A stretch of DNA of 64,000 nt. It comes from Rhodospirillaceae bacterium. Its GTDB lineage: Bacteria > Pseudomonadota > Alphaproteobacteria > Rhodospirillales > JABHCV01. Shown one piece after another: positions 1 through 64,000 of this stretch. The DNA is taken from the NCBI GenBank assembly GCA_018662005.1, contig JABJHA010000005.1:1-64000 (forward strand), given 5' to 3'. The notes beneath the pieces were generated by a model, which was given only the letters and a program-made list of their open reading frames with translations, did not search any database and had not been told where the DNA came from. Positions within the stretch are counted from its first letter, which is position 1, and each line of letters opens with the position of its first letter. The position numbers were made by a program, and so were the translations under genes.

Positions 1-133
1 CGGGTTTATCGAATTTACTGTGAATTAGCGCTAAACCTAAGGATTAAACCAAAAAAGAGGCTGTATCGGGACAAACCTGAACCTTTGGCGGTGCCAACGT
101 CCATCAATCAAACGTGGTCGATGGACTTCATGC

Positions 134-991
134 ATGATCAATAACATTTTGGAATTTGAACCGGTCATTCGCCTTGGTTTTTTCTTTGGCGTCTTTGCCG
201 TGGTCGCTTTGTGGGAAACCGCTACGCCAAGGCGTCCGCGTAGTCTTGGCCGCTGGCAACGCTGGCCCTCAAATCTGGGTATCGTTGTTCTCAACACGGT
301 GCTAATGCGGGTTATGTTTCCGGTTGCCGCCGTCGCCATGGCGGTCAATGTCTCGGCCAGTGGTTGGGGCATATTCAACATGATTGAATTGCCGTTATGG
401 GTCGAGGTGATAGGGGCCGTGGCCCTACTTGATGCGGCGATTTATTTGCAACACGTGATGTTTCATGCGGTTCCCGCGCTGTGGCGGCTTCACCGGATGC
501 ATCATGCGGATATGGATTATGACGTCACCACCGGGGCGCGCTTTCATCCCATCGAAATTGTTCTCTCGATGGTCATAAAACTTGCTGTCGTCACGGTGCT
601 TGGGGCATCCCCGGTTGCGGTCATTATTTTCGAGGTCTTGCTCAATGCGACAGCCATGTTCAACCACGGAAACATTCGTCTGAATCTGGCCCTGGATGGC
701 ATCTTAAGGCTGTTTGTCGTAACCCCGGATATGCACCGGGTCCATCATTCTGTGATCCCGTCCGAAGCAAACAGCAATTTCGGCTTCAACATGCCCTGGT
801 GGGATCGCTTGTTTGGAACTTATAAGGCGCAACCCGCAGCAGGACATGATGATATGACAATTGGCATCAATGTTTTTCGCGAACCGGAAGATCAGCGGCT
901 CGATAAGATGCTGATGCAGCCGTTCAGGGATGGCGCCCACGGATATGTGATTAATGCGGCGCGGGGCGATCAGCAAAAAACCGACACTTGA
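134..991 (+). CDS. Sterol desaturase / fatty acid hydroxylase family membrane protein
   Basis: This is a 285-residue integral membrane di-iron oxygenase of the sterol desaturase superfamily. Three histidine clusters expected to bind the two irons are visible: HVMFH (107-111), HRMHH (120-124) and HRVHH near residue 200, with a further His in ARFHP near 138. Hydrophobic segments lie at about 12-30, 48-75 and 85-110. Members hydroxylate or desaturate lipids or sterols at the membrane. The exact substrate cannot be read from sequence, but the hopanoid genes 1.5 kb downstream make a lipid role reasonable. It is followed by a cytochrome c gene, with no sign of coupling to it. The start is ATG at 134. 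Confidence 0.85.
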   Translation: MINNILEFEPVIRLGFFFGVFAVVALWETATPRRPRSLGRWQRWPSNLGIVVLNTVLMRVMFPVAAVAMAVNVSASGWGIFNMIELPLWVEVIGAVALLDAAIYLQHVMFHAVPALWRLHRMHHADMDYDVTTGARFHPIEIVLSMVIKLAVVTVLGASPVAVIIFEVLLNATAMFNHGNIRLNLALDGILRLFVVTPDMHRVHHSVIPSEANSNFGFNMPWWDRLFGTYKAQPAAGHDDMTIGINVFREPEDQRLDKMLMQPFRDGAHGYVINAARGDQQKTDT

Positions 992-1118
992 CCCCGGTTA
1001 AGTTGTTGCAATAAATCTTCGGCTATACCGTCAAGCGTACATATATAGATATTTTATAGATATTTTGCGCGATGATTGGATTATCCTATCCATTGGCTTG
1101 ATTTGAAGGAGTTTACCC

Positions 1119-1496
1119 ATGAAGATTGTATCCGCATTCGCCCTTGCTGCGGCTTTGTCTGTCGCCTTGTTTTCAGGCTCCGCCATGGCTGATGGTGATG
1201 CTGCCAAAGGCGAGAAAGTTTTCAAAAAATGTAAAGCCTGTCACACCGTTGATGATGGCGGCAAACACAAATCCGGGCCAAACCTGTTCGGTGTTTACGA
1301 TCGTGCAGTCGCCAGCACGGACTTTAAAAAATATAAGGCCCTTTCAGCAGATGATGGCGTTTGGGATGAGGATAACCTCGATAAGTGGCTGGAAAACCCG
1401 AAAAAGTATAACGGCAAGAAAACCTCAATGTCTTTGAAACTGAAGAAAGAGGATGATCGCGAAGACATCATTGCATACCTGAAAACGCTGAAATAA
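1119..1496 (+). CDS. Periplasmic class I c-type cytochrome
   Basis: This 125-residue protein has a Sec signal peptide (about residues 1-24, cleavage after SAMA) and one haem-binding motif, CKACH (C38, C41, H42). Met104 in KKTSMSLKL is the likely distal haem ligand. The SGPNLFGVY motif and the C-terminal EDIIAYLKTL helix are typical of cytochrome c2/c550 electron carriers. It probably shuttles electrons in the periplasm; the partner oxidase or reductase is not in the window. A strong AAGGAG ribosome site sits 8 bases before ATG 1119. A clear terminator follows, so the gene is probably monocistronic. The mature protein is lysine-rich. Confidence 0.93.
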   Translation: MKIVSAFALAAALSVALFSGSAMADGDAAKGEKVFKKCKACHTVDDGGKHKSGPNLFGVYDRAVASTDFKKYKALSADDGVWDEDNLDKWLENPKKYNGKKTSMSLKLKKEDDREDIIAYLKTLK

Positions 1497-1520
1497 GCCG
1501 TTTTTAGCTAATACGATTAA

Positions 1521-1552
1521 AAAGCCTCATCCCTGCCGGGTGGGGCTTTTTT
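1521..1552 (+). terminator. Rho-independent terminator after cytochrome c
   Basis: The arms AAAGCCTCATCC and GGGTGGGGCTTTT pair over about 12 bp, with G-T pairs, around a short CTGCC loop. A run of T follows. It lies 25 bases past the cytochrome c stop and is well placed to end that transcript. Confidence 0.85.
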
Positions 1553-1644
1553 AGTTTCTTGTCTCCTCGTTCAGATTCTATAATATGCCTTCGTCCTTTT
1601 TAGGACGTCATAGTATTGTCAGATTTGAGGCTTAGATTTTAACA

Positions 1645-2259
1645 ATGATGTTCAGACGCTATTTCATGGTTGGGGTTTTTGGCTTTGTCTTGCTTTTGGC
1701 GGCAGGGGCGCAGCCTGTTGCTGCCGAAGATCCCGGTAAAAATGCTGAACAGTTCATTTCCGGCCTTGCCGATCAGGCGGTCGAAGCACTGACAAATACC
1801 GACATTTCCAAGCAAGATCGCGCGAAACGGTTCCGTGTCATGCTGACTGATAATTTTGCCATTAAAACCATTGCCCGTTGGGTTCTGGGAAGGCACTGGA
1901 AAAAAGCCAGCGACGCTGAAAAGACCGAATACCTGCACTTGTTCGAGGAACTGCTTGTCGTCACCTATGTGGACAGGTTTTCCAGCTATTCCGGCGAAAG
2001 TCTGAAAATCGTCAAATCTCTGGTCAACAATCCCAAGGACGCTGTGGTGTTCTCTGAAATTTCCCATGAGGGAAACAAGCCCATACATGTTGATTGGCGT
2101 GTTCGCACCAAAGACAGTGTGACCTTCAAGATCATCGACGTACTGGTCGAGGGCGTCAGCATGGGCCAGACACAGCGGTCCGAATTCGCCTCGGTTATCC
2201 GTCAGCATGGCGGTAACGTTGAGGGCTTGCTTGCAGAGCTTCGCAAGCGAGTCGGTTAA
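1645..2259 (+). CDS. MlaC/Ttg2-type periplasmic lipid-binding protein (HpnM-like)
   Basis: The 204-residue protein has a signal peptide (1-27, ending in AQPVAA) followed by a single MlaC/Ttg2D fold. The family motif is seen at KTIARWVLGRHWKKAS and the following LFEELLVVTYVDRF. MlaC proteins carry phospholipids across the periplasm. The HpnM branch is associated with hopanoid loci and hopanoid transport. The gene lies 29 bases before hpnC on the same strand, which favours the HpnM reading, although assignment within the family is inferred from context. The start is the first of two adjacent ATG codons. Confidence 0.85.
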   Translation: MMFRRYFMVGVFGFVLLLAAGAQPVAAEDPGKNAEQFISGLADQAVEALTNTDISKQDRAKRFRVMLTDNFAIKTIARWVLGRHWKKASDAEKTEYLHLFEELLVVTYVDRFSSYSGESLKIVKSLVNNPKDAVVFSEISHEGNKPIHVDWRVRTKDSVTFKIIDVLVEGVSMGQTQRSEFASVIRQHGGNVEGLLAELRKRVG

Positions 2260-2288
2260 GTATCCTGGCCGCCGCAAATCCTGTCGAA

Positions 2289-3104
2289 ATGCCATCGGGC
2301 AAGGATGTTGTTTACGAAAATTTCCCTGTTGGTTCGGTTCTATTACCCAGACGATTGCGCAGACACGTCGCCTGTTTTTACGCATTTGCCCGTGCTGCTG
2401 ATGATATCGCCGACAGTCCCGATTTGCCGCCCCGGGAAAAAATCCACCGCCTGGATGGCTTCCAACACGCCTTACTTGGCACCGGCGGCGATGATTCTGC
2501 CTACCAAAAAGCCCTCAACATGGGCGAAAGCCTGAATGAAACCGGTGTCTCCCCGGAGCACTGTCTGGATATTCTTGCCGCCTTCAAGCAGGATGCTGTC
2601 AAATCCCGCTATGACAGCTGGTCTGATGTGATGGCGTACTGCCGTTTATCGGCGGCGCCGGTCGGTCGTTACCTGATTGATCTGCATGGTGGTTCGCGTC
2701 TTGGTTACTGGCCATCAGACGCTCTTTGTGCCGCCTTGCAACTGATTAATCATGTCCAGGATTGCGGCGATGACTATCAAACCCTGGACCGCATCTACCT
2801 GCCCGGCGACTGGATGACCGAGGCCGGTGCAAATGATGCTGATTTGGGGACTGCCCAGTCTTCACCCGCCCTGCGCCGGGTGCTGGACTGGATGGTCCAC
2901 GGCATCGATACGCTTTTGCTTGATGCCGGGGCTTTGAGCAGTAACCTGTATTCACGCAGGCTGGGTTTTGAAGCGTCGGTGATATTTCAAATCGCCAGAG
3001 CACTCAACAAGCGGCTGAAAAAGCACGATCCGTTGTCACGGCGCATCGAATTAAGCAAGCCTGAGCTGTTGGTTTGCTCGATCAGGGGTATCTTGAGTAG
3101 ATGA
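2289..3104 (+). CDS. hpnC: Squalene synthase HpnC (hydroxysqualene synthase)
   Basis: This is a 271-residue trans-isoprenyl diphosphate synthase of the squalene/phytoene synthase fold. The first Asp-rich site is ADDIAD within YAFARAADDIAD (about 39-50). The second lies in the LINHVQDCGDDYQTLDRIYLP stretch. In the HpnCDE route, HpnC converts presqualene diphosphate to hydroxysqualene. The N-terminal ENFPVGSVLLPRRLR is characteristic of HpnC rather than HpnD. It is translationally coupled to hpnD through ATGA (3101-3104). Cytosolic or peripheral membrane location is expected. Confidence 0.93.
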   Translation: MPSGKDVVYENFPVGSVLLPRRLRRHVACFYAFARAADDIADSPDLPPREKIHRLDGFQHALLGTGGDDSAYQKALNMGESLNETGVSPEHCLDILAAFKQDAVKSRYDSWSDVMAYCRLSAAPVGRYLIDLHGGSRLGYWPSDALCAALQLINHVQDCGDDYQTLDRIYLPGDWMTEAGANDADLGTAQSSPALRRVLDWMVHGIDTLLLDAGALSSNLYSRRLGFEASVIFQIARALNKRLKKHDPLSRRIELSKPELLVCSIRGILSR

Positions 3105-3976
3105 TGATAACGTCCGAAACTCATGAAGCGGAAGCCTACGCTACGGCGACGGTCAAGCGTGCCCATACTTCGTTTTACTGGGCCATGCGGGTGCTGGAAC
3201 CGCAAAAGCGCAATGCCATGTATGCCATTTACGCTTTCTGTCGGGTCGTTGACGATATTGCCGATAATCCGGGCGAAGCAGATGACAAGCGGGCGCGACT
3301 GCAGTCATGGCGCCAGGAAATAGCCAATATCTTTGCCGGAAACCCAACCGGGCCGGTCGGCCGGGCCTTGTCGGTGGCGAACAGTCGTTTTGACCTCGCC
3401 CAGGCGGATTTTATGGCCATTATCGATGGTATGGATATGGATGTGGGCGTTGGCCGGACACAAGGCCGGGTTCGCATAGCTGATCTTGCCGAATTGGAAC
3501 TTTACTGTGACCGTGTTGCGGGTGCTGTTGGGCGGCTATCAACCCAGGTCTTTGGCCTTGATCTGAAGTCCCGTGAAAGCCTGGGTATCTCCCTAGGCCG
3601 GGCCTTGCAACTGACCAATATCCTGCGCGATCTGAAGGAAGACGCCGGGATTGACCGGCTTTATCTACCCCTGGAATTGTTAAAACGCCATGGCATTGAG
3701 GCAACCGAACCAGATGACGTTCTGTCCGCACCAGCAATCGGGGCTGTTTGCGCCGAAATTGCGCAGATGGCCGAACAGTACTTCATCCAGTCCGATATCA
3801 TCCTGTCAGGATTGCAACGGGCTAAAATTCGCCCCGCCATTATTATGAGCGAGATGTACAAACGGGTCCTGCGTCGCCTGATCGCCCGTGGCTGGGCAGA
3901 CTTGAACACACCGGTGCGTCTGTCCCGCCTGACAAGGATCTGGATTGCCATTCGCTATGGGCTGCTTGGGGCATGA
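3101..3976 (+). CDS. hpnD: Presqualene diphosphate synthase HpnD
   Basis: This 291-residue paralogue of hpnC has the squalene/phytoene synthase fold. It condenses two farnesyl diphosphates to presqualene diphosphate. Asp-rich motifs are CRVVDDIADN (about 47-56) and ILRDLKEDAGIDRLYLP (about 174-190). Sequences SFYWAMRVLEPQKRNAMYAIY and DRVAGAVGRLS are family hallmarks. It overlaps hpnC and hpnE by 4 bases at each end, so the three enzymes are probably made in step. The product feeds HpnC, then HpnE. Confidence 0.95.
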   Translation: MMITSETHEAEAYATATVKRAHTSFYWAMRVLEPQKRNAMYAIYAFCRVVDDIADNPGEADDKRARLQSWRQEIANIFAGNPTGPVGRALSVANSRFDLAQADFMAIIDGMDMDVGVGRTQGRVRIADLAELELYCDRVAGAVGRLSTQVFGLDLKSRESLGISLGRALQLTNILRDLKEDAGIDRLYLPLELLKRHGIEATEPDDVLSAPAIGAVCAEIAQMAEQYFIQSDIILSGLQRAKIRPAIIMSEMYKRVLRRLIARGWADLNTPVRLSRLTRIWIAIRYGLLGA

Positions 3977-5202
3977 CGGTTCACATTATCGGCGCCGGAC
4001 TGGCCGGATTGTCAGCCGCTGTACGTTTGAGCGACAGGGGCCAGCCCGTCGTCGTCCATGAGGCGGCGGCTCATGGTGGTGGGCGGTGTCGCTCTTTTTA
4101 TGACGAGACCCTTGAGAGACGCATCGACAACGGCAACCACATGCTGTTATCGGGGAACAAGCAAGCCATGGCCTATTTACGGGCCATTGGCGCGCACCAT
4201 AGCCTGTACCAGCCAGAGCAGGCGGCCTTCCCTTTCCTTGATTTTGAAAATGGTGCGCGCTGGCTGGTCAGGCCGGGATTCAAGGCGCTGCCGGATGCCT
4301 CATTGATGGACTATCTCAGTGTTTTGAAGCTGGCTTGGGCTTCGGAGAACGCGACGGTAGCCGACATTTTTAACACCAACCGTCCGGTGTTTCGGAATTT
4401 CTGGCAGCCGTTTTGTGTCTCCGTCCTCAATACACCCCTCGAGGTGGCATCGGCGCGCTTGATGTGGCCTGTCATCCAACAAACTTTCGGGCGGGGTGCC
4501 GCGGCTTGTCGCCCCGGCATTGCCAAACAGGGATTGAGCGAAAGTTTCATTGATCCGGCTTTGAGCCTACTTGAAAAACGTGGCGTGCCGGTTCATTTCA
4601 ATCAGCGCCTGCGGGCGATAAATTTTGTCGGAGAGCGGGCAGGGGGCTTATCCTTTGCTGATGAAGACATTGCCCCTGATGCGGATGACACCGTTATCCT
4701 CGCCGTACCTGCCGAGACGGCAGCGACGCTTATTGAGGATTTAAACCCGCCTGAAAAGTTCAGGGCTATCGTCAACGGCCACTTCCTGTTGCCCGCGCCT
4801 TCCAGGAACATCAGTTTCTTTGGGCTGGTCGGTGGTGTCTCGCAGTGGTTGTTTGTGCGCGACGATGTGGCTTCGGTAACCGTTAGCGCCGCCGATGATC
4901 TGGCGGGGGAAAGCGCCGGAGACATTGCAAAGATATTATGGGCGGAAGTGTGTTCAGCCTTGCAACTGGGCGAGGTGCCACTCGGCCGCCATCGCATCAT
5001 CAAGGAAAAGCGTGCGACCATAGAGCAGAGCCCCGGGCAGGTTCGCCTAAGGCTCGAAACGCGCACCCGCTGGGACAATCTGTTGCTGGCCGGTGACTGG
5101 ACGCAAACGGGCCTTCCCGCGACCATAGAAGGGGCGATCACATCGGGACACCGGGCGGCTGAAATCATTCTTAAGGGGCGCTCAGGGCCTTCGGCAATTT
5201 GA
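3973..5202 (+). CDS. hpnE: Hydroxysqualene dehydroxylase HpnE
   Basis: This 409-residue FAD-dependent amine-oxidase-type flavoprotein has an N-terminal dinucleotide fold (IIGAGLAGLSAAVRL, about 5-19). The C-terminal FAD contact LLAGDWTQTGLPATIEGA lies at about 374-391. HpnE reduces hydroxysqualene to squalene, the last step before squalene-hopene cyclase, which is not in this window. The start overlaps the hpnD stop (ATGA at 3973). The last 32 bases overlap the convergent ispH gene, so the two coding ends share DNA. Confidence 0.93.
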   Translation: MTVHIIGAGLAGLSAAVRLSDRGQPVVVHEAAAHGGGRCRSFYDETLERRIDNGNHMLLSGNKQAMAYLRAIGAHHSLYQPEQAAFPFLDFENGARWLVRPGFKALPDASLMDYLSVLKLAWASENATVADIFNTNRPVFRNFWQPFCVSVLNTPLEVASARLMWPVIQQTFGRGAAACRPGIAKQGLSESFIDPALSLLEKRGVPVHFNQRLRAINFVGERAGGLSFADEDIAPDADDTVILAVPAETAATLIEDLNPPEKFRAIVNGHFLLPAPSRNISFFGLVGGVSQWLFVRDDVASVTVSAADDLAGESAGDIAKILWAEVCSALQLGEVPLGRHRIIKEKRATIEQSPGQVRLRLETRTRWDNLLLAGDWTQTGLPATIEGAITSGHRAAEIILKGRSGPSAI

Positions 5203-6109
5203 ACTGGATGTTTTCGACCAGGTCGGAAATTTCATCGACTGTGGTTTCGCCGAGGCCTGCCAGTTTCTCCAGTAATTCGCTGATCAGCTCTTCAGGGGCC
5301 GAAGCGCCGGCGGTAATGCCGATGGTTTCAATGCCTTCAAGCCACTTCTCGTCAAAGGCGTTAGCATCGTCGATGAGATAGCTTTTGATCTTCATTTCCG
5401 TGCCGATTTCCTTCAACCGGTTTGAATTGGAGCTGTTTTTCGCCCCGACCACCAGCAACAGGTCGATTTTTTCGCACAGATCACGTACCGAGCTTTGACG
5501 ATTTTGGGTGGCGTAGCAGATGTCATTCAGATCGGGGCCTTCAATGGCCGGGAATCGTGCGCGTAACATGGAAATAATGTCACGCGTGTCATCGACGCTG
5601 AGGGTGGTCTGGGTAACAAAGGCAAGCTTTTGCGGATCTTTAACGTTCAGATTACTGACATCCTCAACAGAAGAGACGACCTGCACGCCACCGGGGATTC
5701 TACCTCGTGTGCCTTCCACTTCCGGATGGCCGTTATGACCGATCATGATCACTTCCAGGCCCTGGCTGGCGTGACGGCGGCCCTCTGCGTGGACTTTCGA
5801 GACCAACGGGCAGGTCGCATCGATAACCGGCAGTCCGCGCTGACTTGCGTCTGTTTCAATCGCCTCGGCGACACCGTGGGCGCTGAAGATGGTGACGCCG
5901 CCAGTTGGGATTTCATCAAGTTCCTTAACAAACACCGCGCCACGCTGGCGCAGGGTTTCGACAACCCGCCTGTTATGGACAATTTCATGGCGCACGTAGA
6001 TCGGCGCGCCGTAGCGGTCAATCGCCTTGTTGACCACATCGATAGCACGCACCACACCGGCGCAAAAGCCGCGCGGCCGGGCAAGCAGGATTTTCAGGTT
6101 TCGTTTCAT
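5171..6109 (-). CDS. ispH: 4-hydroxy-3-methylbut-2-enyl diphosphate reductase IspH
   Basis: The 312-residue iron-sulfur enzyme (LytB) makes IPP and DMAPP, the precursors used by the convergent hopanoid genes. Three cluster cysteines are visible in RGFCAGVVRA, DATCPLVSKVH and DICYATQNRQ, with the catalytic-site histidines in VRHEIVHN and SAHGV. I chose ATG at 6109 (MKRNLKILLARPRGFCAG), which matches the family N-terminus. The frame stays open upstream to 6205, but that extension is not family-like. The 3' end overlaps hpnE by 32 bp. Confidence 0.95.
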   Translation of the reverse strand: MKRNLKILLARPRGFCAGVVRAIDVVNKAIDRYGAPIYVRHEIVHNRRVVETLRQRGAVFVKELDEIPTGGVTIFSAHGVAEAIETDASQRGLPVIDATCPLVSKVHAEGRRHASQGLEVIMIGHNGHPEVEGTRGRIPGGVQVVSSVEDVSNLNVKDPQKLAFVTQTTLSVDDTRDIISMLRARFPAIEGPDLNDICYATQNRQSSVRDLCEKIDLLLVVGAKNSSNSNRLKEIGTEMKIKSYLIDDANAFDEKWLEGIETIGITAGASAPEELISELLEKLAGLGETTVDEISDLVENIQFKLPKALSAP

Positions 6110-6226
6110 TGACCCCATACATAATGCTGATCGAGCGCAAGGAAAAGAGGGGAGTTTTAATGGCCCTTCCCGTTTCGCTCTATTTTTTGTAACCCTTTGT
6201 AACAAATGGGTATATTTCTAAAACCC

Positions 6227-6254
6227 TTGACTCTCCTAAGGTATTTGCTAAAAT
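6227..6254 (+). promoter_or_regulatory. Possible sigma-70-type promoter for rpoH
   Basis: TTGACT (6227-6232) and TAAAAT (6249-6254) are separated by 16 bases. They lie about 140 bases before the rpoH start, in the gap between divergent ispH and rpoH. The match is by eye only. Heat-shock sigma genes often have several promoters, so others may be present. Confidence 0.35.
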
Positions 6255-6394
6255 GATAATCAGCGGTGCCCAATGGGGCCGAAAACAAGCCTTCCTGACC
6301 TTTTTGGTGGGAGATACAGGCTCATTTAAGCAACGGCATTCAGCCATGAGTGCGTTGTGTAAACATATTGCTTCTTGAAGGAGGGTATGACGAC

Positions 6395-7297
6395 ATGGCA
6401 ACAATGAATTTACCAACAGTCACTGTAGATGGCGGACTTTCCAGGTATTTCCGGGAAGTCTGGACTTTTCCTATTCTTGAAAAGGAAGAGGAATACATGC
6501 TGGCCAAACGTTACGCCGATAGCGGCGATACGGATGCCGCCCACCAACTGGTGACCAGTCACCTTCGCCTCGTCGCCAAGATCGCCATGAGTTATCGCGG
6601 TTATGGTCTTCCTGTTTCTGACCTGGTGTCAGAAGGCAGCATTGGCTTGATGAAGGCGGTCAAAAAATTCGATCCCGAACGGGGTTTCAGGCTTTCAACC
6701 TATGCCATGTGGTGGATCAGGGCTTCGATCACCGAATACGTGCTGCGCTCGTGGTCCATGGTCAAACTTGGCACCATGGCCGCCCAAAAGAAGCTGTTCT
6801 TCAGCTTGCGCAAGATGAAAAGTCGCCTCAACATCATTGAAAGCGGCGACCTGAGCCCGGAACAGTTGACACAACTGGCCGAGGCCATGGATGTATCCGA
6901 AGACGAAATCAATTCCATGAACCGTCGCCTGATGGCCAGGGATGCGTCACTTAACGCGCCCTTGTCGCAGGATGATGAAGGGGCCGAATTTCAGGATATC
7001 CTGGTCAGTGATACCCCGTCACCCGAATCCCTGACCGCCGAAAGCCAGGAATTGTCTTTCCGTAGCCAGCTTTTGCATCGGGCGATGGAAGATTTGAACG
7101 AACGCGAGCGCGATATCATCACCGAACGCCGCCTCAGTGAAGATCCCATGACCCTGGATAAACTGGGCAAGCGTTACGGCATCAGTCGTGAGCGTGTGCG
7201 CCAGCTTGAGGCACGCGCCTTCGAGAAAATCAGTGCCGCGACAACCGCAGCTGCAGAAGCTCTAGAAAACAGAGAACCCGGATTCGAGACGTCTTAA
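6395..7297 (+). CDS. rpoH: RNA polymerase heat-shock sigma factor RpoH (sigma-32)
   Basis: This 300-residue sigma-70 family factor shows region 2 (YRGYGLPVSDLVSEGSIGLMKAV and YAMWWIRASITEYVLRSW). The RpoH box AAQKKLFFSLRKMK (about 126-139) separates RpoH from housekeeping factors. Region 4 helix-turn-helix is TLDKLGKRYGISRERVRQLE near 255-274. It directs transcription of heat-shock genes. ATG 6395 is preceded by GAAGGAGGG. A GTG-led frame opens at 6350, but without a ribosome site or family similarity. The upstream region is long enough for complex control. Confidence 0.96.
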   Translation: MATMNLPTVTVDGGLSRYFREVWTFPILEKEEEYMLAKRYADSGDTDAAHQLVTSHLRLVAKIAMSYRGYGLPVSDLVSEGSIGLMKAVKKFDPERGFRLSTYAMWWIRASITEYVLRSWSMVKLGTMAAQKKLFFSLRKMKSRLNIIESGDLSPEQLTQLAEAMDVSEDEINSMNRRLMARDASLNAPLSQDDEGAEFQDILVSDTPSPESLTAESQELSFRSQLLHRAMEDLNERERDIITERRLSEDPMTLDKLGKRYGISRERVRQLEARAFEKISAATTAAAEALENREPGFETS

Positions 7298-7426
7298 ACA
7301 GCCTTTCATTGATGTTCCAGACATGTGCGATTTATCACAGTCGCCAACAAAAATATTGTGTTACGGTGTTGAATCGCCAATATAAATGGTGTTGGTGATA
7401 CGGCAGGGAAATTCTGGAGCATTTGA

Positions 7427-8254
7427 ATGGCGTTTGACGTTCGATTTTGGGGGGTTCGTGGCTCAATTGCTTGCCCGTCGATCAAGCACATCAAGTACGG
7501 TGGCAATACCAGTTGTATTGAAGTCAGTGTAGGCGATCGTATCTTTGTTCTGGATGCCGGAACCGGTATCCGTGAGCTTGGCAATGAATTCCTCAAGCGT
7601 GATATTCGTGAAGCCCATCTGTTGATGACCCATACTCACTGGGATCATATCAACGGCTTTCCTTTCTTTGTTCCCGCCTACGATCCCAACCGTTCCATCC
7701 ACATCATGGCTGGTCATTTGGGCCACCGTGAAGGTGGTATTCATGGGGCGCTTTCAGCGCAAATGGACAGCCCCATGTTCCCGGTGCCGCTGGAAGCCAT
7801 GCAGGCTAAAATCCGCTTCGACGATTTTGAAGCCGGTGATCATTTCAAGCTATACCCGGATGTGGAAGTGCGTACCGCGCCGCTCAACCATCCCAACGGC
7901 GCCACCGGCTATCGGATCGAATACGATGGCAAATCCATGTGCTATATCACCGACACGGAGCACGTTGTCGGTGAGCCTGATCAGAATATTCTCGGCCTGA
8001 TCGAGGGTTCTGACCTGGTCATATACGACAGCACCTATACGGAGGAAGAATTCACCACCAAGGTTGGCTGGGGTCACTCCACATGGAACGAGGGGGTGGC
8101 GCTCTGTCAGGCCGCAAACGTCAAGAAAATGGCTATCTTCCACCATGAACCAGCCCACGAAGACGACTTTATGGATCAATTAGAGGTCGAGGCCCAAGGC
8201 GTGTGGAAAGACTGTTTCGCGGCTCGTGAAGGTATGGTCGTCGGGATCGACTAA
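7427..8254 (+). CDS. Metallo-beta-lactamase-fold hydrolase (cyclic phosphodiesterase-like)
   Basis: The 275-residue cytosolic protein opens with RFWGVRGSIACPS and GGNTSC, typical of a phosphodiesterase-like branch of the metallo-beta-lactamase fold. The zinc motif HTHWDH is at residues 69-74. Further metal ligands are probably His154 (LNHPNG), the Asp in YITDTEH and the His in FHHEPAH. Its substrate is not known; the branch includes enzymes acting on cyclic phosphate or nucleotide bonds. It follows rpoH by 130 bases and ends 5 bases from the convergent motB-like gene. Confidence 0.8.
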   Translation: MAFDVRFWGVRGSIACPSIKHIKYGGNTSCIEVSVGDRIFVLDAGTGIRELGNEFLKRDIREAHLLMTHTHWDHINGFPFFVPAYDPNRSIHIMAGHLGHREGGIHGALSAQMDSPMFPVPLEAMQAKIRFDDFEAGDHFKLYPDVEVRTAPLNHPNGATGYRIEYDGKSMCYITDTEHVVGEPDQNILGLIEGSDLVIYDSTYTEEEFTTKVGWGHSTWNEGVALCQAANVKKMAIFHHEPAHEDDFMDQLEVEAQGVWKDCFAAREGMVVGID

Positions 8255-8259
8255 AATTT

Positions 8260-9069
8260 TTATTCTTTTTTCTTTGGTAGGCCGGTCAGGGTGCTGGGAT
8301 CGGGTGCACCTTTTTGGGCTTCTTCCTCGGCGGCGCGTTCGTCAGAGATGACTTTTTGTTCGGCTAGCCCGTATGAGGCATTACCAAAGATCATTGCCCG
8401 TTCTTCCAGGGACATGGGGGTGGTATCGATGACGATGCGACGGTTTTCCAACTGATTTTCGACAATCGGGTTGCCGTCCTTGTCACGGTTTGGATATTTG
8501 GGACGGGTATCGGCAAATCCCGCAGCCTTAAGGCGTCTGAAATCCATACCCAGGGTGATGAAGTAACGGACGATCTGGGTTGCCCGTCCGGTCGAAAGTT
8601 CCCAGTTTGACGGGTACATGGCTGTATGGATGGGATCGTCGTCAGTATGGCCTGCGACCTCCACCTGATAGGCCATAAAACGTGGCGCAATCAGAAGCTG
8701 GCCAACCTTTTCCAGTACCGGAATTGCTTGCGGACGAAATTCGGCCGAGCCGGATTTATAGAAAGCGGCACTTGCCAGTTCGATGGTAATGCCTTCATCA
8801 CTGGTCTGAACGTCAACGACCTGGTCTGCCTGCATTTCGGCAACGACATCTTCCAGCGCTTCCTTCATTGTCGCTATGGGGTTGGATTCTTTCTGGCCCA
8901 TGCCAATTTCATTGGCAATACCGGCGGCGACTTCATTGAACATGGGGATATCAATTTTCGAGAAGTTAAGCAGCATCACGAAGAAGGCCATCAGCAGGGT
9001 GACCATATCGGCGAAAGTCGCCATCCATGATTCGTCAATGGGTTCTTCTGCCGGGTTTGGCGGTGGCAT
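8260..9069 (-). CDS. motB: Flagellar motor stator protein MotB/PomB-like
   Basis: This 269-residue stator subunit has one N-terminal membrane helix (about 15-38). It carries the ion-binding aspartate D21 in WMATFADMVTLLMAFF. An OmpA-type peptidoglycan-binding domain follows (about 120-225, VAGHTDDDPI and LSTGRATQIVRYF). Together with MotA it forms the proton- or sodium-driven motor stator anchored to the wall. A polar tail rich in Glu and Ala follows the OmpA domain. It lies 27 bases downstream of motA on the same strand. Confidence 0.92.
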   Translation of the reverse strand: MPPPNPAEEPIDESWMATFADMVTLLMAFFVMLLNFSKIDIPMFNEVAAGIANEIGMGQKESNPIATMKEALEDVVAEMQADQVVDVQTSDEGITIELASAAFYKSGSAEFRPQAIPVLEKVGQLLIAPRFMAYQVEVAGHTDDDPIHTAMYPSNWELSTGRATQIVRYFITLGMDFRRLKAAGFADTRPKYPNRDKDGNPIVENQLENRRIVIDTTPMSLEERAMIFGNASYGLAEQKVISDERAAEEEAQKGAPDPSTLTGLPKKKE

Positions 9070-9096
9070 TGATATCTTTTCCTTCGCGCGTGCGGA

Positions 9097-9891
9097 CTAT
9101 TTCTTCATCTTGTCGATGTCGAAATGGATAGCCGGATCAAGGTAGCTGTTCATCTTGTCCTGAATGAAGCGGGGGCTTTTTCGGTCGGCAAGCAGACACA
9201 GGCCTTCAAGAACAAGGTAATTTCTGAATTTGACGATCTGCTCGCGCTGCATCACCTTGGAAGCAGCAGGCATAAAGATAACACGCGCGAAAAACACACC
9301 GTAAAGGGTGGTGATCATGGCGACGGCGAGGCCGGCGCCCAATTGTGAGGGGTCGCCACCCATACTGTTGAGCATAACCACCAGGCCGACCAGGGTGCCG
9401 ACCATACCGAAAGCCGGGGCGCCAGCGGCCATATCCTTGAGGATAAAGACCGGAACCGTGTTGCGACCGAAAGTCGTCTCGACTGTATTGGTCAGGATTT
9501 CGCGCACTTCGGCGCCAGTGTAACCACTGATCACCATTTCAACGCCGAATTTCATGAAGCGGTCACCCTTGACCGCTTTTTTGGCTTCGGATTCAAGGGC
9601 GGGGGTGCCATTTTTTTGGACAGCGTATGCCCACTTGATAATTCGCCCGACTTCCGCCTTTAAAAGATCGCGACCCATTGCCGGGGCGAAGAAAATTTTC
9701 ATGATCAATTTCAGTGACAACAAGACATATCGGGGTTCATAAGAAATGAACATCGCCGACATGGTGCCGCCGAAAACCATGATGAAACTGGACAGGCTAA
9801 GGAAGACGGTAACGTTGTCGGTACTGATGAGGATAGCACCGATAAACAGACCGAAAGCGGTTACAATTGCGATGATTGTCGCTAACGACAT
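9097..9891 (-). CDS. motA: Flagellar motor stator protein MotA/PomA-like
   Basis: The 264-residue inner membrane protein has four hydrophobic segments (about 3-22, 30-50, 155-175 and 188-208). The MotA/TolQ/ExbB signature covers APAFGMVGTLVGLVVML and GAGLAVAMITTLYGVFFA. It supplies the ion channel and torque-generating loop of the stator. The MKFGVEMVISGYTGAEVREIL loop is typical of PomA-type proteins. It is first in a motA-motB operon, with its promoter probably in 9892-10087, where no other feature was seen. Confidence 0.93.
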   Translation of the reverse strand: MSLATIIAIVTAFGLFIGAILISTDNVTVFLSLSSFIMVFGGTMSAMFISYEPRYVLLSLKLIMKIFFAPAMGRDLLKAEVGRIIKWAYAVQKNGTPALESEAKKAVKGDRFMKFGVEMVISGYTGAEVREILTNTVETTFGRNTVPVFILKDMAAGAPAFGMVGTLVGLVVMLNSMGGDPSQLGAGLAVAMITTLYGVFFARVIFMPAASKVMQREQIVKFRNYLVLEGLCLLADRKSPRFIQDKMNSYLDPAIHFDIDKMKK

Positions 9892-10087
9892 TTCCCACCC
9901 CTAATCACGACTCAAAATCTCGTCGACACACAGCACGATAATGCCAATCGAATCAAACTACTGCAGAATCAATTAATTAATTCTAAATGCTTACAGGCCT
10001 TGTCGGCAAGGGTGCGCTGTAACTTGATTAGTTCACCTTTCGTTTAAACACTTTGTGTTCGAACGAAACGTGAAAAACTGATCGGCT

Positions 10088-11386
10088 CTAGCGCTCGCGG
10101 AATGCTTCACTTTTTAGCTTCAGCACCGGCATGATTAAATATTCCATCACCGATTTTTCACCGGTATGAATATCCACCGTCGCCTGCATACCCGGTGTGA
10201 TCTTATAAAGATCGGGATCATCGCCAATATAGGTTTTGTCGGTTTTGACAAAAATCCGGAAATACGGTTCGCCCTTTTCATCGATAACGGTGTCCGGGGC
10301 GACCATGGTCACTTTTCCTTCCAGACCGCCAAAAATGGCGTAATCATAGGTCGACAATTTGACCATGACCCGCTGATCAACAGTTACAAAGGCCCTGTCG
10401 GCTGGCTTCAACTTGGCATCAATAACCATGCTGGCCCCTGTTGGAACGATTTCCATAATTGGTTCACCGGGGCGGATGACGCCGCCGATGGTGTTGTATT
10501 TCATATTCTGGACGACGCCATCGATGGGGCTTTTGATCATCGCGCGCAGTCCCTGTTCGTCGGCGGATGTCAGCAACTCATTGATCCTGCCAAGGGCCTG
10601 CTCGGCCTGAACAAGCTCTTCGCGGGCGCCACTTCGAAAGCGATTGCGTTCTTCGTTTACGCGGCTTTCAGCCTCTGAAATGGCGGACTTTGCCCTTGAA
10701 AGGGACGGTATCAGGGTTTGAGTTTCACCTTCAAGGCTTTCGACTTCTGCCTCAAGTTGCAAATGTTCCATTTCCGGTGTCAGGCCATCCTTGAGAAGGT
10801 TTTTGGACATGGCGAAACGTTTCTTCGCCAGGTTCAGGTTTTTTTTAACGGCGCGAATTTGGGCATCAAGTTCTTTTACATCCTGACGGCGTTGCTTTAC
10901 GGCCTGCCCCAAAGCACCAATTGTCGAGGCCAACTGGCGGCGACGGGCTTCAAAGTTCTGACGTTGGGCGGCGAGCTGCTCGGGACGGCGCTTTGCGGCC
11001 TCTTCAGGGAATGTAATCGTGCGTTTACCTTGCGCTTCGGCTTCCAGACGGGCCTTTAACAATATTTGCCCATCCAGGCGAACCTGTAATTCTTCACGAT
11101 TGACCCCGGAGGTCGCCAGATCAAGCAGGATGAGCGCCGCTCCTTTATCAACGATCTGCCCATCGCGGACATGGATTTCCTTAACGATACCACCCTCCAG
11201 ATGCTGGATCGTCTGGAAATCGCCAAGTGGGATAACTTCACCATCAGTGACAGTCACCTCTTCAAGTTTTGTGAAGTTGGACCAGGTTAATATAAGCGCC
11301 ATCATGATCATCACAGGCCACGCCGCCAACCGCCAACTGGGCATGGGATGATGTTCGAGCAGGGCGTCAAGTCGGGATGTGGTCAA
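10088..11386 (-). CDS. HlyD-family membrane fusion protein of a type I secretion system
   Basis: This 432-residue adaptor has a short cytoplasmic N-terminus, one membrane helix (about 21-38) and a lipoyl/barrel-sandwich half (QHLEGGIVKEIHVRDGQIV). A long alpha-helical hairpin follows (about 110-260), then a beta-barrel domain (AMIKSPIDGVVQNMK onward). It bridges the ABC transporter and a TolC-like channel. It overlaps the ABC gene by 4 bases (11383-11386), so the two are coupled. No RTX substrate is encoded next to it. A TolC homologue lies 27 kb away at 38.1 kb. Confidence 0.92.
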   Translation of the reverse strand: MTTSRLDALLEHHPMPSWRLAAWPVMIMMALILTWSNFTKLEEVTVTDGEVIPLGDFQTIQHLEGGIVKEIHVRDGQIVDKGAALILLDLATSGVNREELQVRLDGQILLKARLEAEAQGKRTITFPEEAAKRRPEQLAAQRQNFEARRRQLASTIGALGQAVKQRRQDVKELDAQIRAVKKNLNLAKKRFAMSKNLLKDGLTPEMEHLQLEAEVESLEGETQTLIPSLSRAKSAISEAESRVNEERNRFRSGAREELVQAEQALGRINELLTSADEQGLRAMIKSPIDGVVQNMKYNTIGGVIRPGEPIMEIVPTGASMVIDAKLKPADRAFVTVDQRVMVKLSTYDYAIFGGLEGKVTMVAPDTVIDEKGEPYFRIFVKTDKTYIGDDPDLYKITPGMQATVDIHTGEKSVMEYLIMPVLKLKSEAFRER

Positions 11387-13485
11387 GGTTTGTCCTCCCC
11401 GGTTTTTTCAGGAGGTGTCGGAATATCAATTTCCTGAGTTTCATCATCTGGCTTTGCCGGACTTGCCGCAGCGGCGGGTTTCGCAGGGGCAGGGGGCGCA
11501 GCGGCGGGTTTGGCTGCGGCAGGCTTGGCCGGGGCGGGTTCGGTCTTAACAGGCTGGGTCGGGATGGGTTTGGGCGGGGTGGGTTTGGCCACAATGGGTT
11601 TGGCCGGGATGGGCCGGGCCTTGATCGGCTGGGCTATGTTTGGTTGTCCCGGGGCAGGTTTTTGCCCAGCCGGTGGTTGTTGAGGTTTTTCTGAAGCCGG
11701 CTTTTGTCCGGCCGGAGCCTGTTGAGGTTGAGGAGCCTGTTGATTGGCAGTCTGCGCAGGTGGTGCGGCCTTCTTTTGACCGGATTTGGCACCGGTGCCA
11801 AACAACTTCGGCAGGATATCTTTCGAGGGGCCAGCAAGCGCAATGCGGCCCTTATCCAGGGCGACAAGATCATCACAGGTCGCCAGCAGGATCGGGCTGT
11901 GGGTGACGATGATGACGGTCCGTTCCTTGGCGATCGTCGTCAGGGTGTTGCGTAATTCAAATTCCGCTTGCCGGTCCAGGCTACTCGATGGTTCGTCGAG
12001 CAGCACCACTGGCGGGTCACCGACCAGGGCGCGGGCGATGGCGATACGTTGACGCTGCCCCCCCGACAGGCGCTGCCCGGCCTCGCCGATTTCGGTGCTG
12101 TAACCTTCGGGCATGTCGATAATGAATGTGTGGACGCCCGCGGCTTGTGCGGCTTTCAGGATTTGTTCATCGGTGGCGTCAGGCATACGTTGGGCGATGT
12201 TATCGCGAACATTGCCGGTAAACAGGATGCAATCCTGAGGGACGTACCCCATCCACAGGGCCATTTCAGAGCGTGAGAACTGAGTGATGTCAGCGCCATC
12301 GATCAAGACCCGCCCGTTCATCGGTTTATACAGGCCCTGAATCAGTTTCAGCATCGTCGACTTGCCGCTGCCGTTTCGACCGACAAGGGCGTGGACGCCT
12401 GTCGCCTTGAAGGTAATTTCGATATCGTTGATCACCTTGGGCAGTTCTTCGGCGTAGGCGAAGGTGATGTTTTCCATCGTGATTTCGCCCTTCGGCTTGT
12501 CCATCTCGACTTCGCTTTCCTGGCGTTCACTGATCGTATTGAACAGTTCACCAAGACGTTCAACGGACTGGCGGAACGATGAATAGGTGCGCCACTGACC
12601 GACCAATTGATTTAGGGGGCCCAGCAAACGTCCGCTGAGCATGTTGGTGGCGATCAGCGCGCCGATGGTCAGTTCCTGGTTGATGATGAAGAGCGCCCCG
12701 ACCGTGGTCAGGGAGATCGAGGTGACCATCGTCAGGCTGGCGCCCATGTTGGAAAAGCTATCGGTTTTTGAACCACGGATGACAGAGGTCTCGATATTAT
12801 CGGACTGCATGTCCTCCCACATCGGCCGCATAACCCTATCCAGCGACAGGGCCTTGATGGTTGTCCGGGCGTTGATCATTTCGGCGACCAGGGAATCACG
12901 GGTTTGCGCCGTCGCCCGCTCGTTCTGGTTGGCCAATGACATGACGGCGCTTGAACGCCAGGCGACAAACATGAAGACCGGCATGACGATCACCAGCACC
13001 CAGGCAATGGGCGTTGCAATAACGAAAATGATAACCAGAAACAGAATCGCAAAGGGCAAGTCGGCAATCAGAATGGCCGACGCACCCGACAGGGTGTTGC
13101 GTACGGCGTCGGCGTCGCGAAACAACGCCAACCAATGGGCCGAAGGCTGGCTTTCAAGGGCTTGCAAGGGCAGCGACATAAACTTGTCGAACAGTTTGCG
13201 CCCAACCTGGACATCGATTCTAAGGGCGATGGTTTGCATGATGCGCGAGCGCGCCTGACGCAGGACGTAATCAAACACCACGATGATGACCATGCCGACA
13301 ACAAGGCCCTTAAGTGTCGAGATGCCGTTGTGGGCGACGACACGGTTATATACCTGCATGGTAAAGATCGGCACCGCCAGGGCCAGCAAGTTGACGAACG
13401 CCGACATGGCGACGACTTCATTGAAGGTCGCCCGCAAAGGTTTCAGGAAAGGCTTAAGCCATGAGGTTGTTGAATTTTCTTCCAT
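11383..13485 (-). CDS. Type I secretion ABC permease/ATPase with Pro/Ala/Lys-rich tail
   Basis: The 700-residue ABC exporter lacks an N-terminal C39 peptidase domain. A type 1 exporter membrane domain covers about 20-300. The ATPase domain has Walker A (GRNGSGKST), signature LSGGQRQRIAIARAL, Walker B (VVLLDEPSSSLD) and switch VTHSP. After the ATPase ends near 562, a 138-residue low-complexity tail rich in Pro, Ala, Lys and Gln follows, ending in acidic DDETQEIDIPTPPEKTGEDKP-like sequence. Such a tail is unusual for this family. It is first in the operon with the HlyD-family gene. Confidence 0.92.
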   Translation of the reverse strand: MEENSTTSWLKPFLKPLRATFNEVVAMSAFVNLLALAVPIFTMQVYNRVVAHNGISTLKGLVVGMVIIVVFDYVLRQARSRIMQTIALRIDVQVGRKLFDKFMSLPLQALESQPSAHWLALFRDADAVRNTLSGASAILIADLPFAILFLVIIFVIATPIAWVLVIVMPVFMFVAWRSSAVMSLANQNERATAQTRDSLVAEMINARTTIKALSLDRVMRPMWEDMQSDNIETSVIRGSKTDSFSNMGASLTMVTSISLTTVGALFIINQELTIGALIATNMLSGRLLGPLNQLVGQWRTYSSFRQSVERLGELFNTISERQESEVEMDKPKGEITMENITFAYAEELPKVINDIEITFKATGVHALVGRNGSGKSTMLKLIQGLYKPMNGRVLIDGADITQFSRSEMALWMGYVPQDCILFTGNVRDNIAQRMPDATDEQILKAAQAAGVHTFIIDMPEGYSTEIGEAGQRLSGGQRQRIAIARALVGDPPVVLLDEPSSSLDRQAEFELRNTLTTIAKERTVIIVTHSPILLATCDDLVALDKGRIALAGPSKDILPKLFGTGAKSGQKKAAPPAQTANQQAPQPQQAPAGQKPASEKPQQPPAGQKPAPGQPNIAQPIKARPIPAKPIVAKPTPPKPIPTQPVKTEPAPAKPAAAKPAAAPPAPAKPAAAASPAKPDDETQEIDIPTPPEKTGEDKP

Positions 13486-13669
13486 CTTGGCTGGGAGTAT
13501 AAGCTGCTCCTATCCCCTCTGCCAATCTCTGTATTCAGGAACACTTCATGATGCTTGTGCCGACCCCTTAAACGGTCAATTACATCTTGACCTAAGCGCC
13601 TTGTCCCGGTGTAGTGATGGAAAATAAACCGCCAAGAACAAAAATAGCCGGAAATGGGGATTTTATTTA

Positions 13670-16003
13670 ATGGGAGCCCGCCTGAGAAGCGCCTTTTCGA
13701 TGGAACGACTGATCGGCATCGCCATGATCGTCGGTTTTATCGCCGTCTATTATAATGATCCCTATCCGGTGAAGTTCGTTCGCGCCAAGACCTTCGATTT
13801 TTATCAAAAACTTAAACCCCGGGAAATCCCTGAACCCATAGGCAAGCCGGTTACCATTGTCGATCTGGATGAAAACAGCCTGACTGAAATCGGGCGGTGG
13901 CCGTGGTCGCGCGACATCGTTGCAAAAATGGTTACAAACCTGACCCAGATGGGCGCCGTGCTGGTCGCCTTCGACGTCGTCTTTGCCGAACCCGACCCCA
14001 TGAATCCGTCTTTGATCGCCAATTCTCTTGGTGGACTGGATGAGGAAACGAAGGCCAAATTAAGCCTGCTTCCCGATAATGACGAGATTTTTGCACAGGT
14101 TATCAAGAAATCGCGGGTTGTGCTGGGCCAAACCGGTTACTGGGAAGAACGTGACGCCGACGCCATAGCACCACCGCCAATCAAGAAATCGATCGCCCTG
14201 AAGGGTAAAAAAGGCGCCCCCCATCCCAGTATCTGGATGAATGAATTTCCGTCCCTTGTTCGCAATACGCCGGTCATTGAAAAATATGCCGCCGGTCACG
14301 GTGTCTTTACGGTTGAGGGCGAGCCCGATGGTATTATCCGCCGGGTGCCGACGGTGTTTAAGTACGGTGAAGACATGTACCCCGCGCTTTCTGTTGAAAT
14401 GATGCGCGTGGCCTTTAACAGGCCGACCATTCAGTTACGCTATGATCATGCCGGGATCAGGTCGATCGGCATTGCCTCAAAACGGATGTTTCCGCCCAAC
14501 GGCCTGATTTTGCCTACCGACAGCAACGGGCGGGTGTGGCCTTATTTCTCGAAACGCGATCCTACTAAATACGTATCGGCGCGTGATGTTCTTTCGGGCA
14601 ATGTGAAGCCGGAAATGATTCGCGGAAAGCTGATTATCGTCGGCACCTCCGCCGCTGGTCTGCTTGATATTCGCTCAACCCCCATTGATCCGATTATCCC
14701 TGGGGTCGAGGTGCACGCACAGTTGATTGAGGCAGCTATGCACAACACATATCTGTCCCGTCCCAACTATTTCAATGCCGCCGAGATGTTCCTGATTATC
14801 GTCGGTGGCCTGTTGATGGTCATTCTGGTGCCGTGGGTTGGCGCCAAGTGGACGATGTTACTGTTCCTGACGGTTTCCGGTGGTGCGGCGGCGACATCGT
14901 GGTTCCTTTTTGCCGGTATTGACTTCCAGCCGCTACCCGAAATGTTGCCGGCCCTGTCCCTGAAAGCTGACGGGGGACTGCTGTTCGACGCCGGTTTTGC
15001 GGCTGGCTCAATCCTGCTTCTGTATACGACGTTGACCTATTCGGGTTACGCCAAGGAAGAAAAGCAGCGTCGCCAGACCCGCGACGCCTTTTCCAAATAT
15101 CTTTCACCAGACATGGTGGCCAGGGTTGCCGGAAACCCGGGCGAGCTGAAACTGGGCGGCGACAAGCGCGATCTGACTTTACTGTTTTGCGATGTTCGCG
15201 GGTTTACGACAATCTCCGAACAATTCGACGCCGAGGGCCTGACGGCGTTGATCAACAAGCTGCTGACGCCGCTGACCAATGTCATCCTTGATCGTCAGGG
15301 AACTGTTGATAAATACATGGGTGACTGCATCATGGCGTTTTGGAACGCCCCGTTGGACGATGACCAACATGCCTACAACGGCTGTCTTTCGGCGCTGGCC
15401 ATGCTGGGCGAGATGGGACCGCTCAATGACCGCCTGGAGCAGGAAGCCATTGAAGAAGGCCGCAAGCATATCCCGCTGAAGGTTGGCCTTGGGCTTAATT
15501 CGGGCGAATGCGTAGTCGGCAACATGGGGTCCGACCAGCGTTTCGATTATTCGGTGCTTGGCGACACGGTCAACCTAGCGGCGCGGCTGGAAGGCCAGTC
15601 CAAGAGCTACGGCATGAACGTGGTGCTAGGGCCGACGACATGGGGAGAAGTGAAAGACCGGCTGGCGACCATCGATCTGGACTTCATTCAGGTCAAGGGT
15701 AAGACCTCAGGCACGCTTATCTATGGATTGATGGGCGACGCGGAACTGATGGAAGATCCCGAATTCAAAAAAATCAAGGAGCTGATTTCCGACGCCATGG
15801 ATACTTACCGGGCGCAAAAATTTGACGAAGCGCTCGAAATGTTCAAGCAAATCCGCTTCCTGGGCAACGACGAGAACGGTCCCTGGGAGTTGGAAATCAA
15901 TCTGGACGTCCTATGCGACCTTTACGAAGAACGCATCGCCGAATACAAAGAAACCCCGCCAGCCGAAGACTGGGACGGTGTGTTTATCGCGACGACGAAG
16001 TAG
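13670..16003 (+). CDS. CHASE2-domain class III adenylate/guanylate cyclase
   Basis: The 777-residue membrane sensor has an N-terminal helix (about 13-26) and a periplasmic CHASE2 domain (about 35-360; TIVDLDENSLTEIGRWPWSR). Three membrane helices follow (about 370-465). The class III cyclase domain (about 495-690) has metal-binding aspartates in LLFCDVRGFTT and DKYMGDCIMAFWN. A C-terminal helical, TPR-like segment ends in PPAEDWDGVFIATTK. It probably makes cAMP in response to an extracytoplasmic signal. Its tail matches that of the convergent-block cyclase at 16996-19308. It is divergent from the secretion operon and ends one base from the GNAT gene. Confidence 0.92.
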   Translation: MGARLRSAFSMERLIGIAMIVGFIAVYYNDPYPVKFVRAKTFDFYQKLKPREIPEPIGKPVTIVDLDENSLTEIGRWPWSRDIVAKMVTNLTQMGAVLVAFDVVFAEPDPMNPSLIANSLGGLDEETKAKLSLLPDNDEIFAQVIKKSRVVLGQTGYWEERDADAIAPPPIKKSIALKGKKGAPHPSIWMNEFPSLVRNTPVIEKYAAGHGVFTVEGEPDGIIRRVPTVFKYGEDMYPALSVEMMRVAFNRPTIQLRYDHAGIRSIGIASKRMFPPNGLILPTDSNGRVWPYFSKRDPTKYVSARDVLSGNVKPEMIRGKLIIVGTSAAGLLDIRSTPIDPIIPGVEVHAQLIEAAMHNTYLSRPNYFNAAEMFLIIVGGLLMVILVPWVGAKWTMLLFLTVSGGAAATSWFLFAGIDFQPLPEMLPALSLKADGGLLFDAGFAAGSILLLYTTLTYSGYAKEEKQRRQTRDAFSKYLSPDMVARVAGNPGELKLGGDKRDLTLLFCDVRGFTTISEQFDAEGLTALINKLLTPLTNVILDRQGTVDKYMGDCIMAFWNAPLDDDQHAYNGCLSALAMLGEMGPLNDRLEQEAIEEGRKHIPLKVGLGLNSGECVVGNMGSDQRFDYSVLGDTVNLAARLEGQSKSYGMNVVLGPTTWGEVKDRLATIDLDFIQVKGKTSGTLIYGLMGDAELMEDPEFKKIKELISDAMDTYRAQKFDEALEMFKQIRFLGNDENGPWELEINLDVLCDLYEERIAEYKETPPAEDWDGVFIATTK

Positions 16004-16537
16004 TTACAGGTGGAGAACCACCTCGACGTCGCCTTCTTCTATCCTGTGGTGAATTTTGAAGCCCAGATCACGAGAGAAGTGCAACATGCGAATGTTGTCG
16101 GGCATGACATAACCGACCAGTATTTTGACGCCATGAGAACGGCAATAACTAATGATCTTGAGTAATAATTTTCCGCCCAGTCCATGTTCCTTGAAGTCGG
16201 AACGCACAACGATGGCGAATTCGGCAATGCCATCAGCCGGGTCGGCAATGGTGCGCACGACACCCAGGGTTTCATGGCCCCCGTCTTGCCTGTTGGTGGT
16301 GGCGATGAAGGCCATGTGGTTGTCGTAATCAATATGGGTCAACCCGTACATCTGGTCATGGGACATCTCACCGATCTTGCCAAAGAAGCGAAATCGGATG
16401 TCTTCGGGGGTTAATTTGTCAAGGAAGGCGTAATGGTCGGTTTCATCATCAGGACGGATGGGCCGCAGCAGGATAAGACTTCCGTCCTCCAGGTGAATAA
16501 TCTCTTCGAGTTCGATGGGGTAGGGACGATTGGTCAT
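16004..16537 (-). CDS. GNAT-family N-acetyltransferase
   Basis: This 177-residue GNAT domain protein resembles the acetyltransferase module of Pat-type protein acetyltransferases (LLRPIRPDDETDHYAFLDKL; FRFFGKIGEMSHDQM). The acetyl-CoA loop is in KEHGLGGKLLLKIISY (about 127-142). Pat-type enzymes acetylate lysines and are sometimes cAMP-controlled. The location beside two cyclases is suggestive, but this protein lacks a cyclic-nucleotide-binding domain. ATG 16537 was chosen; a TTG four codons upstream (16549) is possible. It is last in the row coiled-coil, cyclase, response regulator, GNAT. Confidence 0.85.
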   Translation of the reverse strand: MTNRPYPIELEEIIHLEDGSLILLRPIRPDDETDHYAFLDKLTPEDIRFRFFGKIGEMSHDQMYGLTHIDYDNHMAFIATTNRQDGGHETLGVVRTIADPADGIAEFAIVVRSDFKEHGLGGKLLLKIISYCRSHGVKILVGYVMPDNIRMLHFSRDLGFKIHHRIEEGDVEVVLHL

Positions 16538-16552
16538 TTTTTTTTGCAAACC

Positions 16553-16921
16553 TTACGCTTCTGTCCCGACAATCGCCTCCACTTCAGTGGCGAAGGTGGT
16601 TTCATCAAGCGGCTTTGTGATGTATCCGTCAACACCGGCCTCTTCTGCCTGGCTTCGCCAGTGGCTGTGGTCTTTTGACGTCACCATGATGATTTTTGTG
16701 TTCGCCAGCTCTTTTTTGGCCCGTAATTGACCGACAAGCTCAATGCCGTCCATTTCCGCCATGACCAGATCAACGAGGATGGCGTCGGGTTTGCGGGCGA
16801 CGATCTTGGGCAGGTTTGAAACGCCTGAGACACCGGAATGAACCTCGTGCCCGGCGCTCTCCAGCAGGGCGGTTACGTACTGAACCATGTCCCAGTCGTC
16901 GTCGATAATGTAAATCCTCAA
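16553..16921 (-). CDS. Single-domain response regulator (CheY-like receiver)
   Basis: The 122-residue receiver domain has no output domain. Acidic pocket residues are in YIIDDDWD (about 4-11), the phospho-acceptor Asp in ILVDLVM (about residue 51), Thr/Ser in IIMVTSKD and Lys in GYITKPLD. It starts at TTG 16921, with GGAG eight bases upstream and no better ATG nearby. It lies 74 bases after the GAF-cyclase gene and 15 bases before the GNAT ATG, so it may relay a phosphosignal within this cluster. Its kinase is not evident locally. Confidence 0.9.
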   Translation of the reverse strand: MRIYIIDDDWDMVQYVTALLESAGHEVHSGVSGVSNLPKIVARKPDAILVDLVMAEMDGIELVGQLRAKKELANTKIIMVTSKDHSHWRSQAEEAGVDGYITKPLDETTFATEVEAIVGTEA

Positions 16922-16995
16922 GGCTTCGTCTCCGGTATTTTGGATGTTTGAGTCTTTTCAGCCCCATACGTGGGTTGCTTGAGAAACTGATTCAA

Positions 16996-19308
16996 CTATT
17001 TAGATGTCATCACCCAGATGCCATCCCAGTCTTTCGGGGGTTTCTTTTTCAGGAATTTGCAGCGGTCCTCGATATAGGTGTTGGCCAGCTTGTCGTTCGG
17101 GTTGGCCTTGATCGCCTCCTGAAACGACTTGATCGCCTTGTCCCAGTTTCCTTCCCGGTAGTGTTTGCGACCTTCGTTGAAGTAATTGACGTTCTCCATC
17201 AGGTTGGGGAAGGTTTCGTCCGTGTGGTAGTCCAGCACCTCGTAAACGCCAACTGGTTGGGTTTTGCCCTTGACCACCACGTCGTCAATATAGCGGGTGC
17301 GGTAGGTGCCCTTCAGCTTGCCAATGGTGTATTCACTGATCAGGATATGCGCCGAATACTGCTTGCAGGCGCTCTCCAGGCGGGCCGCCAGATTTACCCC
17401 GTCACCGATCATGGTGTAGTCCATACGCTTTTTGCTGCCAATGTTGCCGGCGACGATCTTGCCGGTGTTCAGGCCCATGCCATGATCGACAGGCATCAGA
17501 CCCTTATCAATGCGGGTCTGGTTGTAATCGTTCAGGCGGGTCATCATGGCGATGGCGGCACGCAAACCACGGTCCTCGTCGTCTTCATGGCCGATGGGGA
17601 TGCCAAAGGCGGCCATAATGGCGTCGCCGATGAACTTGTCCAGCATACCGCCTTCGGAAGTAATGCAATCGACCATGATTTCAAAGTATTCGTTGAGGAA
17701 TTCGACGGTCCCCTGGGCGCCCAGGGTCTCGGTAATTGTGGTGAAGGAGCGAATATCTGAAAACAGCACCGTGGCGACGGTATCCAGGCCACCCATCATG
17801 TCGCCACCGTCGCTACCGGACATCATCTGGTCGGCAAGGGTCGGGTCCATATAGCGCGACATCGTTGATTTCATGCGTTTTTCAGAGCTGATGTCCTCGA
17901 TCATGACCATTGAACCGAGTTTTTTCATCTCCCCGTCAACCAGCGGCAGGAAAGTTATGTTGGTCGAAAGCGTTTCAATGGTTTCCTCTTCTTCGGAGCC
18001 GACCACCATTTCGGCGTCCATCATCAGATCAGATTCCTGGGCCTCGTCGACTTTGCGGATCTTGTCCATGACCCAGGCGTTGGGGCCGATGAAAAAATCC
18101 TCCGCCGTTTTATCCAGAATTTCTTCCTTGGTCACTTTCAGGATGCTGAACCCGGCTGCGTTGCAGGTAATGATCTTGCCGTCCTCGTCGGTGGTGATGA
18201 CGGCGTTGGTCATACTTTCCAACATGCTTTCGTTGTAGTTCTTCATGTTCTGGACGTCATCGAACAGCTTGGCGTTTTCAAGGCCAATGGAAACCTGGGC
18301 GGTGAAGGCCTTCAGGCGTTGCTCGTCTTCCTCGGTGAAGGGTCCGCCGCGCCTGTTCAGGGTCTGGGTGACACCGATGGTTTTGCCATCCTTGTTTATA
18401 ATCGGAACACACAGGATTGAACGGGTGAAGTAACCTGTTTGCTTATCGAACGCCGGGTTGAAACGCAGATCTGCGTAGGCGTAGGGAATGTTAATGGTGT
18501 GTCCGCTGGTGAACACGGCCCCGGCGATCCCTAAGTGATTGGGTAAGCGGATTTCACCAATGGAGTCGCCCATGGCGACGCGCGAGAACAATTCGTTGGT
18601 TTTCTCATCATTGAGGAACAGGGTCGAGCGGTCCGCCTGAAGCATCCGGGTTGCTTCCGTCATCACCTTGGCCAGCATGGCGCCCAGGTCAATTTCAGAA
18701 GTTACGTCAGAGACCACGTCGAGGAATTCCATTTCCTTTTCGCGGGTCTTTTTCATTTTTTCGACGAATTGCGTACTTTGCAGGGCGATTGATGCCTGGG
18801 TTGTCATGGCCTCGAGAAGGGCCAGATCATCCTTGGTGAAGCGGCCTTTTTTCTTGTTCAAAACCTGGGCGACGCCGATGACTTCGTTTTTCACCGTCTT
18901 GATCGGCACACACATCATGTTGCGCGTGACAAACCCGGTCTGCTCATCAACGGAACGGTTGAACCATTTGTGCTTGTAAACATCGTGAATAATCATGCCT
19001 TTACCGGTGGTAAAGACATGACCGGCAATGCCGCTGTCGTTAATAATACGGATTTCCCGCTGGAAGTTTCCTTGCGCGAAACGTGAATACAACTCTCCTG
19101 ATTGGGGGTCGTTTAGGAACAACGAGCTTCGTTCCGCGCCCAACTCCCAGGTGCTCATTTCCATCAGTACGGCAAGAACTTCGTCCAGGGATTCAATGGC
19201 GGCGACCTTGCGCGAGACATCCAGCAACATCTCTGCCTGAATCATCCGCTTCTCATCGGAGCCCATGCCCTTTGACGGTTTTTTCGGTGTTGTTGCCTTT
19301 TTTGCCAT
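16996..19308 (-). CDS. GAF-GAF-PAS class III adenylate cyclase
   Basis: This 770-residue protein has no membrane helix. After a basic N-terminus come two GAF domains (about 30-185 and 205-350). Both carry the repeated pattern RSxLFLND...GxxFTSGxxI...TRxxLCVPI. A PAS domain follows (about 365-480) and then a class III cyclase domain (about 515-700; TVLFSDIRSFTTITE and DKFIGDAIMAAFG). A C-terminal TPR-like helix pair ends in PPKDWDGIWVMTSK. It probably makes cAMP in response to a small ligand. It starts 11 bases after the coiled-coil gene and precedes a receiver gene. Confidence 0.92.
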   Translation of the reverse strand: MAKKATTPKKPSKGMGSDEKRMIQAEMLLDVSRKVAAIESLDEVLAVLMEMSTWELGAERSSLFLNDPQSGELYSRFAQGNFQREIRIINDSGIAGHVFTTGKGMIIHDVYKHKWFNRSVDEQTGFVTRNMMCVPIKTVKNEVIGVAQVLNKKKGRFTKDDLALLEAMTTQASIALQSTQFVEKMKKTREKEMEFLDVVSDVTSEIDLGAMLAKVMTEATRMLQADRSTLFLNDEKTNELFSRVAMGDSIGEIRLPNHLGIAGAVFTSGHTINIPYAYADLRFNPAFDKQTGYFTRSILCVPIINKDGKTIGVTQTLNRRGGPFTEEDEQRLKAFTAQVSIGLENAKLFDDVQNMKNYNESMLESMTNAVITTDEDGKIITCNAAGFSILKVTKEEILDKTAEDFFIGPNAWVMDKIRKVDEAQESDLMMDAEMVVGSEEEETIETLSTNITFLPLVDGEMKKLGSMVMIEDISSEKRMKSTMSRYMDPTLADQMMSGSDGGDMMGGLDTVATVLFSDIRSFTTITETLGAQGTVEFLNEYFEIMVDCITSEGGMLDKFIGDAIMAAFGIPIGHEDDEDRGLRAAIAMMTRLNDYNQTRIDKGLMPVDHGMGLNTGKIVAGNIGSKKRMDYTMIGDGVNLAARLESACKQYSAHILISEYTIGKLKGTYRTRYIDDVVVKGKTQPVGVYEVLDYHTDETFPNLMENVNYFNEGRKHYREGNWDKAIKSFQEAIKANPNDKLANTYIEDRCKFLKKKPPKDWDGIWVMTSK

Positions 19309-19319
19309 ACGTCTAAACC

Positions 19320-20042
19320 CTATTTGCGTTTTTTCGCTTTTGCGGATGTCTTGCGGGGTTTGTTCCCGATTTCCAGTTTGTCGCGAAATTCACTAATGAT
19401 TGCATGAAGTTGAGATATTTCATCGCGTGAGTTTGTGTTCAGTGTCTGGATTTTATCTTCGTATTCAATACTGATCTTGTCGAGCTGGTCGCGCAGGGCG
19501 CCAACGGCACTTTTAAGCTGGATGATTTCGTCAGTACCGTTGGCAACGGCTTCTTGCACGGCCTCGTCTTTTTCAAAGCGAAGATTTTCAAGTTCCTGAC
19601 GCAAGGCGCTGATGGTATTTTTGAGTTGTGTGATTTCATCATTGGCATGGGTGACGGCGTTCTGAACTTCTTCATCCTTCTGGAAGCTCATATTTTCCAG
19701 TTCGTCGCGCAGGGCCTGGGCGGCCCTTTTTAACTGGATTATTTCGTCATTGGCATTGGCCGTGGCGTTCTGGACGTCTTCCTCGCCTTGAAAGCGCATG
19801 TTTTCCAATTCCTGGCGAAGTGCCTCGACGGTGTTTCTCAGTTGCACCAGTTCGTCATTTGAAAGAGAAACGGCTTCCTGTATGGCCGCATCCTTCTGGA
19901 AGTCCATGGCTTCCATATTGTCGCGCAAGGAATCAATCGTGATTTTCAAGTGCCGGGCAGTCGCCTGGGCTTCCAGAAGCTCAGCATTTTCGCCATCATC
20001 CGGATGATCATGTTTTTGGGCATTAGCGCTGCGAGCGTTCAT
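19320..20042 (-). CDS. Coiled-coil protein made of 36-residue tandem repeats
   Basis: I do not recognise a family for this 240-residue protein. After a 25-residue polar start come five full 36-residue repeats (26-61, 62-97, 98-133, 134-169, 170-205) and a partial sixth (206-226). A basic tail ends in KAKKRK. Each repeat follows NDEIxQLKxxxxALRxELENxxF-(Q/E)KDExVQxAxxxx, strongly predicting a long coiled coil. There is no signal peptide or membrane helix. It is first in the row that continues with the GAF cyclase 11 bases later, so a scaffolding role in that signalling complex is an inference. Confidence 0.85.
   Translation of the reverse strand: MNARSANAQKHDHPDDGENAELLEAQATARHLKITIDSLRDNMEAMDFQKDAAIQEAVSLSNDELVQLRNTVEALRQELENMRFQGEEDVQNATANANDEIIQLKRAAQALRDELENMSFQKDEEVQNAVTHANDEITQLKNTISALRQELENLRFEKDEAVQEAVANGTDEIIQLKSAVGALRDQLDKISIEYEDKIQTLNTNSRDEISQLHAIISEFRDKLEIGNKPRKTSAKAKKRK
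19428..19967 (-). repeat. Five tandem 108-bp coding repeats
   Basis: The DNA encoding residues 26-205 of the coiled-coil protein consists of five 108-bp units (36 codons each), with a partial sixth beyond. The units are clearly related at protein level but diverged in DNA, so the array is old rather than a recent slippage product. Confidence 0.85.
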
Positions 20043-20233
20043 GTTTTCTGGCCTTTTTCGGTCCCCTGACGGACCGCCCCATTTGGTGCCGTTCTTGTGC
20101 GGCAGTCGATTGTCTCATTTTTGACCAATTTTGCCAGTCTTTTCAAGGGCGTCAAGCAACGGATCGTTGCAATGACTGGTTCTTGCCCGGCATTTATGGG
20201 ATCGTAGGATAGGCTAAAGAGGCGGCACGGGAT

Positions 20234-20611
20234 ATGGACGATCTGATTCTCGCCGATCTGGTTGGTTTGTGGCATGGCCTGTTCGTGTTGTTCGTTGTCG
20301 GCGGGCAATGCCTGATTTTGATTGGCTGGCTTAGTGGCTGGAGTTGGACCCGGGTGCGGGTTTTTCGACTGTTGCATCTGGCCGCCATCTGTTTTGTCGT
20401 TCTCGAATCCTGGTTCGCCATTCCTTGTCCGTTGACCATCATCGAAGCGGACCTGCGCGATAGCGGGGCCGAGATTTCATTTATCGGTTACTGGCTGGAC
20501 CGACTACTTTACTTTCAGGCTCCAACATGGGTGTTTACAACCCTTTACAGCCTGTTTGGCTGTCTTGTTGTGATGACGTTCTTTTTCTATCCACCCAGAC
20601 GTGGAGATTAA
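20234..20611 (+). CDS. DUF2784 family membrane protein
   Basis: The 125-residue inner membrane protein has four hydrophobic helices (about 4-32, 40-60, 75-92 and 97-118). The pattern LADLVGLWHGLFVLFVVGGQ and LESWFAIPCPLTIIE is characteristic of DUF2784. The function of this family is unknown. It stands alone between the divergent coiled-coil gene and the DUF1538 operon. A GGGA/AGAGG stretch precedes ATG 20234. Confidence 0.85.
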   Translation: MDDLILADLVGLWHGLFVLFVVGGQCLILIGWLSGWSWTRVRVFRLLHLAAICFVVLESWFAIPCPLTIIEADLRDSGAEISFIGYWLDRLLYFQAPTWVFTTLYSLFGCLVVMTFFFYPPRRGD

Positions 20612-20679
20612 GGTTGTTGCTTGCTATAAATAATTATTGAATCCTCCGACGGCGTCTAAAACGGTGAATCGATAACAAG

Positions 20680-21414
20680 ATGATAAGCGCACTTGCTGAT
20701 TTTCTGAGACTCCTGGCCGGATCCATGCGCGATCTTTTGCCGATCATCCTGACCGTCGCTTTCTTTCAGATTGTCGTCCTGCAACAGCCGTTTCCCAACC
20801 TTGATGAAGTTCTTATCGGCCTTGTTTTTGTGGTCGTTGGCCTGACCCTGTTCATTCAGGGACTGGAAATGGGCTTGTTCCCGCTAGGCAATGACATGGC
20901 TGAAGCCTTCGCCCGCAAAGGTAGCCTGTTGGCGCTTCTGGCCTTTGCCTTCTGTCTTGGTTTCGGCACCACGGTGGCCGAACCGGCGCTGATTGCGGTT
21001 TCTGCCGAGGCGGCGAAAATAGCCTCGGAAGCCGGAATCATCGCAACCAGTGAAGAAGCCAGGGCTTCGTATGCAAACAGTCTGCGGATCATTGTCGCCC
21101 TGTCGGTTGGCATGGCCTTGCTGGTTGGCGTCTTTCGTATCCTTAAAGGCTGGCCAATTTATTATTTCATTATTTCGGGCTATTTGTTGGTGATCGCCAT
21201 AACGCCTTTCGCACCGGCGGAAATCGTTGGCATCGCCTATGACGCAGGCGGGGTCACAACATCGACCATTACGGTTCCCCTGGTCACGGCACTGGGGGTT
21301 GGCCTGGCCCAGACGATTCGCGGCAGAAACCCGATGACCGATGGTTTCGGTCTGATCGCTCTGGCCAGCCTGACACCGATGATTTTCGTGATGATTTTCG
21401 GGATTTTGGTGTGA
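20680..21414 (+). CDS. DUF1538 membrane protein, first subunit (UmpA-like)
   Basis: The 244-residue membrane protein has about six to seven hydrophobic helices. It carries the DUF1538 hallmarks [18 protein letters not shown] (about 90-107) and [21 protein letters not shown] (about 185-205). Paired DUF1538 proteins have been described as a two-component Na+(K+)/H+ antiporter (UmpAB). It overlaps the second DUF1538 gene by 4 bases (ATGA-type junction), and the two proteins are clear homologues. The pair probably forms a heteromeric transporter. The ion specificity here is not known. Confidence 0.85.
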
Positions 21415-22214
21415 TGGAAATGTTCACGCTGTTTCTGGATACTGCCCTGGCGACATTCACAGACGTGCTGCCCATCGCCGCCGTGCTGTTGGGGTTCCAG
21501 ATCGGGGTGTTGCGGCAAAGACCAAGAAACTTATCGCGTATTCTGGTTGGTCTGCTCTACGTCTTGCTGGGGTTGACCTTCTTTCTGGTCGGGTTGGAAA
21601 AGGCCCTGTTTCCCGTCGGCAAGGCGATGGCTCAGCAGTTGACCAATCCGGAATTTATTGGCGTCGCCGCGGATGCAACGGTGATCGAATGGACGTCGTT
21701 TTTATGGGTTTTCGCCTTTGCCTGGATGATTGGATTCGCGACAACGATTGCCGAACCTTCGCTGATTGCGGTGGCGTTGAAGGCCGAAGAAATTGCCGGT
21801 GGCAGTTTGACGGCCTGGGGTTTGCGCCTCGCCGTTGCCCTGGGGGTGTCAGTCGGGGTCACCATCGGTGCTTACCGGATCGTATCGGGGGATTCACTGG
21901 GGCTTTATATCATGGCCGGATACGCCGTCGTCATCGTACAGACGTTCTTTGCATCGAAAACAATTATACCCCTGGCATACGATTCAGGTGGTGTGACGAC
22001 GTCGACGGTAACGGTGCCGGTGCTGGCCGCACTGGGGCTTGGGTTAGCCGTCGCCGTGCCGGGACGCAGCCCGCTTCTTGACGGTTTTGGGCTGATCGCG
22101 TTTGCAAGTGTGTTTCCTATTATAACGGTGTTGGGCTATGACATTGTGTCAACGTGGTTCCTGCGCCGGAAGAAGTTGAAATCTGAAATTACCGAAGAGG
22201 AGGTGGGACAGTGA
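21411..22214 (+). CDS. DUF1538 membrane protein, second subunit (UmpB-like)
   Basis: This 267-residue paralogue of the preceding gene repeats the two motifs: [25 protein letters not shown] (about 104-120 for the core) and [21 protein letters not shown] (about 184-204). It has about seven hydrophobic helices and a charged C-terminal tail ([18 protein letters not shown]). It is coupled to the first subunit by an ATG overlap at 21411 and to the PII-like gene by a GTGA overlap at 22211. The tail could be the contact for the regulator encoded next; that is inference. Confidence 0.85.
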
Positions 22215-22561
22215 ACCTGAAATTAATTATGGCCCTGGTGGCCGACGATAAAACCGAACCGGTGCTGGATGCGGCGCGTGCGGCAGGCGCGACAGGGTCG
22301 ACCGTTATCACCAGTGTCCGCGGTGAGGGCCTGGAGCCGGTTAAAACATTTCTCGGCCTTGAGGTTGCGGCCAAGCGCGATGTTCTGATGTTCATCGTTG
22401 CCGCCCCCAAGGCCCGTGAAATTCTTGAAACCATTAACGAGGCTGGCTGTTTCGATGATGAGCCGGGAAGCGGCATCGCCTTCCAGCTCAGTATTGAAGA
22501 CGCCGTTGGTCTTGGCTCACAGGCGGATGCCATCAAGCAAGAAATCGAGGAGTCGATATGA
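22211..22561 (+). CDS. PII-like nitrogen-regulator-type protein
   Basis: The 116-residue protein has a ferredoxin-like PII fold pattern: an N-terminal strand LKLIMALVADDKTEPVLDAAR, helix, strand GATGSTVITSVRGEG and a C-terminal AFQLSIEDAVGL. The classic uridylylated tyrosine loop of GlnB/GlnK is absent, so it belongs with PII-like trimers that sense other ligands. A GAGGAGG ribosome site precedes the GTG start at 22211. The coupled position after two DUF1538 transporter genes suggests it gates that transporter. Confidence 0.85.
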   Translation: MNLKLIMALVADDKTEPVLDAARAAGATGSTVITSVRGEGLEPVKTFLGLEVAAKRDVLMFIVAAPKAREILETINEAGCFDDEPGSGIAFQLSIEDAVGLGSQADAIKQEIEESI

Positions 22562-22965
22562 ACGACATAAGTATTATCAAGGTAGGCGAAGTTATGACGC
22601 CGGATGTAAAAACAATCGAAGGCACACAGACCGTCGATAAAGCCATTGAGATGATGCGTTCCTCGGGGGTCAGTTCACTGGTCGTTGATCGTCGCGATGA
22701 TGATGATGAATACGGCATGGTCGTGGTCTCCGATATTGCGACCAAGGTGACTGGCCCCGACAAAGCGCCGGAACGGGTTGGGGTTTATGAAATTATGACC
22801 AAGCCCGTGCTTTCGGTATCCGAAGACATGGACATCCGTTACGCCGTCCGCCTGCTTAGCCAGTTCGGACTGAGCCGCGCCTTTGTTACCGATGATCACA
22901 GACGTTTAAAGGGCATTGTCACCCTGCGCGACATGGTGCTGCGACACGGTTCGGAAAATACCTGA
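22558..22965 (+). CDS. CBS-domain protein
   Basis: The 135-residue protein has two CBS motifs (about 8-62 and 74-130; KVGEVMTPDVKTIEGTQTV and YEIMTKPVLSVSEDM). Such pairs bind adenine nucleotides such as AMP or ATP. There is no further domain. It overlaps the PII-like gene by 4 bases (ATGA at 22558) and ends the four-gene operon. Two regulator genes in one transporter operon suggest control by both a small ligand and energy state; the last point is inference. Confidence 0.88.
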   Translation: MNDISIIKVGEVMTPDVKTIEGTQTVDKAIEMMRSSGVSSLVVDRRDDDDEYGMVVVSDIATKVTGPDKAPERVGVYEIMTKPVLSVSEDMDIRYAVRLLSQFGLSRAFVTDDHRRLKGIVTLRDMVLRHGSENT

Positions 22966-22974
22966 CGGAAGGGG

Positions 22975-23195
22975 CAAGGTTATCCCCGGGTTCCACAGGG
23001 GTGTGGATTGTATTGGTCTTGTCGAAGGCATTCGACAGGCGTATTGTTTAATCAGTTTCGAGGCTCAGGGTGGACCGCAAGGAAGACTAGGAAATTCGGA
23101 ACATTCAGCTTTCCCAGGGCCCTTTCGGGGGATGAAGGAATTCTGAGGAGAGGCGGCCTCGCCGGGAAACCGGCCCGGGCGCCTTTTTCTTTTTT
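22975..23195 (+). ncRNA. Possible small RNA or long 3' leader ending in a terminator
   Basis: This stretch of about 220 bases between the CBS gene and the DUF1289 gene has no convincing reading frame. It contains a perfect 7-bp hairpin (TGTCGAA/TTCGACA at 23020-23037), several G- and C-rich inverted stretches, and a terminator at 23151-23195. I compared it by eye with RNase P RNA, tmRNA, SRP RNA, 6S RNA and common riboswitches and found no convincing match. It may be an sRNA or only a structured operon tail. Confidence 0.3.
23151..23195 (+). terminator. Rho-independent terminator
   Basis: An imperfect hairpin has an inner CCGG-GAAA-CCGG stem and outer AGGCG/CGCCT arms (23151-23183). TTTTTCTTTTTT follows. 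It ends either the DUF1538 operon transcript or a separate small RNA. Confidence 0.75.
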
Positions 23196-23259
23196 CAATA
23201 TTGAACGGCTGTGAAGGCTCTATCGCTTAAAAGATTGATAAGCCTCGCTGGAGCCAAAG

Positions 23260-23469
23260 TCAGGAAGCCCGCCGCCTTGTGCGCCGGCGTTTTTTGCCGC
23301 CTGCAGATTCACGGCGCTCGCGTGAACGGTTGAGAATCTCAAATCGGTCATCATCCCCGGCTTCTTTCCAGCTTTTTATCTCTTCCTTTGTTCTCCAGCA
23401 TCCGGTGCAAAAAGTACTTTCGGGATCAATTTTGCACACAGAAATGCAGGGTGATTCAATTTTATTCAA
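23260..23469 (-). CDS. DUF1289 small cysteine-rich protein
   Basis: This small cytosolic protein of about 69 residues has the DUF1289 pattern ESPCISVCKIDPESTFCTGCxRTKEEIKSW, with four cysteines suited to binding metal or an Fe-S cluster. A very basic C-terminus (KKRRRTRRRAS) follows. The TTG at 23469 (MNKIESPC) has CGGAG six bases upstream and gives a family-like N-terminus. A longer frame from TTG 23541 exists, but its extra residues are not family-like. The function of the family is unknown. Confidence 0.8.
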   Translation of the reverse strand: MNKIESPCISVCKIDPESTFCTGCWRTKEEIKSWKEAGDDDRFEILNRSRERRESAGGKKRRRTRRRAS

Positions 23470-23629
23470 AGGATTCTCCGGGCTTACAGGTTGTTGCGAG
23501 CGACATTGCAGGAATATTGGTGGTTGGTAAAACAATATCAATAAAATGTTTTTTTCTATTCAACTTGCGCGATAACAAGTCACATGTTCTTGTTGCTTCC
23601 TTAGGTAGAAAGGAAGGAGCACTTGTGCC

Positions 23630-24406
23630 ATGACTGTTATAAAAGGCGATGGCGTTGACAAATCCGAATTGGGTTTGAGAATTTTTCAACTCACCGGTTT
23701 TGCGAAGGACAACGGCGCCCATTTACAATACCTGACAGATTTTGAAGATTATAGAAGTGTCGTCGAGGAATATTCAGAAGTGGGGGCGGTAACGGGGATT
23801 CTTGATAACAGGATTTCCAGGATTGGTCCCGAGAACGGTTTTTGGGTCATCGCCACCAACGATGCCGCCAAACTTATCCATATCCAGGCCGTGCGCTATG
23901 AATATTTAAAGGGCCAGACATTGTCCCAGCACTGGCTGAACGATCCGGCCATGTATGCACCGGCCTGGCTGGATATTGATTTTCACAAGAGTGATTTTGA
24001 TACCGCCCCGATCACCCACGAAATTACCGGGGCCGTCTGTTACCACGCTGATTTCTGGTTGGATAAGGAATACCGCAATTTGGAACTTGCTTCCCTGCTT
24101 TCCAATTACGCGATGGTGCTGTCATTGGCCCGCTTTAATCCGGCGTACTTTTACGGCTTCATGGCGGCAAGGTTGGTCAAGCAGGGGTGGGCCTCAAGGG
24201 CGGGATATCTTCATATTCATCCGTGGGCTCCGCGTTGGTATATCAGCAACGAGGATGAATTTTATGACGAATATCTGGTTTGGGTGACTGGCCAGGACCT
24301 GAACGATCTATGGTCATCCGGCAAGCGGGATACTCAGGTTTTGGGACAGGTTGCACAACACGTCGACACCTTCCCGACCGTCAGCCATGCGATGGAGAGT
24401 AATTAG
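23630..24406 (+). CDS. Unrecognised protein, possibly GNAT-like
   Basis: I do not recognise this 258-residue soluble protein. It has no signal peptide. Its central part (about 60-200: GFWVIATNDAAKLIHIQAVRY, then ITHEITGAVCYHADFWLDKEYR and LASLLSNYAMVLSLAR) has the strand-helix rhythm of an acyltransferase. No clear acetyl-CoA loop is seen. It is rich in Trp and Tyr. AAGGAAGGAG precedes ATG 23630. Its last 93 bases overlap the convergent gene at 24314-25204, so both genes probably share their 3' ends. Confidence 0.75.
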   Translation: MTVIKGDGVDKSELGLRIFQLTGFAKDNGAHLQYLTDFEDYRSVVEEYSEVGAVTGILDNRISRIGPENGFWVIATNDAAKLIHIQAVRYEYLKGQTLSQHWLNDPAMYAPAWLDIDFHKSDFDTAPITHEITGAVCYHADFWLDKEYRNLELASLLSNYAMVLSLARFNPAYFYGFMAARLVKQGWASRAGYLHIHPWAPRWYISNEDEFYDEYLVWVTGQDLNDLWSSGKRDTQVLGQVAQHVDTFPTVSHAMESN

Positions 24407-25204
24407 GCGCTCGTAGTTAAGCCAGAATGGTTCCTGTTCGGTGTCTTCCATCAGCGTTCTGATGTGTTGCAGGTGTGGTTCGCCGGTTTCCAGTGTTTCA
24501 TGCATGGCAGCCGAGATTTTGCTCATGAATTCGGCCGTTTCCTGTTCCGACTGGCTGGCAGAATGCTCACCAACGGCCAGGTTCGCCCATTCTTCTCCAT
24601 AAATCCTGGCCGAGGGCGTTTGATCGCCAATCCACGAAAAAACCAGTTCGTCTTCCCGTTGATTGAGTTGATAAATCAGGGTGTGGGGCAAGTACGCAGA
24701 AAGGGTATCTTTGGCGACATTGTCAAATTTTCCCTTTGCCTTGTCCCATATCTCATAACCGCGCCGGATAAGCGGGGAGGCATTTTCGATGTCCGAAAAA
24801 TCGTGGTTATCAATCATTGTCGGGTGAAGGATGGCGATGGTGCGGTTACTTTGAACCTGCATAATCCGCTCAATGGCGTCTTTACGGTGTTTGTAGGTCT
24901 CGCTAACCCAACCGTAATAGAAAAAATATAGTTTAACGGGAACATCTGCCTGACAGTGGGTCAGGCGATCAACGACAGAAGCCAGCGCTTCATCTGCTAC
25001 TTCTGTGGTATCCCACATAATATCGATTCGATTGGCCGTGGCACTGAGCTTTACCTGCCCAAGGTGACGCAGAAAAACACTGTCCAGCGAGCTGTCGATT
25101 GACTCCGCCGGATTTTTGTCGCCCCTGTCATCAACCCACCACTGTCCCAATCGGGGAGCCTGGCCGAAGTTTGACGTGTCGTCTCTCAATTCTGGGCCCC
25201 TCAC
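24314..25204 (-). CDS. Unrecognised protein with PAS-like C-terminal half
   Basis: The 296-residue soluble protein begins at GTG 25204; a start a few codons later is possible. The part from about 30 to 160 is unrecognised. The segment from about 165 to 285 (YLPHTLIYQLNQREDELVFSW, ARIYGEEWANL, FWLNYERLITLHRMADG) resembles the PAS_5-type sensory fold often found alone in Rhodospirillales. That is a pattern-based guess. It shares 93 bases with the convergent gene 23630-24406. A 140-base gap separates it from the upstream end of the next locus. Confidence 0.7.
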   Translation of the reverse strand: MRGPELRDDTSNFGQAPRLGQWWVDDRGDKNPAESIDSSLDSVFLRHLGQVKLSATANRIDIMWDTTEVADEALASVVDRLTHCQADVPVKLYFFYYGWVSETYKHRKDAIERIMQVQSNRTIAILHPTMIDNHDFSDIENASPLIRRGYEIWDKAKGKFDNVAKDTLSAYLPHTLIYQLNQREDELVFSWIGDQTPSARIYGEEWANLAVGEHSASQSEQETAEFMSKISAAMHETLETGEPHLQHIRTLMEDTEQEPFWLNYERLITLHRMADGREGVDVLCNLSQNLSIPLAG

Positions 25205-25393
25205 ACAACCAATATGCTTTGATTCTCTTCCGCTGATAAACTTATGAGGTAATCATCAAACAGAAATTATGCCTTTAGCAATAGTTATTACGGATTTAGA
25301 AACACATTGACCCATTTTTGCGTCGCTTAATTTTTCCGATATGCCATGATAATGCGCGTGCAAAAAGTGTCAGAATTAATCAGGAAAAGAGCC

Positions 25394-26392
25394 ATGGATT
25401 TAACCAGTATTCCCCGCGTTCAGCTTGCCCACCTGCCAACACCACTGGAGCCGCTGGAAACCCTCAGTCGGCATCTGGATGGCCCTGATATTTATGTCAA
25501 ACGTGATGACTGTACGGGGCTTGCTGGTGGCGGCAATAAAACCCGAAAACTTGAATTCCTGATGGCTGACGCCCTTGAACAGGGGGCCGATACGATTGTC
25601 ACCGCTGGTGCCACCCAATCCAATCATGTGCGCCAGTCCATTGCGGCCGCCGCGAAAATGGGGATGCACGCGGAGGTTCTGCTGGAAGTCAGAACCATTC
25701 GCGATGACGATTACGCGGGCAACGGTAACATTATCCTCGATAACCTGATGGGCGCAAAAATCCATTACTGTGATCCGGTCGATGACCTGAATGCCGACTG
25801 TCAGGCGCTTGCCGATAAACTGGCGGGCGAGGGGGCAAAGCCATATTTCATTCCGGTTGGCGGCTCCAACAAGATCGGCGCCCTGGGTTACGCGGATTGC
25901 GCCAGCGAAATTATCGGCCAATCGGCCGAAATGGGACTGGCCGTTGATGGTATCGTCGTAGCCAGTGGCTCTCAGGGCACCCAGGGCGGCCTGCTGGTCG
26001 GTCTGGCTGCAGGTGGATCAGAATTTCCGGTGCACGGCATTTGCGTTAGCCGGGACGCCCCGGAACTGGAAGAGGCGGTCTTTGACCTGGCTAAACAAAC
26101 AGCCCTGTATGCCGGTCTGACAACGCCCATTGAACGGGCCAGCGTTATCTGTGATGACGGCTACTACGCGCCGGGCTACGGTCAGCCCAACGACGGTATG
26201 ATTGAGGCTGTCACCCTGTGCGCCCGTCTTGAGGGCCTGTTGCTTGATCCGGTCTATTCAGGCAAAGCGATGTCCGGACTGATCGGGAAAATTCGTAATG
26301 GAACCATTAAAAAAGGCGACACGGTGATCTTCATCCACACCGGCGGGCAGGTCGCGCTCCATGCGTACCGTTCAACGTTCGAGGGACTTTGA
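25394..26392 (+). CDS. D-cysteine desulfhydrase / L-cysteate sulfo-lyase family PLP enzyme
   Basis: The 332-residue PLP-dependent beta-family enzyme has the lysine for the cofactor in GGNKTRKLEF. TAGATQSNHVRQS and IPVGGSNKIGALGY are typical of the ACC deaminase/D-cysteine desulfhydrase group. KRDDCTGLAGGGNKTRKL also fits the marine L-cysteate sulfo-lyase CuyA, so D-cysteine (to pyruvate, H2S and ammonia) and L-cysteate are both plausible substrates. ATG 25394 follows AGGAAAAG and gives the family N-terminus; the frame extends upstream to 25346. A transporter pseudogene follows directly. Confidence 0.88.
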   Translation: MDLTSIPRVQLAHLPTPLEPLETLSRHLDGPDIYVKRDDCTGLAGGGNKTRKLEFLMADALEQGADTIVTAGATQSNHVRQSIAAAAKMGMHAEVLLEVRTIRDDDYAGNGNIILDNLMGAKIHYCDPVDDLNADCQALADKLAGEGAKPYFIPVGGSNKIGALGYADCASEIIGQSAEMGLAVDGIVVASGSQGTQGGLLVGLAAGGSEFPVHGICVSRDAPELEEAVFDLAKQTALYAGLTTPIERASVICDDGYYAPGYGQPNDGMIEAVTLCARLEGLLLDPVYSGKAMSGLIGKIRNGTIKKGDTVIFIHTGGQVALHAYRSTFEGL

Positions 26393-26402
26393 TCTAAATG
26401 CC

Positions 26403-26618
26403 TCCGGTTGCGGCTATGACAATTGGTATGCCGCACTTCCAAACCTGACAGCCGGTTGAGCTGTGAGCGTTCAACTGTCTGTCCCTGCAATAACGGCCTT
26501 CGGTGGGGTTATCTTGCTTTCGGAAGATCTAACGCTGCGTCTGTTGCTGGTCTCTGCTGCAACGCTGGGCGGTGTCGCAATCGTGTTGGCACAGTGTGCA
26601 GGAGAGGGAACCCGATAA
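26403..26618 (+). pseudogene. C-terminal remnant of an EamA/DMT-family transporter
   Basis: One reading frame from 26403 to the TAA at 26616-26618 reads like the end of a drug/metabolite transporter: GYDNWYAALPNLTAG, stop, AVSVQLSVPAITAFGG, then VILLSEDLTLRLLLVSAAT and GGVAIVLAQ. A TGA at 26457-26459 interrupts it, and everything upstream of the last two helices is missing. It lies 10 bases after the desulfhydrase stop. A once-linked exporter or importer lost by deletion is the simplest reading. Confidence 0.75.
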
Positions 26619-26636
26619 ATCTAGAGCTGGATAGAC

Positions 26637-27071
26637 TCACTTCTGGATTGGCATTGTGTAGCAAACCGCATCGCCATCCAGAACAACAGTGCCATCATCA
26701 CTTATAACACGGGTCTTGAGCTCTGTTATGGGTTTGTCGGGCCGTGATTTGCTGACCTCAACCTCGCCAGTGATGGTGTCTCCAGGGCGAACAGGCGCGT
26801 TGAAATTCCAATTTACCTGTAGGAACACCGTACCGGGGCCCGGCAAGTCTTCTGCAACGACGGCGTTCAGAATTGCACTTGTGATACCACCCTGAACCAC
26901 AATGCCTCCGAAACGGGTCGCTTTGGCAACCTCTTTATCATAATGCAGCGGATTACGGTCACCACTGATTTCAGTGAATAACTCAATGTCTTGGGCTGTT
27001 ACTTTCCTAGATCTCCGGGCTGTCTGGCCAACCTGGGGCATCCCGTTTGGCCATATTTCTGTTGATGTCAT
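26637..27071 (-). CDS. MaoC-family (R)-specific enoyl-CoA hydratase-like protein
   Basis: The 144-residue hot-dog-fold protein has the hydratase motif ITEISGDRNPLHYDKEVAKATRF-type (FTEISGDRNPLHYD, about 31-44), whose Asp and His are catalytic, and GGIVVQGGITSAIL. It probably hydrates a trans-2-enoyl-CoA or acts on another acyl thioester. ATG 27071 with AGGAG eight bases upstream was chosen over the open frame from 27125. It follows the alpha/beta hydrolase gene on the same strand with a 54-base gap, suggesting one operon. Confidence 0.88.
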   Translation of the reverse strand: MTSTEIWPNGMPQVGQTARRSRKVTAQDIELFTEISGDRNPLHYDKEVAKATRFGGIVVQGGITSAILNAVVAEDLPGPGTVFLQVNWNFNAPVRPGDTITGEVEVSKSRPDKPITELKTRVISDDGTVVLDGDAVCYTMPIQK

Positions 27072-27125
27072 TGTCCATTCTCCTGGTATGCTTTGAGTTA
27101 CAAAGTTGTTGGTCCGGTCTCGCAA

Positions 27126-28037
27126 TCAGGCGTCCGCAAATCGCATGCCCTGGGCCGCTACTCTTTTTGGGAAAAACGTAACGACTGCCGGACTTGACTC
27201 TGATGTTTGACCCTCAACCCGCTGCACGTGCTCCAAAATGAGTGCATTAACTTTCGCGGCATGAGTAATTGGAAGCATATGCCCGGCATGAGGAATGGTG
27301 CTATGGCGCGAACCGGGAATGGCCTCGGCGATGATACGCGTCAGTCGTCGGGTCGGCCGGGGAGAGTCGGTGCCGCACAGGATCAGTGTCGGCGTCTTGA
27401 TTTCGGCCAGCGCTATCAGCGGTGATTTCTCACACAGTAAAGCATGGAAATCCTGGTGGACCTTATGCATTTGATTGCTGGTCCGCCATTTACGATCAGG
27501 CGAGAGGTTTGACCAGGCCTCTTCACCGCACCAGTATTCGACAAATCTTTGCGCAGCGGCCATCGGAAAACCCGTGACAACGGATTTACCAATGTCACGT
27601 ACAACACCAACGATTTCGGTGAGCTCAGTCATAGGTTCATGCTCTGTGTCATCTTCCTGGGCAAGCAGATAAAAAGCTGTGGGCTCGATCAGGCTCAGGC
27701 TGGCAATGCGAGAGCCCAGTTTCATGGCCGTCTGTAAGGCGATGGCTCCACCGTAGGAATGTCCAACCAGATGGACGGGGTCGTCGGTGCGGTTTATCAC
27801 TGCGGCGACGATCTCGACCTCGTTGGCCAAGGTGTGGGGTCGGGGGCCGGGCCATGGTTCCGTGTCGCCGTAACCCAAAAGGTCCGGTGCGATGATCCGG
27901 TATTGATCCGACCAGTCAGTGGTCGCCGCCTTCCACTGTCTATGCGAGCCGGTTGAACTGTGCAACAGGACGATGGTTTTACCGGAACCTTCGTCCAGGA
28001 ATGCAACTTTTCTGCCGTTAACGTCGATGGATTGCAT
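27126..28037 (-). CDS. Alpha/beta hydrolase
   Basis: This 303-residue alpha/beta hydrolase of the MhpC/epoxide hydrolase type has the oxyanion loop LLHSSTGSHRQW (about 24-35). The nucleophile elbow is VGHSYGG (about 91-97), the acid is in LILCGTDSPRPTR and the catalytic His in IPHAGHMLPITH. There is no signal peptide. ATG 28037 follows AGGAG by 8 bases. It is first in a pair with the MaoC gene and divergent from the BTAD regulator. The substrate is unknown. Confidence 0.88.
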   Translation of the reverse strand: MQSIDVNGRKVAFLDEGSGKTIVLLHSSTGSHRQWKAATTDWSDQYRIIAPDLLGYGDTEPWPGPRPHTLANEVEIVAAVINRTDDPVHLVGHSYGGAIALQTAMKLGSRIASLSLIEPTAFYLLAQEDDTEHEPMTELTEIVGVVRDIGKSVVTGFPMAAAQRFVEYWCGEEAWSNLSPDRKWRTSNQMHKVHQDFHALLCEKSPLIALAEIKTPTLILCGTDSPRPTRRLTRIIAEAIPGSRHSTIPHAGHMLPITHAAKVNALILEHVQRVEGQTSESSPAVVTFFPKRVAAQGMRFADA

Positions 28038-28294
28038 GGCCGTTTCTCCTATGATTATTTTAGAATTCAACATGTCCCTTGGCGCCCACGCTGGTTCAGC
28101 GCCAACACGTCGAATTGTGTGGGTAGGATGTCAAGCGAGCGTTCGCCGAAGCGTTGGAGAAGCGTCAATCCACCGTCAATTTACTATTTGAATGAAAAAA
28201 CATTGCTGTATGTGGGACTCGTGAAGTCTGATAAAGTGCGAGAAATCTTAAATTCCAATTTTTTGAGGACCTTAAAAGGGCTCGAATCAAGCCA

Positions 28295-30454
28295 ATGGCA
28301 CAGATACGTGTTGAGCTTCTTGGTGAATTTTGTCTGCGCGACGAATTGGGACATGAGGTTCCGGTGCGCAGTCCCAAGCTCCGTGCCTTGATCACCTATT
28401 TGGCCCTACATCCCGATCAACAGGTCAAACGCGAGACCCTAGCCAGCCTCCTTTGGGGCGAGAGCCCAGAGAACCAGGCCCGCCAGAGTCTGCGCCAAGC
28501 CATTCTTTCCCTACGCAAGTCCCTTGGTGAGGCCGCCGCCGATGCCCTCGAGGTGGACGACAATACGGTCACCTTCCGCAGTGCTGCGGGCCGAACCGAT
28601 GTCGCCGAATTCCAGACCAACATCGCAGAGGGCAAACTGGACGAAGCTGTGGCCGCTTACCGTGGCGATCTGATGGAGGAACCGGCAGTTTATTCGGATG
28701 CGTTCGAAGCCTGGATTGCACAGGAACGGGCACGGCTCGCCGACCTTGCCTGCGTGACAATGGAGGCGCTTGGCAATCGGCTGCTGAAGGAAGGTGACAG
28801 CGCTCGAGCGATCCAGGTTGGAATACAGCTTCAGGCCCAGGACCCGTGGCGCGAGACCGGTGCCCGGCTGCTCATGACGGCCTATGTGATGGCTGGCCGA
28901 GGCGCCGAGGCGCTCAAGCATTATCAGGCAGTTGCCGCTGCCCTCAGGCTCGAACTCGACACCGATCCGGATGCCCGGACGATCCGTCTTGCGGAAATGA
29001 TTCGAGAGGGAGCTAGTATAGCGCTGCTATTGGATTCCGAGGAGACCGACAAGAATTTTGGGGAGGAAACGCATAACAAAGAATCCCCAGGTACGGCTGG
29101 GTTGACGTCGGCGACCCGGGTTAGGCCGCGGCAGTGGATTGGTGTTGCAGCGGTAATACTAGTCGCCATCTTTAGCTGGGCAATGTGGGACACTTATAGT
29201 CGTGCCCCCGTTTCCACGTCCACAGATTCCACGGATGCGACTGCGGGCATTCACTTGCGCGACAAACCTTCCATCGCGGTCCTGCCGTTCGCGAACATGA
29301 GTGGAGACCCCGACCAGGAATACTTCGCCGACGGCATTACCGAGGACATCATAACGGGTCTCTCGAAATTTGGATTGTTCTACGTCATCAGCCGCAACTC
29401 TACCTTCTCGTACAAGGGGGCCCCGGTAAATGTAAGGGATGTTGCGCGCGAACTTGGCGTTCAATATGTGCTGGAGGGCAGCGTCCGCAAAACCGTTGGC
29501 CAGGTCCGCATCAGCGCCCAACTTATCGACGCCGTCGCTGACACGCATATATGGGCCGAGAAATACGACGGGGAACTTAAGGACATCTTCAGGCTCCAGG
29601 AAGATATAACGCAGAGTATCGTCACCACCATCGCGCCACAGTTCCTGTCCGCCGAGATGGAGCGAACACAGCGCAAAGACGTTCGAAATTTTGACGCCTG
29701 GGATGCCTTCATTCGTGCTTATTGGCACTTTTTCCGGTTCACCCGCGATGACAACGCAACGGCACAAAATTTGCTTCAAAAGGCCATTGAGTTAACCCCC
29801 AATCTGGCGCAATACCATGGGTTGCTGGCCGTTACCCATCTTATGGACGCCCTCTATGGATGGAGTGACTCACGGGATGTCTCGCTCAGCCTGGCCCTTG
29901 AGCGCGCCGAACGCGGCATCGCGCTGGACGACAATAATTCCCTGGCGATCAGAGCAATCGGGGCCACCCATTTCTTTTCAAAGAACCACGATGTTGCTCT
30001 CAGTTATTACCGAAAGGCCGTTCAGGTGAACCCGAACGAAGCTGAAAACCGGGCTCTCCTGGGTGGGGCATTGGGTGTCGCTGGCGACTATGAAGGGGCG
30101 CGCGAACAGTTCGAAGCGGCTTTCAGTCTCAGCCCGCGCGATGTCCATGTTGCAACCTGGTACAACTATCTGGCTATCGCCGCCTTTGTCGCCGGCCGGG
30201 ACGAGGAAGCGGTTGAGTGGTCAAAAAAGACAGTTCAGGCAAACCCGCAGTTCCCGGGGGGGCATCGCTCACTGGCCGCCAGTTACGGCAGTATAGGAAA
30301 ACTTAAAGAAGCCACGGATGCGCGATTGAAGTTGCAGGAACTTCTCCCCCATCTGACTATCTCGCAGCTTCGCGAGAACCTTCCCTATTTCAAGGAATCG
30401 AAAACCATGGAACGTTATCTCGACGGCTTGAGAAAAGCCGGATTGCCGGAATGA
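28295..30454 (+). CDS. BTAD/winged-helix regulator with membrane helix, TolB-like domain and TPRs
   Basis: The 719-residue protein has an N-terminal SARP-type winged helix (about 1-95: LLGEFCLRDELGHEVPVRS, LLWGES). A BTAD domain follows (about 97-245) and a membrane helix at about 281-299. A TolB/FlgO-like domain (about 322-450: KPSIAVLPFANMSGDPDQEY) and TPR repeats (about 470-710) complete it. Such proteins are often misnamed adenylate cyclases; no cyclase domain is present. It may regulate the divergent hydrolase-MaoC pair. Its last five bases lie inside a 46-bp block repeated at 36675-36720. Confidence 0.9.
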   Translation: MAQIRVELLGEFCLRDELGHEVPVRSPKLRALITYLALHPDQQVKRETLASLLWGESPENQARQSLRQAILSLRKSLGEAAADALEVDDNTVTFRSAAGRTDVAEFQTNIAEGKLDEAVAAYRGDLMEEPAVYSDAFEAWIAQERARLADLACVTMEALGNRLLKEGDSARAIQVGIQLQAQDPWRETGARLLMTAYVMAGRGAEALKHYQAVAAALRLELDTDPDARTIRLAEMIREGASIALLLDSEETDKNFGEETHNKESPGTAGLTSATRVRPRQWIGVAAVILVAIFSWAMWDTYSRAPVSTSTDSTDATAGIHLRDKPSIAVLPFANMSGDPDQEYFADGITEDIITGLSKFGLFYVISRNSTFSYKGAPVNVRDVARELGVQYVLEGSVRKTVGQVRISAQLIDAVADTHIWAEKYDGELKDIFRLQEDITQSIVTTIAPQFLSAEMERTQRKDVRNFDAWDAFIRAYWHFFRFTRDDNATAQNLLQKAIELTPNLAQYHGLLAVTHLMDALYGWSDSRDVSLSLALERAERGIALDDNNSLAIRAIGATHFFSKNHDVALSYYRKAVQVNPNEAENRALLGGALGVAGDYEGAREQFEAAFSLSPRDVHVATWYNYLAIAAFVAGRDEEAVEWSKKTVQANPQFPGGHRSLAASYGSIGKLKEATDARLKLQELLPHLTISQLRENLPYFKESKTMERYLDGLRKAGLPE

Positions 30455-30495
30455 GGGTGCCATAAACGACAATTTTCTTAAGCAGATCAAGACGG
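30450..30495 (+). repeat. 46-bp copy of part of the gene at 36558-36842
   Basis: This block differs from 36675-36720 at only 3 of 46 positions. In the distant copy it codes (minus strand) for part of a small membrane protein. Here it starts five bases before the end of the BTAD gene and runs into the gap, with no coding context. It marks one edge of the AT-rich accessory region. Confidence 0.85.
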
Positions 30496-30511
30496 AATTG
30501 CCGGAGCGGTG

Positions 30512-30577
30512 CTATTTCCATATGAAGTAAAATATCACCGCTGTTGCGACAGTCATGAGCACAAAGAGCACTTCCAT
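30512..30577 (-). CDS. Possible 21-residue hydrophobic microprotein
   Basis: The frame ATG 30577 to TAG encodes MEVLFVLMTVATAVIFYFIWK, a single membrane-length hydrophobic stretch with a charged end. The upstream sequence has only a weak purine-rich ribosome site (GAGAC). It starts 12 bases after the stop of the next small membrane gene on the same strand. It could be a real small membrane protein or chance. Confidence 0.35.
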   Translation of the reverse strand: MEVLFVLMTVATAVIFYFIWK

Positions 30578-30589
30578 ATTATGTCTCGC

Positions 30590-30760
30590 TTACTCGTTTT
30601 TTCTATCTGCACCCAGTGCGAACCAGGCAAATACTGATCCGACGGAGCTAATGGCAATGGCTTCCAGATACTGACCATTAATGACGGTCACGACAACCAA
30701 GCCAATAATGACAAGGACGCCAACGCCAACTATCCCCCGCCAAATTTTAGCCTTGTTCAC
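30590..30760 (-). CDS. Small membrane protein, 56 residues
   Basis: The protein has two hydrophobic segments (about 7-24 and 31-50), a basic start (MNKAKIWR) and a short charged end (GADRKNE). GTG at 30760 follows GGGAG by 7 bases and is preferred over an upstream ATG (30826), which would add a polar stretch. I know no family. It stands at the edge of the AT-rich region, next to another possible small membrane peptide. Confidence 0.6.
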   Translation of the reverse strand: MNKAKIWRGIVGVGVLVIIGLVVVTVINGQYLEAIAISSVGSVFAWFALGADRKNE

Positions 30761-30965
30761 TTGTTTCTCCCTCGCCCTTGTCTTATAATTTAATTGGTCT
30801 TGAGGTGAACACCCGGAGGGTGCCAAATCTTAGAATATCAAGCGAAGACGACCTTGATGCGGACTTACCGGTTCCATGACGGTGTCGTCAGCAGCTTATT
30901 CTTTCAAAACCAGACATTCTCTTTATTCACCCCAAGGCCACTTATAAATCTATAAAGTTTTGCCC

Positions 30966-30998
30966 CCGGCCCCGACCATTCAGGGCCGGTTTTCTTTT
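30966..30998 (+). terminator. Plus-strand terminator with no matching gene
   Basis: CCGGCCC (30966-30972) and GGGCCGG (30983-30989) form a perfect 7-bp stem followed by TTTTCTTTT. The T run is on the plus strand, yet all genes around it are on the minus strand. A short plus-strand transcript may end here. Confidence 0.6.
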
Positions 30999-31026
30999 GC
31001 CCGTTTTGACGCATGTTCTGAGTCGT

Positions 31027-31143
31027 CTACTCTCCGTCTGGGTCAGTTTTTTTCGGCTCTTTTTTTATCTTGCGGTATTCCCCAATCACTTTGACGACGA
31101 AAAACGCAGCAATGCCGAGTAAGATTAGATCAAACAGGTCCAT
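31027..31143 (-). CDS. Small membrane protein, 38 residues
   Basis: ATG 31143 to TAG 31027 encodes a 38-residue peptide with one hydrophobic helix (MDLFDLILLGIAAFFVVKVI) and a basic-acidic tail (GEYRKIKKEPKKTDPDGE). GGAGG sits 8 bases upstream, inside the end of the preceding gene, whose stop is 3 bases before this start. The strong ribosome site and tight spacing argue that it is translated. No family is recognised. Confidence 0.65.
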   Translation of the reverse strand: MDLFDLILLGIAAFFVVKVIGEYRKIKKEPKKTDPDGE

Positions 31144-31146
31144 CAC

Positions 31147-31443
31147 TTAATCCTCCAAACCCTGAATAATAACCGCTAATAATGCCAGCGGCACTGTCAC
31201 GGCTTCAGCCTCACACTTCACATCACCATCTTCAAGAAAGGCATATACCCCAACACCGTCTGCCGTCCGCCCTACATGCCAGTGGGTAGTGGGAAGCTTC
31301 TCATGCAGCAGGTCTAGGCAAGCATCAACAGAGGACGTGAAGTCTCGATCCGTTACATGGAGTGTCGATGCAATTTTTCTGTCCAGGTTTGAGTCCGCAC
31401 CCGATGCCGAACGGATTGTGGATTCAAGTTTAGAAAGGTTCAT
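31147..31443 (-). CDS. Small protein, possibly phage ABA-sandwich domain
   Basis: The 98-residue protein runs from ATG 31443 (GAGGG just upstream). Its pattern, a LESTIRSASGADSNLDRKIA start, a middle FTSSVDACLDLL and an end EAVTVPLALLAVIIQGLE, resembles the small phage-type ABA-sandwich proteins. That is by eye and tentative. A TTG at 31536 would give 129 residues, but it would overlap the 54-residue gene upstream. It is in a tight row of small minus-strand genes. Confidence 0.65.
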   Translation of the reverse strand: MNLSKLESTIRSASGADSNLDRKIASTLHVTDRDFTSSVDACLDLLHEKLPTTHWHVGRTADGVGVYAFLEDGDVKCEAEAVTVPLALLAVIIQGLED

Positions 31444-31477
31444 TTTTCCCTCAACCTCACCCCAAACCCCAGGTCGT

Positions 31478-31642
31478 TCAAGATTCTTCTTCACGGCGGT
31501 GAAAAGCTTTGCGCCTGTTGGCCACCCGTCGTTCAATCTCTTCCCAAGGGGCTACGTTGTGTCTCCGGTCTTTATGTGAGCGCCGGGGAATGTCGGCGCG
31601 TTCCTTTGGCCGCTCTTTGGATCGTTTGGGTGTTTCTTTCAT
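31478..31642 (-). CDS. Small very basic protein, 54 residues
   Basis: ATG 31642 to TGA 31478 encodes a 54-residue protein full of Arg, Lys and Glu (MKETPKRSKERPKERADIP start, EEIERRVANRRKAFHRREEES end). The ATG directly abuts the stop of the upstream gene (31643). AGGAG lies six bases before it. A nucleic-acid-binding or disordered protein is possible. No family is recognised. Confidence 0.6.
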   Translation of the reverse strand: MKETPKRSKERPKERADIPRRSHKDRRHNVAPWEEIERRVANRRKAFHRREEES

Positions 31643-31966
31643 CTATTTCTCCTCGACTTCCAGATAGCCCCGTTCGATAGCCGTTTCCATGGCTTGGGCT
31701 GCGGAGACAAACTCCTCGAAGGCGATGCGCAACTCACGTAGTCGTTTGATCTGGTCATGTGATGGTATGCCCTCGCTTGCAGAAGAAATAGCGAAGAGTT
31801 CCTTCAAGTAGGCTCCGCGAATGTGGGCGACCAGTTTGATTACGGGCGTCAGGTCTTCGATCTTTAACGAGGGAATCATCGGATCGATAATTTCCTTGTT
31901 AAGTGTTTTTATTTTCCTGTCTATCTCGAGCAATAACCGGCTGTGGTCTTCCATGTCATGAGACAT
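31643..31966 (-). CDS. Unrecognised 107-residue helical protein
   Basis: This small soluble protein appears almost wholly alpha-helical: heptad-like stretches at about 8-28 (RLLLEIDRKIKTLNKEI) and 70-100 (QIKRLRELRIAFEEFVSAAQ). There is no signal peptide. It is second in a minus-strand row after the TerB-like gene and is directly followed by the basic 54-residue gene. I do not recognise a family. Confidence 0.65.
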   Translation of the reverse strand: MSHDMEDHSRLLLEIDRKIKTLNKEIIDPMIPSLKIEDLTPVIKLVAHIRGAYLKELFAISSASEGIPSHDQIKRLRELRIAFEEFVSAAQAMETAIERGYLEVEEK

Positions 31967-32038
31967 TTAATATTTTCTCCATTCTAGGGGGCGTCCTTTA
32001 ATCTACTTTGTCTCTCATCCGCACCCCAGGTCCTTCGT

Positions 32039-32521
32039 TCATTTTTTTACAAACAGTTCTTCGAAGTTAAAGGCCGTATTGTTAAGGGGGTGAGATTGAT
32101 CAAGAAAAATTGAGGTGTCGTTCTTCAGCATAAGGAACTTCCTGATTCCGGACGCAATATTTTTGTCAATATTGAAGGCTTTCTCGAACTTTTGAATAAT
32201 GTCCTGTTCCCCCTTCTTTATGTGGCCGTCAGTCTGCATTGTGTCATACAGGTTTATGATGATGGCTAACCTCTGTGTGCCAGAGAGGCCCGGGGTGGCA
32301 TTTAACAAAAAATCATCAACACTGTTGTTATTGGTATAGTTGAAGGCCTTGCTTATTAGGGATTGCAACTCCCCATCATTTATCGTTTCCATCTCCACGA
32401 GTTTGCCGAAAAGAGCAATCAACTGTCCCTTTTCTTGAGGTGTGGTTTTCTCATCCACCCTAATTTCATAGGCCATCGATACCGCTAGGGCAAACAGCGG
32501 CGTAAGCGGTTCATTTTCCAT
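32039..32521 (-). CDS. TerB-like domain protein
   Basis: The 160-residue protein has a repeated all-helical layout with a TerB-like acidic pattern (INLYDTMQTDGHIKKGEQDIIQKFEKAF, about 90-117) and an N-terminal half (ALAVSMAYEIRVDEKTTPQEKGQL) built the same way. TerB-type domains bind metals through such acidic turns and are linked to stress or tellurite phenotypes. The match is by pattern. It heads the row of small genes in the AT-rich region. Confidence 0.65.
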   Translation of the reverse strand: MENEPLTPLFALAVSMAYEIRVDEKTTPQEKGQLIALFGKLVEMETINDGELQSLISKAFNYTNNNSVDDFLLNATPGLSGTQRLAIIINLYDTMQTDGHIKKGEQDIIQKFEKAFNIDKNIASGIRKFLMLKNDTSIFLDQSHPLNNTAFNFEELFVKK

Positions 32522-32697
32522 ATCACTTCTCCTTAAGCCTAACGCCGACCCTCGTCTCTCGAAAACCCTGAGCGTTCGATTAATAGTCGAATGCTCTATT
32601 TCAACGCACCATTGGTAATGGCGAGGTCATACTCCCTTAGCAGAGGAGCGCTCCTTACCTTCCCGATTGTTACCCATGTGTTGCCCAGAAGCAATCA

Positions 32698-32727
32698 AGG
32701 TCCTAGCCGTTTCCAGCTAGGACCTTG
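32698..32727 (-). terminator. Hairpin beside the tRNA-Asn fragment
   Basis: The arms AAGGTCCTAGC and GCTAGGACCTT pair perfectly over 11 bp. The hairpin occupies the same position relative to the tRNA fragment as the hairpin at 36912-36943 does to the intact tRNA-Asn. It is probably the original terminator of a tRNA-Asn gene. Confidence 0.6.
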
Positions 32728-32734
32728 ATGTAAA

Positions 32735-32781
32735 TGGCTCCGGCTGCAGGACTCGAACCTGCGACATACAGATTAACAGTC
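32735..32781 (-). pseudogene. 3' half of tRNA-Asn (attachment-site-like fragment)
   Basis: These 47 bases match 36951-36997 of the intact tRNA-Asn at 45 positions, covering the CCA end, T arm, variable loop and anticodon. The two mismatches are adjacent, in the anticodon stem. The match stops abruptly at 32781. A partial 3' tRNA copy in direct orientation is what site-specific integration at a tRNA leaves behind. Confidence 0.85.
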
Positions 32782-33000
32782 TTAATGCTGAACCAGACAC
32801 AATATCGAAAGTAGGGCAGATGATTGCTGGCTCTATCTCGGAGATTGAGGACGTCTTGGAGAAACACGGGTACATCGAATGGCTCTCTGCATGAACCGCG
32901 TTGTCTCGCCCTTGCCCTGTTCCTTCCGGTGCTGGATTGGCTGGTGAGGGCGTTGCAGTAACCCATTAACCCCGCCCAAGTGGCGGGGCTACTTTATGAG

Positions 33001-33063
33001 GATGTCCGCTAAGCGTAGAAAAGCAGACATTCTCAGGCCGAGGAAATTTCTTCTGCTAATAGC
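33001..33063 (+). repeat. Dispersed repeat, partial copy (3' module)
   Basis: This copy has the inverted repeat ATGTCCGCT/AGCAGACAT (33002-33030), then the shared tail ending in GCTAATAGCCA. It lacks the first two inverted-repeat modules found in the copies at 33551 and 34257. It sits just beyond the 3' end of the VOC gene. Confidence 0.75.
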
Positions 33064-33085
33064 CACAACCGGACTTCACCCAGAC

Positions 33086-33475
33086 CTAGCGTCTTGAAGT
33101 CGCAATCCACCAGATATTGCCGCACGGATCTTCGACGCCTGCCATCCGATCCCCGTGTGGACGGTCATTCGGTTCCATCAGCGTGGTCGCTCCGCATTGA
33201 AGTGCCGCAGTGTAAGTTTCGTCAGCATCTTCGACATAGAGGTGCATCTGCGAAACATTAACAGGATAGGTATCGGTACTTTCGTTTAGCATCAGAATAG
33301 AATTTCCGATGCGAACGCGTGCGTGCTGGATTTTCTTGTTGTCATATCTGGTTTCTTTGATGATCGTTGCTTTAAATGCTGTTGTCAGAAATTCTAATAA
33401 CCTGTCCGCATCACGGACCGTAAAATAGGGCGTGATCGAATGATAGCCGGATGGGATGTTCTGTTCGTCAATCAT
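33086..33475 (-). CDS. VOC-family glyoxalase/bleomycin-resistance-like protein (PhnB-type)
   Basis: The 129-residue protein has two beta-alpha-beta-beta-beta modules. It opens with IPSGYHSITPYFTVRDADRL, contains SQMHLYVEDADETY in the middle and ends with VEDPCGNIWWIATSRR. That is the vicinal oxygen chelate fold of the PhnB-like branch. The branch members are mostly uncharacterised, so the substrate is unknown. It is flanked by repeat copies on both sides and stands alone on the minus strand. Confidence 0.88.
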   Translation of the reverse strand: MIDEQNIPSGYHSITPYFTVRDADRLLEFLTTAFKATIIKETRYDNKKIQHARVRIGNSILMLNESTDTYPVNVSQMHLYVEDADETYTAALQCGATTLMEPNDRPHGDRMAGVEDPCGNIWWIATSRR

Positions 33476-33550
33476 ATAACAGACCTTCCAATTGGTGTTA
33501 TCGACACTCGGTCATTCTCTGTGACTTAGCCTTGTTGCGCAACCGAAGTT

Positions 33551-33725
33551 GAATGTCCGAATCGGGTCAAAAACAGAAGTAAACGGCGTCCCAAAATAAC
33601 GTCCGCTTTACCCCCTGGAAGCGGACATCAAATTCCTGAAATTGATTTTTGATATTTTGACTTCTGCTTTCCGTAGAAAAGCAGACATAATCAGGTGGTG
33701 AAATTTGAGTCCGCTAATAGCCAAT
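33551..33725 (+). repeat. Dispersed repeat, full copy
   Basis: Modules in order are a degenerate GTCCGA...GGGTCA...ACAGAA unit (33551-33577), a hairpin GTCCGCTT/AAGCGGAC around a TACCCCCTGG loop (33601-33626), a hairpin TCTGCTTT/AAAGCAGA (33663-33685), and the tail CAGGTGGTGAAA...GTCCGCTAATAGCCA. The same order is found at 34257-34430. Confidence 0.85.
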
Positions 33726-33759
33726 AAGAGACCTTGTTCAGCTAGACTGTCCTCACGTT

Positions 33760-34146
33760 CTACCTCTCACCAATCCACTGCTCAGCCTCTTTCATAGTGA
33801 CAAAAACCTTAGGCATGTGTTGGACATCAGATGGGGCTACATCTGCATAAAGACTTGCGTATATATAATCGGTATTTTTTCTCCCCATTACCAAGGCCAC
33901 CTTTCCTATGTACGCTTTCTCTTTGGCTTCAGCTTTGATGATTGCATTAAAATCCTCGTTCGGGATGTCAATGCCAAGAATAGCTGAATAGTCAAAGATG
34001 AAATCGAACTCTGGATCACAGAGCGGGTCATTTTTAAATGTCTTCGCTGAATTGACGATTAGTTCTTTCGTAAGCGTTAATCCTGAGGCGTCAGCGCGAA
34101 CAATTTTTTTATCAGCATCAATTGTGTAGGGGAATGAAATGGACAT
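33760..34146 (-). CDS. Unrecognised 128-residue protein, SpoIIAA/STAS-like
   Basis: The strand-helix pattern (YTIDADKKIVRADASGLTLT, FDFIFDYSAILGID, KVALVMGRKNTDYIYASLY, KVFVTMKEAEQWIGE) resembles the SpoIIAA-like fold that is common in environmental Proteobacteria. I do not see a clear phosphorylatable serine motif. Low GC and an isolated position between two repeat copies suggest acquisition. The function is unknown. Confidence 0.65.
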   Translation of the reverse strand: MSISFPYTIDADKKIVRADASGLTLTKELIVNSAKTFKNDPLCDPEFDFIFDYSAILGIDIPNEDFNAIIKAEAKEKAYIGKVALVMGRKNTDYIYASLYADVAPSDVQHMPKVFVTMKEAEQWIGER

Positions 34147-34256
34147 TAGGCGAGAGAACCTGAGTATTTTTATTGAATTAAATACGTGACTCTAGTGGAT
34201 ATAAAAATTCACAATTTTACAACTGTAAATATTATATTATTTCAAATACTCCCCTA

Positions 34257-34430
34257 AGATGTCTGCTTCAGGTCACAACCAGACGTGATCAACCGCTTTA
34301 AATAATGTCTGCTCTACCCCCTAAAAGCGGACATTAAATTCCAGAAATTGGATTTTGTGAATTTGACTTCTGCTTAGCGTAGAAAAGCAGACGTATTCAG
34401 GTGGTGAAAATAGAGTTTGCTTTTAGCCAA
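34257..34430 (+). repeat. Dispersed repeat, full copy
   Basis: Modules are GTCTGCTTCAGGTCA...CCAGACG (34259-34285), hairpin AATGTCTGCT/AGCGGACATT (34304-34335) around a CCCCCT loop, hairpin TCTGCTT/AAGCAGA (34369-34391) and the tail ending in TTTTAGCCA. It occupies the gap before the histidine kinase. Nothing else is seen in 34147-34523. Confidence 0.85.
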
Positions 34431-34523
34431 AAGGGGACATTTACTTGTACGCATTACACAGCATTCCCAAATAACCTATTACATTAGTATTTCATGCGAC
34501 GTTTTTAAATGTAGGGTTCTGGT

Positions 34524-36407
34524 ATGACGGACCATTTCAATCATAAGCTATTTGAAGTCCTACCAATCGGCTTGGCAATTTGTGATATGGAAGGCAATTT
34601 AACATACGTCAATCCTGCCTATGCTAATATGCTTGGATATACAGTTCAGGAGACACTTGAACTTACCTATTGGGAAGTCACACCAAAAGAGTATGAACGA
34701 CAAGAACAGAAACAACTGGGTTCTCTAGAAAAGACAGGTAATTACGGACCTTACGAAAAAGAATATATCCATAAGGACGGTCGCCGCTTTCCTGTTCGCT
34801 TATCCGGTGTTCTTATTACAGAAAAAAATGAAAAACTAATCTGGTCAAGTGTCGAAGACATCAGTGAGAAAGTTCTTTCACAAAAAGCCTTGAAAACAAG
34901 TGAAGCTAATCTAGCTGAGGCCCAAAGGATTGCTGGTATTGGAAGCTGGGAATTCAACGCTATTACAGGAGAAGCTTATTGGTCCGATGAACGCTTTCGG
35001 ATATTTGGCTACAAGCCGGGTGAAATCGAACCATCCTTAGAAAATTTTAAAAAAAGTATTCATCCTGATGACCGTGACAGGGTGGCATCAGAAATGATGA
35101 ATGCAATTAAATCTGGAGAAATTCTCGATACAGAATGCCGCATTTCCCTGCCAGATGGAGAGGAAAAAATCATTCATATTATCGGCGAAACCATCCGTGA
35201 AGACGATCCGAATGATACATTCATGTCCGGAACTGTCATGGATATCACCGAGCGAAAGAAAGCAGAGGAAAAGTTATTAAAACGAACGCATGATCTTGGC
35301 GAACGGGTTAAAGAATTAACCGGCCTTTATGCGCTTACGGAAGTCCTCAGTCACTCGAACGTATCTATTGAGGAAGCTTTGCAGGGGGCAGTCAACATTC
35401 TCCCACCCGCTTGGCATTACCCAGAAATTACCTGCGCCCGAATTACCTTGAATAATAACAAATTCACCACTGGAAATTTCAAGGAAACGATCTGGAGACA
35501 GACTTGTGATATCATCGCCCAGGATGGCAAAGCCGGTTTGGTTGAAGTATTTTACTTGGCGAAAAAACCTGAACTGGACGAAGGGCCATTCCTCAATGAG
35601 GAACGGGACCTCATTGAAGCTATTGCTAAAAAAATTTCTACTTATCTTGATCGCAAACAAATTGAAGAAAGTCTACTTCTAGCCAAGGACGAGGCTGTAT
35701 CCGCCAACCGGGCTAAATCCGACTTCCTCGCAAACATGAGTCACGAGTTGCGTACGCCCCTGAATGCGGTTATCGGGTTTTCCGACACGATGAAGGAAGC
35801 AATATTCGGTCCCCTCAATGAAAAATATATAGAATACGCTAACGATATTAACAGTTCTGGCAAACACCTGCTCGAACTCGTCAGTGACATTCTCGACCTG
35901 GCAAAGTTGGAGCACGAGACGATAGACCTGCATATTGAAGAAGTCCCACCGAAAGAAATTATCGGTGAAATAATTCCATATATTAGCGAGATGATGGACG
36001 ACCGGCGTATTGAATTTGTTGACCTGTGCGATGGTCATGAGAATGTCAGTGTATTGGCCGACAAAACCAAATTTAAGCAGGCTCTGTTAAATTTGTTCAC
36101 CAATGCAATCAAATATAACACCGAAGGCGGCAAGGTTTTTCTAGGCTGCGAAGGGTTAGCAAATGGAATGACCAAAATCACGGTCGAAGACACAGGCTTG
36201 GGTATTCCGCTTACCTCTCAGCCACATCTGTTTGAGGCGTTCAATCGCTTGGGTTTTGACGACACCAATATCAAAGGAACTGGCATCGGCCTGACTATCT
36301 CAAAGAACCTGGTAGAACTCATGGGTGGCAGGATCGATTTTGAAAGTACGGAAGGTCAGGGAAGCAAATTCTGGATCGAAATTCCCTGCACCGCTGTTGA
36401 TCTCTGA
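34524..36407 (+). CDS. Soluble PAS-PAS sensor histidine kinase
   Basis: The 627-residue protein has no membrane helix. A first PAS domain (about 5-115: LPIGLAICDMEGNLTYVNPAY) is followed by a second with a PAC motif (about 140-245: AEAQRIAGIGSWEFN, GTVMDITERKKAEE). A GAF-like linker (about 260-380) precedes HisKA with the phospho-acceptor near residue 407 (LANMSHELRTPLNAVIGF). The HATPase domain covers about 500-620 (VEDTGLGIPL, GTGIGLTISKNLVELMGG). No receiver domain and no adjacent regulator are present, so it is an orphan kinase. It is AT-rich and lies inside the island. Confidence 0.92.
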   Translation: MTDHFNHKLFEVLPIGLAICDMEGNLTYVNPAYANMLGYTVQETLELTYWEVTPKEYERQEQKQLGSLEKTGNYGPYEKEYIHKDGRRFPVRLSGVLITEKNEKLIWSSVEDISEKVLSQKALKTSEANLAEAQRIAGIGSWEFNAITGEAYWSDERFRIFGYKPGEIEPSLENFKKSIHPDDRDRVASEMMNAIKSGEILDTECRISLPDGEEKIIHIIGETIREDDPNDTFMSGTVMDITERKKAEEKLLKRTHDLGERVKELTGLYALTEVLSHSNVSIEEALQGAVNILPPAWHYPEITCARITLNNNKFTTGNFKETIWRQTCDIIAQDGKAGLVEVFYLAKKPELDEGPFLNEERDLIEAIAKKISTYLDRKQIEESLLLAKDEAVSANRAKSDFLANMSHELRTPLNAVIGFSDTMKEAIFGPLNEKYIEYANDINSSGKHLLELVSDILDLAKLEHETIDLHIEEVPPKEIIGEIIPYISEMMDDRRIEFVDLCDGHENVSVLADKTKFKQALLNLFTNAIKYNTEGGKVFLGCEGLANGMTKITVEDTGLGIPLTSQPHLFEAFNRLGFDDTNIKGTGIGLTISKNLVELMGGRIDFESTEGQGSKFWIEIPCTAVDL

Positions 36408-36482
36408 TGTCTGCTATGGGTCAGAAGCAGTCCTAATCAGCACCCTGCAATAATGTCTGCTTTACCCCCTCAAAGCGGACAT
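36406..36482 (+). repeat. Dispersed repeat, 5' part only
   Basis: This copy has the GTCTGCT-GGGTCA-AAGCAGTC unit (36408-36434), a spacer ending CAATAAT, and the hairpin ATGTCTGCTTT/AAAGCGGACAT (36453-36482) around CCCCCT. It starts directly at the kinase stop codon and lacks the second hairpin and tail. Confidence 0.8.
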
Positions 36483-36557
36483 GGCGATTTTATGACTCCA
36501 GAATCATTGCAAAATAACAACTTTAGCAAACTCGAATCCCTGGCGCCGTCGCTATTG

Positions 36558-36842
36558 TCACGGGGTAGGGGAACGGCTTTCCTGTTTCTTCCAAGAGTTT
36601 GAAATTTCTTCCATAAGACTTCCAAAACTGGCTTTATCGTCCCCCCTTGTTGCCAGCCAAATACCGATCCAGAGAATGAGGGTGCCATAAACGATAATTT
36701 TCTTAAGCAGATCGAGGCGGTCTTTCACCACGTTCTCATACCACGCACGAATCCGCTTGGCGGATCGCGCACGCTCGCGCACCACCATGGCAGCAACGAC
36801 GACGACTATAAATATCAAAAGCCAGAACAAGGCCGACAGCAT
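36558..36842 (-). CDS. Small membrane protein, 94 residues
   Basis: The protein has a hydrophobic N-terminal helix (LFWLLIFIVVVVAAMVV, about 5-21), a basic region with RERARSAKRIRAWYE, a second helix (IIVYGTLILWIGIWLA, about 48-64) and a polar C-terminus. No family is recognised. A 46-bp block of this gene (36675-36720) occurs again at 30450-30495. It is the last gene before tRNA-Asn. Confidence 0.65.
   Translation of the reverse strand: MLSALFWLLIFIVVVVAAMVVRERARSAKRIRAWYENVVKDRLDLLKKIIVYGTLILWIGIWLATRGDDKASFGSLMEEISNSWKKQESRSPTP
36675..36720 (-). repeat. 46-bp block repeated at 30450-30495
   Basis: This block lies inside the small membrane protein gene and codes for residues around DRLDLLKKIIVYGTLIL. 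The copy 6.2 kb away has 43 of 46 identical bases but no reading frame around it. The two blocks are in direct orientation. Confidence 0.85.
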
Positions 36843-36911
36843 CTACATTTCCTACTCTAAACCCACCCCGAAACCGCTCCGGGTGGTTGCTAATTGGTTA
36901 CTAGAAGCAAA

Positions 36912-36943
36912 CAAGGGGCCAGCTATTTCTAGCTAACCCCTTG
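36912..36943 (-). terminator. Hairpin terminator downstream of tRNA-Asn
   Basis: The arms AAGGGG-CAGCTA and TAGCT-ACCCCTT form an imperfect hairpin 8 bases past the CCA end of tRNA-Asn on the minus strand. It is similar in form and position to the hairpin next to the tRNA fragment at 32698-32727. Confidence 0.55.
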
Positions 36944-36950
36944 ATGAATT

Positions 36951-37026
36951 TGGCTCCGGCTGCAGGACTCGAACCTGCGACATATGGATTAACAGTCCAC
37001 CGTTCTACCAACTGAACTAAGCCGGA
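36951..37026 (-). tRNA. tRNA-Asn (GTT)
   Basis: A 76-base cloverleaf is encoded on the minus strand with acceptor TCCGGCT/AGCCGGA, D arm TTAGTTCAGTTGGTAGAA and anticodon GTT in ACTGTTAATC. The T arm is GCAGGTTCGAGTCCTGC and CCA is encoded. Its 3' half is duplicated at 32735-32781, so it is the likely integration target of the island. Confidence 0.97.
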
Positions 37027-37034
37027 TCAGTGCT

Positions 37035-37108
37035 TGGAGGCGCGGACCGGAATCGAACCGGTGTACACGGCTTTGCAGGCCGCTGCGTAGCCACTCCGCC
37101 ACCGCGCC
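37035..37108 (-). tRNA. tRNA-Cys (GCA)
   Basis: A 74-base cloverleaf on the minus strand has acceptor GGCGCGG/CCGCGCC, D arm TGGCGGAGTGGCTA, anticodon GCA in CTGCAAAG, T arm ACCGGTTCGATTCCGGT and encoded CCA. It lies 8 bases upstream of tRNA-Asn in the same transcript direction. Confidence 0.97.
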
Positions 37109-37352
37109 GATCCTTTTCACGCCTTGCCCGTCAAACGTGGCTTCGTTTTCCGGGCATCCTCGTAACACGAATGTGGTTCGGGTAGCGAAGGTTGGGGAAC
37201 TTAGACTCATCATTCAGGGCGGTCAAGAGAAGTTCAGCGGTTCTGCAAAAATGCTCACTGCGGTACTTCTTTTCCGGTCTAGGTCATTGTGTTTGCGGCC
37301 TTGATCGGATTAAATAACGACAATGATTTAACCCACTTAAAACGGTGCCAAC

Positions 37353-38003
37353 ATGGATTACGCAACCGCCCGCCACAATATGGTGGAAAGCCAGATCAAA
37401 CCGAACAGGGTCACCGATACCCTGATCATGGACGCGCTTGCCCAATTGCCGCGGGAACAATTTGTCCCCAAGGCAATGCAGGGGGTCGCCTACGTTGATG
37501 AAGCCATTGATATTGGCGAAGGTCGTCACCTGATGGAAGCCTGGGTGCTGGCCCGTCTCCTGCAAGCCGCAGAGGTTCAGTCCGATGATGTCGCCCTGTT
37601 GATTGGTTGTGGTTCGGGTTACGAAGCTGCCGTGCTTTCAACCATGGCCAGCACCGTCGTCGCCCTGGAATCAAATGAAGATCTGGCCAAACAGGCCAAT
37701 GAGGTTTTGGCTGAATTGTCCATCGATACGGTCGCCGTCGTTGGCGGGGGACTGGCCCGGGGCTATTCCCGCCAGGCCCCTTATGATGTTATTTTTATCA
37801 ACGGTGCGGTTTCGGCCATCCCTGAACGCTTCGGCGATCAGCTTGCCGAAGGCGGGCGTCTGGTTAGCATTGTCGGCCAAGGGGCTTTCGGCAGAGGAAC
37901 GCTGATGACCCGTTTCGGCGATGTTGTCACCAGCCGGACTTTCTTCGACGCCAGCACCCCGACACTTCCCGGATTCGAGACGGATTCGGCCTTTTCCTTC
38001 TAG
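37353..38003 (+). CDS. Protein-L-isoaspartate O-methyltransferase-like protein
   Basis: The 216-residue SAM-dependent methyltransferase of the Pcm family has the N-terminal pattern ARHNMVESQIKPNRVTD and DALAQLPREQFVP. The SAM loop is LLIGCGSGYEAAVL (about 80-93). Motif I is usually GTGSGY, so the Cys-for-Thr change is a small deviation. It may not repair isoaspartate, since this alphaproteobacterial branch placed before tolC is not well studied. The tolC gene follows 137 bases downstream. Confidence 0.85.
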   Translation: MDYATARHNMVESQIKPNRVTDTLIMDALAQLPREQFVPKAMQGVAYVDEAIDIGEGRHLMEAWVLARLLQAAEVQSDDVALLIGCGSGYEAAVLSTMASTVVALESNEDLAKQANEVLAELSIDTVAVVGGGLARGYSRQAPYDVIFINGAVSAIPERFGDQLAEGGRLVSIVGQGAFGRGTLMTRFGDVVTSRTFFDASTPTLPGFETDSAFSF

Positions 38004-38140
38004 GCTCGCCGAACCAAAGAGCTCTAAGGCCAAGGCATTCTGTATGTCCGCAGAGTCCTGTTGACCTGTGTACGGCTATCTGGTCTTTATCTATACTTCT
38101 GTTTGTGACGGTTAAAGCCGGTCCGGGAGTAGTTTTAGCG

Positions 38141-39508
38141 ATGCGTTTCTCATTGATTTTGGCGGGGTTGATTGTTGTCCTCGCTCATGCGCACGGGGCC
38201 CGGGCGCAAAGCCTTGAAGATGCCCTGGCTGCTGCATATGCCGGCAATCCGACACTACAGGCGAAACGGGCCGAGCTCAGGGCAACTGATGAAGGCGTCC
38301 CGCAAGCTCTGTCGGACTGGCGTCCCAGCCTGTCTGCCGAGGCTGCCAGCGGATACACCAATAACTACATCAATACCCGGAGCAGCAATCAAACCCAGCA
38401 ACCGACGCCTCATTCAACAAGCCTGACCCTGTCCCAGCCCCTTTATAGCGGCGGTCAGACTCAGGCAGCCGTTGCTTCGGCCGAAAATGCGGTGCTTGCC
38501 GGTCGTGCGGAACTTGCCGGTATCGAACAAACGGTCTTGTTGGACGCTGTCAAGTCGTACGTCAATGTCTTCCGCGCCCAGGCTATATTGGAACTCAGGG
38601 TCAGTAACGAGCAGGTGCTCCGTCGCCAGTTAGAGGCGACAAGCGACCGTTTTGAAGTCGGTGAAATTACCCGTACCGATGTCCATCAGGCCGAAGCGCG
38701 ACTCGCCAGAACCACTGCTGACAGGATTCAGGCCGAAGGCGATTTGGTGTCTAATCGCGCCACTTACCGTAACGTTATAGGTTCGACGCCGGAAAAACTG
38801 AACCGCCCGGTGATGGATTTAAACCTACCTGGCGATGCCAATGAGTCGGTCAAACTTGCTGTTGCCCAAAATCCGGATGTCCTCAGCGCCGAATTCGACG
38901 AACGCGCCTCCCGCGAAGATATTAAGGAAGTCAGGGGGGAATTGCTGCCGTCTCTGGACCTGGCCGGCTCTGCGTCCCGGTCGCTCAACGCCGCTTCCGA
39001 AAGAACCCGCACGGACAGTTACAGCGCCAAGCTGACACTGACCGTACCGCTTTATCAATCGGGATCGGTTTATTCGCGCCTTCGTGCTGCTCGTCAAACC
39101 GCGTCGCAAAGACGCCGCCAGATCGACACAGCCCGACGCGACGCCACAGAAATAGCCACACGCGCCTGGGAAAACCTGCAAACCAGCCGGGCCCGAATCC
39201 TGTCGCTCAATGCCCAGATCAAGGCCAGTGAAGTTGCCCTGGAAGGTGTGCAACGTGAAGCATCAGTCGGTTCGCGCACCGTACTTGACGTTCTTGACGC
39301 CGAACAGGAGTTGCTGGACGCCAAGGTCAACGTCGTCAGTGCAGAACGCGACGAGACCATTGCCATCTTTGAGCTGAAAAGCGCCATTGGTGAATTAACG
39401 GCCAGCCATTTATCGTTACCGGTTGAGGCTTATGATTCGACCTCTCATTACAACGAGGTGCGGCAAAAATGGTTCGGTGGCGGCATCAAAAATGATGAGC
39501 CAAAATAA
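38141..39508 (+). CDS. tolC: TolC-family outer membrane channel
   Basis: The 455-residue protein has a signal peptide (MRFSLILAGLIVVLAHAHGA, cleaved near GARA). Two OEP repeats follow, with the usual starts SLEDALAAAYAGNPTLQAKRAEL and a second half from about 235. Long coiled-coil helices and LTLSQPLYSGGQT and LTVPLYQSGSVYSRLR beta segments are seen. It forms trimeric channels for type I secretion and efflux, and could serve the HlyD/ABC pair at 10-13.5 kb. ATG 38141 gives a clean signal peptide; a GTG at 38105 is in frame. Confidence 0.92.
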   Translation: MRFSLILAGLIVVLAHAHGARAQSLEDALAAAYAGNPTLQAKRAELRATDEGVPQALSDWRPSLSAEAASGYTNNYINTRSSNQTQQPTPHSTSLTLSQPLYSGGQTQAAVASAENAVLAGRAELAGIEQTVLLDAVKSYVNVFRAQAILELRVSNEQVLRRQLEATSDRFEVGEITRTDVHQAEARLARTTADRIQAEGDLVSNRATYRNVIGSTPEKLNRPVMDLNLPGDANESVKLAVAQNPDVLSAEFDERASREDIKEVRGELLPSLDLAGSASRSLNAASERTRTDSYSAKLTLTVPLYQSGSVYSRLRAARQTASQRRRQIDTARRDATEIATRAWENLQTSRARILSLNAQIKASEVALEGVQREASVGSRTVLDVLDAEQELLDAKVNVVSAERDETIAIFELKSAIGELTASHLSLPVEAYDSTSHYNEVRQKWFGGGIKNDEPK

Positions 39509-39685
39509 GCTTCCCGTGAAGTAACGAAAAATAAAGAACTTTTCACAATATAATACGTTGGAAATAGATGTGCCTTTGCGGGTGGCATTCGGACGGCTTC
39601 TGAATTAGTCTTAAACGAATCCTGCGTAAAGATTCGTGAAGGATACCAAGGGGCTAATAGGGGTCTTCAATCGGGTGATGAAGAG

Positions 39686-40423
39686 ATGAGCGAAGAAGGT
39701 CAGGAAGAAGCAGGCCAAGAGCCTTCGATGGAAGACATTCTGGCGTCCATTCGCCGGATTCTGTCGGAAGAGGAAGAAGAGGCAGAGGCAGGCGAAGCAG
39801 CCGCTCCGGAAGCTGAGGCTGAGCCGGAAGCCGAACCTGAAGCAGTACCAGAACCGGAACCGGAAGAAGAAGTGGATATGGCCGCCGCCATGGAAGAGGA
39901 GGCGCCTGAAGAAGAAATGGATATGGCCGCCGCCATGGAAGAGGCTGAACCGGAGCCGGAGCCTGAACCCGAAATCGAATTGGCCGAACCGGAGCCGGAA
40001 CCCGAGCCGGAACCAGAACCAGCGCCGGAACCCGAACCCGAACCGATGGCGATGCCTGAGCCGACGGATGTTCTCGAACCGTCGCCACCACCGCCTCCAC
40101 CACCACCACCACCGCCTCAACATACTGGCGATGATGTTCTGGAACTGACCGAGGCGATGATCGCCCCTGCTGATACCCTGCTTTCAGGGCAGACGGTTCA
40201 AATGTCGTCGGATGTGTTGTCTGAACTGGCTCGCGCCATCATGGATCGTCGCGAAATGGGGCTTGGCGACAAGGATGTGACGCTGGAAGGCATGGTCCGC
40301 GAGATGCTGCGTCCGTTGCTGCGTGAGTGGCTCGACCGCAACCTGCCTTACCTGATTGAACGTCTGGTCAAGAAAGAAATCGATAAAATGGTCAACCGGG
40401 CTGAAATGTTCGAAGACCTTTAA
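39686..40423 (+). CDS. PopZ-like polar organising protein (DUF2497)
   Basis: The 245-residue protein has a conserved short N-terminal helix (PSMEDILASIRRILSEEEEE, about 13-32). A long Glu/Pro/Ala-rich linker (about 33-150) contains a proline run (about 131-145). A conserved C-terminal helical domain follows (about 185-245: TLEGMVREMLRPLLREWLDRNL). This is the PopZ layout. PopZ assembles polar condensates that anchor chromosome origins through ParB. The adjoining valS gene matches the Caulobacter arrangement. Confidence 0.92.
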   Translation: MSEEGQEEAGQEPSMEDILASIRRILSEEEEEAEAGEAAAPEAEAEPEAEPEAVPEPEPEEEVDMAAAMEEEAPEEEMDMAAAMEEAEPEPEPEPEIELAEPEPEPEPEPEPAPEPEPEPMAMPEPTDVLEPSPPPPPPPPPPPQHTGDDVLELTEAMIAPADTLLSGQTVQMSSDVLSELARAIMDRREMGLGDKDVTLEGMVREMLRPLLREWLDRNLPYLIERLVKKEIDKMVNRAEMFEDL

Positions 40424-40445
40424 GCCATCATTTATGATAATTTTT

Positions 40446-40480
40446 AAAAACCGGGTGGCGGCAAGCTGCCCGGTTTTTTT
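40446..40480 (+). terminator. Rho-independent terminator after the PopZ-like gene
   Basis: AAAAACCGGG pairs with CCCGGTTTTT, with a GGC/GCT inner part, and a run of T follows. It separates the PopZ-like gene from valS, so valS probably has its own promoter in 40481-40549. Confidence 0.85.
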
Positions 40481-40549
40481 GTTTATAGAAGGCGCTGTCG
40501 GTGCTATTGACCCCCTTCCTAAATTTTTAGACTGCAATAAAGAGCTTTG

Positions 40550-43201
40550 ATGATGCTGGATAAGTCCTACAACCCCCAAGGGGTCGAACAAAAACACTAC
40601 GAGGCGTGGGAAGAAAACGGCTCCTTCGCCTGTGGCCAGCGTCCTGACGCCGAGACCTACACCATCGTCATTCCGCCGCCCAATGTGACGGGTAACCTGC
40701 ACATGGGCCACGCGCTCAATAATACGCTGCAGGACATTCTTGTTCGCTACAAACGCATGAAGGGTTTTGATGTGCTGTGGCAGCCGGGCACCGATCATGC
40801 CGGTATCGCCACCCAGATGGTCGTTGAACGCCAGATGGAAAAGGAAGGCCTGACCCGCCACGACCTTGGCCGTGACAAATTTATCGAGCGGGTGTGGAAG
40901 TGGAAGGCCGAATCCGGTGGATCGATCACTGGCCAGTTGCGCAGGCTTGGCGCATCGTGTGACTGGGCCCGGGAACGCTTCACCATGGACGATGGTTTGT
41001 CGGCTGCGGTGCGCAAGGTTTTTGTCGATCTGCACAAGCAGGGTTTGATCTACCGGGATCAACGTCTGGTCAACTGGGACCCGTTGCTGCATACGGCGAT
41101 TTCCGATCTTGAGGTTGAACAGCGCGAAATCAACGGCAAGATGTGGTATGTCAAATACCCGATAGAGGGGCGCGACGGTGAGTTTATCAGCGTCGGCACA
41201 ACAAGACCTGAAACCATGCTCGGCGACACCGGCGTCGCCGTCCATCCTGATGATGAACGCTACAAGGACTTAATCGGCAAGTTTTGCATCCTGCCGATTG
41301 TCGGGCGCAGAATTCCCATCGTTGCCGATGAATACGCTGACCCGGAAAAAGGTTCGGGAGCGGTCAAGATCACCCCGGCCCATGATTTCAACGATTTCGA
41401 GGTTGGCCGCAGGCAAGATCTTGAGGTCATCAATATTTTTGATCGCGATGCACGGATTAACGAAAACGCTCCCGATCACTTGCAGGGACTGGACCGGGCC
41501 GAGGCCCGTGACGTTGTCATTAAGGAGATTGAGGGTCTCGGTTTACTGGAAAAAATAGAAGACAACCTGATGACCATCCCCTACGGCGATCGCTCCGGTG
41601 TGATCATCGAGCCATGGCTCACGGACCAGTGGTTTGTCGATGCGGCGACACTGGCAAAACCTGCTATCGAAGCCGTCGAGCAGGGCAAAACCAAATTCGT
41701 GCCCCAGAACTGGGAAAAGACCTATTTTGAATGGATGCGCAATATCCAGCCCTGGTGTGTGTCCCGGCAAATTTGGTGGGGTCATCAAATCCCCGCCTGG
41801 TACGGCCCGGACGGGGAAATCTTTGTTGAACTGGACGAAGACGCCGCACAAGCCGCCGCCGACACCCATTACGGAAAAACCGTCGAGTTAAAGCGTGACG
41901 ATGATGTTCTCGATACATGGTTTTCCTCCGCCCTGTGGCCGTTTTCGACCCTGGGCTGGCCCGAAGAAACACCGGAAGTTGCGCGTTATTATCAGACCGA
42001 TGTGCTGGTCACCGGCTTTGATATTATTTTCTTCTGGGTTGCCCGGATGATGATGATGGGCTTGCATTTCATGGATGAAGTGCCGTTTCACACAGTCTAT
42101 ATCCACGCTCTTGTCCGCGACGAGAAGGGCCAGAAGATGTCCAAATCCAAGGGCAACGTCATGGACCCCCTTGATCTGATCGACAAGTTCGGTGCCGACG
42201 CCCTGCGTTTCACCCTGACCGCCTTTGCCGCTCAAGGGCGCGACGTCAAGATGTCGGAATCGCGGGTCGAAGGGTATCGTAACTTCTGCACCAAGCTGTG
42301 GAACGCGGCCCGCTTCGCCGAAATGAACGAATGCACTCCCGACCCGGATTTCGACCCCGCCGCCTGTAAGTTGACGCTCAACCGCTGGATTGTCGGCAAG
42401 ACCGCCGAAGCTGCGGCGGCTGCCGAAGCAGGGTTGGAAAGTTACCGCTTCAACGATGTGGCGGGGGCTTTGTATCAGTTTACCTGGGGTGCCTTCTGCG
42501 ATTGGCATCTGGAATTCGCCAAGCCGATCTTTCAGGGATCGGATGAAGCAGCCAAGGCCGAAACCCGCGCCGCCACCGCCTGGGCATTGGGGCAGGTATT
42601 ACACATGCTGCACCCGATCATGCCGTTTATCACTGAGGAGTTGTGGCAATCGCAATATGCACCGGGTGACTCGTTGATGGGGTCGTCATGGCCGGACCTT
42701 TCGACCAGCCTGATTGACGCAGAAGCCGAAGCCGAAATGGACTGGGTCGTGCAATTAATTACCAAGGTTCGTGCTTTGCGTTCGGAAATGAATGTTTCGC
42801 CGGGTTCTAAAATTTCCATGTTGCTGAAAGACGCAAGTGACGTCACCAGGGCGCGCATGGAAACCCACAATGACATTTTGTCCACGCTGGCCCGCTTGTC
42901 TTCTCTGGATATTCTTGATGGCGAGGCCCCCAAGGGTGCGCTTCAGGATGTTCTGGGCGAAGCGACCATTGTCCTGCCGCTTGATGGCCTTGTTGACGTT
43001 GCCGATGAGACAGCCCGCCTTGAAAAGGAAATCGCCAGGCTGGAAATGGAAATCAGCAAGCACGACAAGAAACTGGCCAACAAGGGTTTCACCGACAAGG
43101 CCCCGGCCGCCGTCGTGGAAACCGAACGCCAGCGCCGGGCCGATGAAGCAGAGACCCTTATCAAAGTTTCAGAAGCACTGCAGCGGCTGAAGGAACTTTA
43201 G
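40550..43201 (+). CDS. valS: Valyl-tRNA synthetase
   Basis: This class I synthetase has about 883 residues. The HIGH motif is NLHMGHALNN (about 47-56). A CP1 editing domain covers roughly 190-330 and KMSKS lies in GQKMSKSKGN (near 527). The anticodon-binding domain is followed by a C-terminal coiled coil (about 815-880, ARLEKEIARLEMEISKHDKK). All expected domains are present. TTG 40547, ATG 40550 and ATG 40553 are consecutive in-frame candidates after AAAGAG; ATG 40550 is given, and ATG 40553 is equally possible. Confidence 0.96.
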   Translation: MMLDKSYNPQGVEQKHYEAWEENGSFACGQRPDAETYTIVIPPPNVTGNLHMGHALNNTLQDILVRYKRMKGFDVLWQPGTDHAGIATQMVVERQMEKEGLTRHDLGRDKFIERVWKWKAESGGSITGQLRRLGASCDWARERFTMDDGLSAAVRKVFVDLHKQGLIYRDQRLVNWDPLLHTAISDLEVEQREINGKMWYVKYPIEGRDGEFISVGTTRPETMLGDTGVAVHPDDERYKDLIGKFCILPIVGRRIPIVADEYADPEKGSGAVKITPAHDFNDFEVGRRQDLEVINIFDRDARINENAPDHLQGLDRAEARDVVIKEIEGLGLLEKIEDNLMTIPYGDRSGVIIEPWLTDQWFVDAATLAKPAIEAVEQGKTKFVPQNWEKTYFEWMRNIQPWCVSRQIWWGHQIPAWYGPDGEIFVELDEDAAQAAADTHYGKTVELKRDDDVLDTWFSSALWPFSTLGWPEETPEVARYYQTDVLVTGFDIIFFWVARMMMMGLHFMDEVPFHTVYIHALVRDEKGQKMSKSKGNVMDPLDLIDKFGADALRFTLTAFAAQGRDVKMSESRVEGYRNFCTKLWNAARFAEMNECTPDPDFDPAACKLTLNRWIVGKTAEAAAAAEAGLESYRFNDVAGALYQFTWGAFCDWHLEFAKPIFQGSDEAAKAETRAATAWALGQVLHMLHPIMPFITEELWQSQYAPGDSLMGSSWPDLSTSLIDAEAEAEMDWVVQLITKVRALRSEMNVSPGSKISMLLKDASDVTRARMETHNDILSTLARLSSLDILDGEAPKGALQDVLGEATIVLPLDGLVDVADETARLEKEIARLEMEISKHDKKLANKGFTDKAPAAVVETERQRRADEAETLIKVSEALQRLKEL

Positions 43202-43217
43202 ACACGGCAAAGGCAAT

Positions 43218-43529
43218 ATGAGCGCCTTTATCAAGAACTGTTTTGCATTGATAGCTGTCTTTGTTTTAATTAACGCCGAAGCTCATGGGGATCAGGTTGG
43301 TGTTCTCTAAAGCGGCCCGATTATTGACGCTCATGCCCATTATTCCCAGCCAGCCCGTAGCGTCTACCCGCCGCAAAAAGTAATTGAAAAATTTGATGCT
43401 GCCGGTGTCAAAGCCAACCTTGTCTTTTACCTGGCGCAATTATCAAAGAACAGACAGAAAATTCCCTCTATTTTATTGCCGTTGATGAACGTGAAACAGG
43501 TTCGTCCATGCATAGAGGAGAGCGGCTGA
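43218..43529 (+). pseudogene. Amidohydrolase-family remnant with premature stop
   Basis: A single frame from ATG 43218 encodes a signal peptide (MSAFIKNCFALIAVFVLINA) followed after 30 codons by TAA (43308-43310). In the same frame it goes on as SGPIIDAHAHYSQPARSV and IEKFDAAGVKANLVFYLAQ. That is the metal-binding N-terminus of a TIM-barrel amidohydrolase. The frame ends at 43529 after about 104 codons, a third of the usual length. Both the stop and the truncation indicate decay. It overlaps the next ATG by one base. Confidence 0.8.
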
Positions 43530-44833
43530 TGAAAAAATATCCGTTAATGCCGAAGCGGTCCCCGGTCGTGAAAACGCCAGCATCCGTCATACTTGTTGGA
43601 TTCGCAATTGCCATATTACTGACCGTTCAGGCTTGTTCTGGAATAACTGATATGAATGCGGACGTCAGGTATGCGCCATCCGGACACAACGACAGCGCCC
43701 TATCAATGGAAGGCGGGTTCGACGCCTACCTTGGCCGGACAAAATCCATGATTTCGCGTGCCCGGGTTTTTGAAGACCCGAAACAACGACAACAGGAAAT
43801 CGAATTTAACGCACCGTTTGAAATTCATCCAGATCCGGTCCAGTGCGCCAATCGGCCGCGGCATGGCGTGCTGGTAGTGCATGGATTGTCAGGCTCTCCG
43901 GCCAGTTGGCGGGACCTGTCAGAAGAAATAGCGCAAAACTGTTATCACGTCAGGGCCATCCTGCTGCCGGGACATGGAACCCGACCAGGCGATTTGATCA
44001 ATGTTACCCACGATCAATGGTTGCTATCGACCCGTCAGGCGGTCCGACAAATGAGTAGCGAAGTCGATCAGCTATATGTTGCCGGTTTTTCCATGGGGGC
44101 CACAATTGGGACGTTGTTGGCATATGAGGGAGAGCCCATTGATGGCTTGATTCTGTTATCGCCCGCCTTCCAGGCATTTTCCGGATTGCAATTTCTGGCC
44201 ACCTGGTTGGAACCGTTCATGAATTGGGTTCACCGTGAACCCGGGGAAATGCCGGGCAGATACAGTACTGTTGCGGTCAGTGCAGCTGCGGAATTTCATC
44301 GCCTGACCAAAAGGCTGTCGGATATAGGCCGTGAAGATGCCGAGCTTTCGATTCCTGTATACATGGCGGTCACTTCGGATGATTCAGTGATCGATGTTCC
44401 TTTTGCCTTGCGCGCGTATGATGAGTTTTTGACATCCCCTCATAAACAGATGTTGTTAATAGGGAATCCTGAGGACACCGAAAAATTGCTGAAAAACCAT
44501 CATGATTACCAGATCACAAAGCTTCCCAGTTCTATACCCGATCAGGGGATTTTAAAATTTTCCCATATGGCAATGCCCTTTTCGCCGGGTAATCCCGCTT
44601 ATGGACGCAACGGCATCAGGTCGTGCGGGGACTATTCCGAGGGTTCAAAGGATCATAATTTATGTCTGGCCGCGACGGATATCTATTACACCAACGTGCG
44701 CCTGGAAGATAAGTCTCCCAATCACTTCAAACTTACCTTCAACCCGTATTTTGATGTGCTGTCAGGACAGATCGTCGAATTCCTTGATCGTGTCAGTCAA
44801 GACAAGGCAACACTTCGGCACCGCGTTTTGTAA
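43529..44833 (+). CDS. Alpha/beta hydrolase, probable lipoprotein esterase
   Basis: The 434-residue protein has a basic N-terminus, a hydrophobic segment (about 18-32) and LTVQAC, a weak lipobox, so it may be an anchored lipoprotein. The hydrolase core starts at GVLVVHGLSGSPASWRD (about 112-128). The nucleophile elbow is VAGFSMGA (about 191-198). S33/carboxylesterase-like features continue with LILLSPAF. ATG 43529 with GGAG eight bases upstream was chosen; an ATG at 43508 also lies in frame. It starts on the last base of the amidohydrolase remnant. The substrate is unknown. Confidence 0.85.
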   Translation: MKKYPLMPKRSPVVKTPASVILVGFAIAILLTVQACSGITDMNADVRYAPSGHNDSALSMEGGFDAYLGRTKSMISRARVFEDPKQRQQEIEFNAPFEIHPDPVQCANRPRHGVLVVHGLSGSPASWRDLSEEIAQNCYHVRAILLPGHGTRPGDLINVTHDQWLLSTRQAVRQMSSEVDQLYVAGFSMGATIGTLLAYEGEPIDGLILLSPAFQAFSGLQFLATWLEPFMNWVHREPGEMPGRYSTVAVSAAAEFHRLTKRLSDIGREDAELSIPVYMAVTSDDSVIDVPFALRAYDEFLTSPHKQMLLIGNPEDTEKLLKNHHDYQITKLPSSIPDQGILKFSHMAMPFSPGNPAYGRNGIRSCGDYSEGSKDHNLCLAATDIYYTNVRLEDKSPNHFKLTFNPYFDVLSGQIVEFLDRVSQDKATLRHRVL

Positions 44834-44846
44834 GGGGGATAATCAC

Positions 44847-46484
44847 TCAAGTCGTTTCGGGTTCCATCTCAATCGCACCGCATGGACATTCTGTTGCGCA
44901 CAGGCCGCAGCCCTTGCAGAAGTCGTAAATGAATTCAAAGCGTTTGCCTGGCCCCAGCTTTTTGACCGCGTTGTCGGGGCAGACCCCGTAACAGTTATCG
45001 CATTCAAAGCAATTGCCGCAGGACAGGCAGCGCCGCGCCTCGAACAGGGCGTTGTCTTCATTCAGGTCTCCGATCACTTCATCGAAACTGGTTTGGCGGC
45101 GAATGATGTTGAGTTCTGGCTGCACAGAGGCCGGCGCGTTGTCGTAATACCAGGTGTTGAGGTTTTCATATTCAGCCAGTTTGCCGGTTTCCGGCTTTTC
45201 AAAAACGCCACCGTTCAGCCATGCATCAATGTGCCGGGCCGCTTTTTTGCCGTGCCCGACGGCGACGGTAACGGTGCGTTCAGACGGCACCATATCACCA
45301 CCGGCGAACAGGCCGGGGTAGCCTGTCATCATGGACGCGTCCACATCGACGACGCCGTCCCCGGCGATGACAACGCCCGGCACTTTTTCCAAAAACGAGG
45401 TATCGACGTCTTGTCCAAGAGCCAGAATAAGGGTGTCGGCTTCAAGGGTTTCGATTTCACCGGTCGGTTGCGGACGACCGTCTTCATCAATTTCCATTCT
45501 CTCGACGGTGAACGTGGTCTCGTCAATTTGCTTGATGGTGCGTAGCCAGTGGATCAGTACCCCTTCCTCTTCGGCCTCAGAGGCTTCAAAGTCATGGGCG
45601 GGCATTTCCTTGCGCGAACGCCGGTAAACAATCATCGCCTCGTCGACTCCCAGACGCTTGGCCGTGCGGGCCGCGTCCATGGCTGTGTTGCCGCCGCCAT
45701 AGACGATCACCCGGCGTCCAAGTTTGGGTGGCTCCTCACCAACTTCCATGTCGCGCAGGATGCTGGCAGCATCAAGGATTTTACCGGCGGCGTGGGCCGG
45801 AATGTCGATGCGCTTGGCGAGATGGGCGCCAACGGCGATGAAAACCGCATCAAAGCCTTCCGCTTGGAAGGCGAGCGGAATATCATCGACCTTGCAGTCC
45901 AACTGCATCTCGACACCCATATCGACGATGCGCTGAATTTCTTTATCAAGAATATCACGTGGCAGCCGGTACTTGGGAATGCCGAAACGCATCATGCCAC
46001 CGGCCATCGGTCCGGCCTCGCGAATGGTGACGCTGTGTCCAAGGGTTCGCAGATGATAGGCCGCCGATAATCCGCTTGGACCGGCGCCAACGATCAGCAC
46101 CCGCTTTCCTGTCGAATGATGATCAAATTCCGGTGCCCAGCCGTTCTTTATTGCCTGATCGCCAAGGAAACGCTCGACCGCATGAATGGCGACGGGTTCG
46201 TCAAGGGTGGCCCGGTTGCAGGCGCCCTCGCAGGGATGATAACAGACCCGCCCCATCACCGCTGGCATCGGGTTGTCTTTCATCAGTATTTGCCAGGCCT
46301 TGTGATAGTCGCCTTCCTCGGCATGGTAGAGCCAGCCCTGAATGTTCTCGCCGGCCGGGCAAGTGCTGTTGCAAGGAGGCAGGCGATCCAGATAGACCGG
46401 TTTAAGGGTCCGCCACGAGCCGGTGTGATTGGCCAGCGAGGTGCCGGGGTCAAGGGTAATGGCGAAGGGTAACGGCTTGCTCAT
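44847..46484 (-). CDS. GltD-like NAD(P)H oxidoreductase fused to a 2x[4Fe-4S] ferredoxin
   Basis: The 545-residue protein has an N-terminal GltD-type Fe-S domain (CNSTCPAGENIQG and CYHPCEGACNR, about 39-95). An FAD fold follows (VLIVGAGPSGLSAAYH, about 129-144), then an NADP fold (VIVYGGGNTAMDAARTAKRLG). The C-terminal ferredoxin has clusters CLSCGNCFECDNCYGVCP and CKGCGLCATECPCGAIE (about 488-540). It probably passes electrons between NAD(P)H and the oxidoreductase encoded just upstream, replacing its separate delta (ferredoxin) subunit. It overlaps the beta gene by 4 bases. Confidence 0.9.
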   Translation of the reverse strand: MSKPLPFAITLDPGTSLANHTGSWRTLKPVYLDRLPPCNSTCPAGENIQGWLYHAEEGDYHKAWQILMKDNPMPAVMGRVCYHPCEGACNRATLDEPVAIHAVERFLGDQAIKNGWAPEFDHHSTGKRVLIVGAGPSGLSAAYHLRTLGHSVTIREAGPMAGGMMRFGIPKYRLPRDILDKEIQRIVDMGVEMQLDCKVDDIPLAFQAEGFDAVFIAVGAHLAKRIDIPAHAAGKILDAASILRDMEVGEEPPKLGRRVIVYGGGNTAMDAARTAKRLGVDEAMIVYRRSRKEMPAHDFEASEAEEEGVLIHWLRTIKQIDETTFTVERMEIDEDGRPQPTGEIETLEADTLILALGQDVDTSFLEKVPGVVIAGDGVVDVDASMMTGYPGLFAGGDMVPSERTVTVAVGHGKKAARHIDAWLNGGVFEKPETGKLAEYENLNTWYYDNAPASVQPELNIIRRQTSFDEVIGDLNEDNALFEARRCLSCGNCFECDNCYGVCPDNAVKKLGPGKRFEFIYDFCKGCGLCATECPCGAIEMEPETT

Positions 46485-47497
46485 GACGGCGTCTCCCCAT
46501 CAAGCAACCCAAAGCGCTCGATGTTGTGGTCGGCCATGGCCTGAATGGCGTCGATGCTGTCTTGATCCTTATCATCCTTGGCGAACAGATGGGCGAAGCG
46601 CTTTTGCATTTTCAGATAGTCTTCGACCTGCACCTGGCGGCGAATTTTGCAGACGTTTGTCAGCGCGCCGTGTTCGGCTTCAAACAACGGAAACAAGCCA
46701 CTCTCGACAGCCATTCTGGCGACGCTGATGGTCGCATCCGATGCCGACCCCCACCCTAAGGGACAAGGCACCATAATGTGGATGTAGCGAGAGCCCGATA
46801 TATCCATCGCCTTTGTCACCTTGGCTTCAAGATCGTGAAGGTCGGCAACACTGGCCGTCGCCACATAAGGAATGTTATGGGCCATGGCGATCAGTGGCAG
46901 GTTTTTGCCGGTGCCAAAAACGTTGCCCGGGGCGTCACCAATGGCTTGCGTGGTCGCCGTGCGGGCTGTCGGCGGTGTGGCGCTTGATCGCTGAACACCG
47001 GTATTCATGTAGGCTTCGTTGTCGTAACAGATATAGAGCACATCATCATTGCGCTCGAACATTCCCGACAGGCAGCCAAAGCCGATGTCGGTGGTGCCGC
47101 CGTCACCGCCCTGGGCGACGACCTTGACATCTTTGCGACCCTTGACCCGAAGGGCCGCAGCAACGCCGGTTGCGACGGCTGGGGCATTGCCAAAAAGTGA
47201 ATGCAGCCACGGCAGCTGCCATGATGTTTCCGGATACGGGGTGGTGAAGACTTCCAGACAGCCAGTGGCGTTGACGGCGACAAGTTGACCGTCTGTTGCG
47301 CGCATGGCCGCATCAAGGGCGTAGCGAGCACCCAGCGCCTCGCCGCAACCCTGACAGGCCCTGTGGCCTGATGTTATGGCGTTCGAGCGATCCATGCTGG
47401 CCTGCACGGTCCGCCGGGCGTCATCAAGCAACCGGTTGCCAACGGTGTGGGTGCCGGTTTGATAGAATTTGACGGGCTGGCTTTTCTGATCTGTCAT
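46481..47497 (-). CDS. porB: 2-oxoacid:ferredoxin oxidoreductase beta subunit
   Basis: The 338-residue thiamine-diphosphate-binding subunit has ACQGCGEALGARYALD (cluster cysteines, about 47-62), VNATGCLEVFTTPYP and the TPP motif AQGGDGGTTDIGFG with CYDNEAYMNTG. It lies between alpha and the GltD-like gene with 4-base overlaps at both ends. Pyruvate is the usual substrate of such PorB proteins, but other 2-oxoacids are possible. The symbol reflects the family, not a proven substrate. Confidence 0.92.
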   Translation of the reverse strand: MTDQKSQPVKFYQTGTHTVGNRLLDDARRTVQASMDRSNAITSGHRACQGCGEALGARYALDAAMRATDGQLVAVNATGCLEVFTTPYPETSWQLPWLHSLFGNAPAVATGVAAALRVKGRKDVKVVAQGGDGGTTDIGFGCLSGMFERNDDVLYICYDNEAYMNTGVQRSSATPPTARTATTQAIGDAPGNVFGTGKNLPLIAMAHNIPYVATASVADLHDLEAKVTKAMDISGSRYIHIMVPCPLGWGSASDATISVARMAVESGLFPLFEAEHGALTNVCKIRRQVQVEDYLKMQKRFAHLFAKDDKDQDSIDAIQAMADHNIERFGLLDGETPS

Positions 47498-48741
47498 TTT
47501 TTTATCCCGCCTGCTTTTTGGCGCAGAATATTTTCAGCCTTCGGGCCGGAACGCCGCGTCCTGCGGGCGCGAACGATTTCATGTTCGACGGCGCTGTGGT
47601 CAAGGTCGAGGAACTGAAGATCGGGCAAGCGGTCTTCCCCGGCAGCCTCGAAGACTTCCTGTAATGATGTCATGGTGATGGTCCGGCCACCCAGACCGGC
47701 AATCACCGTATAGACCGGAAGCGTTACCCCGCGCAGGGCCATGCGAACGTTGGAAGCGACGACCCCACCCAGACCCGGGGCCAGGCTTTTCTCGATAACC
47801 ACGACACGCTTTGCATTCTTCAGGGCGTCTTGCAATTCATCAAGCGGGAAGGGTCTGAACGAACAGATGCTGACGGAGCCGATAGCGGTCCCGTCCTCAC
47901 GCATGGTGTCGATAACTTCCTTGATGGTGCCATTAACCGAACCAAGCGCCACGACGATGGTTTCTGCATCTTCGGTTTTGTACTGATGAATAAGGCCACC
48001 TGATTCCCGCCCGAACACCTGCCTGAAGACATTGCCGATTTCCGGGATCAGTTTCAGCGCCTGTAGTTGGGTGTCGTTGGCCAGATAGCGAACTTCGGTG
48101 AAGGCTTCCGGGCCAACCATGGCGCCGATGGAGTAGGGGTCATCGGGATCGAGCATTTGTACCGGATCAAAGGCGGGCAGAAAGGCATCGACATCTTGCT
48201 GGCTTGGCATGTCGAGGCGTTCGTAGGCGTGAGTCAGGATGAACCCGTCCATGCAAACCATAACCGGGCAGCTTAGTTCTTCCGCCAGCCGGAAAGCCTG
48301 AATGTGCAGGTCGAGGGCTTCCTGATTGGTTTCGGCGTACAGTTGAATCCAACCCGCGTCGCGCATGGACATGCTGTCGGAATGATCATTCCAGATGTTG
48401 ATGGGCGCACCGATGGCCCGGTTGCCGATGGTCATGACGATGGGCAGGCCCAGTCCGGCGGTGTTGTAGACGGCCTCGGCCATAAACAGTAGACCCTGAC
48501 TGGCTGTCGCCGTATAGGTTCTGGCCCCGGCAGCAGACGCGCCGATGGCGACGGAAAGGGCCGCGAATTCGGACTCGACGTTGATGAATTCACAATTCTC
48601 GAGGCTACCGTCCTTGACCAGCGCACCGACTCCCTCGACGATGTGGGTCTGGGGCGTAATCGGATAGGCACAGACGACTTCCGGTCTACACAGGGCCACG
48701 GCCTGGGCGACGGCCTCTGATCCTTCCATTTGTTTCAACAT
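47494..48741 (-). CDS. porA: 2-oxoacid:ferredoxin oxidoreductase alpha subunit
   Basis: The 415-residue protein begins with the pyrimidine-binding domain (MEGSEAVAQAVALCRPEVV, AYPITPQTHIVE, INVESEFAALSVAIGAS). A transketolase-C-like domain II follows (about 255-380, VVALGSVNGTIKEVID). These are the PorA hallmarks. It starts 5 bases after the gamma stop and overlaps the beta start by 4 bases, so subunits are co-translated. A basic tail ends the protein. Confidence 0.93.
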   Translation of the reverse strand: MLKQMEGSEAVAQAVALCRPEVVCAYPITPQTHIVEGVGALVKDGSLENCEFINVESEFAALSVAIGASAAGARTYTATASQGLLFMAEAVYNTAGLGLPIVMTIGNRAIGAPINIWNDHSDSMSMRDAGWIQLYAETNQEALDLHIQAFRLAEELSCPVMVCMDGFILTHAYERLDMPSQQDVDAFLPAFDPVQMLDPDDPYSIGAMVGPEAFTEVRYLANDTQLQALKLIPEIGNVFRQVFGRESGGLIHQYKTEDAETIVVALGSVNGTIKEVIDTMREDGTAIGSVSICSFRPFPLDELQDALKNAKRVVVIEKSLAPGLGGVVASNVRMALRGVTLPVYTVIAGLGGRTITMTSLQEVFEAAGEDRLPDLQFLDLDHSAVEHEIVRARRTRRSGPKAENILRQKAGGIKK

Positions 48742-48746
48742 GACTT

Positions 48747-49307
48747 CTAGGCCTCCCTGGCCAGATCGAAGGCTTCGCGGGCTGCGGCAATATTGGCTTC
48801 ACCGATGGGCCCCGGGAATTTCTCGGTAATGGCTTTGGCCACCGCGTCCATGTGTAATTGCCCCGAAATGGCGGCGAACGCGCCAAGCAGGACAGCGTTG
48901 GGAACGGCACGCCCCACGTGTTTCATGGCCAGTTCCGTGGCCCCGATATGACAGACATGATGGGGTGGGAATTTTGCCACGTAATCCAAAATGCCCAGAT
49001 CATCGAAACTGCGGGCTGAATTAATGACGATGAAACCACCCGGTTTTAAGCCCTGAAAAACGTCGATGGAATGCAGCAGGGTGGTGTCCTGAATGATCAG
49101 GGCGTCGGGCTCCATGATCGGTTCGCGCAGGCGGATTTCCTTGTCATCTATACGGCAGAACGAGACCACCGGCGCGCCCATGCGTTCCGAACCGAAGCTC
49201 GGAAATGCCTGTGCGTGCTTGCCTTCGATGAAGGCCGCCACGGACATCAGTTCGGCGGCAGTGACGACGCCTTGTCCGCCCCTGCCGTGGATGCGTATCT
49301 GGAAAAT
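48747..49307 (-). CDS. porG: 2-oxoacid:ferredoxin oxidoreductase gamma subunit, ATT start
   Basis: The gamma domain protein has 186 residues if started at ATT 49307, reading MFQIRIHGRGGQGVVTAAEL before the first internal ATG (49247). The glycine loop GRGGQGVVTA is essential to the fold and lies before any ATG, GTG or TTG in frame. An in-frame TGA stands a few codons further upstream. GGGAGG is placed 5 bases before the ATT. Later motifs are FPSFGSERMGAPV and INSARSFDDLG. It is the first gene of the gamma-alpha-beta-GltD operon. Confidence 0.88.
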   Translation of the reverse strand: MFQIRIHGRGGQGVVTAAELMSVAAFIEGKHAQAFPSFGSERMGAPVVSFCRIDDKEIRLREPIMEPDALIIQDTTLLHSIDVFQGLKPGGFIVINSARSFDDLGILDYVAKFPPHHVCHIGATELAMKHVGRAVPNAVLLGAFAAISGQLHMDAVAKAITEKFPGPIGEANIAAAREAFDLAREA

Positions 49308-49430
49308 ATCAACCTCCCGATTGCCTCAAAAAAGCATGTTCGGTTCCATGGTCAATCTATCATTGGCGTATCAGGCTTTCCTTGATATTGATCAACGTCT
49401 TATTTCTGTTCCTGATTGGGGGCGTCACTT

Positions 49431-50762
49431 ATGGTTACACGACCGATTGCTGAAAAAGCCTGGTTGCCCGATGATAGTCGGGCCGTTATTGCCGATCTGG
49501 AGGGGCCGCTGATGGCAGGCTCCTTCGATGATATCGACGCCCGCGTTATGGACTTGATCGACAGTCACGAACGCCACATGGATGTTGAAACCATCGGCCT
49601 GAATGCCGGAACGAATGTTATGAACCCGCGTGCCGCGGCACTGCTAGGGCGTTCACTTGGCAATCGACCCAGTCTGGGCTTTCCCGGCGATAAATACGAA
49701 ATGGGAATGCAACATGCCGAAAAGCTGGAAATAACCTGTGAGTCGCTGGTTAAAAAACTGTTCGAGGCGCCATTTGCCGAAATCAGGGTGCCTTCAGGTG
49801 CCATCGCCAACCTGTACACCTTCATGGCGACGTGCAAAGCCGGTGACGCGATTATGGCGTTCCCCGGTGAAATGGGTGGCCACGTTACCCATCACAGTGC
49901 CGGATGTGCGGGCCTTTACGGGCTCGATATCCATCCCGTTCCCTATGACGCCGCCCGCATGACCATTGATCTGGAGCGCCTGGCCAAGGAAGCCCGACGC
50001 ATTAAACCGAAGCTGATCACCCTGGCCGGGTCGTTGTGCCTGTTTCCCTATCCGGTCGCCGAGGTGCGCGCTATTGCAGATGAGGTCGGGGCGTATGTGC
50101 TTTACGACGCCGCCCACATGGGTGGCATGATCGCCGGCAAGCGCTTTCAGGACCCGCTAAGGGAAGGCGCCCACCTGATGACCATGTCCACGTACAAAGC
50201 GTTCGGTGGTCCTCCCTCGGGATTACTTGTCTCGGCCGATGAAGAATTGGCCCGGCGCATTGACGCCATCGCCTTTCCCGGCATGACCGCCAATTTTGAT
50301 TTGGGCAAGACGGCGGCGTTGTTGATGAGCGTCCTTGATTTGCTGGAATATGGCGAAACCTATGCCGATACCTGTCTTTCAAATGCGAAAAGTTTGGCCA
50401 AAGCGCTTGAGGCCGAAGGGTTTGCCGTTCACGGTGTTGACGGGCAGGGGCATACGCAAAGTCACCACCTGGCCCTGCACGCAGCTCCCTTGGGCGGCGG
50501 CCAGGCGGCATCAAAAAGACTGGCCGAAGCCAACATCCTGCTCTGTGGCATTGGCCTGCCCATTGATCCGGTGGAAGGCGACCTCAACGGTATTCGTATC
50601 GGCACCCAGGAGATCACCCGTCAGGGCATGGGGGCAAATGCCATGGCCGAAATTGCCCGTCTGATGGCGCGTCTCTGGCTGCACGGGGAGCGCGCCGAGG
50701 CTGTGCGCAAGGACGTTATCGATTTCCGGCGTGGGTACCAGGAATTGGTGTTTGTGAGATAG
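49431..50762 (+). CDS. Serine hydroxymethyltransferase-like PLP enzyme
   Basis: This 443-residue type I PLP enzyme resembles SHMT in overall layout: SLGFPGDKYEMGMQHAEKLE, VPSGAIANLYTFMATCKAG and YVLYDAAHMGGMIAGK. The PLP lysine is in MSTYKAFGGPPSG (about residue 256), where SHMT has a TTHK-like motif. It is probably a paralogue acting on a modified serine, glycine or related amino acid, not the housekeeping GlyA. ATG 49431 was chosen over TTG 49416. It is divergent from the oxidoreductase operon, with a 123-base shared promoter region. Confidence 0.8.
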   Translation: MVTRPIAEKAWLPDDSRAVIADLEGPLMAGSFDDIDARVMDLIDSHERHMDVETIGLNAGTNVMNPRAAALLGRSLGNRPSLGFPGDKYEMGMQHAEKLEITCESLVKKLFEAPFAEIRVPSGAIANLYTFMATCKAGDAIMAFPGEMGGHVTHHSAGCAGLYGLDIHPVPYDAARMTIDLERLAKEARRIKPKLITLAGSLCLFPYPVAEVRAIADEVGAYVLYDAAHMGGMIAGKRFQDPLREGAHLMTMSTYKAFGGPPSGLLVSADEELARRIDAIAFPGMTANFDLGKTAALLMSVLDLLEYGETYADTCLSNAKSLAKALEAEGFAVHGVDGQGHTQSHHLALHAAPLGGGQAASKRLAEANILLCGIGLPIDPVEGDLNGIRIGTQEITRQGMGANAMAEIARLMARLWLHGERAEAVRKDVIDFRRGYQELVFVR

Positions 50763-50902
50763 GCTTTGTTATTCCATTGAACATGGACTCCTCCAATGGT
50801 TTAAGTTTAGAATTCCTCTAACTAGTGAGGAGCAGTTCCGACCTAGCCTGCAAATCACCACGAGCCATAACACGCGCTGGGTCAATTCCGGGGGAGGTTC
50901 AC

Positions 50903-51247
50903 ATGGCTATTTTTATTGTCCAAGGCTGCTATTCCCAAGCGTCGATTATCGGCATGATCAACAAACCCGAAGACCGTTCTATCGCCGTCGCCAAACTGGC
51001 GAAAGCCGTTGGTGGGAAATTACTGGATTATTACGTCACTTTTGGTGAGTACGATTTCACCGTCATTATTGAAGGCGGTCGGGGAAAAAGTGAAGCCGAT
51101 ATGATGGCGGCGTCGATGGCGGCCGCAGCGTCGGGCGGGGTCACCAACCTTAAGACCACGGTCGGCATCAGATCAAAAGATTCCATGAAAGCCATGCGCG
51201 CGGCCAAGAAGGTGCTTAAAGGGTTTAGTGCTGCTGGCTCTGGCTAG
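50903..51247 (+). CDS. GYD-domain protein
   Basis: The 114-residue protein has the dimeric alpha-beta barrel GYD pattern: IFIVQGCYSQASIIGMINKPEDR, LLDYYVTFGEYDFTVIIEG, and MMAASMAAAASGGVTNLKT. The family function is unknown. ATG 50903 follows GGGGGAGG and fits the family start; the frame is open upstream. It lies 140 bases after the SHMT-like gene and could share its transcript. Confidence 0.88.
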   Translation: MAIFIVQGCYSQASIIGMINKPEDRSIAVAKLAKAVGGKLLDYYVTFGEYDFTVIIEGGRGKSEADMMAASMAAAASGGVTNLKTTVGIRSKDSMKAMRAAKKVLKGFSAAGSG

Positions 51248-51260
51248 GTGCAGCCTGCGC

Positions 51261-51758
51261 TTAGCTGATCCCAATTTCGTGGGCGTAATAAATCACATCC
51301 ATTTCTGGCGGGGTGATGCTGGCCTGCGTCAACATGGTGTGGACTTGGCCGCGGTGGTGGGTTTGGTGATTGAACAGGGTTGCCAGGATCATCCAGACCG
51401 TGTTTTGGCCGGCGGTGCCAGCAATTGAGTGATAGTCGATGCTGGCCTGCAAGTCATCTTCGCTCATGCCCGCGACAAGGTCGATAAGGGCCATGTCTTC
51501 GGCCTTGCGGGCGCTGGCCAGTTCCTGAAAATCGTCATGCAGAATATCGGTCAGGCCGTTAATGTCGACTGGAGTTTCTTTGATGCGACCGGTCCACAAT
51601 TGGTCAACCAGCAGCAGATGATTGAGTGTCGCGTGGATGGAACCAAAGAAGGCCTTGCGGTCTTGGCGGTAGGCGGCGTCCGGTAGTTCGGCGACGCAAT
51701 CATAAATACGGCCGTTGGCCCATTTATTGAAACCGGCAAGGGTCGGGAAGGTGTTCAC
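51261..51758 (-). CDS. DinB-family protein
   Basis: The 165-residue four-helix-bundle protein has probable metal-binding histidines in IHATLNHLLLVDQLW (about 41-56) and FNHQTHHRGQVHTML (about 129-143). DinB-type proteins include thiol-dependent transferases and many of unknown role. It starts at GTG 51758, whose first base is the last base of the hspQ stop (TAGTG), so hspQ and this gene are coupled. Confidence 0.88.
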   Translation of the reverse strand: MNTFPTLAGFNKWANGRIYDCVAELPDAAYRQDRKAFFGSIHATLNHLLLVDQLWTGRIKETPVDINGLTDILHDDFQELASARKAEDMALIDLVAGMSEDDLQASIDYHSIAGTAGQNTVWMILATLFNHQTHHRGQVHTMLTQASITPPEMDVIYYAHEIGIS

Positions 51759-52102
51759 TAGTTGGCCAGATCTCTGGAAATTATGTAGTGGCCGTCGGTA
51801 AAGCCGTCGAAAATTTCATCGGCGTTGGGATGGGATACCGGTTCACCAGATTCGTCGGGCAGCAGGTTCTGTTCTGAAACATAGGCGATGTACGGGCCTT
51901 CCTCGTTCTCCGCCAACAGGTGGTAGAACGGCTGGTCCTTTTTCGGACGCACGTCTACAGGGATGGAAAGCCACCATTCTTCGTCATTATCAAATACCGG
52001 GTCGACATCAAAAATAGCGCCACGAAACGGATAGATGCGGTGGCGCACAAGCTCACCGATGCGGTAGCGGGCAGTTTTGATGGGTGTCTCGTTGTGGTTC
52101 AT
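51758..52102 (-). CDS. hspQ: Heat shock protein HspQ
   Basis: The 114-residue protein has the YccV/HspQ fold: ARYRIGELVRHRIYPFRG, IFDVDPVFDNDEEWW, and KKDQPFYHLLAENEEGPYIAYVSEQNL. HspQ is a small heat-shock factor that affects protein turnover (Lon specificity in enterics) and binds hemimethylated DNA in some reports. It starts at ATG 52102. A sigma-32-like promoter lies about 40 bases upstream, consistent with control by the RpoH encoded in this window. Confidence 0.93.
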   Translation of the reverse strand: MNHNETPIKTARYRIGELVRHRIYPFRGAIFDVDPVFDNDEEWWLSIPVDVRPKKDQPFYHLLAENEEGPYIAYVSEQNLLPDESGEPVSHPNADEIFDGFTDGHYIISRDLAN

Positions 52103-52141
52103 GTTTTTGTCTTCTGGTTCAGAATTGCTTAGCGGGCAATT

Positions 52142-52171
52142 AATCTGGGTGCGGGACTTCCTTTTGGCAAG
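52142..52171 (-). promoter_or_regulatory. Possible RpoH-dependent promoter of hspQ
   Basis: On the minus strand CTTGCCA (52171-52165) is followed after 15 bases by CCCAGATT (52149-52142). This resembles the heat-shock -35 (CTTGAAA) and -10 (CCCCATNT) boxes at normal spacing. It would give a leader of about 35 bases. Confidence 0.3.
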
Positions 52172-52239
52172 CCCCGGAGTCCATAATATCGGGTATTCTG
52201 TTTTTTCATAGGTACTAAAGGCTTTTTGATTGCACCATC

Positions 52240-52677
52240 ATGAATACAACCCCTGAAAAACTAACCCCCCCGAGACCCGGGGACTTTGGCCTTAAAGAGG
52301 CTGATGTGCAAAGTGAAAGCCTTGAGACGATTAAAATGGGCGACCTCGCCATTCCCAAACGATTATCCCCGGCTGCTAACTGGGGTTTGGGTCTAAGTGT
52401 GGCCGTGCCGTTGGCGGTATGGACGTTATATGGGCTTATCACCCGCATTGATTCACTGGCTTTGGGCATGACTCTCGGGCTGCTGGCGGGGATTATTGTT
52501 TTCCAGCTTGCCGTATCGGTGGTGCCGCTTTCCATTGATGTTGCCTTGCATGGCGTTGGTTTGCTGGTTGATGAAGTCGGCGCACACTTCAGTGAAAAGG
52601 CACGCGCCAAAATCGCCTACCGTAAGGCCTGGAAGGCTTACCGGAATGAGCTGGCCCGGGGAGGTTTTGATCGGTAA
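52240..52677 (+). CDS. Unrecognised membrane protein, 145 residues
   Basis: A polar N-terminus (about 1-45, proline-rich start) is followed by two hydrophobic helices (about 48-68 and 72-96, LGMTLGLLAGIIVFQLAV). An amphipathic basic C-terminus (KARAKIAYRKAWKAYRNELARG) completes it. No family is recognised. The last codons and stop lie in a 20-bp tandem duplication. The next gene, of similar style, follows 81 bases later. Confidence 0.7.
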   Translation: MNTTPEKLTPPRPGDFGLKEADVQSESLETIKMGDLAIPKRLSPAANWGLGLSVAVPLAVWTLYGLITRIDSLALGMTLGLLAGIIVFQLAVSVVPLSIDVALHGVGLLVDEVGAHFSEKARAKIAYRKAWKAYRNELARGGFDR

Positions 52678-52700
52678 TAAGAGATTTTGATCGGTAATAA
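52661..52700 (+). repeat. Tandem 20-bp duplication at a gene end
   Basis: Two adjacent copies (52661-52680 and 52681-52700) read GAGGTTTTGATCGGTAATAA and GAGATTTTGATCGGTAATAA, differing at one base. The first contains the gene stop TAA (52675-52677) and the second is downstream of it. Confidence 0.9.
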
Positions 52701-52758
52701 ACAGTAAACGGCTTGTGTGTTATCTTCGTTGGAAGATTGACAAGAAGGAATACTGAAC

Positions 52759-53400
52759 GTGGCTGTTGTCGAACTAAGGGAAGATGATGATGATCTGGCG
52801 ACCCCACAGGCCGGGGGTCCGCCAGAGCTGCCTGACTTTGAGGACAGCAACCCGCCACCCGATAATAATGCCCACCCTTCACCCGAACAACGGGCCGACT
52901 TCGTCGTCAAACGTCTTGAGCAGTTTATCCGCGAAGGACGCACCATTGCCGAGGGCATGTCGCTCAGACAATGGATGGATATGGCCCGCTTTGAAATCGC
53001 CAACGCCCTGATGGCGGCTGAAAATGCCCAGCACGATGACGAAGCTGTCTCCAAACGGCTTTTGTTCACCGTCGCAGCCTCCCTTACGACCATCGGTTTC
53101 TGGGGGGTGCTTTTCGCCTATGACAAAGTGCAGTATCTGGTCGTTGCCATTATCTTTGGCATCACCGGTATCATTCTTTTGGCCATCGTCGGTGAATGGC
53201 GGTTGATGAAATACTTCCGCCGCCATCAGGCGCGCCAGCGCGAAAAATCCTTACACCGGGTCGAAGATCTGACCCGCCGGATCAAGCGCATGGAAAAAGA
53301 ACTTAAAGAGGAATCCCACGCCCTGCAAAGCAAATTGAAGCGAAATTACGACCGGGCGCGCGAGGATATCCTTAATAATCTTGAGGATAAAGCGTCTTAA
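52759..53400 (+). CDS. Unrecognised membrane protein with coiled-coil tail
   Basis: The 213-residue protein starts at GTG 52759. An acidic, proline-rich N-terminus (about 1-52) is followed by helical QRADFVVKRLEQFIREGRT. Two hydrophobic helices (about 96-115 and 122-145) precede a charged coiled coil (about 165-205, RVEDLTRRIKRMEKELKEE). No family is recognised. Two membrane spans with both ends on the same side suggest a membrane scaffold. It is located before ilvD. Confidence 0.7.
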   Translation: MAVVELREDDDDLATPQAGGPPELPDFEDSNPPPDNNAHPSPEQRADFVVKRLEQFIREGRTIAEGMSLRQWMDMARFEIANALMAAENAQHDDEAVSKRLLFTVAASLTTIGFWGVLFAYDKVQYLVVAIIFGITGIILLAIVGEWRLMKYFRRHQARQREKSLHRVEDLTRRIKRMEKELKEESHALQSKLKRNYDRAREDILNNLEDKAS

Positions 53401-53474
53401 AAGGGCTTTAAAGAGCGGCCGGTCAGCACTATTGTGCCCGAAACGTCACCCGCTTCTTTAAAGGATTTAAGATC

Positions 53475-55322
53475 ATGCCCGAACTTCGCTCACGCACTTC
53501 CACACATGGCCGCAATATGGCGGGCGCTCGCGGGTTGTGGCGCGCAACCGGTATGACCGATGATGATTTCGGCAAGCCGATTATCGCCGTCGTCAACTCG
53601 TTCACCCAGTTCGTGCCGGGACATGTTCACTTAAAAGACCTGGGCCAGATGGTCGCCCGCGATATCGAGGCCGCAGGTGGTGTCGCCAAAGAGTTTAACA
53701 CCATCGCCGTCGATGATGGCATCGCTATGGGACATGACGGCATGTTGTATTCGCTGCCCAGCCGCGAAATCATTGCCGATTCGGTGGAATACATGGTCAA
53801 TGCCCACTGCGCTGACGCCATGGTCTGTATTTCCAACTGTGACAAGATCACACCGGGTATGTTGATGGCGTCCATGCGCACAAACATCCCGACGGTGATG
53901 ATTTCAGGTGGCCCCATGGAAGCGGGCAAGATCAATATTGACGGCAAGGACCAGTCGATCAATCTGGTCGACGCCATGATCAGGGGTGCCAATCCTGATG
54001 TCTCGGACGAAGAAGCCCTTGAATTTGAACGCTCAAGCTGTCCGACTTGCGGTTCGTGTTCGGGCATGTTCACGGCCAATTCCATGAATTGTCTGGCCGA
54101 AGCGTTGGGAATGGCATTGCCGGGCAATGGCTCACTGCTGGCCACACATGCGGACCGGGAAGCCCTGTTTCACAAGGCAGGGGCTTTGATTGTCGATATC
54201 ACCAAACGCTACTACGACGACGACGACGAAAGCGTTCTGCCGCGCGCCATGGGCTCTTTAAAAGGGTTCGAGAACGCCATGACTGTCGACATCGCCATGG
54301 GCGGATCAACCAACACAGTGCTGCACTTGTTGGCGATTGCCCAGGAAGCAGAGTGTGATTTCACCTTGAAGGATATGGACCGGTTGTCGCGCAAGGTGCC
54401 GCATCTGTGCAAGGTCGCGCCGTCCCATCCGGACTACCACATGGAAGATGTTCACCGGGCTGGCGGCATCATCGCCATCATGGGCGAGCTTGAGAGGGCC
54501 GGGCTCATTCACCGCGATGTGCCCAGCGTCCACGGCGGCATGATCGGCGACGTTATTGATGCCTGGGATGTTGGCCGCAGCAATTCCGAAGAGGTCAGGG
54601 ATTTCTACCGTGACGGACCGGGCGGGGTGATCACCACCGAAGCCTTCAGTCAAAACAAGAAGTACGACACTCTGGATATGGACAGGGAAGGGGGCTGTAT
54701 CCGTGATGTGGCTAATCCATATAGCACTGAAGGCGGACTGGCTGTGCTCTATGGCAACATCGCCGAAGACGGCTGCGTCGTCAAAACCGCTGGTGTCGAT
54801 GAAAGCTGCTACACGTTTTCGGGCACAGCATTCGTCGTCGACAGTCAGGACGAGGCGATCGCCAAAATCATGGGTGGAGAAGTCAAGGAAGGCCATGTGG
54901 TTGTCATTCGCTACGAAGGGCCCAAGGGCGGGCCGGGCATGCAGGAAATGCTGTATCCGACCAGTTACCTTAAATCTATGGGCCTGGGCGCGGCCTGTGC
55001 ATTGCTCACCGACGGCAGGTTCTCAGGCGCGACATCGGGGCTTTCGGTCGGTCATGTGTCACCGGAAGCTGCTGCGGGCGGGGCTATCGGCCTGATTGAG
55101 GCCGGCGACACCATCGAATTCGATATCCCTAACCGTTCGGTCAATCTGAAAATTTCCGACGACGACCTGAGCAAACGCCGTGAAGCCATGGACGCCCAAG
55201 GCAAGGATGGCTGGAAGCCCAATCGCACCCGTGTCGTCTCGCAGGCGCTCCGGGCCTACGCCGCCCTCGCCACATCAGCCGACAGGGGTGCGGTGCGCGA
55301 TGTCAGCCAGGTCGAAGGGTAA
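53475..55322 (+). CDS. ilvD: Dihydroxy-acid dehydratase
   Basis: The 615-residue IlvD/Edd family enzyme makes 2-oxo acids for Val, Leu and Ile synthesis. Fe-S cysteines are in [13 protein letters not shown] and [17 protein letters not shown]. Conserved active-site stretches [16 protein letters not shown] at the start and [21 protein letters not shown] near the C-terminus are present. The length is that of the long (about 615-residue) dehydratase class typical of E. coli IlvD. No other branched-chain gene is adjacent. Confidence 0.96.
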
Positions 55323-55505
55323 TGGTCGACCTGAATAAGGGGCTTGAGCTACATAAAGCAGACGCCTATCACTCTGGTTGAATAATACCCCTATAATTAG
55401 TAAGTTCATTGACCGGTTCGATTGTCGTCTTATAGTGCGACGCAATTGTTTGGGATGAATTGACGCGGGGGCGTCATTTGCTGAGGAAATGCGTGGGGGC
55501 GCGTC

Positions 55506-56345
55506 ATGGATTTTGTAACCTGGACCAAGGCGTTCAAGGTCGGCGTACCGTTTGTTGACGCCGACCATCGAATTCTTGTTGATTTGATCAATCAGGTTAA
55601 CGCCTGCATAGACAAACGTGAGGAAACGACGACCCTGGCCAGTGTGCTGGGGACTCTTTTCGACTACACGGAATATCATTTCTCGCGCGAAGAGAAACTG
55701 ATGGAGCTGTCAAATTACGGCGGTCTTGGTCTTCACAAAATCATTCATCGCTCTCTGGCCAAGCAGGTTTACGATATTGATGTGAGTTTTCGCGAAGATC
55801 CGGGAAGCGTCAACGCCACTGAAGTTCGGGATTTCCTTAACAACTGGTTGCTTGAGCATATTTCCGGCCACGATTTTGAATATCGGGAAGCCTGTCTGAA
55901 AAACAAAACCGCCCGCGACAAAGCAGGGGCTATCCGTTTTATGGAAGATGAAATAACCGGTAGTAGGGCACACAAGCTGGCCGATCTTTCAGTTATGGTG
56001 GTTGATGACAACAAAAACTTCCTGCAGCTCGTCGAAACCATCCTCAAGGCCATTGGCGTTCGTCGCGTGCAGCTTGAACAATTTCCGGAAAAAGCCATTG
56101 ATAAATTAATTAAACGTCCGACCGACCTGGTGTTCTGTGACTGGGTGATGGAAGACATGAACGGCGCTGAATTCGCCCAGAAAGTCAAGGACATGGGCCT
56201 GCCGACAAAGGTGGTGCTATTGACCGGTTATTCAGTTGAGACTTTGCAGATGCGTTCTTCCAGTGACGCGGTTGAGGGCTATCTTGAAAAACCGATTACG
56301 GCAAAAAGCCTGATCGATTCAATTTCAGCTATTACCATCAATTAG
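55506..56345 (+). CDS. Bacteriohemerythrin fused to a response-regulator receiver domain
   Basis: The 279-residue protein has a hemerythrin domain at about 5-135, with probable iron ligands in VDADHRILVDLI, FDYTEYHFSREEKLM, LHKIIHRSL and LEHISGHDFEYRE. A CheY-like receiver domain follows at about 158-278 (VMVVDDNKNF, phospho-Asp in LVFCDWVMED, Thr in VLLTGY, Lys in YLEKPI). The hemerythrin senses or binds O2 (or NO). Coupling to a receiver suggests an oxygen-aware signalling output such as motility, a reading supported by the stator genes only in a general way. No kinase is adjacent. Confidence 0.9.
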   Translation: MDFVTWTKAFKVGVPFVDADHRILVDLINQVNACIDKREETTTLASVLGTLFDYTEYHFSREEKLMELSNYGGLGLHKIIHRSLAKQVYDIDVSFREDPGSVNATEVRDFLNNWLLEHISGHDFEYREACLKNKTARDKAGAIRFMEDEITGSRAHKLADLSVMVVDDNKNFLQLVETILKAIGVRRVQLEQFPEKAIDKLIKRPTDLVFCDWVMEDMNGAEFAQKVKDMGLPTKVVLLTGYSVETLQMRSSSDAVEGYLEKPITAKSLIDSISAITIN

Positions 56346-56752
56346 TCACTGCCGCGCCTGCGGGGGTACTGGGGCAGGCCGTCATTAATGGGCTGCCAGG
56401 AAATTTTGCTGTCCACCCATAAATGATCTTGCGGGGGGAACACGCCCGGATCGTCCAGGGTGGCGGTACTGATATCAATATCCGCACCGTCCAGATAGCA
56501 AAAGGTCAGGGTGGTTCCGCAGGATGGACAAAAGCCTCGTTCGGCAGCGTCGGAGGAGTGGTAAAATTGTGGTCGCTCGTTTGTGAACGTCACCATTTCA
56601 GCCGGAAATTCGCTCCAGGTGACGAAAGCCGCACCGGCCGCCATGCGGCACTGGGTGCAATGACAGGTGGTGGTGTTATTGGGGGTGCCGCGAACCTGGT
56701 AGCGTATCCGTCCACACTGGCAACCGCCTTCGTGGGTATGGTTATTACCCAT
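56342..56752 (-). CDS. GFA-family (Gfa/CENP-V fold) zinc protein
   Basis: The 136-residue protein has zinc-binding cysteines in GGCQCGRIRYQV (about 9-20), TTCHCTQCRMAAGAAF and GFCPSCGTTLTF. Members bind glutathione or small thiol adducts, and most are of unknown function. It overlaps the convergent hemerythrin gene by 4 bases and the upstream HNH-like fragment by 8 bases. Confidence 0.9.
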   Translation of the reverse strand: MGNNHTHEGGCQCGRIRYQVRGTPNNTTTCHCTQCRMAAGAAFVTWSEFPAEMVTFTNERPQFYHSSDAAERGFCPSCGTTLTFCYLDGADIDISTATLDDPGVFPPQDHLWVDSKISWQPINDGLPQYPRRRGSD

Positions 56753-57086
56753 TGTAGATTTTTTCGGCCTCTTCTCGACACAGTCGGGGATTGTTTACAA
56801 ATTCTCCCCACATTTCTTTTTCTAGAACACCTCCACGAGGCAAACCAGCACCTCTGAAGCCCGGGTCTAGGCTCCTTATGTTCATTAATTTCATGTAGAC
56901 ACCACTTGTGTTTCGGAAAGTTTCCTTCCGTAAAGACATCGGTACCGGTGAATATTGGTGAATAAGCTCACTGAGTTCGGCAATTGCAGGGCTTGTTCGT
57001 GGTGGAATGTTACCCTTTCGACGAAAATAAAAATCGAGAGCTAATAATACTTCTGGACGTGTCCATGTGGGGTTTTGTTTTCCCAT
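56745..57086 (-). CDS. N-terminal domain of an HNH/McrA-like restriction endonuclease, truncated
   Basis: This 113-residue protein matches by eye the N-terminal part of a modified-DNA-targeting HNH endonuclease family: WTRPEVLLALDFYFRRKG, RNTSGVYMKLMNIRSLDP and an ending EFVNNPRLCREEAEKIYNG. The nuclease domain that would follow is absent because the frame stops at 56745, within the next gene's start. It may be a remnant or a free DNA-recognition domain. The N-terminal ATG region looks intact. Confidence 0.6.
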   Translation of the reverse strand: MGKQNPTWTRPEVLLALDFYFRRKGNIPPRTSPAIAELSELIHQYSPVPMSLRKETFRNTSGVYMKLMNIRSLDPGFRGAGLPRGGVLEKEMWGEFVNNPRLCREEAEKIYNG

Positions 57087-57113
57087 AATGGAAAAACTTT
57101 AGCTTACTTGAAC

Positions 57114-57887
57114 CTAAAGGTCCAACTCACACCAGATCGGGGTGTGGTCTGATGGTTTTTCCCAGCCTCTGGGGGTGCGGTCGATGTCACAGCTTTTCAG
57201 ACGGTCCGCGGCCTGCGGGCTGAGCAACAGGTGATCGATTCTGACCCCGTGATCCTTCTGCCAGCCGCCGGCCATATATCCCCACCAGGTATAGAGCCCG
57301 GTTTCGGACGTCGTCGCCCGAAAGGCGTCGGTCAGGCCAAGGTTGATGATTTTTCTTAAGGCGGCCCGAGACTGTGGCTGGAACAGGGCGTCATTGGCAA
57401 ACGCGGCGGGGCTGTAGACATCGCCTTCTTCGGGGATGACATTATAGTCGCCGCCAAGGACGAAAGCGTCACCGCCCTTGAGCAATTTCTGAACGTGAAG
57501 GTACAAGCGCTCCATCCATGCCAGCTTGTAGTCGAATTTTTCACCGGGGAGGGGATTGCCGTTGGGGAGATAGATGCAACCGACCCTGAGCGAACCAGTG
57601 AAAACTTCAAGATAACGGGCTTGCTCGTCATCCACGTCGCCGGGCAGGGCGGTCAGTTCCACGTCAATGGGAAATTTGGACAGGATGGCGACGCCGTTAT
57701 AGGTCTTCTGACCGACCACCGCGACGTTATAGCCCAGGGCTTCGATTTCCATCCTCGGGAACGCCTCATCGACGCATTTGAGTTCCTGCAACAGGACGAT
57801 GTCGGGCGCAGCCTCTTTCAGCCAGCGCTGCAGGTGTTCAAGGCGGGCTTTGACGGAATTAACATTCCAGCTGGCGATTCGGGTCAT
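57114..57887 (-). CDS. xth: Exodeoxyribonuclease III
   Basis: The 257-residue endonuclease/exonuclease/phosphatase fold enzyme (AP endonuclease family 1) has MTRIASWNVNSVKARLEHLQ at the start, the metal-binding Glu in LLQELKCVDE, GGDYNVIPEEGDVY, and the catalytic SDHTPIWCEL at the end. It repairs abasic sites and removes 3' blocking groups. It stands 85 bases downstream of erpA on the same strand, and the pair may be co-transcribed. Confidence 0.95.
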   Translation of the reverse strand: MTRIASWNVNSVKARLEHLQRWLKEAAPDIVLLQELKCVDEAFPRMEIEALGYNVAVVGQKTYNGVAILSKFPIDVELTALPGDVDDEQARYLEVFTGSLRVGCIYLPNGNPLPGEKFDYKLAWMERLYLHVQKLLKGGDAFVLGGDYNVIPEEGDVYSPAAFANDALFQPQSRAALRKIINLGLTDAFRATTSETGLYTWWGYMAGGWQKDHGVRIDHLLLSPQAADRLKSCDIDRTPRGWEKPSDHTPIWCELDL

Positions 57888-57972
57888 TTCTGGTGCAACC
57901 TGCGTTTAATCAAACGCAACTACGTTGCCTGATTTTTTAATAACGATCAAATTATCTTCAATGAAGTTTGAT

Positions 57973-58329
57973 CTAAACCGCGAATGAGGTGCCGCAACCG
58001 CACGTCGATGTGGCGTTGGGATTGGTCATGGCGAAGTAGGATCCGATCAGATCCTCCTTAAAATCCAGTTCCGAGCCTTTCAGGAAATCCAGCGACACCT
58101 CGTCGATAACCACTTCGATGCCGTTCTTCTCATACAAAAGGTCGTCGTCTTTCAGTTCGTTATCCAGGCTAAAGCCATACTGAAAGCCAGAGCATCCGCC
58201 ACCTGAAACCGCAACGCGCAGGCGCATGTCCGCTGTTTCCTCCATGGCGACAAGGGCGGCGATGCGCTTGGCCGCATTGTCGGAAATGGCGAAGGATTCG
58301 GTCTCGCTTACGGCGCTGGTATCAGGCAT
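57973..58329 (-). CDS. erpA: Iron-sulfur cluster insertion protein ErpA-like (A-type carrier)
   Basis: The 118-residue A-type Fe-S carrier has three cluster cysteines in SGGGCSGFQYG (about 47-57) and STCGCG (near the end). The layout ISDNAAKRIAALVAME is typical of ErpA/IscA. ErpA delivers clusters to enzymes such as IspH, whose gene is also in this window. It is divergent from dgt. The exact ErpA versus IscA assignment is based on pattern. Confidence 0.88.
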   Translation of the reverse strand: MPDTSAVSETESFAISDNAAKRIAALVAMEETADMRLRVAVSGGGCSGFQYGFSLDNELKDDDLLYEKNGIEVVIDEVSLDFLKGSELDFKEDLIGSYFAMTNPNATSTCGCGTSFAV

Positions 58330-58457
58330 TTTGCTGCTGCTCCACTTTATTCGATGGATAACTATATCATGCCCTACTCATATAGTCAGGAATTTCCGTT
58401 TGTCAAAGGGTCTTCTGGTAGTTGCTTGCCGGGCTCAGTCACTGTAGTTTCCGGACC

Positions 58458-59630
58458 ATGGAAACCAATATTTATGCCTGTCATCCAAAACAGAGCCGCG
58501 GACGCCTGTTTGACGAGCCTGACAGCGCAACTCGAACCTGTTTTCAACGAGACCGAGACCGGATTATTCACTCGGCCGCTTTTCGTGCCCTGGAATACAA
58601 AACCCAGGTTTTCGTCAATCATGAAGGTGACTTTTTCCGCACCCGCCTGACCCATTCATTGGAAGTTTCACAAATTACCCGTTCCGTCTGTCGCGCCCTT
58701 GGTTTGAATGAAGATCTTGGCGAGGCACTGGCTCTGGCCCATGACCTGGGCCATCCGCCATTTGGTCATGCGGGCGAGGATGCCTTGAAGGAATTGATGG
58801 AACCCTACGGCGGATTCGATCACAACGCCCAGTCGCTACGGGTGATCACCATGCTCGAACAGCGCTATGCCGATTTCAATGGCTTGAACCTGACCTGGGA
58901 AACCCTTGAAGGGGTGGTCAAGCATAACGGTCCCCTGATTAATGATGCCCGCGGCCAAGACGATCTTCCCAACGCCGTCGCAAAATACAATGCCAGCCAT
59001 GATCTGGAACTGGCGACCTTTGCCAGTGCCGAAGCCCAGGTCGCGGCGATATCAGACGATGTCGCCTACAATAATCATGATCTGGATGATGGTCTGCGCG
59101 CCGGTTTGTTCACCATTGAAGACCTCGCCGACGTGCCCCTTGCCGGGCCACTGTTTGCGGAAGTTCAAAAGACCTATCCAGAGCTTGAACAATCGCGCCT
59201 TATTTTTGAGGTAATCAGGCGGATGATTGGTGACATGGTCAACGACCTGCTTGATGAAACCGGGCGGCGCCTGAAAGATCTTGGCCCCAAATCCGCCGAT
59301 GACATTCGCGCCCATACGCAGCCGGTAGCCGGTTTTTCCGACACCATGCGGGCCAATGATGCCAGCCTTAAAAAATTCCTGTTTGAAAACATGTACAGGC
59401 ATTACAAACTCAACCGCATGACCAGCAAGGCAAAACGGGTGGTCACGGAACTTTTCACGTTACTGATCAAAGAGCCAGAATGTCTTCCAGCCGAGTGGTG
59501 TTTATTGGGCGGTACCGAAAATTCACAACAAACCGCGCGCACGGTCGCCGATTATATTGCTGGCATGACCGACCGTTTCGCGCTCGACGAATACCAAAAT
59601 CTTTTTGACGTTCAGGCTAAAAATTCATGA
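58458..59630 (+). CDS. dgt: Deoxyguanosinetriphosphate triphosphohydrolase-like protein
   Basis: The 390-residue HD-domain enzyme of the dGTPase family cleaves dNTPs to deoxynucleosides and triphosphate. Hallmarks are [25 protein letters not shown] (about 28-45 for the core), [14 protein letters not shown] and [16 protein letters not shown], with the metal-binding HD pair. ATG 58458 was chosen; a TTG at 58422 is in frame without a ribosome site. It overlaps argS by 4 bases (ATGA at 59627), heading the dgt-argS operon. Confidence 0.92.
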
Positions 59631-61381
59631 ATTTGTTTGATCATTTTCGCCATCAGGTGCTCGGGCTTATCGATGCCCTTGTCAGTGACGGCATTCTTTC
59701 CGAAGGGCTTGAGACCTCAAGAATAGGTGTCGAACCTCCCAGAGAAGCCAGCCACGGCGATATCACCACCAACGCGGCCATGTTATTGGCCAAGCCTGCG
59801 GGCAAAAAACCGCGCGATATTGCCGAAGCCCTGGCTGAGCGCCTGAAGGATCTTGAATTCGTCACCGGGGTAGATATTGCCGGGCCTGGTTTTATCAACC
59901 TGACCCTCGAGCCCAGCTTCTGGCGTCAACGCCTTGTCGAAGTCTTGAATGAAGGCACCGCATACGGAACATCCACCATCGGCGCGGCTGAGCCCGTCAA
60001 TGTGGAGTACGTCTCGGCCAATCCGACCGGCCCCTTGCATGTGGGTCATGGCCGCGGCGCTGTTTTTGGTGACGCCCTGGCTTCGCTTCTGGAAAAGGCC
60101 GGTTTCGCCGTTACCCGCGAATATTACATCAATGATGCCGGGGCCCAGATCGATACCCTGGCGCGCTCCCTGCACCTGCGCTATCTGGAGGCCTTGGGGG
60201 CGGATATTGGAACCATCCCGGAAGGTTTGTATCCGGGCGACTACCTCATTCCGGCAGCGCAGAAACTGGTAGAGGCTGACGGCGATAAATGGAAAGACGC
60301 TTCCGAAGAAGAATGGCTTGAGCCGGTTTCCCAGTTCGCCATTTCCGAGATGATGGATCTCATTCGCGATGACCTTGCGACGCTGGGGATCAAACAGGAT
60401 GTGTTTTCATCCGAACGGCAAATGGTCGCTGCTGGCGGCGTCGAAAAAGCCCTTACCGCCCTGCAGGAAAGGGGATTAATCTACGAAGGTATTCTGGAGC
60501 CGCCAAAGGGCAGAAAGCCCGACGATTGGGAACCGCGCGAACAGACGTTGTTCAAATCTTCAGATTTTGGCGATGATACCGACCGCCCGGTCAAAAAGTC
60601 CGATGGCTCGTGGACCTACTTCGCCACCGATATTGCCTATCACGAGGATAAACACCGGCGTGGCTTCAACACCATGATCGATGTCTGGGGCGCTGATCAC
60701 GGCGGCTATGTCAAGCGCATGACTTCTGCCGTCAAGGCACTGACAGAAGAGCAGGGTGAACTGGACGTCAAGCTGTGTCAGATGGTCAATCTCCTTGACA
60801 ATGGTCAGCCGGTGAAGATGTCAAAGCGGGCGGGGACGTTCGTCACTATTCGCGACGTCGTCGAAAAAGTCGGCAAGGATGTCGTCCGGTTTATCATGTT
60901 GACCCGCAAGAACGACGCCCAACTGGATTTCGATTTAACCAAGGTTTGCGAGCAGTCGCGGGAAAACCCGGTGTTTTATGTGCAGTACGCCCATGCCCGT
61001 ATTCATTCGGTGTTGCGTCATTGTTCAGAACTTTTCAAGGCCGACGAGCTGACAGCTGACTCCCTGGCAAAGGCACCCCTTGAGCGCCTGAAAGACCCTT
61101 CCGAACTGGCGCTGATCAAATTGATGGCAAGCTGGCCGCGGGTTGTCGAAGGGGCGGCGCTGGCCCACGAACCGCACCGTATTGCTTTTTATCTTGGTGA
61201 TCTGGCGACGGAATTTCACTCCCTGTGGAACAAGGGATCGGACAACGCCTCCTTACGCTTTATTCTTCCCGAGGATCGCGAGTTGACGCTGGCGCGATTA
61301 GCGCTTGTCAAAGGGGTCGCGTTCGTGATCGCATCGGGGTTACAGGTAATCGGAGTCGTTCCCGTGGAGGAGATGCGTTAA
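59627..61381 (+). CDS. argS: Arginyl-tRNA synthetase
   Basis: The 584-residue class I synthetase has the N-terminal additional domain (Add-1), the HIGH-like motif in [18 protein letters not shown] (about 127-140), the KMSK motif [10 protein letters not shown] (near 400) and the DALR anticodon-binding domain at about 440-584 ([18 protein letters not shown]). All key parts are present. It overlaps dgt at its start and the SPOR gene at its stop (TAATG). Confidence 0.96.
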
Positions 61382-62253
61382 TGGTCCCTTCGGACGAACC
61401 AGAAGACGAAATTGTTCCCGATCCCTCTGATGCCCTTGAGTTCCAACGGGTCAAGCGGGCAAAGCCCAAACGTCGCGGCTTCTGGCTGCTGATGCTGATG
61501 GTCCTGATCGGTTCCGGCGCTGGTGCCGGTTGGCATTATTACGGCGACCGGTTGATGGGAAAGGACAAGGATAATCTCCCTGTCATTCACGCCGCCGAGG
61601 GGCCCGTGAAAGTACGCCCCAAAACACCCGGTGGCATGAGCATCCCCGACCGCGACAAGCTGGTCTATGACCGCATGAATGGCAGCGTTCCCGAACCCAG
61701 GATCGAACGCCTTTTGCCAATGCCTGAAATGCCAAAAACACCACAGGCTCCGGTAGCTGAAGCAAAAGCAGAAACCCCGGTTGCGAAAGCCGAAACGGAA
61801 GTCCAAAAGCCAAAATTACTGGCTAAGCCGCAAAAGCTGGAACCCGGCAAAGTCGAACTCAAGAAAGAACCTGAAAAAACGCCTGAGCCTGCCGTCACTG
61901 TCAATCAGGACATGATGCCCGAACCCGTTGCCCCGGTTGAGAAGAAGATAGAAACAGCAACACCGCCGCCACCCGCCGCGACGGCGCTTTCCAAACTTGC
62001 CTATCAAATTCAGATTGCCGCTGTTCGCTCGCGGGAACGGGCGGAAAGTGAATGGGAGCGTTTGATAAAGAAACACGGCGACCTGCTTGGCGGCTATTCC
62101 CTGAACATCGTCCGTGCCGATTTGGGCGCTGACAAGGGTATCTTTTTCCGTTTGCGCGCAGGGCCGATTGCTGGCGAGGATGTGGCCCAGGCCCTGTGTC
62201 AAAATTTGGCCAAACGCAAGGTTGGCTGCCTGATCGTCCGGCCTGGCGGTTAA
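61381..62253 (+). CDS. SPOR-domain inner membrane protein
   Basis: The 290-residue protein has an acidic, basic N-terminus, one membrane helix (about 33-53, GFWLLMLMVLIGSGAGAG) and a long periplasmic Lys/Pro/Glu-rich linker (about 90-205). The SPOR domain (about 208-290: YQIQIAAVRSRERAESEW, FFRLRAGPIAGEDV) binds denuded glycan at division sites. It overlaps the argS stop by one base. The order argS-SPOR-nagZ is widespread in Alphaproteobacteria. Confidence 0.92.
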   Translation: MVPSDEPEDEIVPDPSDALEFQRVKRAKPKRRGFWLLMLMVLIGSGAGAGWHYYGDRLMGKDKDNLPVIHAAEGPVKVRPKTPGGMSIPDRDKLVYDRMNGSVPEPRIERLLPMPEMPKTPQAPVAEAKAETPVAKAETEVQKPKLLAKPQKLEPGKVELKKEPEKTPEPAVTVNQDMMPEPVAPVEKKIETATPPPPAATALSKLAYQIQIAAVRSRERAESEWERLIKKHGDLLGGYSLNIVRADLGADKGIFFRLRAGPIAGEDVAQALCQNLAKRKVGCLIVRPGG

Positions 62254-62254
62254 T

Positions 62255-63280
62255 GTGACACCTCTGGCTTCTATTTTAGGCTGTTCCGGCCTTGTCCTTA
62301 GTGATCAGGAACGAGCTTTTTTTACAGATGTCCAACCGCTCGGTTTTATCCTCTTTGCACGCAATTGCGACAATCCGGATCAAGTGCGGGCGCTGGTCGC
62401 ATCCTTGCGTCAGTGCATTGAGCGCACGGATGCACCGGTTCTGATTGATCAGGAAGGCGGTCGTGTTCAAAGACTGAAACCGCCCCACTGGCGCGATGCT
62501 CCAGCGGCCAACAATTTCGTCACGCTCTATCAAAAAGACCCTGGCCTTGCCATTGACGCGGCGCGTCTGAATGCGCGCCTGATCGCCTATGAATTGACCG
62601 CTCTTGGTATCAACGTTGATTGTGCGCCGCTCCTCGATGTCGTACAGCCGGGCGCTGACCCGGTCATTGGTGATCGCGCTTTCGGTGATGACCCTGAGAC
62701 CATAACGGCGCTGGCGCGTGCAGCTTGCGAGGGTTTCCTGATGGGCGGCGTAATGCCGGTGATCAAGCATATTCCCGGCCACGGGCGAGCCGATGCGGAC
62801 TCCCATAAAAAATTGCCGCGTGTTGATGCGGACCTTGAAACCTTGTCAAAAACCGACTTCGCGCCATTTCGCGCTTTAAAGGCCATGCCCTGGGCGATGA
62901 GCGCGCATGTTCTCTATACAGCGCTGGATATCAATCAACCTGCGACCTTGTCGCCGGACATTATCTCCATAATTCGTGAGGACATTGGTTTTGACGGTGT
63001 CCTTGTTTCCGACGACTTGTCCATGCAGGCATTGAGCGGAACCCTGGGGGAGCGCACCAGCCGGGCTATAGCGGCCGGTTGTGATGTTGCCTTGCATTGT
63101 AATGGTGATATGGCCGAGATGAAAATGGTCACAGAAAACTGTGGGAATTTAACCGCAGACGCCGTCAGCCGCATTGAACGAGGCACATCCATGGGTCGCG
63201 ATAACCGGGTTACCCTGGTCGAAGATTTTTCCGCCGCTGTCCAAACACTTACCTCTATGATGACCGGGGAGGGGAACTGA
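62255..63280 (+). CDS. nagZ: Beta-N-acetylhexosaminidase NagZ
   Basis: The 341-residue GH3 enzyme hydrolyses N-acetylglucosamine from muropeptides in cell-wall recycling. Conserved parts are QPLGFILFARN, LIDQEGGRVQRLKPPHW, NVDCAPLLDV, VIKHIPGHGRADADSHKKLP (the His-containing catalytic loop) and GVLVSDDLSMQAL with the nucleophile Asp. It starts at GTG 62255, one base after the SPOR stop. No signal peptide is present, consistent with cytosolic NagZ. Confidence 0.95.
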   Translation: MTPLASILGCSGLVLSDQERAFFTDVQPLGFILFARNCDNPDQVRALVASLRQCIERTDAPVLIDQEGGRVQRLKPPHWRDAPAANNFVTLYQKDPGLAIDAARLNARLIAYELTALGINVDCAPLLDVVQPGADPVIGDRAFGDDPETITALARAACEGFLMGGVMPVIKHIPGHGRADADSHKKLPRVDADLETLSKTDFAPFRALKAMPWAMSAHVLYTALDINQPATLSPDIISIIREDIGFDGVLVSDDLSMQALSGTLGERTSRAIAAGCDVALHCNGDMAEMKMVTENCGNLTADAVSRIERGTSMGRDNRVTLVEDFSAAVQTLTSMMTGEGN

Positions 63281-63281
63281 A

Positions 63282-63971
63282 GTGGATTTTGACGGCTTGA
63301 TGTTTACGGTCTCGGTCTGGGCCTTGCCACTATTGTTGGCGATTACCTTTCACGAGGCTGCGCACGGCTTTGTCGCCTGGCGACTGGGTGACAATACCGC
63401 TTACCTGAAGGGTCGCGTCAGTTTTAACCCTTTTCGTCATGTCGATCCGTTTGGAACGATCGTGATGCCGGCGCTATTGCTGTTTGCTTCGGGCGGAAAA
63501 ATGATGTTCGGTTTCGCCAAACCGGTGCCGGTGGCGTTCCACCGTCTACGCCATCCCCGCCGTGACATGGTGTTGGTTGCCCTGGCCGGACCCGGAACAA
63601 ATATCCTGCTGGCCATTATTTCTGCCCTGCTTATCCACACGTTGCCTTTATTTCCACCTGACGTTGCCGAGTGGGTTTTCTTAAACCTCAGGAACTCCAT
63701 CTTGCTTAATATGATTTTGGCTGTCTTCAATATGCTGCCCTTGCCGCCCCTTGATGGCGGGCGGGTTGCGGTTGGCCTTTTGCCGCGGGTTTTGGCTATG
63801 CAACTTGCGCGCTTGGAACGGCTAGGCTTTTTTATTATTCTGGGTGGAATCTTTGTTTTGCCATGGATCGGGGATAAACTTGGCCTTGATCTGAATATTT
63901 TCTACTGGCTGGTTTTTGAACCCGCTGCTCATCTGTCGCAGTGGATATTCCGGCTTACGGGCGTACTTTAA
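63282..63971 (+). CDS. Site-2 protease family (M50) membrane metalloprotease
   Basis: The 229-residue membrane protein has five or six hydrophobic segments and the zinc motif HEAAHGF (about 24-30). The second motif is LPLPPLDGGRVAVG (about 147-160), with an Asp ligand. It belongs to the short SpoIVFB/YwhC-like M50B group without a PDZ domain. The substrate is unknown. It starts at GTG 63282, one base after nagZ, and its TAA overlaps the next ATG by one base. Confidence 0.9.
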   Translation: MDFDGLMFTVSVWALPLLLAITFHEAAHGFVAWRLGDNTAYLKGRVSFNPFRHVDPFGTIVMPALLLFASGGKMMFGFAKPVPVAFHRLRHPRRDMVLVALAGPGTNILLAIISALLIHTLPLFPPDVAEWVFLNLRNSILLNMILAVFNMLPLPPLDGGRVAVGLLPRVLAMQLARLERLGFFIILGGIFVLPWIGDKLGLDLNIFYWLVFEPAAHLSQWIFRLTGVL

Positions 63972-64000
63972 TGGAAACCATCGAAGAGTTTGAAAACGAT
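63971..64000 (+). CDS. scpA: Start of a gene cut by the window end, probably scpA
   Basis: ATG 63971 opens METIEEFEND, then the window ends. The taATG overlap with the M50 gene and the alphaproteobacterial order nagZ, M50 protease, scpA, scpB make segregation and condensation protein A likely. Only ten codons are visible, so identity is inferred mainly from order. Confidence 0.5.
   Translation, partial: METIEEFEND

Follow-up and report, generated by a model that had tools for sequence, protein, structure and literature searches.

Only two of the three bases of an AUU codon pair with the initiator anticodon, and the resulting complexes are selected against by IF3; among bacteria few AUU-started genes are documented, pcnB being one of them. 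The infC gene, which encodes IF3 and whose weak start closes an autoregulatory loop, begins with AUU in E. coli and with ATC in Streptomyces (PMC5472188), and with AUA in S. aureus (PMC13009471). The initial annotation of the locus described here, which proposed an ATT start for the gamma gene of a 2-oxoacid oxidoreductase, named infC as the known case, and this holds for infC itself while being incomplete as a list, since rare starts are also found in pncA, cvfC1, ccpN and sigR and the infC genes of the same order apparently start at ATA or ATC. The AUU start of Borrelia burgdorferi pncA (bbe22) is reported as experimentally established (PMC13398362), the starts of S. aureus cvfC1 (AUU) and ccpN (AUA) are reported to have been shown by Ribo-Ret and reporters (PMC13009471), and the GTC start of Streptomyces sigR is reported to be repressed by IF3, as tested experimentally (PMC5472188).

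The gamma gene shares with infC an AUH start and the retention of a rare start among relatives, but it encodes a metabolic enzyme subunit with no autoregulatory loop, and its codon is ATT rather than the ATA or ATC apparent in its own order. Self-limitation, which had been put forward as usual for ATT initiation, applies to infC because that gene encodes IF3. As its report presents it, pncA resembles gamma: its product is a metabolic enzyme that requires an N-terminus encoded ahead of the annotated start and translated from AUU, and databases list a truncated protein. Unlike that of pncA, the gamma start is supported by comparison, but in seven genomes and three clades. The two S. aureus genes, going by what is reported of them, have a conserved non-canonical start and an extended Shine-Dalgarno sequence, as gamma does, and cvfC1 is likewise the first gene of its operon, although both are Firmicute genes for unrelated proteins. 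The likeness to sigR, by the account given of it, lies in the pairing of a rare start codon with a partner that is produced in excess, although the codon is GTC, not ATT, and the product a sigma factor. No AUU start of a 2-oxoacid oxidoreductase was seen in the titles and abstract openings among the literature matches listed.

The window, by which we mean the whole stretch of 64,000 nucleotides that was analysed, carries a four-gene operon in which gamma comes first, followed by alpha, beta and a GltD-like/delta gene (Table 1). Gamma matches PF01558 (POR) over profile positions 1-173 of 173 (E 8.8e-41) and TIGR02175 (PorC_KorC) with 197 bits against a cut-off of 81.1, and the partner genes expected of a PorC/KorC protein, namely alpha, beta and a delta-type 4Fe-4S domain, are all present in the operon. 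The GltD-like subunit scores above the cut-offs for NF009410 and TIGR02179. None of the substrate-specific NCBIfam equivalog cut-offs (pyruvate, phenylglyoxylate, oxalate and others) was reached by gamma, alpha or beta, including those of the phenylglyoxylate equivalogs PadE/PadG/PadI, and the best NCBIfam scores of the three, below the equivalog cut-off, were those of pyruvate enzymes. The predicted product of the operon is a pyruvate/2-oxoacid oxidoreductase that includes an FAD/NAD(P)-type subunit. The gamma stop codon is TAG (48749-48747, minus strand), the alpha ATG follows 5 nt past it, and alpha overlaps beta, and beta the delta gene, by 4 nt each. Since alpha has its own ATG and, as read by eye, its own GGGAGG 10 nt before it, translational coupling of gamma to alpha is only possible. 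The divergent neighbor at 49416-50762 (plus strand) matches SHMT (PF00464), and a GYD-domain protein (PF08734) follows at 50897-51247 (plus strand).

Table 1 Features of the gamma locus and its operon in the window
Feature	Coordinates	Strand	Remarks
FNR-type box TTGATCAATATCAA (perfect)	49382-49395	minus	predicted transcript start ~49347, 40-nt leader
Predicted -10 element TAGATT	49354-49359	minus	TANNNT at fixed offset from box
Mini-ORF ATG CTT TTT TGA, in gamma frame	49326-49337	minus	ends 18 nt before ATT; identical in sister
Shine-Dalgarno GGGAGG	49313-49318	minus	5 nt (TTGAT) before ATT; duplex energy -11.5 kcal/mol
ATT start codon (proposed)	49305-49307	minus	homologous to relatives' ATG/GTG; also in sister (G001/L036) and five further genomes
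Gamma gene, pyruvate/2-oxoacid oxidoreductase (predicted), 186 codons + stop, proposed AUU start	48747-49307	minus	POR and TIGR02175 matches
Alpha subunit, ATG start	47494-48741	minus	PF01855, PF17147
Beta subunit (TPP-binding)	46481-47497	minus	PF02775
GltD-like FAD/NAD(P)-binding subunit with C-terminal 4Fe-4S delta-type domain	44847-46484	minus	PF07992, PF14691

On the minus strand, the gamma frame reads TGA GGC AAT CGG GAG GTT GAT ATT TTC CAG ATA CGC ATC and continues with CAC GGC AGG GGC GGA CAA GGC, which gives the glycine loop GRGGQG. The TGA at 49328-49326 closes the frame upstream of the ATT, no ATG, GTG or TTG stands in frame between this TGA and the loop, and the first in-frame ATG, at 49247, lies downstream of it. 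The initial annotation had therefore read the frame exactly, both in placing the glycine loop upstream of the first ATG and in finding no canonical start before it and an ATT 5 nt past GGGAGG. Its proposal that the ATT would give the family's usual N-terminus agrees with the alignment of this codon with the ATG or GTG of relatives and with a solved homologue, chain E of 9bt4 (pyruvate:ferredoxin oxidoreductase gamma), whose residue 3 aligns with gamma residue 3, so that the N-terminus is in register. Gene callers limited to ATG, GTG and TTG would cut gamma by 20 residues, and the glycine loop would be lost.

The start codon was compared among close relatives, as the initial annotation had proposed, and ATT stands at this codon in six other genomes, the sister and five more. 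The sister, NIOZ-UU42 (G001; contigs L003/L036), whose protein is 95% identical in amino acids, shares with the window the ATT, the GGGAGG and the closing TGA and likewise has no other start, and three outgroups (G005, G025, G006) have ATG at exactly the ATT codon. In a contig search of genomes, from which the best 80 of 227 relatives' loci were kept, the aligned codon was ATG in 63, GTG in 9, ATT in 3, CTA in 4 and CTG in 1, and all five CTA/CTG loci in these best 80 have ATG immediately before. A search of the order returned 317 genomes, 23 of them with an orthologue at E <= 1e-50, and ATT was found in seven of these 23 (the window's own, G000, together with G001, G066, G072, G073, G080 and G081, where G066 is locus L069 and G073 is L064). 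Of 385 genomes sampled evenly across the class, 10 had an orthologue, one being the window's own genome and the other nine all having ATG. Removal of 11 exact duplicates from 103 loci left 92, and the nine class-sample loci, which share no tested 90-base piece with the 92, brought the set to 101 distinct loci. These start at ATG (78), GTG (11), an ATG one codon upstream (5) or ATT (7), and none at ATC, ATA, CTG, ACG or TTG. Nine more distant homologues (L008-L016, 44-47% identical) have ATG in eight cases and GTG in one, and the nine records matched in a plasmid collection were all below 60% identity.

The seven ATT loci are not equally clear. Between the upstream stop and the loop there is no canonical in-frame start in the window's own genome, the sister, G080 and G081, the upstream stop in G080 lying only four codons before the ATT. 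The ATT is less certain in G066, G072 and G073 because canonical starts are present in frame upstream: a TTG at -23 in G066, a GTG at -11 and a TTG at -6 in G073, and an ATG at -14 with GTG at -13 and -10 in G072. In these three, the ATT is nevertheless preceded at 4-5 nt by a GGGAGG or GGGGG, and the peptides that the upstream starts would add look mutually unlike, as judged by eye.

Three other accounts of the N-terminus were weighed against initiation at the ATT. A sequencing or assembly error would need a change of one base from ATG, and the genome is a draft of 53 contigs; this explanation, raised in the initial annotation as one that could overturn its reading, has almost nothing left to it, since the sister species, with a protein 95% identical, has the same ATT in its own contig (L036/L003), and five further genomes have it at the same codon. 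A short gamma initiated at ATG 49247 (residue 21) would use the first canonical start in frame, but it would be without GRGGQG, which is present in all 80 of the best 80 of 227 loci, and would begin 20 residues after the starts of relatives; moreover, residue 21 is Leu in G005 and the solved homologue keeps the N-terminus, all of which makes such a start highly improbable.

Recoding is just as hard to credit. It would mean that ribosomes start on the in-frame ATG 49337 and read through the TGA, or that they shift in from another frame. The idea is prompted by the mini-ORF, which has the same sequence in the sister and already shares the gamma frame, for which reason a frameshift would be of no help to ATG 49337. 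By eye, this ATG is without a strong Shine-Dalgarno sequence and the stretches of upstream DNA inspected at the other ATT loci are without this arrangement, and no Rfam match was found in 44500-50800. An upstream start joined by a frameshift, the other refuting case considered earlier, is needed by none of the 101 loci, each of which has an in-frame start at or next to the aligned codon (94 canonical, 7 ATT). Frameshift and readthrough were rejected, with neither a need nor a signal for them found. Initiation at the ATT is strongly supported by the same codon in the sister, its presence in three clades, its homologous position, a good Shine-Dalgarno sequence and the lack of an alternative at four of the seven loci, and the AUU at 49307-49305 is very probably the start of gamma. 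Judged from these comparisons, the ATT is a real feature and not a chance occurrence.

On a maximum-likelihood tree of the 92 proteins, built with the first residue removed, ATT occurs in three clades, {own, G001}, {G081, G080} and {G066, G073, G072}, and requires three changes, at least two of which are forced by well-supported branches; the G081-G080 pair has support of 92/79, under the starred level. A grouping of all seven ATT loci in a single clade, named after seeing the data, was rejected (AU p = 0.016). The three changes could alternatively represent fewer gains with losses. Start codons changed 11 times over four states on this tree, with ATG, GTG and ATT interchanging. The ATT was kept over four-fold site differences of 0.20 between the window's genome and the sister, 0.67 between G081 and G080 and 0.37-0.53 within the third clade, although, taken alone, the persistence of a third-position T inside each clade would be no surprise. 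Within this order, a single metabolic gene has apparently switched to AUU two or three times, and no ATT was seen in its operon neighbor.

The alpha genes of the same operons served as a control: in the 79 of 92 loci that could be parsed (11 were unparsed and 2 had no downstream DNA), alpha starts at ATG in 75, GTG in 3, TTG in 1 and ATT in none, so that ATT is not a general habit of these operons. The sole TTG among the parsed alpha genes is that of L117, from G081, a genome whose gamma has ATT. For infC of the same order (L134-L163, L173-L182), 19 of 30 loci were parsed by pattern, and the codon at the conserved N-terminus is ATA in 16 and ATC in 3; a further 9 of 10 regions, read by eye, gave ATA in 6 and ATC in 3. 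No canonical codon precedes the conserved GPR motif in frame in 8 of the 19 parsed loci, and in the others an ATG follows the AUH codon or a canonical codon precedes it. A TAA stands immediately before the ATA in G001, G002 and G070. In three of the seven ATT genomes (G081, G001 and G066) infC was read, each time with ATA, and no infC match was found in the window's own genome. The infC of this order therefore seems to start at ATA or ATC, which makes it plausible that AUH starts work in its cells; gene callers could misplace or truncate infC, and a search for further AUH-started genes in the order may be merited.

Shine-Dalgarno duplex energies at the seven ATT loci range from -8.6 to -11.6 kcal/mol, all of them good. 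Compared with the 16 canonical loci of the same order, which is the fairest set, the median is -10.5 versus -8.05 kcal/mol, a difference that is not significant (p = 0.057). The p-value is lower when the comparison takes in the 85 canonical loci of the whole set (p = 0.042) or 20 alphaproteobacterial loci picked by hand, with some order members left out (p = 0.010), and all of these p-values are optimistic because the rows are related. Compensation of the ATT by a stronger Shine-Dalgarno sequence is at most suggested by these values. The weaker comparison leaves the odds of the AUU start unchanged because AUU initiation does not rest on it.

In the class II layout of FNR/CRP promoters, a TTGAT-N4-ATCAA box is centered about 41.5 nt before the transcript start and is accompanied by a fitting -10 element. 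The box upstream of gamma, TTGATCAATATCAA at 49395-49382, is a perfect FNR-type box. Within the 200 nt upstream, 33 of the 92 loci have a box with one mismatch or none, versus 0.7 expected from shuffles, and under a looser definition 61 of the 92 have a box; in 15 of these 61, TANNNT follows the box at a distance of exactly 23 nt, compared with a mean of 1.08 per offset, and the combination of box and TANNNT at this offset points to the class II layout. The operon lies behind a predicted FNR-type class II promoter and is probably switched on at low oxygen. Among the ATT loci, the window's own, G001, G073 and G066 have an FNR-type box with a -10 element, the best box of G072 is without a fitting -10 while a second, weaker site, picked by eye, has one, and no FNR-type box was found upstream of gamma in G080 and G081. 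Similar boxes precede gamma in many alpha- and betaproteobacterial loci.

Over the 88 nt from the box to the ATT, the window and its sister differ at 5 positions compared with 18 of 88 four-fold sites of the gamma gene (p = 0.006). A conserved RNA structure in the gamma leader was not supported, the z-scores being -0.81 in the window and 0.89 in the sister with differing folds. The mini-ORF within this leader is a possible reinitiation leader in the window's genus.

Initiation at gamma would proceed by the strong Shine-Dalgarno helix placing the initiator tRNA on the AUU, giving a product that begins fMet-Phe-Gln-Ile-Arg-Ile-His-Gly-Arg-Gly-Gly-Gln-Gly, the normal start of the family. Compared with AUG, an AUU start would initiate less efficiently and be disfavored by IF3, with the strong Shine-Dalgarno sequence partly offsetting the weak codon. 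The output of gamma, the first subunit, would thereby be capped, and perhaps that of the downstream genes also, in an operon that low oxygen probably induces through the FNR-type promoter. The suggestion in the initial annotation that the start could tune the whole coupled operon has the standing of an analogy. In poor medium, the yield from non-canonical starts of S. aureus is reported as about 10% of that from AUG (PMC13009471), and in a reconstituted system more IF3 is reported to lower the full-length fraction for AUU/CAU, down to 31.1% (PMC10158994).

Whether the weak codon is selected for this effect becomes a testable question through its repeated appearance in gamma. Repeated selection may have made the AUU into an IF3-read throttle on the gene that opens an FNR-induced operon, whose output would then follow both oxygen and the state of the initiation machinery, with the mini-ORF perhaps adding reinitiation control in the window's genus; if true, AUU would have been recruited convergently for regulation in a gene other than those of translation factors, but we regard this as rather unlikely. 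A nearly neutral codon, with a strong Shine-Dalgarno sequence and low demand sufficing and no regulatory role, has somewhat less than an even chance and is slightly favored over selected regulation; it is compatible with initiation at AUU and competes with tuning alone. The interchange of ATG, GTG and ATT along the tree fits such tolerance, as does the good Shine-Dalgarno sequence at seven of seven ATT loci. Against it, a genome-wide reconstruction reported that AUG switched to AUU in 1 of 61,358 ancestral AUG starts (PMC5622118), yet three changes are seen in gamma alone; GUG switched to AUU in 1 among 5,080 ancestral GUG starts (PMC5622118), and this reconstruction, which we infer to rest on annotated starts, may undercount AUU switches. 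The absence of ATT from the 79 parsed alpha genes also speaks against near neutrality, as does the appearance in gamma of ATT alone and not of ATC or ATA.

Elsewhere in the window, the open-reading frame at 39686-40423 (plus strand) encodes a protein in which a long repeat stretch is rich in Glu, Ala and Pro and poly-proline also occurs, and the gene just downstream is presumably that of a valyl-tRNA synthetase, from the look of its sequence.
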